Origin: Rutstroemia sp. NJR-2017a BVV2
Lineage: Eukaryota; Ascomycota; Leotiomycetes; Helotiales; Rutstroemiaceae
Direction: 5' to 3'
Length of the DNA: 64,000 nucleotides
NCBI GenBank assembly: GCA_002946415.1
Contig: NJPS01000058.1
Location: 310,001 to 374,000, forward strand
Part shown: positions 1-64,000 of the stretch, piece after piece
Numbering within the stretch: the first letter of the stretch is position 1
Layout: each line of letters begins with the position of its first letter
The notes under the pieces: generated by a model
The model's database searches: none
Told to the model about the DNA's origin: nothing
Seen by the model: the letters and a program-made list of their open reading frames with translations, nothing else
Made by a program: the position numbers and the translations under genes

Positions 1-109
1 CTGAATTTGTTTGCTGTATCCTGTGTTCATGTCGGTGATGGGATTGCGGTGGTGTTCAGGAAATCGGCGAAAAATAACTTACGACCTGCAATATTGATCA
101 GCGCCTACA

Positions 110-2475
110 ATGGGAAGTATTGCCGTGAACAGAGCTGCAGGCTCTAAACTAAACGACACGAAATCCGGAGAAAAACGGTCGTTCGATTCCTCAACAACTA
201 CCACTGCACAATCTGCAAAACGCCCGAAGCTGCAAGAACGTACAGACTATTCGCGATGGCGTATGCTGGATGAAAAAGGAAGGCAGACATGGCATTATCT
301 TGAAGATGACGAGGATGTCCAAGAATGGCCTCAATCCACTGCGGACAAGTACTTCCTAGGATTACCAACAGTATGTATATCTTCTTCGGCCGCCGCACAG
401 CAAATTAATCGTAGGTTAGAATCTGCCGGATCTCCCTAAGGCCCAGACACCTCTCGAATCAGTCAACAATTGCCTCGAATTCTTCCAACACTTACAACTC
501 CCTCCGGGTAACTGGGGATGCGAATATGGTGGACCTATGTTTTTGTTACCAGGCTTTGTTATAGCTTGGGTCGTTACAGAAACACCCATCCCAGACTACG
601 TCGCAACTGAGCTCAAGAATTATCTATTTGCACGGGCACATCCTGAAGATGGAGGTTGGGGGCTCCACATCGAGGGAGAGAGTACAGTCTTTGGGACAGC
701 AATGAACTACACTGCTCTACGTTTGATTGGGGTTAGTGAGGAGGATGAACGTATGATCAAGGCTAGGGGTACTTTACACAAGCTGGGGGGTGCTAAGAAC
801 GGACCGCATTGGGCCAAATTCTGGCTAAGTGTCCTTGGAGTATGCCAGTGGGATATTGTGAACCCTGTGCCACCGGAGTTTTGGCTTCTGCCTGACTGGG
901 TACCCTTTGCGCCATGGAGATGGTGGATTCATATGCGCCAAGTCTACATCCCCATGTCGTTTATATGGTCGAAGCGATTCACATACAAAACAACGCCTCT
1001 CATAGAGCAACTACGACAAGAACTTTTCGTGGAACCATATGAATCCATAAACTGGGTGGGCAACCGTAATAGCATTCACCCCAGGGATAATTATCATCCT
1101 AAGTCGTGGCTCCTCAATACCGCAAATTGGGCGCTCGTCAATATTTGGAACCCGTATCTCAGAACCCACTCTTTAGCAAAGAAAGCCGAAGATTGGGTTT
1201 ATAAATTGATCCAGATGGAAGACAAGAACACGGACTTCTCGTGTTTAGCGCCTGTCAATGCACCTCTGAATACGATTGCGCGCTACATACAAGATGGACC
1301 AAATTCCTATTCGGTACAGAGACATCGCGAACGAATGGCTGACTTCATGTGGGTCAAAGACGAAGGTATGCTGGTCAATGGAACAAACGGTGTTCAATGC
1401 TGGGATACGGCGTTTTTGATCCAATCGGTCATGGATGCTGGTCTGGCAGAGGATCCACGATGGAGACCAATGCTAACAAAGGCACTTGAGTTCCTTGACG
1501 ACCAGCAAATTCGAGATAACGTTGATGACCAAGCGATTTGCTACCGACAGCAGCGAAAAGGCGCATGGGCATTCAGCAATAAAGATCAAGGCTATGCTGT
1601 CAGTGACTGCATTTCAGAAGCCTTGAAAGCCGTCATACTTCTTCAAAGAACGCCTGGATATCCAACTCTATTGGAAGATCAACGTATCTTTGACGCGATT
1701 GATACCCTTCTCACATACCAGAATAAGTCCGGTGGTTGTGCATCGTATGAACCAACCAGAGGCTCTGAAAAACTTGAGATGCTGAATGCTGCCGAGGTTT
1801 TTGGTAGAATTATGATTGAGTATGATTACCCAGAATGTACAACGGCTGTGGTAACGGCTCTGTCGTTGTTCACCAAATACTATCCAGACTATCGAGCGGA
1901 CGAAATCAAGGCATTCAAGAATAGAGCCATCGCATACATCCGAAAGGCACAGTATCCGGATGGCAGCTGGTATGGTAGCTGGGGTATCTGTTTCACCTAT
2001 GCGGGAATGTTTGCACTTGAGAGTCTTGCCAGCATTGGTGAGACTTATGAAAACAGCGAGCATGTGAGGAAGGGATGTGATTTTCTCATTTCCAAACAAA
2101 GAAGTGATGGAGGATGGTCTGAGAGCTACAAGGTATTTATCTATCTACACACAGTGTCTCTACTCGGTCTCTAACAAGTAATAGTCCTGCGAACAAGCCA
2201 AATATATCGAGCATCCGACTGGTTCTCAAGTTGTGCAAACAGCGTGGGCGTGTATCGGCTTGCTTGAAGCCAATTACCCCGACCGTGCTCCAATTGAGAA
2301 AGCTTTAAAGCTTATCATGAGCAGACAGCAAGCAAACGGAGAGTGGTTGCAAGAAGCAATTGAAGGTGTCTTCAACAAAAGCTGCATGATTTCGTACCCA
2401 AACTACAAGTTCATCTTCCCGATGAAGGCTTTGGGGATGTTTGCAAGGAAATATGGGGATGTCAAGCTGCTTTAG
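110..2475 (+). CDS. ERG7: Lanosterol synthase (oxidosqualene cyclase)
   Basis: Exons are 110-370, 420-2132 and 2185-2475, all joined in phase 0, giving about 754 residues, the usual fungal ERG7 size. The enzyme cyclises 2,3-oxidosqualene to lanosterol in ergosterol synthesis, on ER or lipid-droplet membranes. The catalytic acid motif is seen as VSDCISEA, with Asp at about residue 483. QW-type repeats are visible (DGGWGLH near residue 168, DGSWYGSWG and SDGGWSE in the C-terminal half). The C-terminus has the family GSQVVQTAW stretch right after intron 2. The first ~40 residues are a poorly conserved Ser/Thr/Lys-rich leader. The acceptor at 419 is chosen because it alone restores the NLPDLPKAQ junction in frame. 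Only 109 bp of upstream DNA is present, so the promoter is mostly outside the window. Family identity is very secure. Confidence 0.96.
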
Positions 2476-2862
2476 GGAGAAGCTGGGATTTGGATGAGGA
2501 GGTATTATATGATCACGTATATCACGATAGAATAATACACCTAATGTAATGTGGAACTTATTTTTGATTGACTTTGTAACAATTGATTGTTCTGGAGAGC
2601 TGGAGAGACTCGGCTACCTTCCGCAATGACAGTACTAAAATCCCCACACGAATCGGAGGTTCTAGAAGGTTAATGCCCTGCAGTAGTTGTGGAGCAGGTC
2701 TATTGGTGGCCCGGTACGATGAGGGTAAGGCTGAGCCCTCGGTCGATTCTTAAATTTGAAGATAAATCTAAAACTAGAGAAGCTTCTGTGCCATCTTTTA
2801 ATTTTCTTTTATTAAAATAAACCTGCATTACTTCAAAAAATAAAATCTGCAACTCAACCAAA
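2476..2862. other. Intergenic gap between ERG7 and SGT1
   Basis: This 387 bp gap holds the ERG7 3' UTR and the SGT1 promoter. The last ~60 bp before the SGT1 start are A/T-rich with a run of A, as is common for fungal 5' UTRs. No gene is seen. Confidence 0.6.
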
Positions 2863-4186
2863 ATGGCGTCCCAAGCTGCCCTCGCAGCAACCGCTATGGA
2901 CAAGAAAGACTACCCCGCAGCTATCGATTACCTGACCAAAGCTCTTTCGCAACATCCAACCTCCCCTGCATACCTCATCCAACGGTCTGTCGCCTACCAC
3001 CGCGTTGGAAAATACGAAGAAGCTCTCCTCGACGCCGAAAATGCCGTACTGGCAGGCCAAGCTCGCGGCCAGGGCGACAAGATAGCTACAGCGCAGTTGC
3101 GACGTGGAATCGCTCTGCATGCTCTGGGTCGGTTTGGCGATGCTAGGCTGTGCTTTGCTTGGTGCAGGAATAAGAATGAGAAAGAGAAAGGCCTGGGTAT
3201 GTGGCAGGCGAAGGTGAAGGCGGATTATGATAATGCTGGAGGAGAGGACGCGGAGTGTAATAAGTGTACTGTGAAGGAGACGCCGGCGAAGAGGGACACT
3301 CCTGTGAAGAAGGAAGAGAAAGATGAGGGGAGTAAGAAGGAAGCTGGTGCTGCTGCTGGTAAAGCTCCTGCGGCTCCTGCGGTTACTTCGAAGGAGAAGA
3401 TCAGGCATGAGTAAGTATTATCTTTGTGTGTTCTCTATTTTCACGTTGGCACAAGGCTAACTTTTCTACAGGTGGTTCCAATCGTCCTCCAAAATCACAA
3501 TCACAATCTTTGCAAAAGGAGTTCCCAAAGACCAAGCACAGGTCAATATTGAAGAGGGACAAGTAAGCATATCTACCCTAAGTCAATTCATTCCAAGCTA
3601 ACATACATCACAGGTTGAGGTCTCCTTCCCAATCGGCTCGACTGGCACATCATACGACTTCACAGCCTCTCCTCTCTACGACCGCATCGATCCCTCCCAA
3701 AGTAAATACAACATCACCCCCAACAAACTCGAAATCGAGCTCCAAAAGTCCAAACCCGGCCTGAAATGGTCCTCCCTCGAAGGCACCGAACCCATCACCA
3801 GCAGCCCCACTACCACCGAAGACAAGCCCTCCATCCCCGCCGGCATCCTCAACCCCACCACCGAAAAGGCACCCTCGTACCCAACCTCCTCCCGCAAGGG
3901 CCCCAAAGACTGGGACGCCCTCGCCACAAGCGCTCTCCGCAGCGAGAAAAAGGACGGAGATAAAGCTGCAGCTGTAGAAGGAGACGATGATGAAGATGAG
4001 GAAGGTGATGCGATGAATAACTTCTTTAAGAAGCTGTACAAGAATGCGGATCCGGATACCAAGAGAGCGATGATGAAGAGTTATCAGGAGAGTAATGGGA
4101 CGGCGTTGAGTACGGATTGGAGTGACGTTAGTAAAGGTCCGGTGGAGACGAAGCCACCGGAGGGGTTGGAGGCTAAGAAATGGTGA
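2863..4186 (+). CDS. SGT1: SGT1, HSP90/SKP1 co-chaperone
   Basis: Exons are 2863-3410, 3472-3562 and 3614-4186, giving 403 residues. SGT1 links HSP90 to SCF ubiquitin ligase and kinetochore assembly and, in plants and animals, to NLR stability. The N-terminal ~120 residues form TPR helices (start MASQAALAATAMDKKDYPAA). An acidic/Lys linker follows, then a CS domain beginning WFQSSSKITITIFAKGV and ending near LEIELQKSKPGLKW. The C-terminal SGS domain is seen as KGPKDWDALA, NNFFKKLYKNADPDTKRAMMKS and STDWSDV. The three domains are in the canonical order and length. Both introns split the CS-domain start and are short (61 and 51 bp). That an NLR lies 48 kb away is noted only because SGT1 is an NLR chaperone elsewhere; no link is implied. 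Confidence 0.96.
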
Positions 4187-4676
4187 TTGAATGGGTGATC
4201 GAGTCGGGGAGTTTGGTGCTTATGGATCGTATATTAGTATGCGGTCGGTGGATTTGCTTTGATGTTGGGCTTCTTAGAGATTGATTGTTAAAATGGGATG
4301 GGCAAAACGATCGGGAGACAGAAATCAAAATTGCAATATAGCATAATCTCAAATCCTATAGCTCAATCTTCTGAGATGTAGTACATCATTCATCACTCGC
4401 ATTGGTAGTTTCCATGGCGGATATCAGTAGAAATTCCCCTTCTGAGTTATTCTCAGGTGTTCTCAAAATGTATCCGTCTATCTTGAGCAGATGGGAGAGT
4501 GCGGTAATCTTACTCTCCAAATACTATGCCAGTTCTGGGAGCGCGAAAAAAAAAAAGGAGAGAGAGTGGAAGTAGTAGGTACTGATTGATTAATGCGGAA
4601 CCTTCATTGGTAATTATAATTATCCAGAGTATGGCATTCATAATGCTCTTTCATCAGATTGCTCCTCCACCTCAAC
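4187..4676. other. Convergent 3' intergenic region
   Basis: 490 bp lie between the SGT1 stop and the stop of the opposing oxidase-like gene. It contains a purine-rich stretch with an A-run near 4545-4575. Nothing gene-like is seen. Confidence 0.6.
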
Positions 4677-6351
4677 CTACAGATGGATGCTCCTAGGTCT
4701 ATCCTCATACTTCTCCCACGCTTCACTAAACCCTACGCTTCGCGCCCACTGATCGATTATGATTAGCACAACTCCATCACACCATAGGACGGGATATTTA
4801 GAGTTAGAATGAGAAAAGAGAGAAAAACTCACAATATCCCCCGTATCCTCCACACTATCCACCACCATATTCCCAATCTTCAACCACATAAACCCCTTAA
4901 TCCTTGCCCACTCCTCCTTCTCATACCTCTCACTCACCACCTCTCCATGCGCGACCGCTCTCCCTAGTTTCACCGCATGCCCATCATCCTCAAAGTTGCA
5001 CAGCCGCTCGAATATTCCCTTCCATTCCGCATCGCCCGCTTCCAGGTACTTGGGGACGTAGGTGGCGACTTCTTCTAGGAGAAGTTTGGGGACGCGCCGA
5101 GACGCGTACATCGCGAGATCGAGCCGGCCTTTCCATTCTAGGAGACGCGCTTTGTGCGCGGGGGTTAGGAAGGGGAGGGCGTTGAAGCTGGAGAAGAAGA
5201 TGGAGCTGTTGACGCAGTGCATGAAGTAGAAGTCGAATTTCACCTGGGGTTTGGTTGTTAGTCATGGATGGTGTCTTTCTTGGGGATGGAAATAGGATTT
5301 ACTTGTTTCGGTGGATTTTGAGCACAAGCAGTGAAATAGATCGCGGAATTGGTCATTTCGACGGTTTTGGCTTCGAGGTCGTCTTCGGGGACGGTCCATT
5401 GAGATGCGTATTTGATCATTTCTTCGGGAGCCCGTGCTAGAATCCCGTCGCGGATTTTGTTGCCATCGTCCCAGTGCGCTGCGGTGGAGAGTTTCTCGTC
5501 GGCGCGGATCTCGTCTAGGAGTTCGGGGAGCGTCTTGTCAGTTGGTTTGGCGGCTTTTTCGGCGTCGAGGAGATACTTGACGATCCAGTCGTCGTGCACG
5601 GCGGCTTGGGCTAGGGCTTCGGCTATGATTGCGGGTTGGTTGAATTGTACGCCGAAGCCTAGATGGATCAAGGGGTGAAGAAATCCTTTTCGGGAATTAG
5701 TGGGATTGTTGGCGGATGGTTTGGATTATACTGTACCGGCAAATAGTCTCCCCAAAAAGTTATCGGCTCTAGCATCACCAGCAAATACATACTCTTTCAA
5801 GACGTTCTCCCAGCCCTTCTTCTCTATTTCTTGCTGGAAGAATAGGAGGAAATCATGGTAGTACTTTTCGTTCGCAAGATACTTTGAGAAGTGCTCGGGC
5901 TTTGACATGTCGATTATTACCTGGAGAAGTCAGATTATTGGGACTATTAGGTAGAATGTCTGTTAGGGGTTCCACTTACTCGATCTTCAACTTGAACAGC
6001 CGGACGCTGATATGATGCATTGTTCTTGTAATGCTTTTCAATGATGCTTGCTGGGGCACCAAGACCATATAAGGTTAAGAGATGGTGAACAATGTGGTTA
6101 TGGAAGCCAGATTGATTGAAGAAGACATGATGCTTCTGGATTTAGAGAGGTGTCAGTCAGTGTCAGAGTCTATATGCTGAGGCTGGTCATTTTGTCTATC
6201 ACCAGAACGCTACGTTTTGAGGACATCATCTTACTTCGTGGTTCTCCTGCAGCAATTCAGAAGTCTTCGCCGCCGTTTCCTCATTCTGGGGCTTGTATTT
6301 AAACACACCTGTGTCTTCCGTCGTCAAATGGATCTTGCTCGGAGTCGCCAT
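4677..6351 (-). CDS. AflY/HypA/questin-oxidase-like protein (DUF4243)
   Basis: Six exons on the minus strand: 6351-6235, 6135-5980, 5920-5737, 5685-5303, 5243-4833 and 4748-4677, giving 440 residues. The family (Questin_oxidase, PF14027) includes Baeyer-Villiger-type ring-opening oxidases of aromatic polyketide pathways such as AflY, HypA and GedK. Evidence is the His-rich GFHNHIVHHLLTLYGLGAP block, the FLHPLIHLGFG block and EFNQPAI-like FNQPAIIAEALAQ. The FLHPLIHLG junction appears only if intron 3 uses donor GTACAG at 5736 and acceptor 5686, which fixes that intron. ATG 6351 (MATPSKI) matches the usual family start. An in-frame ATG at 6471 would add 40 residues rich in Ser, Lys, Arg and Leu that look like a mitochondrial presequence. 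No polyketide synthase is nearby, so the substrate is unknown. Confidence 0.85.
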
Positions 6352-6471
6352 ATTTGCTCGGCACGGATTGAATGTAGAAAATTGGCACTGCGCCGCTAAA
6401 GAGGGGGGTGATAGTTTTATGCTGAACGCTCGTGACTTCTTCAGGATATGAGAAGCAAGCAAACTACTCAT

Positions 6472-7207
6472 GGTATGGAACTGAAGAGGAGATTAGCCAC
6501 TTGTGTCCCCGCATTATATGTTTGTTGGTTTCCGTTGGTTTCGTGGATCAGACGACTTGAATGGAGTATTACATTCGGACCTTCGGTGACTCGCAGTCTT
6601 ACTCTGCTTTACAATTACTTAGAAATCAACGTGTAAACTTGCATATTTCATTAGAAATCATTTGTCTTTTGCAGATTCTGGCCAGAGCCCCTCTTTGCAG
6701 GCAGATGTTGTTCTGGAGCTGCCATTGGGTTGAGGGGATGGACGGGAACACAAAGACATCTGTCATTCAAATAATCTTCCAGCCCCGCGCGGCCGATTCT
6801 CCCGAGTCTCCACAGCTGGCTCATCACGTGCCTGCCGCTGGTCCAAAGCTAGATGGCGCGGCCCATAAGCACGGTCAATGCGGCCGTTTGAGCGCGTAAG
6901 TATGACGTTTGTTATTTTCCACCTGCCAGGGCGGCTCGCCCAACTTTTTGGTGTGGCAGGAATGGTATCGAATCATGGCATTTTTACTTTCGAGTCAAGT
7001 AAGCTCAGCTCTTGCTTGTCAACAACGGCCATTGATGACGCTCACAGATTTGCTTCTTTTTTGAATAAGGATATGTTTACATTCGTGATTGTCTAATATT
7101 GAACTTCCCAAATATCCCATTAAGCGTTTAAGCTCGTCTCTGCTGTCTCACCCGTGGTTACGATTACTTGGTAGTAGCACCTATCGGGTGCTTTCTTGGT
7201 TCGCATT
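6472..7207. other. Divergent promoter region
   Basis: 736 bp lie between the divergent starts of the DUF4243 gene and the PhoD-like gene. The centre is GC-rich with a NotI-like core (gcgcggccgattc near 6785) and flanking A/T-rich segments. No convincing coding exon is seen; open frames here lack a family-like pattern. Confidence 0.5.
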
Positions 7208-9576
7208 ATGGCTACTCTTCAGGATAAGACAGCTGCCATTAGCTCAATTGGCATAAGGGTCATATCATATATATTTCTGCGAATAATACCAGGCCATGTA
7301 AGTTGCATTGAGCTTCATATGCTCAGAATAATTCTGATAACTTGTTGATAGATATGGCCGCCTATGATTTATGCACTATTTGCACTATACGTACCTTCAT
7401 TTATCTCCAGTTACTTCTCCCAAGAGCCCTACAAAGTGCTTGCAGATGAGATAGACATCACAATCACCGAGAAAGAAAAGACTCCAGAGGCAATTCAGGA
7501 CAATGAGAAAGAGAATGGTCATACAAACGCTGGACAAGACGGCCACCCATCATACGCGGAGGTTGTCGCACATCCCCCACCCGCAGATGAAACGGACGAA
7601 GATGAGCCAAAGGACATCGAGGAAGAAATTGATGTTACGGAGAGCCTTCTTTTGGAAGAGAAATCACCCAGACCATGGCGCACACTCTTGACGGGCATGC
7701 CAGACACTGTATCTGGCCCGCTGTCATGGTTGACATTCTTGATCAACTTAGGGTTGGTTTTGGCGACAGCAGACTATGTGTACCGCGCGAAAGTCCTCCA
7801 CCCTAGTCACGATCTCTCGTTTGCACGTATGGGATACATGTAAGTGTCCTCGTCTACTCTTCGCGCAACAATTGCTGATAACCGAAGTGGCCCTACAGAA
7901 GCAAATATCTTGGTCCGGGAACCAGATGTCTCCAAGCTTCCTATAATCGTCTCCTACCAATTGACAGAACCAATCGCAACATATGAAGACCCAAGACCAC
8001 AGCTTGCTGGAACAATCTATGCTGTAACAGAGGATACCGATTACACCAAGGCGCTCCAGTTCACATTGCCCAATTACCCCGAGAGAACATATAAATGGAC
8101 TACATCGAACAACCACACCGGCTTTTTCAAGACCCCGCCGAAGCCTGGTCATTTCCCCAAGTCCGGCGCGTTCACGTTCCTCACATCTAGTTGTATCAAG
8201 CCCCGCTTCCCATACAACCCGTTCAGTCATGCTTTGGATATACCCGGTTTTAAACATATGGCTAAAGTTATGAAGTCAATTCCTGGTGGGGCGCAATTCA
8301 TGCTGTTCCTGGGAGATTTCATTTACGTTGATGTGCCCAAGAGATTTGGAACCACGGTGGAAGATTATCGCCGGGAGTATAGGCAGGTCTACAATTCTCC
8401 AGATTGGCCTGCAGTTGGTCAAAATCTCAGTAAGTAGTCTTTCGGTTTCGTTACAGTATGCATATTAAGAATAGACGGGCTACTTCGGAATGGCACTACT
8501 TGGATATCCACTCTCTTCAGCACATTTTTGTTTCTTGCTAACCAATTGTTTCCAGGCTGGATTCATGTACTTGATGATCACGAAATAGCCAATGACTGGG
8601 ACCAGAAAACTGAAGGGGTAAGTGAACCAAAAAGCTTGTGATCTCTCAAGCATGAGACTTTTCTTCCGTTAAACGAGGATGCTTCACTATTTAGAATGAT
8701 TCCGCAATCTCATCTTTGCAGAATAAGATCATCGTTAATTAACGGAACCAAAATAGGTTTACGATTCCGCAGTCGACCCATTCCACAACTATCAAACTGC
8801 TGTGAATCCCCCACGAGCTCGCCAAGCCGGAACTTACAATACTTTAAGAGAAGGGGCGACATATTTCGAGTTCACTCAAGGACCTGCATCATTCTTCATG
8901 ATGGACACCAGAACTTACCGCGATCCGTCAAGCAATCTTCCAGCTGATAGCCCGGAAAAATCTATGTTGGGTGAGCAGCAGCTCACTGATCTTCTTGCTT
9001 TCCTCAAGAAGCCAGAACCGAAGGGCGTTAGGTGGAAGATTGTAGTATCTAGCATCCCGTTCACAAAAAACTGGCGCGTTAACAGTATGGACACTTGGGC
9101 AGGCTATCTCAATGAGCGTCAAAAACTTCTTGAGGCTATGTGGGATGTTGGACTTCGTGGTGGATGTGGAGTTGTCATCCTTAGTGGTGATCGACACGAA
9201 TTTGCTGCGACCGCCTTCCCGCCTCCGCTAGGAGGTAGATGGCCCGTGAGCGCTACCGTGAACGAATTCTCGACTAGTCCACTCAGCCAATTCTATCTCC
9301 CAGTCCATACATACTGGCAAACCGATGACGATGATATCACCATAAAGTAAGTTATAGAACCGGCTCCTTTTGTGAACTATGGCTAAATTTCCTTATAGAT
9401 ATATCCCCAATGGAAACTCGAAATTAGGTGTTGTTACCATTGAAAATACTGCTACTGACCAAAGCGCATTCAAATTCCGTCTTTATGTCGATGGAGAAGA
9501 AGCATGGTCTGCAGTCCTACTATCTCCGCCACCTATTGCAGGTAAACGTTGGACTAAAGATGCTCTATGGGCTTGA
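7208..9576 (+). CDS. Membrane-anchored PhoD-like phosphatase
   Basis: Six exons: 7208-7297, 7352-7839, 7888-8429, 8556-8617, 8757-9346 and 9399-9576, giving 649 residues. The start is ATG 7208 (MATLQDKTAA), in a 30-codon first exon that is easily missed. Two or three hydrophobic segments at the N-terminus (IRVISYIFLRIIPGH, then IYALFALYVPSFI and a further one at SWLTFLINLGLVLA) suggest membrane anchoring, with an acidic low-complexity stretch between. The PhoD-type metallophosphatase core carries FLGDFIYVD, WIHVLDDHEIANDW and VVILSGDRHEFAATAFPPP, which hold the metal-binding Asp/His residues. A compact C-terminal beta segment follows. Intron 4 (8618-8756) is longer than its neighbours but is required to reach VYDSAVDPFHNYQ. 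Substrate is unknown; fungal relatives are annotated only as PhoD-like. Confidence 0.88.
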
Positions 9577-10792
9577 GGGAAGATCGTGGAGGAATCTCGA
9601 ATGAAGTTGAAGGTAGATGGATGCGAGGATCGGTATTTGGACTAGGATACATCAGAGTAACTTATCACGGGGTTTGGTGAAGCAGAGCCTGGCTAGGCAG
9701 TGCTATGTTGATTGATGGGATGGAGTTTCGGCCAATTTATCATTATTGGAGACGTCGCGGGATGGAGTTTGCCTACCGGCTTTAATCTGGGAGTGGGAGC
9801 CTGCTTAGACTTGTAGCTATATGTAGTATATCAGATGCAATATGACACGTTTGAACTCAGTGGGTGCTTGTGCGCCTCACCGAATATCATGATATGGGAT
9901 CCAAACCTAGACTATTTGCAAATAATTTATGCATACAATGTATTGACTCCATCATCCGGTCATTTCTGGCAAGAGCCGTAATACGAGATCCAGGCCTCAA
10001 TATTCTCCTTGTATTTTTCTTCTGCAGAGCATCATTCCTTCTTTGGAGGGAGAATGTGATATCCACACAGAGCACCACATTCACCTCTATTCAGTTCCCA
10101 ACCTTTTTCATCCGCACATTCACTTTCATTCACATTGCACCATTTCCATCCACTCAAATCTTTAAATAAGAGCTTACAATTAGTCAATCTAGAAGCTCAC
10201 TACAGGTCAGGTTAGGGACAAGAAAATTGTCCTCGAATTATCTCTATCCTGTCGCTGACAATACGATCGTTTCTGCCCAGGCACTGAGGAGATCTTTCTC
10301 AATCTTATTATTAACCGTGTCTTCAACTAACTCTTTGATCTTTGGAACTTGCATTTTGAACTTGAATTCGTGTCGGGTTGTTTCGGAGTTTCAAAAAGTT
10401 GTTTCCAACGGTATGGGAGAGCTTCTCGTTGAGTCGTTGTTCTAAGCCAAATCGAGCTCTGTTTTCTTTGCTTGCAATTTCGTCCCTACAAAACAACTTT
10501 CCTCTGCTGTATGTTCTAGGCTTCTCTAATGTTTCTATCGAACAATCCGATCTCGGCCGTAGGGAACTGTCTTCAACAGGAAGTTCTGTTGGAATCGGTC
10601 CGAGGTCGTTTTTCCGTATAAGATCCCTCTTCTGCATCCTGCTGCCTTACTTTTTGAACAACCAGCCTCTTAACAATCTTACTGATACAATATTTAACAG
10701 TGCCTCAAGCCAAAAAGAAAAGTCAGTAACCTCAGCACATCATTAAACTAATCTCCCGGTTAAACCGCAACATCCACTACGAGTCTACGAAA
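9577..10792. other. Intergenic region and long 5' leader
   Basis: 1.2 kb hold the PhoD-like 3' UTR and the upstream region of the next gene. The second half is pyrimidine-rich with repeated TTTC/CTTT blocks, as in fungal promoters. Open frames of 60-120 codons here show no recognisable protein. Confidence 0.5.
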
Positions 10793-12319
10793 ATGGGAAA
10801 CAAAAACACCCGCACAACTAAGTCTCTCGGTGATCTTCGGACAACAGGAAAGACTCTGGCAATTCCAGCAAAAGCCAACAAAGAGACCGAATCTCCTGTT
10901 ACTCCGAAAACTCTTGCGTTCAAATCTTATCGGCAAGGAACACTTATCACTCAAAACTTCGAACCAGTTCCTATCAAGTCAAAACCACTGTGTGCAACTT
11001 CACCTGAGTTCATTCCCGCACTTCCAGTCAAGCTGGATACTTCAATGGCCCTTTCCGGAGCTGAAACTACGCCCAAGAAAGTTGAAGTGCCGGGTTCACT
11101 TCCTAGGTTTTCTGCCCCAGGGATGAAGGAGTTTCAAGTACACTCCGCTATGGGCATACAACCTACGAACACTGGTATTGGAACTCCAGCCAGTGCGTTT
11201 AAGCCCATAGAAAGATTAATGATGAGTACGCCACCAGGTCGACTCCAGCAAGCGACCCGAAACACCATGATCTCTCAATTTACCGGAACTGCACCCAATA
11301 CACCAAGTTTCACAGCTACCGCTCGATACAGGCCCCGCTCCACCACATTCGCTACGCCTACCGGTCCTGGTGCTTTTGGCACCTCTCCCACCACTCTATC
11401 CCCAAATCAACCACTCCCATCTCCCCGCCCCACCCATCGTCGCAACCACTCCCTCCGCGCCGATAAATCTCTCAAAGATATTGTTGTCTCCCGCCACGGC
11501 ATAAAGCATAACATCTTCTCCAGCACCTCAAGCCATGCATCGTATAACTTCGTCGAAACCTTACGTTCCATGTCCGGAAAAGAGCGTGAGGAATTCTGGG
11601 CCAAGAACTGGGTCGAAATCGTCGTCGATCTTAATGTTAAAGAAGGAGAACACGAAGAAGAAGTAAAAGGAAAAGTCGAGAACGATGAGAAGATCAAGCA
11701 ATACGACTTTCTCATCCAGAACCTCGAACTCCTGGGACCAGAACTCAAGACCTCTGTCCAAAACATGCTGATCAACATCATCTTCCCGGAACCACCTCTT
11801 TCTTCCTCCCCTTCCACCGGCAACAAGCCTCCTCCTCCACCCATCGCAAACGCCACATCCCACACAACACCCGAGTTCCTGCACCTAACCAATCTGGTCA
11901 CGTATCTCTCGCTCCCCGCCCTCTCACTCGCATCGCTTCAGGCTCTTACGATCCTACTCACGGTGCCTAATAGCAGTAAACCGCTTTCCCTCCCACAACT
12001 CACGCTGCTGCTGCCCTTCTACGATCTCCCGTTTACGAGCTGGACGATTAGTTGGCGGACGTCGTTTATGACGAGGGCGGAACAGGTGGCGGGGTGGCCG
12101 GTGCATTATTTGGATAGGGAGAGGGATAGGTTGTTGAGGGAGAGGGAGAGGGCGAGGAGGGGTGGGGAAAATGGAGGGAAGAGGGAAGATGGTGGGGGAG
12201 GAGATGTGAATGGGGTTGGGAGAGGAGGGAGGGGAAAGGGTGGTGATAAGGGGCATGACGAAAAGGGTGCCGAGGAGGGAAAGGGTTTGCAAAAGGGAAA
12301 TGGCGCCTTCGGTGAATAG
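10793..12319 (+). CDS. Uncharacterised fungal protein, 508 residues
   Basis: A single-exon gene starting MGNKNTRTTKSLGDL. I do not recognise a domain. Residues 1-230 are Pro/Ser/Thr-rich and probably disordered, with several SP/TP sites. Residues ~235-430 look folded: a charged helix region (MSGKEREEFWAKNWVEI) is followed by hydrophobic Leu-rich helices (LTNLVTYLSLPALSLASLQAL) and a WTISWRTSF segment. The last ~70 residues are an Arg/Glu helix (DRERDRLLRERERARR) running into a Gly/Lys/Glu-rich tail. The antisense frame is also open for 60-160 codons in places because of base composition; the plus frame is preferred because it is far longer and starts near a good leader. Function unknown. Confidence 0.75.
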   Translation: MGNKNTRTTKSLGDLRTTGKTLAIPAKANKETESPVTPKTLAFKSYRQGTLITQNFEPVPIKSKPLCATSPEFIPALPVKLDTSMALSGAETTPKKVEVPGSLPRFSAPGMKEFQVHSAMGIQPTNTGIGTPASAFKPIERLMMSTPPGRLQQATRNTMISQFTGTAPNTPSFTATARYRPRSTTFATPTGPGAFGTSPTTLSPNQPLPSPRPTHRRNHSLRADKSLKDIVVSRHGIKHNIFSSTSSHASYNFVETLRSMSGKEREEFWAKNWVEIVVDLNVKEGEHEEEVKGKVENDEKIKQYDFLIQNLELLGPELKTSVQNMLINIIFPEPPLSSSPSTGNKPPPPPIANATSHTTPEFLHLTNLVTYLSLPALSLASLQALTILLTVPNSSKPLSLPQLTLLLPFYDLPFTSWTISWRTSFMTRAEQVAGWPVHYLDRERDRLLRERERARRGGENGGKREDGGGGDVNGVGRGGRGKGGDKGHDEKGAEEGKGLQKGNGAFGE

Positions 12320-13550
12320 ATCGAGGAGAGATCGAGTACGCTGAAGGACGTGGATGAAGAACCAATAAAGGTTGGTTGAAGTCCTATCGGGGTTCCCCTT
12401 TCGTCTCGCCTCCAGCTTGAAAACGAACTCGTAGCGACCCTGGGTAAAGAACGAAGAAACTCAAACGACCATCGCTCGTTCACACGCAGCCTGGCTTCGT
12501 CACTCAGCCATCTATTATCCAACACCTATCACGGCTTCCTACTTTGCATTCTCTCACGTCCTCGAAAGAATCACCCGCATAGCATCCTCACCGACCACAT
12601 CACATCTTTCAACCCGGCCGAAACTCACTCCACCCACACCATCTCTTTCTCCAATCTCGGGTTTATTCGCCTGAACTTCTTCTCCACCTCTTCACCCATC
12701 CTATCTCTTCATCTCACCCGCATTTCCTACCACCACCACCTAAATCCAAGCCTAAACAGCATATCATATCACCACCCCCAAACAAGCATATCCTATCATC
12801 ACCACCCCAACCCCACCTCCACCCTTACACCCCTCCGCCACACATACATACTCGCACAAAAGCATATCATATCATAGCACAGTTAGCAGCCAACATCTTC
12901 TTGTTTTCTCGTTCTTGGAATTTTTCTCTCCCATCTTAACATAGTTAGTTACCTTACCTTAACTTAGAACTCTGGAATATATCTACTTTTCTTGTTTACT
13001 TTTCTTATTTTTAGTTTTAACAGAATTGAATTCAAATTTATTCTTTATTATTATGAATTTAAGTTGACGTTTGACTAAATCAGCTCATGAATCAGATAGT
13101 GAGTCAATTACATTTTGTACCCCGTGGTGAATAGTTGAATCGGGTTAAATCATGGTGCTCCGAACCATAGTACTCCATATAACATCTAGGCGGGAGAATC
13201 CTGTATGTTTATAAGAAAATAGAGTAGTACCTGGTAGAGAGAATAGTAGATAAGTACTCTCCATATATACTTACTTCTCCCAAGTCCCCTCGTAGCAAGA
13301 GTATATGAGAATATTATACAGGTTTATTGCTTTATCTATAAAGAAGTAATTTGATCTGAGAAATAGATAAGGTAAATATATTCTCCGCTACTCTTCCCCT
13401 TTAGCACTTTCGCTTCTCCACATATGATATTATGCTCGATAAACTGATATCTAAGTCTTCATTAATCTTAAGCCTTATTCCAAAACCATATAAATAAACC
13501 TCCCTCTTTAGCCATGCACTACCCAAACCCGAACCCAACCTTCTCACCAA
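12320..13550. other. A/T-rich convergent intergenic region
   Basis: 1.23 kb lie between two convergent stop codons. 12320-12900 is C-rich with many CACC/CATC runs and no ORF of note. 12900-13500 is strongly A/T-rich with TA-rich words such as ATATAT and TATTAT, which could be old mutated repeat DNA but shows no identifiable element. Confidence 0.5.
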
Positions 13551-16500
13551 TCACACACTACCCCCTTCACCCTCTTCCTTCCCCAGCCCTCCCACGCCTT
13601 CCCCATCGCGTATCAGCACTTCTGATTTCTTCAACGAGTACTGGACCGGTTTGGCGGCGTTGAATATTTCGGCAAGTTCTTCGAGCTAGAGCATTGGGGT
13701 TGTATGTTAGTTAGGGGATAGGAGTGGAGGTGGGAGGTGGTGGAGTAGAGGGAAGAAGGGAGGGGGTGGAGTAGAGAGGAGTGGGACTTACTGTTCGGCC
13801 TTTTGTTTCTACGAAAAAGAACTACAATGGGAAGAGGGTTAGTTAGATTCTGGGTGTTGAGGCTGGGGCGAGTGGGATGGAGGGAGGAGAGAAGAAAGAA
13901 CAGGTGAGTGAGTGAGTGAGAAATTTAGGATAAATAATGAATGGATGAGTGGGCAGGGGAGATTAGGAGAGGGGAGGAGGGGACTGGGGAAACATACGTA
14001 GATGAAGATGACCTCGAATAAATCCCAGAATACGAATCTGTATAAGATTTGTCAGTTTTATATCTCTTGTGTGTCATATCCTTCTCTTTCCTATTCTCGT
14101 CCTCAACTTCCTTCTCATCATCTCCCACTCCCTAGGCGTAAAACATCTCTCCACACCACTCCTTCGCTTCTTCGTCCACCCATCCATTCATCCATCCACC
14201 CATGCATTCAAGAAACAAAGAAAGACAAAAACCAACTCACAAATAATAATACCTCCACCCCGCCTCCGTAAACGCAATGCCCGTGACAAACGTATTATAA
14301 AACCCCGCCACATTCCCCACCAGGGTATAGAGCGCCATGCCCTTCGCACGGCTCTCGTATCTCAACACCTCAACCGCATACAAGCCCTGCATGGGTGTCC
14401 AGCCGACCGCAAACACGAACGAGAAGAGGAAGATCATAGCGATTTCGGCGCGCGAGGCGGCGGCGGATTTGGCGATAGTGGTTTGCGATGAGGTGGTGGG
14501 GTCGGTAATGGTGGTTGTGTTGAGTGCGTTCAGGATTAGGATTATGAGGAAGAGGACGCAGATTAGAGACGTCGAGATGAGGAGTTGCGGGCGCCGGCCC
14601 CAGTGGTCGGTGTAGAGGGCGCCGAGGATGGCGCCGATGAAGGAGAGGAGGGATTGTGTGCCTTGCTGTGGGCGAGATCTTGTTAGTAACCATCCTTAGA
14701 AGCACATTCATTCCAGTCTATTCTTGTCTCCGTGCTCAACTCCATATTCATTCCCATTCCCAGACCCAGAATCAGACCATCACTACACCTAAATGAAACA
14801 ACCCATAACTCCAGAAAACAAAAGAAAAATCAACCAACCAATAACAACTGCAAATGCCCATCCTCTATTCCCGCTCCTGCCAACATCTGCGGATAATAAT
14901 AACTAACCGGGCCATTACCCGTCCACTGACCAAAGAGCGCGATTGCGACGGTAAGAAGCGTGCGATAGCGCTGTTCGCGGTTGGAGAAAAGAGAGCGGAA
15001 ATCCCACCAGCGTTTGTCGGCGCCGGTAAGGGAAATCTCGGTGCGCATTTCGTGGAGGCTGAGCTGCACGAGGGGAGACTGTGGGTCGCCTAGATAGGGG
15101 GTGGGAGGGGTGTTAGTCCGAGGGACACATGGAGGAGATGGCTACATGGAGGGGAAGAGAAAGCGTAAAAGATTAGATGATGGAAGAGAGGAGAGGGAGA
15201 AACAAAAAATACCTTCACCATGGTACTTAGCCAAAATAGCAACGGCCTCCTCATATCGATCATTTGCGATCAACCATCTGGGACTCTACACATCGATCCA
15301 CAAAGTCAGCAACCGTCGCACTCGATAATCCACCGCAGTCTCAGCCTAGAACTGTGTACTAAACGTACCTCCGGCAAGAACAAAACCGAAACAAGCACCA
15401 CTCCTGAAAACGTCATCTGCAACCAAAGTGGTATCCGCCAGGCTTGTGAACCAGTGATATAGCTCGTCGCATAGGGCACTGTGTATTGAATCTTAGTACT
15501 TTCCCTTGCTGGTCTCCCCTCCACCGCAAGATCTCCAGAAGGAGAAAAGACAAGTAGAGTACGGAGAAAACAATGAGATAGCATACATACCAAAGGTCCC
15601 TGGAATTGCTCCAACGAAATAGAACGTCGTATAGATGCCCGTCATCGCACCCCTAAACGAGGGATGCGCCATCTCACTCACACTGCTCCCCAGATTAGCA
15701 TTCTCACCAACATCCATCCACAAATCCAGCAAGTCACATCTCGACAGAAAACCTAAACTGCAACAGCACATCACAACGTAACCTCCCCCCAATGAACTCA
15801 ACCTCCCTCTTCCCAATCAAGTGTCCCGCTCCTCCGTCCCCCTCTCTCTCCCCCTTCTACAAGAAAACAAATAACACAAAAAAGGCACTCACTAAGGCAA
15901 AGCACTACTCGGACCCATCGCAGCCCCCACCCCCAGCATAAACCTCCCAATCATAAACGCCGCCAAACTCGTGCTCGTCGCCTGCACAACCGCTCCCACA
16001 ATAATGATCGCCGCACCGAGGAACATGCCCCATCGTCTGCCTTTCCACTATTTCACCAAAAGAATCAGCATGTCTTTTTCACTCAAACATACAATCCCCC
16101 TTCCCCCTTTCCTCCCCCCTCTCCTCCAGGTCCTCCCCGCTCACACCCCAGAAAAAAACAAAAGGAAACAGAAAAAAAGAAACTCACATCCCCCGCCGGT
16201 CCCGCCCCCGCCGCACCCACCAAGTTCCCAATAGTAAACATAGCGTAAACAATCCCCGTCGCGGGGGTACCCTCGGTCGGTGAAAACCCAAAATACTCTC
16301 TGTACTGGACATACGAATTAATCGAACTCATGACGCTGCCATCGTAACCATTGACAGCGGCGTTGAGGGTGGCGAGGAGGAGGATGAGGTAGAGCTATTT
16401 GCGGGTGGGTTGAGTTAGGACTTTGCTGTTACTATATAGATTGATAGGTAGGTAGGTGTTTGAGCAAGGAAGGAAAAGGATAGGATTTTCTGTTCTGGGT

Positions 16501-16743
16501 GGAGGAACGGGAATTTGGCAGAATAGATAACGGAACAAAAAGGAGACGAGAATAAATTACCTGAAACATGCGCCTCGTCCACAACGAAGGTTTTTGTTTC
16601 GCCGTCGCATCCGCCAGCGCCACATTCTGGACATTTTTGATATGCGCAGTCGCCGTAGCTGACTTGATATGAGCTCGATCAACCTGGCTCTCAGCCTGTT
16701 CATCGACATTCGCGAAATTGTTTTTCTCCATTGATTCAGCCAT
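13551..16743 (-). CDS. MFS sugar porter family transporter
   Basis: Eleven exons on the minus strand: 16743-16561, 16394-16188, 16047-15893, 15682-15591, 15478-15369, 15285-15213, 15089-14839, 14665-14241, 14037-13998, 13821-13792 and 13685-13551, giving 566 residues. All phases close. Signature elements of the sugar porter subfamily are present in order: NGYDGSVMSSINSY in TM1, GDWKGRRWGM after TM2, GRFMLGVGAAMGPSSALPY, the PESPRWL motif after TM6, DHWGRRPQLL after TM8 and FVETKGRTLEELAEIF after TM12. The N-terminal 55 residues are a hydrophilic cytosolic tail. Two exons are only 40 and 30 bp long. The protein is likely a plasma-membrane proton-coupled sugar transporter of the lactose-permease-like fungal group. 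The promoter has a CreA-like palindrome, which fits carbon control. Confidence 0.93.
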
Positions 16744-17291
16744 AACTGGAGCGAGCTACCAAGACAAGACAAGGCAAGATTATGGAATGGGATCACAATG
16801 TAGAGAGATATTCAGCGACTGGAAATATGAGAAGAATACTACTGTACATGTCGGTAGTCATTTCCCCGCAACGCCTACGAGCCACCCCGCGCCGGGGTGG
16901 CTAATTGAAGCTTGCATGTATCCCGGCTTTGTATCACCAGTTCATACTGATATGATAGGATGCAGGTCGATAAATCGAGGGATATAACGACGATCATTTA
17001 CCCCACTTCTGATAAGAGACTCCCGACTGGCCATCCACGACATACTTTCAATGGCAATATAACTTGCTGTGCAGATGAATGCAACGTTTCTATCCTACCT
17101 TTGACTCGTTCTCGTCCGATTCATACACTGCACGTGGAACTTTGCTCAAGACTGATCCAACGGTTGTATCACACTATCAAGCACATGATTGAGAGATGAC
17201 ATCACATCAAAGCAGACATATAGTGGGTTTAAGTATAGTATTGGGTATTTCAGACGTAAATAGTACATTATACTACAATTCATTTCGGGTT
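16744..17291. other. Transporter promoter and SEN2 3' flank
   Basis: 548 bp. Besides the GC palindrome at 16880-16902 nothing coding is seen. 17200-17290 is the SEN2 3' flank. Confidence 0.5.
16880..16902. promoter_or_regulatory. Perfect GC-rich palindrome with CreA-like cores
   Basis: Two 10 bp arms (AGCCACCCCG and CGGGGTGGCT) flank CGC. Each arm contains a match to the CreA/Mig1 consensus SYGGRG, in opposite orientations, and another CCCCGC lies at 16864. It sits about 137 bp upstream of the sugar transporter start. Binding is inferred from consensus only. Confidence 0.45.
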
Positions 17292-19496
17292 TCAATCCCG
17301 ACTCCGATTTGGAGACCAACGTTTAAGGACAACTTCCCTCACTTTATACTTCCCCAGCAGTCCATCAATACCCACTTCGGCCTCTTTCCTTGCATCAAGC
17401 GGCGCAGGAATGTCTACATAGACCAAAATCAGAGTCTTTCTGACTTGGGTTATAACTCTGTTGACACAATGCATCCAAGACCAAGTGCGTTGTTGCTTCC
17501 CCTTGACATAATTTTGTAAGAATGGGTCACTAGACCAGTAGGGGTCACTGTACGATGGTAGAATCAGAACAGCAAACTCGGCGTGGCTGAAGACCGGCCC
17601 ACGATTATAAAGGAGATAATCAACAGAGAACTTGGTCCCACCCCTAACGACCCAACCTAAGGAACGGAAATGATGGTAAACAACATAAGAGATCAAGAAC
17701 GGATCATCTGTTGACGAGCCAGGGTTTGAGCGAGGTGGGAAATAGGAAGACTTCCTAAAAAGCTGGAATAAATCCTGGTTAGATATTGGGCTTTTAGTTG
17801 TGGGATCAAGAACCGTCAGGGCTCCAAGACCATATGAAAGGAAGAAAGCTTCTTCCATGGTCAATTGGAAATGTTCCTGATCCTCGATGACCAATGTTTC
17901 GTCCAGCGTAATTTCGGGACTTGGTTCTGGCTGTTCTTCTGTGCTTGTAGCCGCATGTTTAGGGCTTGGTGGTTGCGATGGCAGGAACGTAGTTCTTTCC
18001 ACAGTTGGTGAGAAGCGAACGCTTTTCCGCCGTGTTGAGTTTGTAGCTGGAGTAGCATTTCCAGGCATGATGGATTCATCCCCAGATCCATCAAGTGTTG
18101 TTGATGAAGTCATTGGTGGAGTTGACGGTGCAGAAGTATGGATAATTGAATCATCAAGACGCGCTGAGCCATTGACAGTTTCGTCATCCTTGACCGCAGA
18201 ACCATTGATTTTTGGGATTGCATAGGTACGGGGATCTTCGATATCCGCACCCGTGGTTGATGACGCAGGCGAGTCAGCTTCACTGGCCTTAGGAATATCG
18301 ATGTGACCATTAGTAGCCCTGTCTTCGTGCTGGAGATTCGAGTCTGGCATATCTCTGTGCGAAGCCATATCTGCAGCAGAATTCGGTAGAGCTAACAATT
18401 CCGACGGACCCACAGGCGCCGCATGGATCCCCAACTTGGACAAGGTTGAAGACACGACCTCCATCACCGTGGAGTGTTGTGGTTCTTCAGATGCATCCGG
18501 GAGGATAGATGAGGACTTTAGCTCAACCATGGAGTTTGGTAAAGCTAGGAGCTCCATTGGTCCCACTGGTGCAAGCGAGATTCTCACTGTGAGTGGAACT
18601 ACCTCCTTGGAACTTTGAGACTTATCGAATAATGATGAGTCATTCTGCATCTCGAAACCAAGACGTATTTCAGTCAGGCCTAAAGATGAGTTCGGAAGTG
18701 CCAAGAGCTCCATTGGGCCGACTGGTGAAATGACCATTGCAGATGGCTTTGATGGTACTGGACTTGCCGATGGCTCAGGAGAATACACATCCGAGTCGGT
18801 AATCAATTCATTGATTTGTGCTGACAATTGTTTGTCCGGATTGGTGAGCTCGATTTGAATATGAGATCCCGACTCCATTGGGATGGGCGATCCCGAACCC
18901 ATCTCAATTTCAAGGGCTTTGTCAACCTCCACATCAATGTTTATTTTGCCGTTACCAGCTGTCATCGACTCCTGCAATATGGTCTGATCAATTGCCTCCC
19001 TCTCTTTCCGTGCCCGCTCCCACTTTGTCTGCTGCCTTTCAGCGCGCCGTTTCCTCGTAACATCCTCACTTGCGATGGTTTTCGAGACGCCTCTCCTCAC
19101 TTTTTCTCGCGTCAACCAACTAGGCTCGCTACGACTCAGACTCCCTTTTCCATAGAAACCCTGCTCCCACAGTCCTCTGATAGATCTGGAGTCGGTAACA
19201 TGAATGGAGCGCGTCTCAGGTGAGAACCATCCAAAGTAAAGTGTCTCAAAATGGGATGAGGGGCGATTCACAGTTTGTGACAACCAGACATAGAGGATGT
19301 GGAAGAGGGAAAGAGGATTATGAGGAATCAAAGTAGGCAGGGGAAATGTGCGCAGAGGAGCAGGCAATGAGTAGAGTTTGTTTAATTGCTGAGACCTGGT
19401 AGGTGGTTTAGGTCCATTGTGTTTAGGCTTAGCAGGTGGTGCAGCCTTGGCAGCAGTAGCAGAATCATTAGAAGGCACCTCCCCCAGCTCGGCCAT
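17292..19496 (-). CDS. SEN2: tRNA-splicing endonuclease subunit Sen2
   Basis: One uninterrupted exon of 734 residues. Sen2 is the catalytic subunit that cuts the 5' splice site of intron-containing pre-tRNAs. The N-terminal ~190 residues carry the Sen2 region (LYVWLSQTVNRPSSHFETLYFGWF, then GLWEQGFYGKGSLSRSEPSWL). The C-terminal nuclease domain shows EEAFFLSYGLGAL, YVVYHHFRSLGWVVRGGTKF, and the catalytic triad: Tyr ~630 in YNRGP, His ~638 in FSHAEF and Lys ~687 in RKTLILVYV. Between them is a ~350-residue acidic, Ser/Pro-rich linker, much longer than in yeast Sen2. It contains three copies of a PVGPxELLALPNS motif at a ~52-residue period. Catalytic residues all appear intact, so it should be active. 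Confidence 0.93.
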   Translation of the reverse strand: MAELGEVPSNDSATAAKAAPPAKPKHNGPKPPTRSQQLNKLYSLPAPLRTFPLPTLIPHNPLSLFHILYVWLSQTVNRPSSHFETLYFGWFSPETRSIHVTDSRSIRGLWEQGFYGKGSLSRSEPSWLTREKVRRGVSKTIASEDVTRKRRAERQQTKWERARKEREAIDQTILQESMTAGNGKINIDVEVDKALEIEMGSGSPIPMESGSHIQIELTNPDKQLSAQINELITDSDVYSPEPSASPVPSKPSAMVISPVGPMELLALPNSSLGLTEIRLGFEMQNDSSLFDKSQSSKEVVPLTVRISLAPVGPMELLALPNSMVELKSSSILPDASEEPQHSTVMEVVSSTLSKLGIHAAPVGPSELLALPNSAADMASHRDMPDSNLQHEDRATNGHIDIPKASEADSPASSTTGADIEDPRTYAIPKINGSAVKDDETVNGSARLDDSIIHTSAPSTPPMTSSTTLDGSGDESIMPGNATPATNSTRRKSVRFSPTVERTTFLPSQPPSPKHAATSTEEQPEPSPEITLDETLVIEDQEHFQLTMEEAFFLSYGLGALTVLDPTTKSPISNQDLFQLFRKSSYFPPRSNPGSSTDDPFLISYVVYHHFRSLGWVVRGGTKFSVDYLLYNRGPVFSHAEFAVLILPSYSDPYWSSDPFLQNYVKGKQQRTWSWMHCVNRVITQVRKTLILVYVDIPAPLDARKEAEVGIDGLLGKYKVREVVLKRWSPNRSRD
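18382..18724 (-). repeat. Threefold PVGPxELLALPNS repeat in the SEN2 linker
   Basis: Three copies of a 13-residue motif lie at 18691-18724, 18535-18570 and 18382-18417, spaced 156 and 153 bp. Sequence between copies is only weakly alike (EVV..T/S..L). This looks like an old tandem triplication of about 52 codons in which only the motif has been kept. Confidence 0.8.
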
Positions 19497-20458
19497 AATT
19501 TTAAGAATTGATGTTATCGTAGGGTCATATCGTCATCCTATTCAGAATTGAATGGTCAGTGCATGTCCTTCGAATTGTGACGTAACGTTCTGTGCCAACC
19601 GAAAAATTACAAATATGTGTGCAATGCTCAGATACCGTTGTAGTCTTCTCAGAGAGAATTGAGCCAGCATTGAGAACGAACAAAGTCAGAGCCGTTACTC
19701 TAAGCATCGAGTTGAGTCATCACCGCATTGCATGACAGTCCAGATGAAATTGAACCGCACATATTCGTATAGGTAGAAGGGAGCAGAGAGCAGAGAGCAG
19801 AGAGCAGAGAGCAGAGAGCGGAGAGCGGAGAGCGGAGAGCAGAAAGCGGAGGAGCAAGCACTTACAATTCTTGAATACCTCTCATCCAATAGCCTGCGGA
19901 GGAAGGATGAAAGACGTTGGGGAATTGGAACCGTTCGCAATTGAATTGAAGGTTGAAGAGAAGACCGAGAAGCAAGAAAAAGAAAAAAAGATTTTTGTTC
20001 GTGTAAATTTTCTGCCCTGAACAAGCGGTAGGTAGGCGGTAGTTGCCGAGAAGGCCGGTGCTTGCAAGTTGGGAGGCGCCTAATGCGAGGCTGAAGATGA
20101 GGATGAGGCTGAGGCTGAGGTTGTTAGTTAGGCTACTGGGTCCTTCGCTGTACCTGAGCGAAAGCTCAAAAGCCTAGACCGTCATGCGCGCTTTCCTACA
20201 CAGAACTATTGGAGTTGGAGGTGAGTGAATCTTTCGCCATGGTCACCTCACGTAACATAGCATTTGTCTAGTTAGTATGATGCGCAACTTCTCCTGACCT
20301 CCCTTTCCTGTTTCCTTTTCCTTTTCCTGTCTTACTTTCTTTTATTATATATTGTCCATGGACGCACAACGTAGAAGTACAAGCACATTCTTTCAACTCG
20401 CGATCCTTTTTATGTTGGGCTTGTTTAGGTTGCAGAAACGCTAAAAACTTACCTTGAA
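19497..20458. other. SEN2 / glucosylceramide synthase divergent promoter
   Basis: 962 bp lie between divergent starts. It holds the 8-bp minisatellite at 19781-19852. A 14-codon upstream reading frame starts at 20184 and runs into a perfect GTGAGT donor at 20221, so a 5' UTR intron is possible. Confidence 0.5.
19781..19852. repeat. 8-bp minisatellite (GAGCAGAG)n
   Basis: About nine tandem units of an 8 bp purine-rich word, GAGCAGAG changing to GAGCGGAG after the fifth or sixth copy. It lies ~300 bp upstream of SEN2. Confidence 0.85.
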
Positions 20459-22105
20459 ATGGGCAAGGAAACTGTTATCTTCGCAACAGCCTTAGCATGT
20501 TGGGTGTGGTATTTTTTCATACTTCTCGTCCAAGCCATTGGCTTCACTCAACTGTACGAGTTTCTACCCAATCATTCAGTGATCCACTGTTTCAATGATT
20601 TGTTCATCATCCCATTTGTCTTCTAACATGTCGCCAGATACCGTCATTACTCCTCAGTGCCAAAACCAGCAGTCTCTCCTAACTTACCTCTAAACGACGT
20701 GCCTCATGTTACCGTTTTACGACCGGTCAAAGGCCTCGAGCCACGATTATACGAATGTCTCGCAGCTACATTTAGACAGACCTACCCCAGAGAGAAATTA
20801 ACCATCTACTTCTGCATATCTTCGACTTCCGACCTCGCCTACCCTGTGCTACAACGTCTACTTACGGAGTTCCCACAGTTCGATGCTAAGATCTTGATCG
20901 AAGAAGATGATCCCAACCTTAGCGGTTATGGAGGAGAAGTCAGCAACCTTGGTCCGAACCCGAAGATCCGGAATATGAGTCGCGGGTATAGGGAGGCTAA
21001 AGGGGATATCGTTTGGATACTTGATTCCAATGTCTGGGTTGGAACAGGAACTGCTGGACGGATGGTTGACAAACTATGCGGCTATAACGCGGATGGAACT
21101 ACAACTCGACCATACAAGTTTGTTCATTTGCTACCTCTAGTCGTAGATACTGTTGGGGAAAGTAACAGTGAGAACACCAAAGAGGATCTTCGCAACAGCC
21201 AGCGCGATCACGACAGCGAGTCCAATTTTAATGCAAGTGCGAGGATTGGTGGAGGACGATTAGAAGAAATGTTTATGGCAACCTCACATGCGAAGTTCTA
21301 CACCGCCATCAATACTGTCGCCGTTGCGCCTTGCATTGTTGGAAAGTCAAACATGTTCAGACGTTCCCATCTCAACAACTTAACATCTACATCTTCAAAA
21401 TATGCACCTGGCATCGACTTCTTTTCCGAGAATATCTGCGAAGACCATTTGCTCGGAGATCTCTTATGGCGCAAGCAAATACCAGAAGAAATAGCTGGGG
21501 AAAAATGGAACAAGCATGGCCTGGTGTTTGGCGACTTAGCAATTCAGCCGATAGCTGGAATGTCGGTGCGCGAATATATTGCGCGTAGGGTGCGTTGGCT
21601 CAGAGTCCGGAAATGGACAGTGACGTTAGCTACATTCGTTGAACCTGGGGTAGAGCCTCTTCTCTGCTCAGCTTACGGCTCCTTCGCCATCACTACTTTA
21701 CCATGGTTTCACAATAATCTCGGAATACCGCAGACTTGGGTTGCATTTGCGCTCGTTTGGTTAGCCAATGTTACTGCCTGGATGACTCTTGATTGGTTTG
21801 TTTATGCAAACATCCATTCTTGCGCATCTATTGAGCTTGACTCGAACACACCCTCGTTTGCCAAACCTCCTAAGTCGAAATCTCGACGACCGTTCGATCA
21901 ATGGGTGTCTGCATGGCTTGGGCGAGAATTACTGGCCTGGCCGATTTGGGCTTGGGCTTGTCTGGGTGGAACCACGGTAGTCTGGAGGGGTAAAAAATTC
22001 CGCGTCAATCTTGACATGAAGGTGCACGAGATTAAGTCAGGCCAGACATGCTCCACTCCTGAAATCGAGTGTGCTCGAGTACGCAGCAAAGACAGGCAGG
22101 ACTAA
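20459..22105 (+). CDS. Ceramide glucosyltransferase (glucosylceramide synthase)
   Basis: Exons are 20459-20553 and 20638-22105, giving 520 residues. The short first exon carries the N-terminal signal-anchor (TVIFATALACWVWYFFILL). The GT21 enzyme transfers glucose from UDP-glucose to ceramide in the Golgi/ER membrane, and fungal members act on 9-methyl sphingoid ceramides. Catalytic elements are visible: VTVLRPVKG at the start of the domain, DSNVWVG (D2), ENICEDHLLGDLLW (D3) and RRVRWLRVRKW, which is the (Q/R)xxRW motif. Two hydrophobic segments near the C-terminus (TWVAFALVWLANVTAWMTLD, then LAWPIWAWACLGG) fit the known topology. Fungal proteins are longer than animal ones, as here, because of an inserted segment with many Asn/Ser residues after D2. 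Confidence 0.93.
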
Positions 22106-22935
22106 TAATGCCGCCGTATGTATATTATGTATGAATAAGTTAGAAGAATCGAGCAGTCGCAATTCCCAAGCTTCCAATGGAACCCCCTTGTCAAGCGGCG
22201 TCTTACCACAATTGTCAATTTTGCATATCGAATACAGCGGCTTGGGCCGTAATCTGGGGTCCCTTGGTATGAAGTCACACCGAGCAGAAGCCTTCGGGCT
22301 CGGCATCCATAGCTCAGCCCTATCATGATCAACAATCAAAGCTCCATACATCAACGCACCATCTGCCTTGCCGTCTAAATTACCCCTTTGAGCCTCTATC
22401 GCATGGCATTCAACATCCGCATTTCTACCCAACTCTATTCGGGCATCACCACATTATCTTGTCCCCCACCTCCTCTGTTTTCCCACGTGATATTTCCTGC
22501 AGTCCTACGTGTCATGGCGATTTCTCGTGCATTTCCTCGGCGCCTTTTCTCTTCAATTCCTTTGCTCCAGATCGTCAATTTCCTATTCGGGTGATGACCA
22601 AACATGGTACGCTACAGTATGCACATCCACCATGCCACCACACTCTTACCCCTCTTCCCCCCCCCTATACTTTATCATCGGGCTTTACCTTCCCTTGGGC
22701 CGCTGCACATCAAACCCATTGGTCATCATGCCTACCCAACCTTCCAGTACGAAGTATGAATTTAGCCTTACGCCCCGGTTTGGCATAACTAGTCTCTCCC
22801 ACTCCACTCTACTCGCAATCATTTCTTATTACGTAGGTTTGGTTTGAAAGCAGGTCGCTATTCGGTCTACTTTACGAGTTCAGCCGCATCTCTTCCTGGG
22901 GTGTAAGTTATACGCTAAGTTAGCTGGCTGGGATT
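22106..22935. other. Intergenic, C/T-rich promoter-like DNA
   Basis: 830 bp without a supported gene. 22440-22700 is strongly pyrimidine-rich with CCCC runs, typical of a promoter for the next gene. Confidence 0.5.
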
Positions 22936-23531
22936 ATGGGGAAGAGCATAAAGAGCTGGAGTAGAGGGGCGAGTGGATCTGTGAAGAGTTTTAAGTCGAG
23001 CTCGACGTGGAAGAAGAAGAAGAACGCAATTGCGAGTAAAGACGCGAAGAAAGTGCAAGAGGAAAAGAAAGATTTGGATGAAGAGTATGAGCTTGGTCCT
23101 TGGTCGGATTGGTATTGGAGTGAGGAATTCAGATTTTTGTATAGAGGACGGAAGGATAGAAACAGTATGTTGAATTCTTTCTTTTTCTCCCTTCCAGCTC
23201 CTCAATCCCTAGAGACGGATTGCGTATATCGATTCTATATTGCGTTAATTTGCAATGCGATGCCCACATGGAGAGAAAAGAGAGTGCTCATAATATAACA
23301 GATATGTGGAACTACGAAATAGACACGAGGTCTCCTGAAAAACACATGCCGCGCTACGTACCAATGGCGGATATCGACTATGTAACTGATACGACTGATA
23401 CGGAGGATGAAGTCTATTTCGAGGAACCAAAGGAATACATACTGGTTACGACAATATGTGAAAGGGTTGTGGTTTCTGGTGATGGAAAGAGAGACGTGGG
23501 TGGAGATGTAAATGGGGTAAAGGTATGTTGA
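22936..23531 (+). CDS. Small basic/acidic orphan protein
   Basis: Exons are 22936-23164 and 23302-23531, giving 152 residues; the intron has a GTATGT donor and an AACAG acceptor. The start MGKSIKSWSRGASGSVKSF begins a Lys/Ser-rich N-terminus. A central ELGPWSDWYWSEEFRFLYRG segment is aromatic and acidic, and the second exon is Asp/Thr/Glu-rich (DYVTDTTDTEDEVYFEEP). I do not recognise a family. The donor word GTATGTTGAATT occurs again at 23523, so a second intron is possible. A downstream exon from about 23683 would then end in a Cys-rich tail (ECTCGCNCEFKVFG, stop near 23767). A 222-codon frame is open on the opposite strand but has a less protein-like composition. Confidence 0.5.
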
Positions 23532-24360
23532 ATTTGTCTTGTTGAGACGCGATAGATGGGGTCCCTTTGGGGGTTGTGGTGGATTCCTCGTTTTTTGTTC
23601 GCATGAGATAGTTAGGAAACAACAAAGAGTAGAGTTCACGAGATTTAGGACACCCCAGAAAAGAGCCAACAAAAGGAGGTAGAAAGTCAAGTCGACATGA
23701 GGAGCAAGCAAGGAGGCGAGGAGTGCACCTGTGGGTGTAATTGTGAGTTCAAAGTATTCGGTTGAGAAGGCGATGGATGGTTGGCTGACAGTATATAGCT
23801 GGGAAGAACGGTAAAGGGGCGACGCGAAAGCAGGGAAAAGGTGATAAGTATTCGCGGAGGAGGAATTGAGCGGTTGGTTTCTCTTGTGGCGTTTGGATGG
23901 CAAGTTTCAGTAATGGGAAATTGGGATATGGAGCGGATAATCTGATGAATAGGATCATACTCGGTTAAGTTAATATGTTTATATAGTATAATAATGAAAG
24001 TGTCGCGATGTGTTCTACACTCTATCTGGCGATAGTCACAATGCTCTCCCACGTCTCCCCTAATGGTAGTAATGCATACGGAAGTATACTTCGTTGACCT
24101 TCGACATTGGACAAGATGTATTTTAGCAGGAAACACTGTCCTACGCAGAAAGCATCGCATCACAGAGTCACATGATTATCATGTGATACCTACCGTACAA
24201 GGATTCTCAAATGCCGATGTTAAACTTTGACATTCACCCCCTGTTCAGTCAACTCGTGGCAGAATACACACAAACTATAGGTGCAATGCTTCTTAAGTTA
24301 ATCACGTCTGATTCTAGTAGGTAAGGACATAAGGACCCTTATAAAGGATTATCTATATGA
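23532..24360. other. Intergenic region
   Basis: 829 bp. May hold a third exon of the small gene around 23683-23767. Otherwise promoter-like, with a TATA-like CTTATAAAGG at 24339. Confidence 0.4.
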
Positions 24361-25780
24361 ATGCGATACCCTTCAACCCCCACTAAGCTTCCTCCCCGTC
24401 CAGCCTCTGTGCAAGTCAAGATGCGACCTTTCCTCAACCTTCCCTTCTTTTCCTCCTCCTCCTCTTCATTCAGCTCCTATTTATCCCTCTTCTATCTCGC
24501 CTTCCTCTTTATAGCCCTACGTATATTTGGTGTTGTGTGCGACCTCCAATACCTTTTCCAAAGCGTCACTCTTTCGTCACGACAACCGACTCATTTCATA
24601 CTCGGTAATGATGGGAAATTGAGAGTAGATCGAAATTACGAGTTTTTGATTACGATATTTTCCGATCTGCATTATGGCGAAGAAGAAGATGGTTGGGGAA
24701 TCGACCAGGATGTTAATTCGACCAAGGTCGTTAGAGATATACTTGGGTGGGAAGATTCGAATTTGGTTGTGCTGAATGGTATACCTCATCCAGCCCCTAT
24801 CTAAATCGGAAACGGTGCCGAATGGATTAACTCACGAGGAAGAGGCTGATCAAGTCACAGGCGATCTCATAACAGGAGAAAATACCTTTCTAGAAAACTC
24901 CACCGCATATCTTGACACCGTCGTTGCACCCCTGGTCAAGAACAACATTTACTGGGCAAGCACCTACGGCAACCACGACTCCCAGTTTAATCTCTCGCGT
25001 GAAGCTTTGTTTCTCGAGGAATCCAAATACCAACTATCGTACACGCAGCACTCACCACCTGGTGTAGACGGTGTCACGAACTACTATCTTCCTATCTACC
25101 CACCCGTCGATTCTAAATCCCCGGATGACCCGCTTGCTATTCTCTGGTTCTTCGACTCCCAAGGCGGCGCGCCATTCCAAGCGTCGTCTGACAGCGAGAC
25201 TATCCCGAATTATGTAACTCCCTCCATTGTAGATTGGTTCACATCCACATCATCCCAGCTTACGGAAGAATACGGACGTAGTCTTCCAAGTCTGGCATTT
25301 GTACATATACCACCAACAGCCTTTCTCGAAAAGCAGGAAGAAGCGTTTGTTGATCCGGACGTCTATTTACCCCGTTATCCCGGACTGAATGCGGATGTAC
25401 CGTTAGCGGCGCAGGGAGATGGAACGCAAGATAAGCTGTTTATGGAGGCGCTGGTTGGGATGGAGGGGCTGCATTCGGTGTATTCGGGGCATGATCATGG
25501 GGATGCTTGGTGTGCGGATTTTCCAAAGGAGGGACTAGTAAAAGGGAGGGAGGACGAAAATGGGCCGTTTTTGTGTTTTTGTAAACATTCGGGGTATGGA
25601 GGTTATGGGACCTGGAATAGGGGGGCGAGGGTGGTGAGATTATGGTTTGGACTGGATGGAGAAGAAGAAGGGATGCAAGTCGATACTTGGGTGAGAATGG
25701 AGGATGGGGATGTGATTCAGATGGTCGGGTTGAATGCTACATATGGGACGGATACTTATCCCCCTTATGATGGACAGTAG
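24361..25780 (+). CDS. Dcr2-like calcineurin-fold metallophosphoesterase
   Basis: Exons are 24361-24778 and 24861-25780, giving 445 residues from ATG 24361, or 425 from ATG 24421 (MRPFLNLPFF). The second start would put the hydrophobic signal-anchor (LFYLAFLFIALRIFGVV) nearer the N-terminus and may be the real one. Metal-binding motifs of the family are present in order: FSDLHYGE, LNGDL (split by the intron), STYGNHDSQ and SGHDHGDAWC. Fungal relatives include Dcr2 of budding yeast and similar secretory or vacuolar phosphatases. A Ser-rich stretch precedes the membrane segment. The last 109 bp of this gene recur in damaged form at 31092-31222, on the far side of the HeLo/kinase block. Confidence 0.88.
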
Positions 25781-25858
25781 ACAAGAAGGCTTAGTGGGCT
25801 CCGAGCTTCTCTCCTGAATCGTCGTAGCATTGGCTCGTGGCTACTTCCATCTAACATA

Positions 25859-27554
25859 TTATCCTTTCATCACTTTTATATACTGCAGCAAAGAAGCTAT
25901 ATAATTATCTCTGCCAGTTTTAAGAGTATCTAGATTTCTTATAAGCAGATTCCTCATTTCGAACTTGAAGATATAAGTACAGACCTTTTCGATATACCTT
26001 ACTCCAATCAAGACACCATCCCTATCTTCAAACTCAGTTTGATCACCAAAGTCTATATTGTCTTCATCCAAGCAAGTTAAACAATTGACCACAACTTCCT
26101 TGTATCGCTCTCCCATTTGCCTAGGAAGCGCACGTTCTGCAAGAGCGACTAGATGTTTTTTCATAAGAGTAGGTTCGTTGAATGCACGATCTTGTAAAGA
26201 GATATCAAGACTTGGTCCAGGGATAGGCTCAGTTGCGTTATTCTCATAGCAGACAAATGACTCCCATAAGCCAATCTCTAGAAGAACAACACCCAGGCTG
26301 TAGATATCATGTTGCATGAGATAGTTTTCTTCCGGAATTGCACCCTGGCGTTGTGGATGATGATAAAGATTAACCTCCCAAGCCGAGTTCCCCGCTCGCC
26401 GTGTTCTCCCATCTGCGCTCCGGAATCGTTCAAAGCCTACAAGGAAAGTTGACCCAAGGACTGATTTGTTGTCTTGAAATACAAGAATGGTTTCGGGGCG
26501 GATAGTCTTGTGTACAAATCCAAGCGTGTGAATGTAGCTGATAGACTTGGCTAGCTGGTTTGCGATTTTGACTCGCTCAGTAAGAGTATGATTGGCCTGC
26601 GCTAAAAGACAACTGCGGAGACTTTGTGGCTTATTGCTGAGCTCGTTGGGAATTCGGAAAACAAAATCAAATGAAGATAGCGTTCTGTTGTCTGGTTTTG
26701 GAACCCGAATGACGCCCCGGCACTGAAGTAGGCCTAGGTTCAACGGGTCTGTACAAGAGAGCTTTCTTGCTAGCTCTCTCACATCTTGCGTTTGCAGATT
26801 AATGTCGCCGTCTGAATCGTAGGGGACCGAGTCTATCAGAAACCATCTGCTAAAATCACTTGTTTGGGCAACCTTGGCTGATGCAAATGGTATGGTACGC
26901 AATGTTGAATAGTCCAGGCCAGTTTCTGGGAGAAAAATCGACATTTGTCGAAGAGGCTGCTCCCTTGCAGACGCTCTGAAATCGCGGACACCAGGAAATG
27001 AAGATACAGCTGATCCATCTCTGGACAGCTCTCGATCAATGAGGGAGTTTGAAACCCGCAGAATCAAAAACCAAGATGGGTCGAACATTTTCTGCCATGA
27101 TGCTAAATCTTCAATGATTTCGTCCAGGTATGGTTTGACAAAGATGTATTTCCACCTTCGGACTTTTGCAATCTGATGGTCCGTTGACCTCTTTTTCTTT
27201 AGCAAGTTTTCAAGCTTAGATATTGCAAGCTTCAGTTTGCTAACTAGAACCTCCAGAATCTGAATTTGAATGTTTTGATGCACTTCATTTAGAGTCATCC
27301 AGATCTGCTTGAGAAAGTCTAGTTGTGTACTGGTTCGTTTCCAATAGCTTTTGACGGAGAGTACTCGTTCGTCAACTTCGGCTTCTGCGTTCTCGAAAGA
27401 TGCACATGTATCGATGAGGATTTTGCCGTATCTACATTTCATTAGAAGAGAGTTGAGTGACTACGGGTATATATACAAAGTATGTATGAACTTACTTGAA
27501 ACAAAAATCCGTCGTTCCGACGATGGCAAGAGCTAACCCTGCTGCTTCCGCCAT
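25859..27554 (-). CDS. HeLo-domain pseudokinase (MLKL-like architecture)
   Basis: Exons are 27554-27496 and 27431-25859, giving 543 residues. The N-terminus MAEAAGLALAIVGTTDFCFKYG and the helical segment to about residue 220 fit the fungal HeLo/prion-inhibition domain: CASFENAEAEVDERVLSV, WKRTSTQLDFLKQIW, KVRRWKYIFVKPYLDE and FDPSWFLILRV. HeLo domains form four-helix membrane-disrupting bundles, as in HET-S. Residues ~255-480 have a protein-kinase C-lobe outline (ISYIHTLGFVHKTIRPETILVF, LVGFERF, DIYSLGVVLLEIGLW). The HRD Asp is Thr (HKT, ~327-329), the following Asn is Thr and DFG is VGF, so it should be catalytically dead. No P-loop or VAIK Lys is seen. It is divergent from an active kinase-WD40 gene 801 bp away. 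HeLo assignment is by recognition without a profile search. Confidence 0.82.
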
Positions 27555-27743
27555 GATAGAACAGAGGAGGTTAAAGTAGTTTTGGTTGAATATTTTCTAT
27601 CAATGCTATCATTACCTCTGGCTTTCAGAAGAAGAATCTTCAGAACAAGCCTTCGGTTTCACTTAACGCCGTGGAAATTCGCGCCTGCTCTTACAAGGCA
27701 CAGTTATATTCAGGCAGATATGCAGGCTCACTGCCGTCGTAAC

Positions 27744-27812
27744 TGTGAGAATGGCCTATATATAACATAACAGACACTTCGCTAGAAGTGGTGTCACTTT
27801 TGGTTTCACAGT
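27744..27812. repeat. Direct repeat copy 1 with palindromic core
   Basis: Begins TGTGAGAATGGCC and ends GGTTTCACAGT. The core ACTTCGCTAGAAGT is a 5-bp-arm palindrome and extends imperfectly to GACACTTC/GAAGTGGTGTC. It is nearly identical to 28001-28062 apart from a ~7 bp TATATAAC-type insertion and one T/C change. Confidence 0.9.
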
Positions 27813-27939
27813 GATGAGCTCTAATTCCGCTTTCGTGGTTTAATAGGCCAAGCAGTTCATGCTCAGTGAGCACACAAACTTGAAATCCGGCAACCGGGGT
27901 CCCGATCTATACGAGAAGCTACCACTTAAGGCCTTCCAG

Positions 27940-27963
27940 ACTCCAGAGTACTGCCTCTGGAGT
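27940..27963. repeat. Hairpin with perfect 9-bp arms
   Basis: ACTCCAGAG and CTCTGGAGT flank a 6 bp loop. It lies between the two direct repeats, just before the G-rich tract. Confidence 0.85.
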
Positions 27964-27996
27964 GGGAGGGGGGGTGAGGGGGAGGACGAGGGGGGG
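27964..27996 (+). promoter_or_regulatory. G-quadruplex motif in the divergent promoter
   Basis: Four G-runs of 3, 7, 5 and 7 are separated by loops of 1, 3 and 7 nt, so the tract meets the canonical G3+N1-7 rule. It is unique in this window. Confidence 0.7.
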
Positions 27997-28000
27997 CGCA

Positions 28001-28062
28001 TGTGAGAATGGCCTATAATAACAGACACTTCGCTAGAAGTGGCGTCACTTTTGGTTTCACAG
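28001..28062. repeat. Direct repeat copy 2 with palindromic core
   Basis: Second copy of the element at 27744-27812 in the same orientation, 257 bp downstream, with the ACTTCGCTAGAAGT core intact. Confidence 0.9.
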
Positions 28063-28355
28063 TAACGCAACCGCCGCCACCAATAAAGTAAATGCGAGAA
28101 TATTACTTGGCTGCAGCGAGAAGTTGTTTCTAACGAATCAGATATAAACGTCGCACACCTCAATTACAAGTCAGCTAACGAATACAGCATATTGTCAAAA
28201 TTAGAACTCGGTGTTGAAAACCCGTTAGTATTGTAGGACAACACTGGTAAGACCTACTCAAGTTATAACACCGGGCTTTCTCATTCACACTCGGTTTTAG
28301 CTAATACAGTAATCTGCAAATCGAACTTCATCGCAAATCGTACATCATATATAAC

Positions 28356-30954
28356 ATGGCGTTTACATTATCATCATCTACTCCAGATATTGTACAGCTC
28401 TCGAAGCTTGATACTCAATTTCTTTCAGATCCGAAACGCATACAGCATATCAAATACGTTTTCGAAAATGAAAGATCGCGAAAAAAGGTATACAAGGAAG
28501 AAAGATGGAAGAAAGAGAAAGTACTAGGTCGTGGAGGTTTCGGGGTTGTCACCTTGGAGAAATGTATTCAAGGCGATAGCAAGGATAGATTGCGGGCAGT
28601 GAAAAAGATTCGAAAGGCGGATAATTATGAAAGGGAATTAGAAGCTATTGCTTTGTTTTCTCATGAAAAGGTAAGTTATCTACAAAATGGTTTATATTTG
28701 TAATAGCATTTCAGAACTATGCTAACATATTTCTTTCGTCCAGTACGCGCATTGTTTTGTAAAGTCATTCGGCTGGTACGATGATGAAGATGATATATAT
28801 ATCACTATGGAGTATTTTGAGAAAGGTGATTTACAGAAGCATCTCCAGTCACCTCTAGCGGAAATCGAAGGCCAGTGTATCGTATCCCAGGTTCTGGAAG
28901 GGTTGAGTTATATGCATCGCCACGGATTCGCTCACAGAGACTTGAAGCCAACTGTAAGTCAGGAGATATACTTCCCCATAACTCTAGACCCATAGGCTAA
29001 TCTATGAATAACACATAGAACATATTGGTCGTATCCAAAAAACCGGGGTGGTGGGTGAAGATTGCAGATTTTGGTATTAGCAAGAGGGCAATAGAAAAAG
29101 TTACCGCACTCCATACCTCTGCAGGCACATCTGCATTTGCAGCACCGGAAGTGCAACTAGGATCACAGAGCTCCACTGAGGCCAATTCATACACAAATAG
29201 TGTCGATATTTGGTCTCTAGGTGTGATCGCATTCCTTATACTTACTGGTGAAACCCTGTTCAAAGATCTACGACGCCTAAGCCAGTATGTTGCAGGAACC
29301 TTTCCATTTCCCGACGATACTTTACTAGCATATAACATCACCAAAGAGGCATGTATATTCATTCATAATCTACTCGCCGCAAGGCCCGAGGATCGTCCGA
29401 CCGCGGAAGATTGTTTGCAAAGTCTATGGTTAGCCTCCGTTAGAGAGTCTACAACTCTTCAGACACAAAGGTAATATTCCCTATCAAGGGTTCCACAATC
29501 CATGTTCTTTAATGAACATAATAGTACAGCAACTCTAATATATAGTTAGGGATGATCATATGTCAAGGCAGTCAGATACTCGCTCATTCTACGTGGATGT
29601 TCAACCCTCTGCAAGTTGGGAAACTCACGATCAGGCTTCATCGTTCACGCAGCATAGTGAAGGTGATAATCGTCCTGCAGAGAGGGAGGTTGGGGTGAAG
29701 TCCCAACAGAGAGAGCAGAATCGCAAACATGTCTCTCGAAGATCGGAAGAGCGCTTATACGATGATTGCCAATCAGATCAAGAAGTTTCTTCCAAACTAC
29801 AAGATCGAGAGGAGCCTGACGAACCAACACCGAGGCAAGAAGATGATGAGAACCGTGAAAGATCTAGCTCTAGATCTACACCAGCTATTATTTTTGACCC
29901 AAGAGGAGATATCATTCGAGCATCGAATGTCTCTGTGCCATCCCCAATAAAATCTACAGTCTTGGAAGAGGACGGCCATTTATCTCGAACATCACCAGCA
30001 AGGTCAAGAGCTCGAGGACGCAAGGAAATATTTTGGAAGGAAAAAGCAAAGTTGGAAGGCCATTTGAAAACGGTTTCTTCGATCGCTTTCTCACCAGATG
30101 GCAAGCTACTAGCTTCAGGCTCTCATGATCAAACAATCAGGCTTTGGGATATAACAGGCAACCTATCGCGAATACTCGAAGGCCATCCAGGTTGGATCCG
30201 CTCAGTTGCCTTTTCGCCAAATAGCAAGCTACTAGCTTCAGGCTCTAACGATCTAACGAGCCGGGTTTGGGATCTAGTAGCAGATGAGCTGCTATGTATA
30301 CTTCAAGCTCATCCAAAACGGGGTTTAGCAAGTAAACTGCTTGATGCATGTACCGACAGTTCACCAACGCCTATATCGATGACTTTTTCGCCAAATAGTA
30401 AAATACTAGTTTCGGGCTGCAAAGATGCAAAAATCCGGCTTTGGGATCTAACAGCAGGCAAATTACTACATACACTACAAGGCTATTCGGGTCCAGTTGA
30501 GTCAGTTGCTTTTTCGTCAGATGGTAAGATCCTAGCTTCAGGCTCTTTGTTTAAAAGAATCCGGTTTTGGAATCCAGCAACAGGCAAACTGTTAAAAACA
30601 CTGCAAACCCCTTCATCTATTCATTCAATTGCCTTCTCGCCAGATAATAGACTATTAGCTTCAGGCTCTTCCGATGGCAAAATCCAGCTTTGGGACCCAA
30701 CAGCAGGCGAATTACTACAAACACTGGAAGGCCATTCAGAAACAGTTAATTCAGTTACTTTTTCGTCAAATGATAAGATCCTAGCTTCAGGCTCTCGTGA
30801 TAAAACAATCCGACTTTGGGATCCAATAACAGGCGAATTACTACAAATACTGAAAGGTCATTCTGATTGGGTTACTTCAGTTGCATTTTCGCCAGATAAT
30901 AAGCTATTAGCTTCAGGCTCTTCTGATAAAACCATTCGACTTTGGGGGAACTAG
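28356..30954 (+). CDS. Ser/Thr protein kinase fused to a WD40 propeller
   Basis: Exons are 28356-28670, 28744-28953, 29019-29470 and 29550-30954, giving 793 residues. All three introns close in frame, so kinase and WD40 are one gene. The kinase domain (about 50-320) is complete: P-loop LGRGGFGVV, AVKK (Lys ~83), HRDLKPTN (Asp ~171), ADFG (Asp ~192) and FAAPEV. A ~170-residue polar, charged linker follows, rich in Arg, Glu and Ser. Seven WD40 repeats (about 494-793) then make one full propeller; typical units read SVAFSPDNKLLASGSSDKTIRLW. Repeats 6 and 7 are most alike, repeat 3 carries a short insert and repeat 5 is reduced (TPSSIHS). After the stop a Glu/Gln-rich frame continues with TAG codons. 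By analogy with fungal NLRs the WD40 part is probably a ligand sensor and the kinase its output. Confidence 0.9.
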
Positions 30955-31070
30955 ACGAGTCGCGGGAAGAGTTATAGGAAGAGTTGTAGGAAGAGTCGCA
31001 GGAAGCGTGGCAAGACGAGCTGCAGCAAATTGGTAGCTATGAGCTCCCGAGATACTTCCGCAACGCATGG
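30955..31070 (+). other. Decayed Glu/Gln-rich reading frame after the WD40 gene
   Basis: In a shifted frame, a 12-bp degenerate repeat GAAGAGTYGYAG encodes an E/Q-rich coil interrupted by two TAG codons. Both TAGs sit where the other repeats have CAG, so C-to-T change would explain them. It may be a lost C-terminal tail. Confidence 0.35.
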
Positions 31071-31091
31071 GCGAGGAAGAGGCGGCGGGAG

Positions 31092-31222
31092 AGATGCAGG
31101 TAGATATTTGGGTGAGAATGGAGGTGGGGATATGATTCAGATGGTCGGTTGAATGCTATGTATGGGTCGGATTGAATGCTATGTATGGGCCGGATAGTTA
31201 TCCACCTTACGGTGGACAATAG
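31092..31222 (+). pseudogene. Frameshifted copy of the phosphoesterase 3' end
   Basis: Closely matches 25672-25780, the last 109 bp of the Dcr2-like gene, including the final stop (GGACAATAG against GGACAGTAG). It lacks one base in GGAGGATGGGG and another in GGTCGGGTTG. It also has a 23 bp tandem duplication (TTGAATGCTATGTATGGG...) at 31148-31194. It is in the same orientation as the parent. Nothing of the upstream catalytic part is present. Confidence 0.85.
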
Positions 31223-33850
31223 ATAAAAAAGGTCTAACAGGATTTCAAATTATTACGAAGTATGCTATTATATTGCTTCATGGGAATGTCTAGGTGCCAA
31301 TGGAACTCTTTCCCATGAATGTCGCCAGTCGCGGGACCATACCGTCTGCCGTTGACGATACCTTGGATTCATCGAAGCCGCAACTAAATTTTTTACATAA
31401 AGACTTGATTAATTGTAAGACGTACTTGAACCTACAAATAGAGTGCTCGAAATGTGAGCACAGGGAACTTTCTTTTGCAAACAAGCAGACGAATGTAGAA
31501 CCAAAAAGTTTTGGAATCCAAGTCCAGCAAGTAAGGGAAAGTTGTGACAATCAGCATTTCTCAGGAGCTGCCCTCCTATCTTAGATTCGCGACACCCCCA
31601 AAAACGATATTTTCCCGAACCCAAGCGTCGGCGACCCGCGCAACGGTCCTGCCCGATGTCTTGGTACTCTAGATGCCCATCCATCCCAACGCGCACCGTT
31701 GATCGGGTAACGCCCGGCGTCCCGGTCCTCTGGAACCGGACCGCAAGGCAGACAGCCTGCTCTGGAGTCTGGACGAGGTGGCTCTATTTTTCCGTCCAGC
31801 CAATTTGTCATGTGGAGAGAAGCCCCAGCCTGACGATCAGGAACAGCGCAGCAGCGCGGGTGGAGGCAGCCTCACTTGATGCTGCCATGTACTCCATGAG
31901 AAGATCATTCATTGGTCGCCGTTCTGCAGGTTTGCGAAAACCGAGGCAAAGGACTTGCTTTGTACTTAAAGGCGGGATGCCGCCATCCATTGCGACGATC
32001 GATCACCTGACTGTAGCCAATCATCGTGCTTAATTGTCTCCATAGAACTAGAACTCTCTAGCTTTGTAACCAGGTGTCCGGAAGGACTGGAGACTAGAGT
32101 ACGCGATCTTGCACATGCTGAGTGTCATACTGTGATTATTTTTTTCTCTTTCGGTTTGTCAACTGAAACTTGCCTCACCTAAGCAGTGTATGTATTGGTT
32201 CGAAGAGATGCAACAAAATGTTCCTTCTGACTATCCCCATTCCAGATGCAGCATCGGTAATACGAAAATGTGTATCTACCTCATGCAGCATGTTCTATGA
32301 CTAGAGAGACTTATTCTAAGTCAAGTTAACAACGTCCCAAGAAATAATGATGCTATAGTCTGCGATCGCAACGTTCGCTGTTTGGTCTGCATGCAAACCT
32401 ATCTATTCTTACACACGTAGAAGCATCGGACTTGATCGGAGCTGGAACTTGGCTGCAGGTAGATAGATGTAGAGCTCATGTGATTGCGACCGGACAAACC
32501 CGGCTGGCTGACATGCTGCTGAATGGACTTCGCTCATGCACATACATACACACACCCGCGCGATGGGATGGGAAAATAATGCTCGTATGCGCGGTTTCAA
32601 AAACGATGTGCAGCGCTGCCGCCCCCCTCTCCTTTTCTTGTGCGATACATTCTGACGTGTTGTGTGGCTGAGAAAGCATGGCTAATGACCTAGTGCTAGA
32701 AGTGGCTTAGGGGGCAGCTGTCAGTGCGGTGAGCGTGTGCGGTTTGGTTTGTTTGGTGGGCGGGCTTCCTTTCTTCCTTGCGTCTGATCTGATCTGATCA
32801 TCACTTGCGAGACTGTTTGGTGGGACTCGAGTGGAAAATTGCCTCGACCGACACGGACGAACGAACGAACGAACGGTCAACCTTCCGCTTAGCCTTTTAG
32901 TTTGACTGGGCGGGTAAAGATTAAGATGGCGAGCTAGGTAGGTACAGTACATGGAGAAAATGATGGGAAGTGGATTGATTGACTGGAGAATGAGATGGAG
33001 AACCGATGTATATTCTATGCGTTGGCTCTTCTGAGCTGCAAGGCCAATGCATAACAATCTAAGCTTCGTATCGTTCGAGTCCAGGGGGCGTGGAATCTGC
33101 TGGGACTTTGAATGAAGGCCACTGGCTGGTCACTGGTCGCCGCTGGTCATGTTTATGTTTATGGAGCAGTCCACTGTAGCTAGATAATACTGTTTGGGCT
33201 CGCGATGCCAATATATGTATGCACCTTTGGCTTCGTACATGAATTCTTCCCAGGTTTCATGTAGCAAACCTTGGTCGATATGCTGCAACTGTATGTACGA
33301 AGTACATGTGCCTTGGTTTCTCGATTCCTCCGCGGTAATGGTATGGTATCAGAAGGCCGACGAGTGGAACGGAAGTCATTCATCAAATCAGACCAGCAGT
33401 CGGAGGGTAGTATCAAGCAGTATCACCACATGGAACATGGACATATCAAACACTTACATGAGTCTTTCCTTGGGTTCCCAACATTCCCAGTCAATCGTTA
33501 TATGTGTATGATCCGCAGAAGGCTGAATTGGAGACGTGTTCCAGAATCTTGCGAGATCCATGAAGAGAATCATTTTTTGGTGGTTTTTGGGGGGAAAAGT
33601 AGATCTGCGACTCTGCGTTGGCTGAAGAGCTACCGACAAAAATAAAATAGTAGATAATAATAAAATGATGGCGAGGTGGATTGTGATTGGCTCCTGGTCG
33701 AAATAATTCGAATGCGACAGCCATACTACTCCGTATGTGTTGTCAGTTTGTCAATTTCACCGCGACCACCACACCCGCAAAAAGAACCACAGACCATCCA
33801 TCCATCCACTACACCCCCTCGATACTCGACACTCGACGGCGGATGATGGA

Positions 33851-33873
33851 TCACTCACACTCACACTCACACT

Positions 33874-33904
<31 letters not shown>
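33851..33904. repeat. Hexamer array, CACTCA shifting to CCCTCA
   Basis: About four CACTCA-type units followed by about five CCCTCA units, 54 bp, in the leader of the large gene. It is not a TTAGGG telomere repeat. Confidence 0.85.
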
Positions 33905-34040
33905 GTCTTCGCCTTCACCCGCAGACTATCAACAATAGAGCTTCAGAGAATCCCGGTCTCCTCCACCCTCTCTCCTCCCTTTCATCCCAACCCAACCAAT
34001 CCTTTCCTCTGTTTCCCACCTTGCGACTCCGGCTACGGCT

Positions 34041-34069
34041 CGACTACGACTACGACTACGACTACGACC
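34041..34069. repeat. (GACTAC)n hexamer array
   Basis: Four and a half tandem GACTAC units. It could encode DY/YD repeats but lies outside any supported exon. Confidence 0.85.
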
Positions 34070-34495
34070 ATAACTACACAATAATTGGGACTGCTAACTT
34101 CTCAGCTGAGAGGAAACTTGTATTCTGTTGATCTCGATAGGATCTGTGTTGGAGAAATCAAGAAACCAATCCTTCCTTGATTTCTTTAACATTTGCATCT
34201 GAATTTCCTTTTCATTTCTAGTCCTTTGGTTGTTGTCGCTGGCTACCTCCCGGACCCTCTTATCGCTGGTCCCAATACCTGATACCTGCCCAGCTAGCTA
34301 CCTTACCTTACCGAAATAGCGTGTAGCCCCGCCTTCAATCTCACCAGAAACCCAAACGTCTTCAGCCTTCATTCAGCCTTTCCACCTGGCCTGACACTTC
34401 TATCTATCTACAATACTTCATCTTTTTTTGCTATTTTTGCCACTTGTTTGTTTTATTTTATTTATATACTGGACTCTCGTGCTGCGCAAACACTC

Positions 34496-34513
34496 ATGGC
34501 ATTTCTTTGCTGA
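34496..34513 (+). promoter_or_regulatory. Five-codon uORF
   Basis: ATGGCATTTCTTTGCTGA lies 71 bp before the next ATG in the leader of the large gene. It shares its first eight bases with the second uORF. Confidence 0.5.
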
Positions 34514-34575
34514 AATATCGCCCCGAGCTGTTCTTAGCATTTAAATCGCAATCGCATCCGCAATCGCAATCATAG

Positions 34576-34587
34576 ATGGCATTATGA
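34576..34587 (+). promoter_or_regulatory. Three-codon uORF overlapping the main start (ATGA)
   Basis: ATGGCATTATGA ends so that its TGA overlaps the main ATG at 34584. This stop/start overlap could couple re-initiation or shift initiation to the Met codon at 34593. Confidence 0.6.
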
Positions 34588-37500
34588 TACAGATGCAACG
34601 TTCCTCGTCGCTGCCCGGGCCAGCTCATGCCTCGCCTCGTACGTTTCGTATCCACGATAAACAATATTTCCTATGCTCTCCTTATCCCTCCCGGCGTCTG
34701 CGAATCCGTTTGCTAACATTGTGGACTGTCAGCCGTATCTCCAACCATCACACATGTTTCCTCGAGAAGTCCAACGCCTTCCCCACCTGAAAGGCCCAGC
34801 GCACTACCGCGTGTGCATCGATACTCGTCAAGAAGCCCACAAAGACCTCCAACTGCATATCAAGATGTGCCAAATGATTCCGAGCGAAAACGAAGCACCC
34901 CTAGGAGGAGCTCTCCTTCTCCCGCGCCCACTCACCGCGCATCAGCTGCACAATCTGCCCCAGATCAAGAATCCCAGAGCCAGGAGCATGCCGCTTCATC
35001 AAAGATACCCCACCTACCACTCTTGCAGGATATTTCCCAGTATATGAACCCACCCGTCATTGCCATGAATTCCATGACCATGAATACCACCCTTGAGGAG
35101 CTTGCCCATTTGGTTAGGTTGTCCAAATACCAGGAGAAGAAGCGTGCCCATTCACGCATCCGTTTGCAGCGTTCTTTGGTTTCCACAGCAGTATCCGCTC
35201 GACTGGCACGATGTGGAGAATTGGCACATAGGACGTTGGTGGATAATTTCCGCGCCGATGAGAAAAAATATTTCGCAAACTTGTATAATGCCATACATGA
35301 TGTCCGGAATTCGTGCGACGCTACCAGGCGCTACGCTTTATTGGAGCCCGACTTTGAGAGTGGACGTTCAGGTATTCCCAACACCGAGGATTCTGGTACC
35401 CCTTTGAACTTTCTACACGAGATCCCACAGCGGGCTCGTGAAAGTTTACTGAATTTCTTGACCCAAATTAGGACCAATTCGGATTATTTGGCCAGCCGTA
35501 TTGCAAGTCTTACGGCGCTGGAACTTGCTGCCCTGACAAGTTTCCATCAAGGATTGGATGCCGTCGACTCTGTTCTTCCCTTTCATACGCGTCCGAAGGG
35601 TCACTCAGCTAGTGCCCATCGCAACTCGTCGCATATTCCCTCTGCAGTTGAGCGTTTGCTTTCCTTTCAGCGTCATGATCCTTTGTCTGCTTTAATTCAT
35701 ACTTGTTTTGCAAATTCTGCTGGCCCGGATTCCCTTGAAGACCTTAGGAGAACAGATGTTTGGGCCACAGCATGCGCCAGACTAATCACAGAGAGCAAGA
35801 GTGGAACGGACCCTTTCATCTGTAGTGTTCTGAATGTTTGGACCGCCATGAGGGATTGGTCAGGACGTAGTAATATGGAATGGTACCTGATGAAAATACT
35901 TGAGGATGGAGCCTTCCTTTTGGAGAAAGCCGAGGATCAAGCCGGAACCCGCATCCACGTTGAACCACGGAATGCCAAAGACTCAATCGCCGCCGATGAG
36001 TTTTATGAGGCTGCTATTGATGGACTTTTTGAAATCGTTGATGATCCAGGTGCAGGAGGTATCCCGGAAGGTCTGATTGAACTTGGCAATGCCATCTTAC
36101 GGAAGCTTGATCCCAAGAGACATGGACCTACCAGGAGATTTCTTGTATCCAAGTGGCTATTCTCTGTTTTCTTGCTCAACGTGATTATTCATCCAGAGGT
36201 AACATCCAAGAAATTCTACAAAAAGTTCTTTTGCTCACTGTATTAGTCGTATGGCATGATGTCAGAATATCATATTACTGAGTACGGTCGACAAAAGATT
36301 CTAAAAGAGGTTGCGATGCGCTCGCAGCGTTTGGTTGTGGATATGACTTGGTATTATGAAATTTAAACTCTTGAACTCAATATTGACTAATGCGCTCGAT
36401 AGGAACAAATCACCATCCACACCTCCGAAAATCAGAACTCACATAGAAAATATTCTTGGTCGATTCCGTTCTACTAGGCCTTCAAGAACCATTGCGAAGC
36501 TTCTTCCTGCGAGATCCATCACTTCGCTACGAGAGACAGCGGAGGTCCACCCCTATTTAGTCGTCGCACCTGCTGACTTTATCACTCTGGTTAACGCGCT
36601 GTTCCCTGAGAGACGCCCTTCGTCAAGCTCATTCTCGCGAGACTCGCATCTAAGTGGATTGCGATCCGCAGCTTCGTCTGTCTCTGGTATGTCTGCAATC
36701 TCTGTGTTGATTCCTCAACCACCGCTTCGTGAGGCACCTGATAATGCCTCCATTGTGAGTAATGATGGCTCGTCAACAATCAGTGATGTAACAACTTCGC
36801 GTGAGCCTTTACTCAATGAGACACCGGGCGCATCACAGAAGCCATCTTCAGTCTCAATGTCATCTATTCGCCAAAATCAACGACTTAGCTATTATGAGGA
36901 CGACGGGTTCGAGCTTCGTGAAGCTATTCATGAAATGGCACGTGTTTTAGGATCCGACACCACTTCGGGCGCATGCCATCCTTGCGCTGAACGCTGGACG
37001 GTGTTGTTTATGTCACCAGATGGCCAGGAATTATCGACACAAATGCTCCATGATGACGACGAGAACGAGGATGAAGAGGGTACCTCCAGCAGTGACACAG
37101 ACGAAGAAAATAACGGGATACGACCGGATCTGGACAAAGACTACCATCAGCTTAGAAGCTCTATCTTGAAGCTGGTAGAGGACTACGAAATTCCGGAGTC
37201 GCTCGATTCCCGAAGCGAGTCCAAGACTTTCAGTAATCGCACTTCGACACTAGAGAATCCACGACGGAAGTATCGCAACAAGCAATTGTCATCAGCGCAA
37301 ATCCAATCCAGGAACCCCTATCGATCTCGCGATGAATCTCCAATTTCCGACAAAGTCTCAAAGCATTCAAAACAGAAGTCTGACTCGGAGCATAAGTATG
37401 CTAACGTTGAACCTCCTTCTGTTCTGATTACCATGTTGGAAGCTGCGGAGTCGCAATGCAAGGCACAGTCCGATTTCATCAATGCACATCTTTACTGGAA

Positions 37501-40003
37501 AACTTTAAATCAACTTCATCAAATTTCTTCGCCTTCGCTAAAGAAAGATGGGTATGCGTCTCTTTTGACCATCCTATCCAGGGGCCCGCGGGATTCTATT
37601 AGACGGTCTACTAGTGCTATCGAAGAATACGATGCTTGGCTCGTCTGGCTTAAGCAGTCGCAAGAACGTCATGACATCACCACTGACTCAATGATGAAGC
37701 GTTTGAGGGCGCTGCGCGACAAAATGTGGTATGTTACGGATGTACGAAATTCAGCAGCCTATGAAGGGGCACGTAATATCGCCATTGCTCTGAAATGCAT
37801 GGTCTCACCAAAGAAGTTATCGACCTTAAATCCCGCCGGCCCACGGTCGCGCTCCATTTCTAAGGCGACTGGGAACAATTTCCTCCTGAAAACGGAGGCC
37901 CAAGTCATGGATATGGTGGCAGCAAGCGATGATCACGGCGGCCCTAACAAACTGTCTGATGAACAAGCCGAGAACACCTTGAGGTGGCTGTCTCAATTTG
38001 GAATCGAGAACTTCTGCAAGGGAGAGGAGCGGATACATCGCTTCAGCTTGGAGATCGAACAGTGCATAAGCAAGCTGGTTGGAGACAACCTGATGGAAGG
38101 GCCTGTTCTGTGGTCTAGTGAGCTTTATAACAGGGACAAGCGTGTTCTCGACGATGGCAAGCAGAAGGGCGACCTTTCACTAGGGGGCTTAGGAGCATTC
38201 AACCTCTCTGGTGAAGACGTCAGCGATATCGAAAGTACTCGACGTGGTCTACGCAGTACAGATTTCACTCGGCCGGGATTCCGTGATCTTCGGGCCATGT
38301 CTACAAGAAACAATTCGCAACAAAGCTTCGATTCTGGAAGATTCAGTTCATCGCGACTCAATCCTGGTGATTTAATGGATTCGCAAGATTACTTCGGCTT
38401 GGCAAGCCCTGTCTTGACCATTGATTCTGCAACGACTTTCTGGTCGCCTTTCCAAACCAGAGCTCATTCGCCAACCACAAGTGTCGGCAGTGCACGTCCC
38501 AACACTGCTTCCTCAACCAACGAGACGGTCATCGGAAAAGACGAACACACGAATGCAGCCAAGCAAAAGTTTTTGATGGAGCTCAAACAAACGCTGACTA
38601 GCTTGCTTTTGAGCGATCTTGGCACTCTTGTTTTCGCACGTGGTAGCGAGACAGATTCTTGGTTCTCGGGTACTTTGGGACAAGACTGCATCGAGAGAAA
38701 AGATCGTGCGGATCGGAGAGCGAAGAGAAAGATTAAGAAGCGTGTGATTGAAAAGAAAAAGAGCTTCAGAGATCTCCGTGGCGCTCAGAAGACGGAACAA
38801 ACCCCAATGGAGCGTCAAGAGTCGGCTGGAGAAAGAGCAGAGAAAGGTTCTGCCTCAAGCAGTAGAAGTGCCCCCGATGCTGGAACGTCGGAAAATCATT
38901 CGGTTGCTGGAAGTTCTTCCACTAGCGACTCTGTCCATAATGGATCGAGAAAACTCGTAGCCAAAACTGCGTCAAAAACGCACAAAGAGTCGGATTCTTC
39001 CGAGTTTCCTTACAAGACAGCCTTCAAACGATTATTACGGATGTTTTCCGTGCATCCAAATCCTTATGCTAAGCTCAATGCCTTATATGAGCTTGAGCAT
39101 TTGATTATTGCATACTTGACGCCATCGAACACGAAACGACCTCGGATTAGACAAGATCAATTGCAAAATTCGCCGCAGTCTCCAGAAATGACGACCCATT
39201 ATAATGCATTTGGCCCATCTGATGCTGCTGCTGCCACACCCAGAGCAAAGAACCTCGAAGAAGCTATTGACAACTGCAGAGAACGTCGTTCTCATACTTT
39301 GAGTCAATCGGATGCACCCTTACAAGTTCATCGAAACAGTGACCGGTCTGCCAGTTCCAATGCACCAACTGCTGCAACTACAGATATGATTGTAGATGTT
39401 TTGCAAGACTTATTCCGTGATGCAGACGTTAGACCGAAGACCTTATTCCGAGACCTTCAATTCATCGCTTCATTCGTCCCAGCTGCTACACTCGATAAAA
39501 CCGAACGCGGAAAAGCTTTCTGGGATGCTGGCCTCGCTGCACTGAGCTTGAAACAGGATGTCTGCCGCACCATGATTGAAATCGCAGACGAAGTAGTAGT
39601 CCACTATACCCAAACACGCAAAACTACAACCTCGCCCGAGTCCGTGTCCGTCAATGGCGAGTTCATGAAATACAGCATGCAAGACGCAGGCAAAATGTGG
39701 TCGATCACAGCGAAAGAAGGCGATCCGGTGGCAGAGAGGGAGTTGGCTATTTTCTACCTTACACATCCGGAATTGGTCGAGAGGATCACCGCTCCGTTGA
39801 GTAGACCTAGAGAGACGTTCAAGGCGCAGGTCATGGATATGCATCAGGGCAAGGAGGCTGTTGTTACGGAGAGAGATCGAGAGAGAAGTGATCCGGCGAC
39901 GATGTGTGTTGCGTATCATTGGATGGAGTTGAGTGCGGTGGGGGGCGATGAGTTGGCGAAGAAGTATTTGAGGCAGAGGGAGGAGTTGAATGCTATTCCT
40001 TGA
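34584..40003 (+). CDS. Large conserved-type protein with Sel1-like C-terminus, 1741 residues
   Basis: Exons are 34584-34638, 34733-36198, 36247-36350 and 36403-40003, with all phases closing. ATG 34584 (MIQMQRSSSLPG) is reached through a 55 bp first exon. Residues 1-110 are Ser/Pro-rich. Residues ~130-545 form an all-helical region whose end (RRFLVSKWLFSVFLLNVII, then SYGMMSEYHITEYGRQKIL) loosely recalls the FLR region of RasGAP/IQGAP-type domains. A long mixed disordered/helical middle follows, with acidic (DDENEDEEG) and Lys-rich (RAKRKIKKRVIEKKK) stretches. The last ~90 residues look like Sel1/TPR helices (AKEGDPVAERELAIFYLTHPEL, then AYHWMELSAVGGDELAKKYL). I cannot name the family. A GTPase-regulator role is only a guess from the helical region. 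Confidence 0.8.
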
Positions 40004-41730
40004 GTCATGGATCCTTTAGGGACATGATATTTTAGTATAGAGCAACTGGCGGGTGGGAGAGCTGGAATGGGAGGGTTTTGATTGGGTGATGGATGGTTTT
40101 GGGATTGGGTGATGATGGGTTTGGGATTGCATTGGATTGGATATCAGGATGGATGATGGAATGGAAATGATATCTGCGGGTCATGATAACGATGGTTGCA
40201 CGATGGGATGATTGGATGAATGCTGGTTGTTTATACCCCCTCTTCATACCTCATATATTACTGGGGGTTTACATGCTTGGAGTTTTTTATCATAGTAAAG
40301 CAAGAGATACCTTTTTTTCTTATCTATATGTATGTGTGCGTATGTTGGCGTATCTGTATAAGTGATCATGCATAATAATGGGATTCATGCCCGCAGCATG
40401 ATGACACGGCGCGATATATATATCCTAAACATCAATCAACGCGCCTAGATGCAAACGGGCACTGACATATTATCATTTCATGGGGAAGGAGACCAAGAGC
40501 AAGGAACAAGGAGGATTGGTTCCTGGCCTGGATAACTATACCTGGGGGAATAAAAGAGGCGATGAGATGAAGGGAATGATAATACTCCTATATTACTTAC
40601 CTCGTTTACCTCCTCCTCTCGTCGCTATGCTGTACTAATCTCATCTTATCCCTTCGAATCCCTCACTCCTGACGATATCTTCCCTCTGATTCTCCCACCC
40701 ATCCACCTTCCTACCCCATCCACCACTTTTCTTCACTAGCCAAACAAACCAATACCGCACCGCTGCTCGCCCTCTAAACCCCAGCAGCAACGCAAAAACA
40801 AACATCCAACCAGCTAGCTAGCCAGCCGGCTTAGAGTCAAAAAACAAAAAGCACATCCCTAAAGTGAAAGTTGAAGTCGAAGTCCGTCTCAAGGACTGAA
40901 TTCCAAAAGGCGATGTCCAAACTAGAAGGGATTCATTGATCAGTTAGTTCACTTCTCCCGAGCTCTGGTATAGGAGATGAGAGGAACGGTGATGTGATAT
41001 GGATGTGATATGGGTGTTGATGCTGATCAGAGATACAAAAAAATATGTGCAAGCCCCGCAAGCAAGCAACTTGTATACAAAGTGGGAAGTTTTCTTTAAC
41101 TAACCCATCTGTACTTGTTAACCACTCTGCAAGTCATGGATCAAGTGAGAGGATATAACTCAAAAGACACCAGCAGCAGGACCAACAGATGGATAGACAT
41201 ACAGGTAGATAGATAGCAAAAGCCAGCACTATAGATTCCAGCTCATTAAACCTATATATCTATCTATCTCCACCACCTCCACTCCACTCCACTCCATCCA
41301 CCTCACTTCCCTTCCTTTCATAATATAATATAATATAGTATAATCCCCATCCCGCCCCATTTCTCCCCAAGCAAACCACAGCAATCCCATCCATACCCCT
41401 CCCCCAAACCAGTCTACATCACCCTATCCCCACCGCCCAAGAACCCAGCAAATAAAGCAAGCAAGCAAATAACACCTATACCGCTTCCCCATCCTTCCTT
41501 TCCTTTCTTTTTCCTTTGCCATTTTGCACAGCCGATACGATACGTAGCGATACATACACGCACTCTCTCGCACTCCAAAAAAAAACGCCTTTTACCCCAG
41601 CAGTTTACTATACGTCTAAACCCAGCGAAATCCCATCGATCTATACCTTGCACCTCCACTTCGACCAACCCAGTTACCCTATTCCATCCCATCCCATCCC
41701 ACCCCTCCTCTCCCCTGACCTCCCCATCCA
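40004..41730. other. Convergent intergenic region
   Basis: 1.7 kb between the large gene and the CAF-1 gene, both ending here. It is a mix of GGATGG-rich 3' flank (40040-40170), TATCTATC words near 41260 and TATAATATAA near 41325. No gene is seen. Confidence 0.55.
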
Positions 41731-43796
41731 TCAAACAAGCACCCACCTCTTCTCCGCCTCCTTGGCCCCCACCCTCCTCGCCACCAAATCCAAAGTCGCT
41801 TTAATCGCACCCCCGGTCCTCCCCGGGAACTTCTTCTTGAGCACCTCGACCAGGCCAATCTTGCTAAGATCGCTGCCATCGATCGCGGCTTTGAAGGCTG
41901 GGAGGTCGGAGTCGGGGAGGAGTTTTTTGGGTTTGGATTCTGTGGAGGGGAGGATTGAGGAAGAGGAGGTAGCGGGTAAGGAGGAAGAGGAGGATGGGGT
42001 GAAGAAGGTTTTGACGTTGGGGGGTTTGATCGGGTGGGCGGTGTTGGGAAGGGGGAGGGGGACTTGGGTTTGTGTGTTGGAGTTTGAGTTTGAGTTGGTG
42101 GATTTCATGGAGTGGAGGGGGAGACGGGGTGGGTCCATTGAGCGGGTGGATGAGACTGGTACCGGGGTGGGCTCCCAGTAATGTGTTGAGAAGGGATCGA
42201 TAGATTTCATTGATGGGTCTGCAATTCCGTTAGTAATTGTAGATAGATAAATTGATTGTGTCCGAAGAACTTACCAAGAACGAATTCCATCCGATATGCC
42301 ATCATCTTAACATTTGTACTTCTCTTTTTCCTATCCTCCCAACACAGACCTGTAGACACTGGTTCCAAATCCCCTTGTATTACCATTCTCCTCGAATGCG
42401 TCAAGTCATCGTTTTCGTCATCGAGGAACCCATCCATATCCTCCGCATCATCTGGACCTTCATCGTCCTCTTCGCCCTCACTATTCAGATCCTCTGCATC
42501 TTCATCTTCAATCCATTCCGCCTCACTGTCATAGTCGTAATCCGTCTTGGGGAGGTCTCTCCTCATAGGATTGCGTGCTAATCTTGCCATTCCATTCACA
42601 GGCGTCTTGGTATATGTACCTTGATAAGGCGGTCGAACATCTTCTTGGAACTTCAAAAACTTCATGGGTATCCGCTTCAGCGTATCTCTCGTGCGTTTTA
42701 TTTGTGTATTTTGCGAGTCGGTTGTTAGGTCGATGGGTTTGGAAGGATCGCCATATAAGTCTGCCATGATTTCTCGTACGGACACACATGACTTTCCTCG
42801 AGGCAGCAAGTCACTGTCCATCATATGAAACAGTTCCGTCGCATTAAAGTGTCGTTTTCGCCCAGGACTTCGACTTCCCGACAAATACTCATCAAGTGTA
42901 GCTTGTAATGATTGTGACGCTTCTTCGTCTCTCGAGAATCGATTGATGGGTGCCAAGGTGACACCATTTTGAATGAAAAAACTTGGGAACAGTTTCTCAT
43001 AGGGTGATATTTCCTTCTTCGCCGGTGTTGTTTGCGCCGCGTTTACGGATACCGATCGGCTTGGGAGTCCAGAAGGAGCAGGACTCGCAGAAGTTCTGTC
43101 TCGACTGCTTTTCGCCGAAGCTGGTGTGCCAAAGAAAGAGCTCAAAGTCTTTTGACTTGCAGCCTTCTTCCTCTTCTCCTCTTCGATGCGCTGTTTCTTT
43201 TCTTCCTTCCCCTTCTTTTCCGCATCTTTTATCCGCCTTTTCTCCTCCTTCGCTGCCCTCTCAGCCTCTCGCTCCGCATCCTTTCGTTTCTTCTCTTCAT
43301 CTTTCTCCTTGTCCCGCTGCCTTTTCTCTTCAAGCTGTGCTTGTTTCTCGCTCTCCTTCCTCTCTCTTTCGCGGGCCTTTTCTTGATCCCTGAACTGCTT
43401 CTCTATCTTCTTTGCCTCCTTCTCAGCGAACGACAGCTTCGGCTTCTTCGGTGGTGGCGCTTTACTTCCATCGCCGTCGAGCGCTGCGAATGCCGTGCCC
43501 GCCAATGGCGAATTGCCGCGAAGTGATCCTATGCTTGAATCCAATTCGCTCAACGTACTAGTCGTGCTCCTTGCAGGTGAAGAGGCTCGCTTGTTCGACT
43601 GAATACTGACGGGTGGTGTAGGTAACGACGCAGGGTCCATTGTAGGTTCTTTGGATGGGAGTGGAGAATTGGGCTGAGAGCCATGCTTTTCAAGCGTGGC
43701 TCCTTCTGCAGGGTCGACACGGAATGGTGTTTCGAGACCGAAAGATTCTTCAAAGTCTCTCTTCAGCTGTCGCGGCGATCCTTGGCTTGTGGACAT
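41731..43796 (-). CDS. RLF2: Chromatin assembly factor 1 large subunit (p150/Cac1)
   Basis: Exons are 43796-42275 and 42218-41731, giving 669 residues. CAF-1 deposits H3-H4 behind replication forks through PCNA. The start MSTSQGSPRQLKRDF is preferred over an ATG 87 bp upstream. Domains in order: a Ser/Pro-rich N-terminus; a ~100-residue KER region (long Lys/Glu/Arg helix with EKKRKDAEREAERAAKEEK); a PIP box QKTLSSFFG just after it; the A domain with PYEKLFPSFFIQNGV; and the acidic ED region after KTDYDYDSEAEW (EDEDAEDLNSEGEEDDEG). The C-terminal winged helix (LSKIGLVEVLKKKFPGRTGG and VARRVGAKEAEKRW) binds DNA in yeast Cac1. The intron falls just after the ED region, before a Ser/Pro linker. 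An MCB-type box lies 260 bp upstream. Confidence 0.95.
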
Positions 43797-44759
43797 AATT
43801 GACGTGTTGGTTTTTTGTCTCACAGAATTTGAAGGGTGGATGGAGTTGTCATTGAAGAGGTGCAGTAATAAACTGGACAGCACAATGGTACTGTTTCAGA
43901 ATCAATTACCAAAGATAAGTATCAAAGGGGGGAGCGCACGTAAGGAGTGACTTGGGAATCGAGGTGCTGATTTTGAAGGTGGAGTCTTGTGGTGTTGGCT
44001 TTCTTAATTTTGAGTAATGTACAGATGCAGGTGGTGTTGGGAGAGCTTCCCGAGACGCGTTTGTTCGCGTTATTGCCATAAAGTGGATTCGCGTCAGTAC
44101 GGCAACTTCCGCTTTGGGGACGGGGAGAAGCGAGGGGTTACACATGCGGAATTACATTTTGCCTATGGTTGGTCAATCTTTGGCGGATGAATTGCAAAAT
44201 TGAGCTTTCGAGGAAGACGGTCACATCTGTTGCGATTTTCGGATTCTCGTATCTACTGCTGTACTATGTATCATTACGATCGATCATGTTCAGGCGTGCG
44301 TGGGTGGGATTGGTCTACCAGTATATCACACAGGAAAACCATGAAAAAGCCAGTGTGAATACCAAGGTCTTCATCAGTACCATTATTTGAAGTCGAATGC
44401 CCTCGAGGCATGAAGATATACCATGCAGCGCTAATAAAACGATTGGTTGAACAGATATGGGGGGAATGAAACGCATGAGACAATTGTGATCATCATGCCA
44501 ATGCCAATCCAAGAGCACCCCCCACGACCTTTAACCCCCCCATCCAAATCCAATTGATATTGCCTTGTACCAGTACGCCGTTCAATGCATTTTGCTCACA
44601 AAAACCAAGTTTTTAAGGTCCCACCCAACAACCAACAGTTCTAAAAAGGTATTTCCATCACAGCCGCTCCCGGAATGCCCAACCCATGAATTACAAATCT
44701 CAAGGTATCACAACCTCAATGTCCTACCCTCCTCCTTCTTAATCGAACCCCTCGCATAA
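43797..44759. other. CAF-1 promoter and 3' flank of the next gene
   Basis: 963 bp. Holds the MCB box. A 79-codon minus frame at 43906-44145 is open but lacks support. Confidence 0.45.
44055..44060. promoter_or_regulatory. MCB (MluI cell-cycle) box
   Basis: ACGCGT, with a TTCGCG half-site 5 bp further on, lies ~260 bp upstream of the CAF-1 gene start. MBF-type factors use this site for G1/S genes, which suits a replication-coupled chaperone. Chance occurrence cannot be excluded. Confidence 0.4.
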
Positions 44760-45881
44760 TCAATCACTATCTTCGTCGGGATTCGCGATGAACAGCCGAC
44801 CAGCGCCCAATTTCATCGTTGTTGTTCGCTCATCAACACTTCCTCTTCTCCTCAGCTCGTCCGGATTCCTGACACTTTTTTCCCGAGTGATGGCTGATTT
44901 CATGAGGCTATTGCTAGCCAACCTCGCGGCGTCACCAGACCCCAGCTCTCCAACATTGTCAGCACGCTCCCCGCTGCTAGCACTGCCGATACTCCTTGCG
45001 CTATCTCCAGGAAAGTAGTCTTTGGACCGCGGGTGTCCACTGGGTACAGGTGTTTCCCCAGCTTCCGCAACGTCGGGAAATGAATTTTGTCTCTCCCTTT
45101 CACTCGGGGGTGTATGCCCGGAGCTCCATCTGCCAGCGGTTGAGCTTGCTGTAGAATGTCGTGAATATGTGAGACCTCTTCTTCCGCTTCCGACACTACT
45201 GCGTCCGCTGCCAGTTCTTCGGTGGTATAGAATTCTTCCACTATCTCCATCGTCATCACTATCTTCGCCCTCGACCTCAGTAGCACTCAGTCTCATGGGC
45301 ACTCCTCCAACTCCTCCGACGAGATCGCCAGGACTGTATCCTACTAACCCTGCTTTGCCGTGATGCCTTATCTTTGCAGTGACCCTGTTGCTTCCGACGA
45401 GGCTATTTGTTCCACCTGTAGATATTTTGCCGGTGAGCGGCCCTCCTAGCACTGCGGCTGCCGCCCTTTCTTTGGCGGCCTTTTGTTGAGCTATTAATCG
45501 CGGATCTTCATGTTGTGAACGATCGCACCACACGGTAGCCTTTTGTTTTCTCATCAGAGCCACATATCCTTGGGGTTGGAGATTGCCCGACCGTGAAGAC
45601 GTTGATCGTCGGAGGTCTTGGGAAGATTGACGATAAGGAACTGGACCATTACCGCTACTCGCTATCGTAGAGAATGTGCCCGTTGAAGGCGTCCTTCGGG
45701 AAGAGTAGGTGTTTGTCTGCATGCTGGTAGGCATGAGTTGTTGCTGAGCTTGGTATTGAGCTTGAGGGAAGGTGCTCGAGCTGATTGTGCGAGTTCGGCT
45801 GTGATTGTTGTATGATGAAGCAGAAGGAGAAGGTTGGAACCCGGGAGGCATTGGTTTCCTTTGAGGAATATCGGCCATCAT
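44760..45881 (-). CDS. Uncharacterised disordered protein, 373 residues
   Basis: A single-exon gene starting MMADIPQRKPMPPGF. Residues 1-105 are Ser/Gln/Thr/Pro-rich. A more conserved-looking core follows: QGYVALMRKQKATVWCDRSQ, then EDPRLIAQQKAAKERAAAAV and a Gly-rich SPGDLVGGVGGVPMRLS. An acidic EGEDSDDDGDSGR patch is then followed by Arg/Ser/Gly-rich sequence. The C-terminus RLFIANPDEDSD is acidic. I recognise the core as the type seen in ascomycete hypothetical proteins but can give no function. Antisense frames here are short and compositionally odd. Confidence 0.75.
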   Translation of the reverse strand: MMADIPQRKPMPPGFQPSPSASSYNNHSRTRTISSSTFPQAQYQAQQQLMPTSMQTNTYSSRRTPSTGTFSTIASSGNGPVPYRQSSQDLRRSTSSRSGNLQPQGYVALMRKQKATVWCDRSQHEDPRLIAQQKAAKERAAAAVLGGPLTGKISTGGTNSLVGSNRVTAKIRHHGKAGLVGYSPGDLVGGVGGVPMRLSATEVEGEDSDDDGDSGRILYHRRTGSGRSSVGSGRRGLTYSRHSTASSTAGRWSSGHTPPSERERQNSFPDVAEAGETPVPSGHPRSKDYFPGDSARSIGSASSGERADNVGELGSGDAARLASNSLMKSAITREKSVRNPDELRRRGSVDERTTTMKLGAGRLFIANPDEDSD

Positions 45882-46093
45882 ATTGAAGAATGGGCGCTTT
45901 GAGGTACTGCGGGGCCGAAGTTAAGAAAGCAGACGATTGGTCGCGCAGAAAAAAAAAGTAGCTTCCGAACAACGAATACTCCAGCGAAGCTGAAGCACGT
46001 CTAGAGTGTTCTGCAGCCTATTTGACCAAGGAACCTTCTCGCTCTGCAGATGGGGAAGAGTAATCCGGTTTTAGATTTAGCGTTTCGGGATAA

Positions 46094-46181
46094 CGGTGTG
46101 TTGTGTGTAGTGTGTAGTGTGCAGAGTGCAGAGTGTAGTGTGCAGTGGTGTAGTCTGCGTAGTAGTGTGTGTGTGTGCGTG
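46094..46181. repeat. TG-rich imperfect microsatellite
   Basis: Words GTGTAGT, GTGCAGA and finally (GT)n alternate through ~88 bp, upstream of the disordered-protein gene. Confidence 0.7.
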
Positions 46182-47928
46182 AATTTTTTTGAGAGTTTGG
46201 TGCAGAATTGGGTTCGTTGGCGGCCTTGGACGAATCCAGCTGAAGGAGCAATCAATGACTGAATGGGGGGTTTTGCTTGGGGGAATCCTTGCGACTGGGG
46301 GTTTGGACTGTATATATTATTATTATTACGACGTTGTTTTCCTTTCAGACTCAAAATACAAAGACAATTCGGGATTCGACAGGAAAGAGGACCAAGTTGG
46401 GGGGGGAGGATTCAATTGAAGTAGCCAGGATGCGGTATGCGGTATATGTTTCGACGACAGGAGGGAGACTGCAAGGAAGTATCAAAGTGAGGTAGAGAGG
46501 CGAGAGGCGAGAGGCGCGGGATGATTGAGGGATGAGGGATGGTGAGGGAGTAATAACGGCAGAGGTAGGTACTCGAGTATTAGTTTGGAACAGGTGGAAA
46601 TGTGTTAGATAGAGGCAAGTCAACAACAGCCCAGCAAGGTACAGTTGCTAATTGCTGGGACTTGCGCTTGGTAGAGGAGACTAAAAGATGTGGATAGACG
46701 GGGCGGACGGTGTTTTGGTGTTTTGGTGTTGTGGTCTTTTGCTGGTGCTGGGTGCTTGGTGCCCTTTGGTAATCTTCTTAGTGCGAAAGTGAGAGCGAGC
46801 GAGTGCGAGTGGAGTTAATTTAAGTTGCACTGAACTGAGGAAGTAATACTGCCCGCCCGTACGGATGTAAATTTGTGCCAGGAACCAGGAACGACGAATT
46901 TCCTTCTTTGCCGTTGGAAGCAATTGTGAAATTTCATATATGGACGAGGATACGTATATAAGAGATATCTTGGTTGTGGTTATATGATTATGCTCTTTGT
47001 CATGTTGCTCCTCTGCTTTCATAACATGCAAGAGTGGGAAAAGTTGGAATTTCTTTGGTAGACGGATGATGATAGGATGGGATCTCCAGTGAAACGGATA
47101 GAGAATTGGAAAAGGCCGCCTACTTCCTACTTCCGTGTCTGGATAAGTTATGGGATAAGGTTATGGGATCTAGGTTATGGATATGGGATCTTGGTAAGGG
47201 GTTACTCATTTCACATTTCGCTTTATCCCATTCACACACATTACACGCACATTACACAATCCCCCCCCTCCTTGGCCGTCTGCACTACGGGATATCGAGA
47301 TCTGTGATCTGATTGAGGAGCGAAAAGGCGGCGGGAGGTAGGAGGATGAGGAAGCCAAGGGAGCAGAGGGAGCAAAGGGACCAAGAGAGATTGGAAGAAA
47401 ACGTGCGCTTCATCGGCCAATCACATTGCCGAAGGATGAATATCCAAGCAAAGCAGGCAATAGTTGCAACTTGCAAGCAACCTTAGTTCTGAATGCCATC
47501 TCCGCACACTTTAGATAGTGTGGGTGGAGAGGAGAGAGGAGAGGGTAGAGAATAAGGCCGAGTGTACGCTGCGGGTGCAGGTGCAGGTGCAGGTGTGGAC
47601 GAGCTGAGCAGAAAATTAAAGAACGAAAGAGAATATTAGCCATCTCCATCTCATCGCCATTGCCGTCGCCATCTCCAGATCTCTTCCAAGCCCCTTGCCG
47701 GCGCTTCCTGAATGGTTAAGCCATTGTTGGTTGGTGTCCCAATCACTCATGCAATGTAATGGATTGACTCATCCCAGAAGGCTTGTTACATCGAAGCACC
47801 GTCTGACCTTACTCATCCGTACTTCATAAGTAGCATTTCTACCTTTCTACATTTGTACAAGCTACTTCTTACGGAGCGCCGTTCCACGCCAAACGTCACA
47901 TTAGTCGGTCGCTGCACTCTGGATCATG

Positions 47929-48424
47929 TCATGGTGACAGCATATGCCAAGTCCGAGGTCGAAAAGGCTCTTCCACGCTCTTGGACCAGCCATTATCAAT
48001 TATCAGCTCATTGTTATCAAGGACCTTGAACTCGTGGAGATGGTTCTTCCAACACTTTCTGCTCTGCACCTTGTCCTTGTCCTTCTTCGTCGCAATCCCC
48101 GCATAATTGCTTCTCAGTTTCTTAACATCTTTGACATAAAGCTCCCAGGGCAAACACGCTGATACCACCTCGACCTACCTAATCCGGGACCCCTGCCGGC
48201 CCACCAAGCCCGTTCCAGTCCGACATCTTCCACTTCTTCCACTTAAGCATTTTCTCGGTGACTTTTCCGTGCTGATATCCACTCAGCTGCACAGCTTTTT
48301 CCAAGATTTGCTCGCAAAAAACGTGCATCGTGCTTCCTGCATCGTGCATTGTGCATTGTACCTTGTTGGCAGCTATACTTTGAGAGACATATGGGATGCG
48401 ATGGGATTCTGTTCGTCCAGACAT
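47929..48424 (-). pseudogene. Possible small gene or remnant in two frames
   Basis: Two minus frames abut: 48424-48179 (ending KWKKWKMSDWNGLGGPAGVPD) and 48168-47929 (CLPWELYVKDVKKLRSNYAG ... NGWSKSVEEPF). Both have plausible protein composition, with Trp, Lys and acidic residues. They are out of frame with each other over ~10 bp, with no usable intron seen. This could be a frameshifted gene or chance. No family is recognised. Confidence 0.25.
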
Positions 48425-51400
48425 CGACTTCTTTATCTTTCCCGCGACTTCTCATTACAATTCGGGACCTGGCGTCCGACCGTTGCAGGGCAGAGACCAA
48501 GTAATCCTTCTCCCTCCTGTGACCGCGTCTTTCTGACATCCGGGGTCAGTAACCTGATCTGTACCTTGAGCTTCTGCCATATAATTATCATTGATATAAC
48601 CCGTAGTTGGCCAGATTCTCTTCACCAATTGTGCGTTGTAAAAACCTTTCAAGTTTCGTCAATTCATCCTGAACCCAAGATCATCAACGATGCGAAATGA
48701 ATGATCTCATATTTCCCGGTCGAAGTGCACTATTTTTCAGGCTCCCACGAAACCTTTACGTCACTCTCCTTTCCCCCCGTCCGGGGAATCTTTTCGTACA
48801 TCCATATCGCTATCCGGACCGGCATACAAGCCGGCGGTGTCGACGTACGCATTCGCTCCCTCTTGCACGAGATGGAACTGGGAAGACCGGGATGCATTGC
48901 AGCGAGCACAGCACGTCCGGGTGTGTTTGCAGAAAAAGCTAGCACTAGAGTACCAGTACCACCAGTACCAATGGACTTGGCTTCCCGACACTACAGGCGA
49001 TCGTCTCTTCTAGCTTCAATCTTTCAATTCTGGCAATGACACAAAGTCAAATTTTCGAGAGATCGATTGGATAAGACGAGATCTTGAGTTTTTTCCTTCG
49101 ACCATTTTTCACCGTCTAGTCAAGGTAGTGCGACGACGTCCTGGAGCTACAGCGGACCGATTGTAGTTCCGGCTGGTCAGTGCTAAAGCAACGCATAAGC
49201 TGCGCAAGACTTGTATTCTTACTTTTTGCTTCTGAAAGCTTCATGGTCTTCACGATTTCCTCTTTGGGTCGGCCACAAATCTGAAAGGCACTGAACAGTA
49301 CAGTACCATACGAAGTACTGATACACGAAACCAAGCCTCTACTTATTCTATTCCCCTCGGACATCCCGACAGAGTTCAGAGATTAAAGCAGCGCTAGTTC
49401 TAGTTCTTCATTTATTCTGCGAGCAGCAAATTGAGGGGTCGCAGCTCAGATGCGAACGCCTTCATGCACAGTAATCGATAATCATCGATAATCTACTCTA
49501 CTGCTGCCACCACAAACGCATTTTCAATATTGCTTCATGCTTCATCGTTCACACACCGACTATCTCCACTTCTCCTCGATTTGGTTATGATATGTTCCGT
49601 AGACTCTCTCTAACTCCTTCTTGTTGCACATCTCAATCGAATTACCCCTCAATTACAATCGCCCGAAATGCGTTGTTCCCAAAACTTACCAGGCGCCTAA
49701 GGTTCAAGGACCCCCAAAACCCCTCATTCTGAAGACAACTGAGACTTCCTCCACAACCAGCCGCCATCCACCATCCACCATCCACCAACCACCAACATTG
49801 TACTAACAACATCTACCCCTCATTGCGCCACTAGGGGATCTGTATCCCCTAACAAGGTAGTATCATATCTCTGCAAAGTCAATCAATCAATCAGCTGCAT
49901 GCGGTTACTGCAACTGTTGACCACACCTGCATCTCGAATGGTAACCTGTTTCTGTTTACGCAGCTCAGCCTCGCTGATTAGATCCTGGCGCCTTCCGTTG
50001 TCGGAAAATATCTGCTGAAGGGTCCTCAAGATCCAAACCCGATGTCACGTTGCGGCTCGTATCAGATTAGTTGGATCTGTGCAAAATAAGGCTGTGCTGC
50101 GCGGTGCTGTGTTTTGCAGCTCTGCTTCGTATGAAGAAAACAAAACAAAACAACACAACACAATCCGAGCGTCTCGAGATCGACATACGAAGCAACACGA
50201 GACGGAGATACCTACTGCTCAGCTGCTGTTGAGAGAGATGATTTGGGATTATCGCTGTGCGGTTAGAGTTTGTGATCCCCTTTTCTTCTCGTATTGTATT
50301 CTCGTGAAAAGGGAACACCCTGAAAACCACATGCCACGCACCCAACAGCGAATTTCACTCCACTGCCGATCAGAATCCTAAAAGTCCTTTAGGATGTCCC
50401 TTGAATTTGATGTTTGGTAAAGATTACACTTTAGACGCGGGGACCCAAGATAGCGGTCTTGGTTTCAGGCGCCAATATTTTTTTCTGCTTTTTCATCAAT
50501 TCGCCATTCTTGGTATCGGGAACATCCAACGAACGGTTCGTGGAATATTCTTTCGTTTGCCGCCGAAGGAAGAGTCGGAAAATAGATTTGTCACGTATGT
50601 CATGCCATAGGGCTGTGTAATCCACCGGCAGTATCATCGATCCTCTTTTTTCTGCACAAAATTCATGTCATATCATAATTTCTCTTGGCGCCCGCTTGCT
50701 TGCTTGCTTTTTCATGTTGGTAATCACTTCACATGCCCATTCTCTCGGGTTTCTCCTAACTTACTTCGCCTTTTTCTTTTGGTCTAAGACATTTCATCGT
50801 TCGGTCCCACTGTGTCGGCGTCGGTCTGCAGGCACGGCAAGAAGAAGCTTGGGCATTTCATCTATCCCGAAGATCAATTCCCCATTCTAGCTTTCGTTCT
50901 CGGGAAAATGCTCGTTGCAAAACAAATATCGTATATCGTATCTCGGACATGTCTGGGATTGGTTTGGTTTCTCGTCTCTGTCGTGTCTGCCGTCCGCGTT
51001 TAGCGCACCACTCCACGCCACGCAAGCAAGCAAGCAATTTGATTTGCTAACTTACGAAGTATGAGCACGGTTTCAATTTCAATCTCGCTTCTTGAAACTG
51101 ATACTGACGATGTGCAATGTTCTTTTTTGTTTCTCGTTTCTCGTTTCTTTGTAATGCAGCAAACGGCATTGATGGTTTTGGTTTCACTTTCATACGAAAT
51201 TACTATTACTCGCATGCGCTCGGCAGCACTTGTCCGAACCGAACCCGTCTCTGACCTATATGAGGATCCTCACTTTCTATATCATTGTGAGATTCAGGGT
51301 CCTTTCTGTGCGTGCCTTCGACCCTCCCCCCACATATGTACTCTGCTCAGCCCACGAACGGGTATGTACGGTAAGGGAGTGGATATTGAGTGAGTGAGCC

Positions 51401-52240
51401 GAACGATCTTCGTGACGGGGATAAAGAAGAAAAATGGAAAAGGAAAAGGAAAAGGAAAAAATGATATCCTGCCGTTGTTCAGCCGCTCGCTCGCTCGCTT
51501 GTCCCATCAAATCGTTAGAACAGACAGAACGTTGCCACCGCGCGAAGGGCCGAGGGGGAAAGAAGCTTTGTTGGGTAGGTACGTGTTTGTTTGCCGAAAT
51601 ACCCGTCAAGTTGAAACGTGCAAATGGACAAGATTGTACGTGGTGAATGTAAGTAAGGAAGGAAATATGCACGGAGGATCGACACGCCACACGTTCGGAT
51701 GGAGTAGCCGAGTCGATTCATTGGTATATTACATTACGTGTCGAGGGAAGTGGGGTGGGATAAAAAGAGGGGCAGGGAAGGGGATGGGATGAGGGATGGG
51801 TATGGGTATGGGTATGGGATGGGGAGGGGATAGGAGGGGAGTTTGCACGTGATGATGATGGTAATGTAATGATCTTGGACGGTGATGATGATGATGGATG
51901 ATCCTTGGTTGTATCTCGATCAACGTTCTTCGATCGAGTTCGTCATTTGGATCCAATTCGTGATCGATTAGCGATAATACTTTTCAAGCCCATTTCGCTC
52001 TACAGTGATAAAGGTCGCTATACTCTCCGCGATATAATAACATTGTACAAAGAGGAACCAGGTATTGCTTATCATCCAAGCCTTGGTCCCAGTGATAGGT
52101 GCTGCCGAGTGCTTCAATATACGCCCCTCGTTATCAGAGTTATTAAAATAATATTAAATATAGAGAACTCGAGATTCGGCCTCTAAGGCCTACCGAAGCC
52201 TTTTCGTACAATTGTTGCAGCAAGCAACAAGGATTTCGGA

Positions 52241-55200
52241 TTAGATTTTTTGTAAGATGGGAACCTTTAAGGACATTTGCGCTTCTTGGACCGCGTTCTG
52301 TAACTGATGAAAAGGAATATCTCTGTCTCCTTCTGGTAAACTGATCCTATACTTGTCATCCTTAACATACCATGTTAGATAATCCGAAAAGCTTCTATCC
52401 AACCAACTCTCGTAAAGGTTATTAAATGATTGGCTGTTAAGTTTGAGAAGAAAATAATAAAACCTTTCATCTGGTAAGGTCGTTTGCTGACCTAAGACTT
52501 TAGATGCAGCCCACCTAACATACCCCTCCGGATCTTTCAGTAGAGCTATTATAGCCTGTACGATCTCCTCTGGTAAAGCCGATTGCCCACCTAAGATCTT
52601 AACTGCAACCGACCTAATATACCTTTCTGGATCTTTCAGTAGAGCCGCTAAAGCCTGCACGATCTCCTCTGGTAAAGTCGATTGTCGATTCAAGGCCTCA
52701 ATTACAGCCCACCTAACACTCTTTTCTGGATCTTTCAGTAGAGCCGCTATAGTCTGTATGATCTCCTCTGGTAAGGCCGATTGTCGACCCAAGGCCTCAA
52801 CTGCAGCCGACCTAACAAGCTCATCTGGATCTTTCAGTAGAGCTATTATAGCCTGTATGATCTCCTCTAGTAAGGCCGATTGTTGACTTAAAGCCCGAAC
52901 TACAGCTAACCTAACACTCTTTTCTGGATCTTTCAGTAGAGCCGCTATAGTCTGTATGATCTCCTCTGATAAGGCTGATTGTCGACTTAAGGCCTGAACT
53001 ACAGCCGACCTAATATGCCCTACTGGATCTTTTAGTAAAGCTGATATAGCCTGTATAATCTCCTCTGGTAAGGCCGATTGTCTACTTAAGGCCTGAACTA
53101 CAGCTAACCTAACATACCACTCCGGATCTTTTAGTAAAGCCGTTATAGTCTGTACGATCTCTTCTGATAAGACCGATTGTCCACTTAAGACCTGAACTGC
53201 AGCCGACCTAATATGCCCTTCCGGATCTTTTAGTAGAGCTACTATAGTCTGTATAATCTCCTCTGATAAGGCCGACTGTCCACTTAAGACCTGAATAGCA
53301 GCAATCCTAAAAAGCCCATCTGGATCTTTGAGTAGAGCCGTCATAGTCTGTACGATCTCCTCTGGTAAGGTCGATTGTCGACTTAAGACCTCAATTGCAG
53401 CCGACCTAACAAGCCTTTCCGGATCTTTCAGTAGAGCTGCTATAGTCTGTACGATCTCCTCTGGTAAGACCGATTGTAAACTTAAGGCCTCAACTGCAAC
53501 CGACCTAATATACCCTTCCGGATCTTTCAGTAGAGCCGCTACGGCCTGTACGATCTCCTCTGGCAGGGCCTTATAATGGCGCTGAAATATACTCAGGGCC
53601 GCTGTTTTCAATCTAATTGAGACATCATTTTCCAGATAAGAAACTATAAGCTTTATGATAGCTGGTGATAGTCTTGGTCTTGCAGTCAGCGAATTCAGAA
53701 TTTTCACTTTTATATCCTCGGATTCTTTTTGTAAGACATCCTTTAGAATTTTTTCTGGAAATTCCATCTCGGCTGCTAATTGTGAACGTCCTATCTGATT
53801 GAATGCAAAATTGCATTCAAACAACAGCCAATGTTTCAATTGGCCTTCTAGATGCTTTCGAAGCTGGTTGAACTCTGAGGTCTTCTGCGACAGAGCTATT
53901 TCGCCTAGACAATGCATAACCAGCCGTTGATGCACTGGACCCAAGAGGTCACGCGGCTCGTCTTCAATCGTCTGGAAGAAGCGAAGCGTCCCGTTCCCCT
54001 CCTCAGCGTCGAGTAAGCCGGCAACGAACCGCCAGAAGACATTGTAGCGTGCGTTATATTTGTGTTCATGGAGGTAGTGGACAGCATTTTCTCTAGAGTA
54101 GACAAGTCCGCCTCGCCGAGTCTCTTGAGTTTTGAGCTCCGGCCATTCAAGATCTTGGATAGAGGTCCACTGCCGTACAAAATACCGTGCTGCAAAGTAC
54201 TCTTGATAGGTCAGGTGTAAAAAGTGATAGTCTTCTGCTGATGGGTTTGATCTTCGCAGAAAGGAAAGGCATGGCAAAGTCCGGTCGAGTAAGAGACTTG
54301 GCACAAAGCAGTCGGCTATGGTGTTTCGATGCTCTATCCCAAAGTCAATTATATCGTTATGCAGCCCAGTGAAGGCAAGGTACTCTAGAAAAGAGATCTC
54401 ATCCTTGACGAAGCCTTCAGTTTTTACTCGACTAGCTTCTTGGATAAAGCTTTCTGTCAGTAGTTTCCCGTTATATGTTTTCTCCAATCGCAAGATATCC
54501 TTCTTCCATAATCGATGCTCGATAGCTTGGTACATAGCTGTCATAGTCTCTGGTGCAGCTTTGGAAAGGGAGCTTTCATTCCAGGTGTAACACAGCGCAT
54601 CCAACTGGATCGGGATCCGAACGAGTCCTTGAATAAGCCAATGATCTTTGAGAAACCACTGAATTTTGCTAGCCTTTGGATCGATTTTGGCCGTTGCTAG
54701 ATCGGTGAAGGCTTTGTCGATATAAGTATTTACTTGATCCGGGTAGAATCCAATCGTTTCCAATTCCAGGTCAGGATATAGATTATATGAAAATCTCGCA
54801 AGTGGCCGGGATGTGATGATGACGTTGGGCAGCTCTAAGAGAAATTTGAGAAATTGGTGCATTTCGTTGTCTTTATCCAAGCCCTCGGAAACTTCATCCA
54901 GACCATCGAGGACGAAAAGAGTTCTACCAAACTTGGTAGCATCTAATTCTCTTTCCAATTCCTTAGCGAGGTACTCGCGGGTTGGAGTCTTAAGGAAAAA
55001 GTCCCGGAGAAACAGACTCTCAAGATTGTACCCCTTTTCAGGCTTTCTTTTTAGGTTCCGTAACGGGACCCAGAGTACGCGGTCAAACAAGTCGTTCCAT
55101 ATAGGGTCCTTGCAGTCCTTGCGGTTCTTGTGGTTTTTGAAATCATGGACTATCTTTTTGCACAAGGTAGTCTTGCCAACTCCGGCTCGTCCTCGGATGA

Positions 55201-56550
55201 AGATTCTTCTTGGCTGTATAGTATGGCCATCGGGTCCCTTACGTGGGTTGAAAAGTGTCTTCAGCTCGACCTGGATGTCCTTGTCCGGTGTCTCGATCTT
55301 TAGTCGAGCGAGGAGTGAAAACGGATCAATTTTTGATCCTTCTGAGTGGGCTACATCGCGACCCGGGTGCTCCACAATAGCCAGATTAATATAGCACTGA
55401 TCCATTGACAGCTGTTCGCCTGATAATCGGTCGATCTTGAGCATATCCGCAGTATAGTATTCATTACATATCCAGGCATCGGCTTTGTCGATAAGTCGGT
55501 TCTCATAGATTTCGTGAAGAATTATTCTAACCTCGCCAGTAACAGCAATATATCCCGGATCGTCAGGGCCATAGAACTTGTTCATCTGATTATGGCGACG
55601 AGCAAGGGGAATTGGATTTGTAACGATGTCGAGACGGGCGGAACTACTGTCAACAAGCTGGAAGGTATTAGTGAGTTGCTGATAGCTCGAATGCTATTGT
55701 ACTAAAGGGGATTGGCCCGGGTAGTGAAAATGTTTCAGACTTACTAGCTTTGGTTTGCTTAGAATATCTGCGAACCATGAGGGAAGCGGGACCTTCCGCA
55801 AGAGATTGCCTTTTTCTTTTTCATAAAAAATAGCTAACTTACACGGTTGATCTCGTTGCAGATAGGTTTGTGTGAACTCTGCCACTAAATTCTCAAGAAA
55901 GCTAGTCGATTTCTTCACACTGTCAAGCAATCCAGTGACTTGTTTGTCTCCGAGCCTGGCATAGCCCCTCAGAAAGGTTACTGCAGCCCCGGCAATATCC
56001 TGGAATGCAGTCCCTCTGAAAGGCGTAGCAAGGAAGACTATGCCCCCAGTCGCTCTCCATAGAGAAGTATATTTCTTCTCGGACCGAGCAGCGATAACAA
56101 TAGCCTGAATCAGGACGATACCACCCAGGCATGAGGCAATAAACAGGACAGGTCGACTCTCGTCTGCGCCAGGTCGAGATTCAATACTCAGCAATAGGCT
56201 CCTAGCAAGCTCTGGGATTGTCATCTCGATCGTACTTCGTTCTTTAAAGAGACTAGCTGGCCAGTCGATAGTGAAGATTCGCGCAGTTGGAAACGCCGTT
56301 GGGAGCATTTCTTGATCCTGGAGCCAGTTGATAGTCCTGTTCGGATTGCTGGAACGCCATATCCACGTATCCGGCGATTTTGTATCGAGGCCATGGATGG
56401 CGATGATGTCAACGCCTGTTTCAGTCCCGTCGTTTTTAGGGTAGACTTGGGAAAGACGGACACCTTGTCGTGGAGATTGCTGGTTCCGGTCGGCCTATAC
56501 CTGATTAGCAGATGCGCATCAGCCAAATTTGCGTTAGCATGAAGTACCAT
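52241..56550 (-). CDS. NLR: alpha/beta-hydrolase, NACHT, HEAT-like repeats
   Basis: Well-supported exons are 56494-55745 (250 codons) and 55657-52241 (1138 codons); the 87 bp intron joins KPKL to LVDSSSARLD. The N-terminus is unresolved: the simplest model is an ATG at 56550 followed at once by a 53 bp intron (GTACTT...TATAG). Domains in order: an alpha/beta-hydrolase (VDIIAIHGLDTKSPDTWIW, then FIASCLGGIVLI) with Cys where lipases have the nucleophile Ser; and a NACHT with Walker A GRAGVGKTT (nt ~55195-55166) and Walker B TLFVLDGLDEVSE. A helical region follows (EDYHFLHLTYQEYFAARYFVR, the winged-helix end), then 11 near-identical 33-residue HEAT-like repeats and a short C-terminal cap. Fungal NLRs of this kind act in allorecognition and possibly immunity. 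About 1389 residues. Confidence 0.9.
52478..53566 (-). repeat. Eleven 99-bp tandem repeats encoding HEAT-like units
   Basis: Exactly 11 units of 33 codons without indels. The consensus framework is LPEEIIQTIAALLKDP, then a variable stretch, VRSAAVEALS and RQSA. A more diverged unit precedes them (SPAIIKLIVSYLENDVSIR). Differences cluster in the 4-6 residues after KDP (EGY, ERL, DGL, EGH, EWY, VGH, EKS, DEL, EKS, ERY, EGY). Confidence 0.95.
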
Positions 56551-57247
56551 CGGATAATTCTGGAGGTTTAATCGAATACTTGGAAGAGGGTTGGTTCTAT
56601 AGTATGATCTACGTTGTCTGAAGCAAGCATGACCTGGATTAGGCAGAAGCGCAATAGCCGTAAACCAGTCGCGATATCAGCGGCACAATGACGCCGCTAT
56701 GATTAACTGGCAATAGTAAATCACTGAGAGCAGCTGAAGTTCTGTGTATATTGAGTTGGAGTTGAGGATCAGGGCTATTGGAGACGTTGATTATGTTGCG
56801 CTTTAAAGATGTTCAGCCTGGAGCTTATGCTCAGCCTCACCCCGCCCCCACGTTGGAATTTCAGCTACTTGACGCTCAGTAAGGACCCTGCGCTGCATCT
56901 ATCTGGAGGCATCCTTGTTTAGCGAGCAGGGCTGAAACTTTCGCAGTAAGTTGAGTGGAAGCCGATTTCGTTAGCGACTGTAGGCGTTAGGTAGATGAGT
57001 CTCAGCATAAAATATATAGGTTACGAATCGTGAATCACGAATCTTCAGTTATGGGTATCGAGCTACTAATATACACCGTAGAATCACCAGTACTGAGTCT
57101 TGTAACTGCTGGAATTTGCTTCTTATATAACCGGAGGTGTAGGAGAAGCAATAACCGGAATTGATTCAAACAGACATCAGGAGCTTCTTTACCACTACAA
57201 AAGCGCTTGATCTTCATTGCTGATTTCTACTCATACCTAATACATAC
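56551..57247. other. NLR upstream region
   Basis: About 700 bp. A minus frame without ATG is open from 56676 to the putative start (contains FTAIALLPNPGHACFRQRR) and may be an old exon. The rest shows nothing identifiable. Confidence 0.4.
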
Positions 57248-57682
57248 TTAGGCTATCAAGCGCTCAAAGCGGATAACATAGGCTTGAAGAGAATCCGAAG
57301 CCTGTTTGAGCCCATACAACCGATCCTTGGCTTCCCGCATCGTTAGGTCGGTGTAGATCCGAGTAAGAGAGGTAAGAATGACTTCCGGTGGATCCTGTGG
57401 CTAGGGCAGAACGATGAATTAGATAGCTAATTCCAGGTTTATATAAAGGTAATACGATTGAACCTAGGTATTACTTATTGCTGGTCTATCGATAGCGAGC
57501 TTGGTTCAAACTGCAGTGAGATAGATATCGAATTGTTGTATTGATCTATTAAACTTGTCAGGATATGGCAAGGAGGGCTTAGGCCGAGAAGGAGGAGTAG
57601 GGGGTGAAGATATAGCTGCTTGCTCTCGAAGAGAGACGATTTCGGCTTGTAGCTAGTTGACAGTCTGTAACTCGGCTAGCAT
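57248..57682 (-). mobile_element. RIP-mutated Ty3/gypsy-type gag remnant
   Basis: One minus-strand frame of ~145 codons reads as a retrotransposon Gag: MLAELQTVN, LQAEIVSLREQAA, PPSRPKPSLPYPDKFN, then REAKDRLYGLKQASDSLQAY and VIRFERL. It is interrupted by several stops (TAG and TGA). The TAG stops I checked are explained as CAG-to-TAG and the TGA as CGA-to-TGA, a C-to-T pattern as made by RIP. No pol sequence is seen downstream (below 57248), so only the 5' part survives. Confidence 0.7.
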
Positions 57683-57796
57683 AGTATTTGGATTAATATT
57701 ACTTAATAGACTATTAGAAATCCTTTGATATCTCCTCTCCTAGAATTAAATTCCTAGGAGCAAAAAGTATCTGTTAAGGTTTGGTTGGTAGGGAAT

Positions 57797-58017
57797 TGTA
57801 AGAGCATCGCGATATAGTAATAAGATAGCCGGAGTCTAAACGTAGGGTCCTAATTGAAGACAAACTAATTGCTACTGATCTCTTTTCCTTCCTGCTATTC
57901 CTTATATCAGGATCCTCGGGGCGGAAGCCCCGCTCCTCGCTCGATTAGCCTCCGCTCCCCCTCTTATACGGGTAATTAATGCCCGAACCCTGGAATCCCC
58001 CTTCTATACCCCTGACA
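57797..58017 (-). mobile_element. Putative LTR of the gag remnant
   Basis: On the minus strand it begins TGTCAGGGGTATAG and ends TGCTCTTACA (TG...CA), with a TATAAGAGG word and a GGGGCTTCCGCCCCG inverted repeat inside. It is 221 bp and lies 114 bp upstream of the gag ATG, as a 5' LTR should. The partner LTR was not found. Confidence 0.4.
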
Positions 58018-58507
58018 TTGATTCGTCTAAAGAATAGTACACACTATTATCTACTTGATTACTCTTCCTTCTCTTAGAACTCTGGTGTGGGGGTTATATA
58101 CTTAGCTTATACTTCTGCTGGCTTTGGTAAATAGGTGAGCGGCGCTGTACTTCCGCAGAAAGAGATATAGAGAGACTGATTATCTCGTGAAGTTTTGTAA
58201 TGGCAGACTATCTTCTATCTCTATCCTGACTTTCTTTCTTCATTTACTCTTTCTCTTTTTTCCCCCTAACTCTATAAAGTAAGAGCTATCTAAAGTTGGG
58301 AGAGCTTAGAAAGATTGGGGTATGGATGGATTTGTATATATTCGTTTATTCTTTCTCTCGGGCTTCTCTATTATATTCGATTATATCTTGTTATATCTAT
58401 AGCTTTGGAGGAAGTAAGTAAGTAAGTATCTCTAGACTTTTGGTCTATTTATTTTACTCTCTATCTCCTTTATATCTTGCGATCTTTGTAGATCCTCGAG
58501 ATCTATC

Positions 58508-58605
58508 TCTCTCCTTTCTCTCTCCTTTCTCTCTCCTTTCTCTCTCCTTTCTCTCTCCTTTCTCTCTCCTTTCTCTCTCCTTTCTCTCTCCTTTCTCTCT
58601 ATCTC
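58508..58605. repeat. 11-bp tandem array (CTCTCTCCTTT)n
   Basis: About 8.5 nearly perfect copies. The reverse strand is open and would give an Arg/Glu/Lys-repeat peptide, an artefact of the array. Confidence 0.9.
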
Positions 58606-59019
58606 CTTCTCCACCTTACTCCTCTCTATATATCTCTACTCAAAACTCAACCCAACCAATCATCCTTCTTTCCCTCCTCTTTTCTCCCCGAAACATAATC
58701 TCTCTTATACTGATAACCCCCCTAACCCCCCCCCAAACCCGCTAATCTATAACCATCTATCCTATCCTATATCCTCTTCCCCTCTATTTCTACCTCTCTA
58801 ATCTTCCCCTTCCTTCCTTCCAAACACATACATCCACACGCCCATACACCCATACACCCATCCATCTATCCGCCCATCCACCCATCTACATACACCAACC
58901 CCCATAGTCTCGCTAAATCAGACAGGCTGGAGGGAACTGTATTAAATATTAGCTTTATAGTTGAGTCGCGCCGAGTCATTCACTAACTAACTATATTTCG
59001 GTCTAGGTTAAGTTAACTT

Positions 59020-59095
59020 GAGTGTCTGAGTTGAGTCGAGTGTCGGAGTTGAGTTGAGTGTCTGAGTTGAGTTGAGTGTCTGAATTGAGTTGCGT
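59020..59095. repeat. Imperfect tandem array of GAGTTGAGTGTCTGA
   Basis: About four copies of a ~20 bp unit (TGTCTGAGTTGAGTTGAG) with small changes. Confidence 0.75.
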
Positions 59096-59437
59096 TAACC
59101 TCCGATATACTACACCAGTAGTCATCACAAGATGTTCTCCATTCCATCCAGTATATCCTTGGAAATGCTAATGAGTAGCCAGCTGACTAACTTCATAATC
59201 GGTTTGCTGTAAGTGAGTTAGAAGGAGACAGATGTACTGTTCACTCTCAGCAAACTTAGACGCTGTATTTTTGTGTTTTTTTCCCCAAGGGTCGTCGATT
59301 ATTATTATATATGTATATTCATGCGAAAACGTAACGCTACTCTTACACAAATCCATGTACTCATACACTTCCCCAGATATCCCACCCAGTATCCCAATCT
59401 CAACTTACTTTCCCCCAACTCATTCATTATCATTCAT

Positions 59438-60967
59438 TCATCCATCATACCCCTCCGCCGCATGTCCCGTCGGACCCTGCACCGCATAATCACACGTCAC
59501 AAACGCCCTATCAACCTCCGGCAGCCCCTCATAACAATACTGCAGCGTCTCCGCAACATCATGCGCGCACTCCAGCGTCGTGCCTTCATCGAGCAGGATA
59601 TCGACTTCGACCCAGACGCCGTCGCCAGCGTGGTAGGCGGTGATGCTTTTGTAGCCGTCGACGAGTGGTGAGAAGCGCCAGGCGAGGTAGGTCAGTTTCT
59701 GCTGGAGACGGTCGTCGACGGCGGCGCCGGTGAGGCGGAATATATTTTCCAGGCAGGTGGATGTCCAGTCGTAAATGATGAATAGGGAGAGGAGGCCCGC
59801 TCCGAGGGGGTCGAGCCACCAGAGGTTGGCGGCTTGGCCGACGTAGGGGAAGATGAGGGATAGGGTGTTGAAGACGACGTCTGTTTTGCAATCTAGGGGA
59901 AATGTTTAGTTCTGATCTAGGCATACTAAGAAGGGGGATTTCTTGTAAGGGCATTAAGTACCTTGAGCAAGTGCCTGCACTTGTGTCGTTTTTATCCTGA
60001 TACAGCCAAACCAAATGATCCCTTTCAATCCAATTGTTCCAGCCATGGAAGCAATTGCAATAACCGGCAATTCCTTGGCTTCATGTGGCCCCTTGGATAA
60101 AAGTTTGGTGACTGATTCTTGAAGAATTTGGAGGAATGAAATAACCATGATGATTGAGAATACCAAGATTCCTAACGGTTCTAATCTCCGTCTTCCCACG
60201 GGGAACTTTTTCTTCAAACTCATCAAGTGCCATTGTACCAGTTTGTTTGTGACAAATACGATCACCGTGCATAGAAGATCCAATGCGGAGTCCACGAGTG
60301 AAGCGATGAGTGAGAGTGAGGATGAATAAAACGCGGCGATACCTTTGGCAATTAAGAGTAAGATGTTTGCAAGAACATTGATATTGATTGCCCTTGTTGC
60401 ACTCTTTCTAGCTTTTTGTCGTTTTTCTTGTTCCTCGTCTGGTAAGAAAGGCTCTACAAATCCTTGAGTATCTTGTAGAGCTCCCCCTCCCTCGGCGATA
60501 CCATCTCCGTTGTCATCGCGAGGATCGAAGGATTCAAGGATATCATCTGCAAGTGCAGTGACTATGGCGTTGACTTCTAACCAATCGTCCAGGTGTTGAT
60601 TTTGTTCTTCGTAAAAACGTCGAATGCGTTTTGGGATCTTTTTCAACTGTGTATGTGTTTAGTGAAACGCAATAAAGATGACGAGTGTAAGTGGACCAGT
60701 CGTGTAGGCCAATTGGACGCCATGTAGGTCAAATCGACGTACCTCTTCGTCACTTCTGCGAAATGACTCCAGATCGGATTCTTTAACACTGTCCAGGAGC
60801 TTCTGCTTGAATTCCACGCGCCTTTGATCATCTGGCTCTAAATGACCATTGTCCCGAAATCGATACTTGCGATCCTTCGCGGGTCTGCCTGATTCTAGGT
60901 CTTTGCGAAGGTTACTTTCCTTGCCTTGCTCATATCTGCCAACAGGCCGTGAACGGTGTCCAGCCAT
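59438..60967 (-). CDS. CDF family metal transporter, Mn-type signature
   Basis: Exons are 60967-60743, 60646-59962 and 59892-59438, giving 454 residues. ATG 60967 (MAGHRSRPVGRYEQG) is the start. The first ~160 residues are a charged cytosolic domain (RIRRFYEEQNQHLDDWLEV). Six membrane segments follow, starting INVLANILLLIAKGIAAFYSS. The TM2 metal site reads SLVDSALDLL (DxxxD) and the TM5 site DCKTDVVFN (DxxxD). Aspartates in both sites, with no His, are the mark of the Mn-transporting CDF group; Zn members have HxxxD. A cytosolic C-terminal domain holds VEVDILLDEGTTLECAHDV. Likely exports or sequesters manganese at the Golgi, vacuole or plasma membrane. Confidence 0.92.
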
Positions 60968-61896
60968 ATGGAATCTTGGGGACGGTTTTGAAATGGAATG
61001 GATTGAACTGGAGTAAAATGAACTGTATAGAAGAGAAGAGAGGAAGAAGAGAAGAAGAGAAGAAGAAAAGACGAGAAACAGTAAATGTTGACTTGGACCT
61101 ACATTTTCATACTCGCTCCTACGAAGACGTGGAAGAGTCCATGATCGATCGATTTGCGCAAACACACCAGTGCACCAATACAAATCCTAGTTTTGGGCCA
61201 AAGCTATGCAAAGCTATGGATAAGGTAGCCGGCCAACCCACTGTCTTGGCCTTGATTTTGGACCCTGAACGACAGTTGGACTTGACTGCATGGAGTAAAG
61301 TGCGTCGCGGAATTAGTCAGGGAACAGTATAATTCACGGATCACGGCAATGAGGGTCCATTTAGTCGCAGAATCTTGGAAGACACAAAGGCTTGAACGCG
61401 TGGAAATCGATCGACACTTGGTCAGCCACACAACACCACTCCAGCCACTCCAGCCACTCCAGCCACAGGCGCCAAATGTTTGTGCCTCGGCAGTGACGTC
61501 AATTCGATCTCTTTCGTCTATTTCGGGCATGGACACACGAGACCTTTTTCAGTGCCAGGCATAATTGTTGCAGATTTGTTCGAGATTTGCTCGGAATTCC
61601 ATCGTCTTTCTATACCCGTCCAATCGAACTCAACCAAAAAGCAATGAGTCGAGGTCACTGCTTTTAAGCTTTTCTTTTCTATAGTTACGTATATCATACA
61701 GGCGCTCCTGAATATATAAATATATGCCTACAGTACTTTGTACAAATATCTCACCTAATCAACATACAAAATTCCTTGCAAAATAGTACCTCACTTTCGT
61801 CTACAGTCTCTACCTTCTCTCCCTTCCATCACCCTCCCTCTCCGTCTCCGACACACACCCTTTCGCGCCACCAATCCACAATCCAAAAGAACATCA
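60968..61896. other. Divergent promoter, transporter and lipase
   Basis: 929 bp. Contains (GAAGAGAA)-type purine runs near 61030, a CCACTCCAG triple repeat at 61437-61461 and A/T-rich DNA with TATATAAATATAT near 61715. No gene is seen. Confidence 0.5.
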
Positions 61897-63552
61897 ATGA
61901 CATCGTACATCTCACGGCTCAGCCCTGTCCCTGGCTTCGCAGACTATACGGGACCGCATAAAGTTGGGACAATAGACGTAGAGATACCAGTGTCCGAACT
62001 CGATCCTCCCAGTTCACGAACCGCGCCTGGTAATGACATTCCGACAATACAATACAGAATCTTCTATCCATGCGAGCCGGATGCGAAGGGAAAGTCGGTG
62101 AATTGGATTCCCAGACCTCAGAGGGATTATATTTCTGCATATTCGAGATTCTTGGGCGCCGGTTCGACGCTGGCTGAGTTTATTTCGTGAGTTTCGCTCA
62201 CATGCAACTTCGATTGGAATGCATTTGCTAACTCTTGTCGTAGATATTTCCCTCGACTTCTTCATTACGTTACGATACCCGTTCGAAAAGATGCGCCCCT
62301 CCTTCAGCCCAACACGAGCAACAAAAGATGGCCGGTCATGGTATTCTCGCATGGTCTCGGAGGGTCAAGAAACGCATATTCACACTTAGTCGGATCAATA
62401 GCGAGTCACGGCATGATAGTTATTGCTCCTGAGCATCGTGATGGGTCGACTCCAATTTCATACATCCGCGAGCCTCCTGCCAATGATTCAACGTCAGAAA
62501 AACACCACAAGAAGCAGCATGCTCGGACAGTCGACTATATCAAATTGTCGCATACCCCAAGTCCGGAGGTGGAAGAAGGCCGAAATGCGCAATTGAAGAT
62601 CCGACTGTGGGAGATGGGGCTCATTCATGACAGTCTTTTGAAATTGGATGAAGGGAAATCAATCACCAATCTCAATGCGTCGTCGACGTCGCTATCAATC
62701 TTCAAGGGTCGTATGAACGTTCATGAACCGGGGAAGATCGCATATGCCGGTCATTCCTTCGGTGCAGCAACTATTGTTCAATTCATCAAGTCAGTATTCT
62801 ACGCATCGGAGACTTCTTCTGCTCCATCGTCTTACAAGCCTCTCTTTATACCCTCCACCCGTTCTGCAGTCTGTCAACAAATCACCCCCCAAAACCCTAT
62901 AATTCTCCTGGACTGCTGGTGCTTTCCCCTAAGATCTGCCTCCACCCGCTGGCTCTGGAATCGTCCTCTACCATGCTATGCACCGGGTGGACCCGGCGGT
63001 TCAGCCATCGTGGCAGTTGAATCCCAAGCTTTCTACAAATGGACCGAACATCTCAAAGCCACCAAACGACTTCTCTCCGCCAACCCAGCATCCTCCACAC
63101 CATCCCCCATGGGAAAATCCCCTCCCCACTTCTACTACCCCGCCACATCCGCCCATCTCTCGCAATCCGATTTCGGCGTTCTCTTCCCCTGGGTAACCAA
63201 GCGCGTCTTCGCAGCCGAAGAACCGGAACGCATCATGCGATTGAACGTCCGAGCCATCTTGCAATTGCTCCGGGAACGGGGTATAGAAGTTAGTAAAACC
63301 TCCAGCGAGGATATGGAGCTGGAAGTTAGCGAGGACGGAGAAACGGATGATGATAAGAAGATCTTTGGGAAAGACGGCGCGGTCAGGGGGTGGATTTGGC
63401 TGGATGTATATGATGGACAACTGGCCGGTTCGGATTCAGATTCGGAGAGTGAGCTGGAGGAGCATGAGCTGAAGAAGGAACCGAATGAGGCGGTGATGGG
63501 GAATGAGGTGCAGGCTAATACGGGAGGGTTGGGTGGTGAATCGAAGTTTTAG
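61897..63552 (+). CDS. PAF-acetylhydrolase-like lipase
   Basis: Exons are 61897-62186 and 62244-63552, giving 532 residues. The family (PF03403) hydrolyses short or oxidised sn-2 acyl groups of phospholipids such as platelet-activating factor; fungal members are intracellular. Evidence: YRIFYPCEP in the first exon, WPVMVFSHGLGGSRNAYSHL (oxyanion region), HGMIVIAPEHRDGS, the nucleophile elbow AGHSFGAAT (Ser ~262), the Asp in PIILLDCW and the likely catalytic His in ATSAHLSQSDF. All three are present, so it should be active. The last ~110 residues are acidic and Ser/Glu-rich (GSDSDSESELEEHEL) and are not part of the fold. No signal peptide is seen. Confidence 0.9.
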
Positions 63553-64000
63553 GAGACATTTGATGGGGGGTTCATTAGGCGTTGGTGCTCAAGGTTGGGC
63601 TAACTTAGCGTGATTGGGGTTTGGTGCAGGTTTCAGGTCGTTGATGGAGATAGACGTACAGATTTTAGAAAGGATTCGGTGGCATAAACCTAGAGATGAG
63701 ACTTGTAGAACAGGTAGATACCCTAGAGTACGTATGAGTTGTTTAGATTAGAATTTTAGAAGATACACTATAAATACTATGAAGATGACTATATTTCAGA
63801 AGGGGTTGAAGACTATACGAATATAGTCACTCTATGTTTGTTCGATTAGTTTCTTCTCAATCTAATAAATGATTCCTTGTTCCACCATGTATCCCAATGC
63901 TAAAACGCCATTACAGAATAGCAATAATCAAACTGTCAAAATTACAGGTTGCCATGCTCAGAGCCATGAAATATTACCACATCAACTGACCCTCCACACA
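63553..64000. other. 3' flank at window end
   Basis: 448 bp of A/T-rich 3' flank of the lipase gene. No gene is seen. Confidence 0.6.

Follow-up and report, generated by a model that had tools for sequence, protein, structure and literature searches.

A divergent HELL-pseudokinase and kinase-WD40 gene pair in Rutstroemia, a candidate NLR-free cell death module with linked counterparts in other Ascomycota

In the reviews consulted, animal necroptosis is connected with cell death in fungi through the killer bundle and through RHIM-like amyloids. The effector of the animal RIPK3/MLKL system combines a helical bundle with a pseudokinase devoid of catalytic residues. In the fungal HET-S/NWD2 and HELLP/PNT1 systems (Podospora and Chaetomium), the genes are adjacent and a HeLo/HELL effector lies beside a repeat protein. 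According to PMC12881547, more than 80% of the gasdermin genes in fungi cluster with protease genes, and a large fraction of these proteases have WD40, ANK, or TPR; in these clusters (e.g., the CHAT-TPR type), a pore-former adjoins an enzyme that is often fused to such repeats. Plant RPW8-type CC domains and fungal HeLo (PF14479)-DUF7580 proteins are also among the closest known systems. HELL-pseudokinases are mentioned in a 2025 review, and no description of a kinase partner was found in the portions of the literature searched; within that scope, the original prediction that no such system had been described holds for the kinase partner and not for the effector.

The gene pair described here lies in a 64,000-nt stretch of Rutstroemia sp. 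NJR-2017a BVV2 (NJPS01000058.1, positions 310,001-374,000; GCA_002946415.1), referred to as the window. It resembles RIPK3/MLKL in its effector, a helical bundle joined to a pseudokinase without catalytic residues, and in having a candidate dedicated active kinase and a candidate activation-loop acceptor. Unlike RIPK3/MLKL, the fungal partner bears WD40, TPR, or no repeats, the genes are adjacent, the bundle is of the HELL type, and phosphorylation is a step that we infer. Compared with HET-S/NWD2 and HELLP/PNT1, a kinase replaces the NLR and the effector ends in a pseudokinase. Compared with the gasdermin clusters, a kinase and a HELL-pseudokinase take the place of protease and gasdermin, and a kinase-like domain is part of the presumed pore-former; the parallel with these clusters speaks for the module proposed below.

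The gene pair and its two proteins

The pair is confirmed as real. The two genes are divergently transcribed (Table 1), with 801 bp between their start codons, in agreement with the predicted common promoter region of about 800 bp. Splice sites of both gene models were inferred from the sequence. The minus-strand gene has a likely 55-nt 3' intron, after removal of which the protein ends in ...IEKILLKLAEIII, resembling the ILLKLDEIVV of many aligned relatives. Some annotated relatives, including Rutstroemia P0001, read through this intron, as did the originally predicted open reading frame (end at 25859), and the gene end was revised to 25897. The closest named relatives, also in Rutstroemia, are annotated as "HET-s domain protein."

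Table 1. Features of the gene pair, in window coordinates
Feature	Position	Strand	Basis
HELL-pseudokinase gene (3 exons, 512 aa)	27496-27554, 25985-27431, 25897-25929	-	Splice model and C-terminus alignment
N-terminal HELL helical bundle (~residues 1-149, split by intron 1)	27044..27554	-	Predicted helices and HeLo-like profile match
Pseudokinase domain (~residues 183-512)	25897..26944	-	
HKT replacing HRD (residues 327-329)	26504..26512	-	Sequence and alignment
VGF replacing DFG (residues 351-353)	26432..26440	-	Sequence and alignment
Codon of Thr363 (activation-loop Thr, candidate phospho-acceptor)	26402..26404	-	Alignment
Shared divergent intergenic region (801 bp)	27555..28355	.	Gene models
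Kinase-WD40 gene (4 exons, 793 aa)	28356-28670, 28744-28953, 29019-29470, 29550-30954	+	Gene model
Intact Ser/Thr kinase domain (residues 52-313, two introns inside)	28509..29432	+	Pkinase E 1.4e-51
HRD of partner kinase	28933-28941	+	Rechecked coordinates
DFG of partner kinase	29067-29075	+	Rechecked coordinates
Conserved linker peptide PSASWET (30-odd residues past kinase domain)	29605..29625	+	Sequence comparison
Seven WD40 repeats (126-nt unit, DNA partly self-similar)	30043..30945	+	Profile match

Judged by full-domain profile homology, the N-terminus of the minus-strand protein is a member of the HeLo superfamily, of the HELL type (PF17111). A profile built from 34 relatives aligned with PF17111 stretches (8 of the 18 own-genome matches; 7 over the curated cut-off) with an hhalign probability of 93.3% (E 2.7e-7; columns 4-139 to 1-132) and a score of 48.3, compared with 19.3 for the best of 100 column shuffles and 16.5 for a reversed control. 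The absence of a profile match, which the original prediction had listed as evidence against itself, was therefore not what we found. Searched directly against Pfam, the window protein gave a sub-threshold match to PF17111 (E 0.095; residues 3-130). In relative P0001, helices were predicted at residues 3-30, 37-66, 69-103, 108-139, and 143-162 (pLDDT 84.6).

The N-terminus had been described as HeLo-like, which stands at the superfamily level. Membership in the classical HeLo family (PF14479) was rejected: none of 21 family members matched it, and the window gene was not among the 11 own-genome PF14479 matches at E up to 1. PF14479 was also absent among the best 25 of 57 families listed for 34 members. 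Aligned with five own-genome PF14479 stretches, the N-terminal profile gave a weak result (hhalign probability 14.8%; 1.8% with a smaller profile) that still exceeded 100 shuffles (score 27.5 versus at most 17.9). Own-genome HeLo and HELL stretches also align weakly with each other (probability 1.7%), so that a weak result in such a setting is compatible with kinship.

Searched against PDB sequences, the N-terminal profiles gave only matches with E 0.25 or worse, and Foldseek with the N-terminal model returned none at E up to 0.001. MLKL 4HB and HET-s HeLo chains were absent among the 50 Foldseek matches listed for this model; plant CC-R and Rx CC were present. In 31 of the 34 relatives, the domain has its most hydrophobic 17-mer at the extreme N-terminus (start at residue 8 or earlier). 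In the window protein this 17-mer lies at residue 74, outside helix 1, which counts against the mechanism proposed below. Membrane targeting and cell killing by the HELL domain are putative.

An alignment of 121 sequences (the window protein and 120 relatives) shows that the pseudokinase state of the C-terminal domain is conserved. The HRD and DFG aspartates are kept in none of them (0/121 each), and the catalytic asparagine, replaced by Thr334 in the window protein, is retained in 10. The predicted loss of all three motifs is borne out. The position of Thr363 holds Thr in 120 sequences and Ser in 1, a conservation that may be structural. A helical bundle followed by a pseudokinase is an MLKL-like architecture.

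The partner protein is, as predicted, an intact kinase fused to a seven-bladed WD40 domain: its Pkinase match spans positions 2 to 263 of the 263-position profile (E 1.4e-51), and seven stretches match WD40 (E 1.2e-83). Residues 1-493 match kinase families only in Pfam, with no NACHT or NB-ARC; among the best 25 of 69 families listed for the WD40 part, there were WD40 and propeller families and again no NACHT or NB-ARC.

Recurrence of the pairing

A second divergent pair of the same two families is present in this genome. To the 19 assemblies represented in both homologue lists we added one protein holding both parts, giving a table of 20 assemblies; Letrouitia, present in the lists as different species, was not counted. 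Linkage was found in 13 of the 20: (i) 10 with consecutive locus tags (differing by 1), (ii) 2 with equal-sized contigs, and (iii) 1 with a single open reading frame. In these other fungi linkage was judged from protein names, tags, and contig sizes, which give adjacency and neither orientation nor distance. The linked cases spread over four Ascomycota classes. Chance adjacency was rejected on these 10 consecutive-tag cases, all in other assemblies, and on the second pair in the same genome. Adjacency is widespread, and its confinement to this genome, the other outcome listed as evidence against the original prediction, was not what we found. Counting against a module, seven assemblies were unlinked among the matches listed (five Penicillium, one Aspergillus, and one lichen).

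For 15 pairs, the gene distances of the two families correlate (Mantel r 0.86; 0 of 5,000 permutations as high), a correlation that arises also through shared species history; the two trees differ in places. The pairing of HELL-pseudokinase and partner kinase is well supported. The catalytic Lys, the HRD Asp, and the DFG Asp are present in each of the 15 partner kinases, as is the Glu. Their C-terminal repeats are WD40 in eight and TPR in two; five have none, so that the pair does not depend on the repeat, which counts against the proposed module. The linker peptide was found in 51 of 117 sequences tested in a restricted count, after 4 of 121 were dropped for a missing anchor; a wider count extends into the WD40 repeats of the tails, where similar sequence mimics the peptide. 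One species (P0190), listed among the unlinked kinases and outside the 20-assembly table, was left out of the count. The peptide is missing from the Aspergillus karnatakaensis kinase and from the kinase of the second Rutstroemia pair, which counts against the proposed module.

Proposed mechanism and alternative explanations

The original interpretation survives with respect to the HeLo superfamily, the pseudokinase, the intact kinase-propeller neighbor, and wide adjacency; phosphorylation of the pseudokinase by the kinase, killing by the HELL domain, and the role of WD40 as sensor are putative. We consider it somewhat probable that the pair is a sensor and effector of regulated cell death that works without an NLR, and in which the kinase activates the HELL-pseudokinase through its dead kinase domain. 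The plus-strand product would be a kinase of the cytosol that binds an internal or foreign ligand through its C-terminal part, which is WD40 here and TPR or repeat-free in some relatives; recognition would free or gather the kinase. The kinase would then dock on its pseudokinase partner, perhaps via the linker peptide (PSASW), and phosphorylate it, most likely at Thr363. Phosphorylation would release the HELL bundle, whose hydrophobic first helix would permeabilize the plasma membrane and cause cell death, as for RIPK3 acting on MLKL.

Pseudokinases can also serve as allosteric partners of live kinases, as in STRAD-LKB1. The HELL-pseudokinase might in this way switch its kinase on or off, the output being phosphorylation of other proteins and the bundle a scaffold or membrane tether. 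Linkage, correlated distances, and a strongly conserved pseudokinase suit a stable complex of this kind; we nevertheless regard it as unlikely, since HELL homology and the hydrophobic N-terminal helix of most relatives indicate a membrane effector and the domains follow one another as in MLKL. Co-inheritance would equally suit a guard of opposite sign, in which phosphorylation or binding by the kinase holds the HELL-pseudokinase in check, and loss of the kinase or its ligand, or an attack on either, leads to death. Divergent linked pairs are typical of poison/antidote couples. HELL-pseudokinases are, however, unlinked to a partner-type kinase among the matches listed in 7 of the 20 assemblies, and an unlinked antidote, while possible, is less safe, making this explanation quite unlikely.

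A decoy function, in which the pseudokinase attracts pathogen effectors that hit kinases and the adjoining kinase reports its modification, would fit the variable C-terminal part of the partners and an NLR-rich genome, in which NACHT was matched 49 times at E up to 0.001, in some cases on duplicated contigs. It appears highly unlikely given the catalytic residues kept in 15 of 15 partners and the effector-type HELL domain on the pseudokinase protein. Amyloid templating as in HET-S/NWD2 or HELLP/PNT1 is hardly credible, and RHIM signaling unlikely. A HeLo-type effector does adjoin a WD40 protein, and a RHIM-like tetrad (the bare pattern [IV]Q[VIL]G, to which the amyloid search was confined) is present in 7 of 120 HELL-pseudokinases and, as VQLG, in the window kinase. 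This VQLG, however, comes after APE and is part of the folded kinase domain, and, unlike in RIPK3/MLKL, none of the 13 other linked partners has the tetrad, nor does the HELL-pseudokinase of the window. NACHT and NB-ARC are missing from the families listed for the partner.

Since the pair is co-located in distantly related fungi, fungi may have a kinase-triggered death switch like that of animal necroptosis. More broadly, it is plausible, if short of probable, that filamentous fungi possess a phosphorylation-triggered, necroptosis-like pathway that uses kinases, many of them repeat-bearing, as immune sensors in place of NLRs or amyloids, each inherited with its own HELL-pseudokinase executioner, with exchange of WD40 and TPR altering what is sensed. 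If true, the conserved couple of kinase and pseudokinase would provide the middle step now missing between necroptosis and fungal death and add kinases to proteases and NLRs as fungal death sensors. Fungi would then have, in a compact sensor-effector gene pair, a helical killer domain that a kinase controls through a pseudokinase, and the pair would give genetic access to how a dead kinase holds back and then releases a killer bundle.

HeLo-DUF7580 proteins likewise join a bundle to a degenerate kinase, and their bundle matches a different profile from that of the window protein. DUF7580 (PF24476) matched 2 of 21 HELL-pseudokinase family members (best E 0.0019) and did not match the window protein at E up to 1. 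Two own-genome HeLo-DUF7580 proteins that were scanned carry both Pfam matches. Four HeLo-DUF7580 proteins align to the window pseudokinase, three with HK[SG] and xGF and the fourth with xGF alone. Among the kinase matches listed, a single one lies within 100 kb of a HeLo-DUF7580 gene, at a distance of 6.4 kb (C72).

Pairing of the HELL-pseudokinase and kinase genes across fungi

The pairing of a HELL-pseudokinase gene with a partner-type kinase gene is conserved in fungi. The comparison covered the best 120 of 1205 HELL-pseudokinase matches in one search, the best 120 of 1925 in another, and the best 120 of 1602 matches for the partner-type kinase. The pairing table was compiled by eye, with linkage read from locus tags and from contigs of equal size; its 10 rows with consecutive tags were additionally checked for consistency. 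Among the matches listed, 19 assemblies or species were present on both sides, and Talaromyces pinophilus constitutes a twentieth case, in which a protein from the kinase matches itself contains both parts. Of these 20, 10 assemblies combined consecutive locus tags with equal-sized contigs (i.e., Ciborinia camelliae, Brigantiaea leucoxantha, two assemblies of Endocarpon pusillum, Psora testacea, Oculimacula yallundae, two Polycauliona, one Teratosphaeriaceae, and Malbranchea cinnamomea). The original prediction had left open whether the adjacency occurs in this genome alone, and these 10 assemblies, among the matches listed, answer that it does not. Two further cases, Westerdykella ornata and Aspergillus karnatakaensis, are linked by an equal-sized contig only, and the Talaromyces case is a single open reading frame with the kinase followed by the HELL-pseudokinase, perhaps a merged annotation.

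The two families were unlinked in 7 of the 20 cases among the matches listed: Pseudocyphellaria aurata, Penicillium fimorum, P. glandicola, P. malachiteum (whose tags belong to different assemblies), P. alfredii, P. olsonii, and Aspergillus egyptiacus. A closer partner may be hidden in these cases, because each search is represented by its best 120 matches and each cluster by its longest contig. Linked cases occur in Lecanoromycetes, Leotiomycetes, Eurotiomycetes, and Dothideomycetes (lineages checked for six taxa), with the last assignment resting on Westerdykella, which is linked via an equal-sized contig. The Teratosphaeriaceae case also belongs to Dothideomycetes.

Gene structures and a conserved linker peptide

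Four exons make up the plus-strand gene, whose product comprises a complete Ser/Thr kinase (Pkinase E value, 1.4e-51), a linker of ~180 residues, and seven WD40 repeats, in agreement with the intact kinase and seven-blade propeller originally predicted. The minus-strand gene has three exons, with splice sites read from the sequence. Its likely last intron (55 nt; GTCTGT...TAG) had been overlooked in the original prediction; with this intron removed, the C-terminus agrees with those of many relatives. The closest named relatives of this gene among the matches listed are from Rutstroemia (Leotiomycetes), at 88% identity. A degenerate HELL-pseudokinase relative (L003; positions 71587-72168 of contig C15 in the same genome) has eight stop codons within the match.

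Features of the gene pair and its surroundings (window positions)
Feature	Position	Strand
Neighboring upstream gene	24300-25780	
3' end of the upstream gene, copied beyond the pair	25669-25753	
HELL-pseudokinase gene	25897-27554	-
46-nt promoter repeat, first copy	27767-27812	
46-nt promoter repeat, second copy	28018-28063	
Kinase-WD40 gene	28356-30954	+
PSASWET, short conserved peptide between kinase and repeats	29605-29625	+
Purine-rich 12-nt tandem repeat, directly 3' of the WD40 stop codon	30957-31005	
Copy of the upstream gene's 3' end (88% identical)	31090-31172	
NLR-type gene, NACHT protein with HEAT repeats	52241-55585	-

The linker peptide was found in 51 of 117 sequences in a restricted count, compared with a mean of 1.3 and a maximum of 5 after shuffling. 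Among the 15 kinases that belong to pairs, the peptide or a close variant was recognized by eye in 13; it is absent from those of A. karnatakaensis and of a second divergent HELL-pseudokinase/kinase pair in the window's own genome. Among the kinases of unlinked species, a variant was present in one of eight tested, and these sequences are also more distant. The lichen form reads EPSASWSTQDQ, the peptide is duplicated in Ciborinia, and in several Clonostachys kinases it forms the extreme C-terminus. We propose it as a candidate docking peptide for the pseudokinase.

Likeness to known cell death systems

In fungi, >80% of gasdermin genes reportedly lie in clusters with protease genes, a large share of which carry WD40, ANK, or TPR (PMC12881547). 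The pair described here follows a like logic, except that the enzyme is a kinase and the presumed killer is a HELL-pseudokinase. With respect to RIPK3/MLKL, the model for the module originally proposed, the likeness of the couple lies on the effector side. Using the bare RHIM pattern, we found one RHIM-like tetrad (VQLG) in the window kinase, directly after APE and within the folded domain. The same bare pattern occurred in none of the 13 other linked partner kinases and in 7 of the best 120 HELL-pseudokinases. For the couple, we infer the direction of control, a ligand, a phosphosite, and membrane attack. In the titles and abstracts listed from a literature collection with few subscription papers and no preprints, no description of the partner kinase was found, and an earlier description may exist.

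Intergenic region and genomic surroundings

The two divergent genes are separated by 801 bp, matching the shared 800-bp promoter originally noted for them. The two copies of the repeat in this shared promoter are 98% identical and include a small palindrome; its 22-nt core recurs at two further places in the genome, with one to two mismatches. The copy of the upstream gene's 3' end located beyond the pair is the sole other genomic match found for that segment. This flanking copy suggests that the pair was inserted as one unit, with flanking duplication. The NLR-type gene lies ~21 kb from the pair. The fungal assembly containing the window comprises 43.4 Mb. For several matches, the coordinates are identical on two of its contigs (C25 and C74), and the assembly therefore probably contains duplicated contigs.
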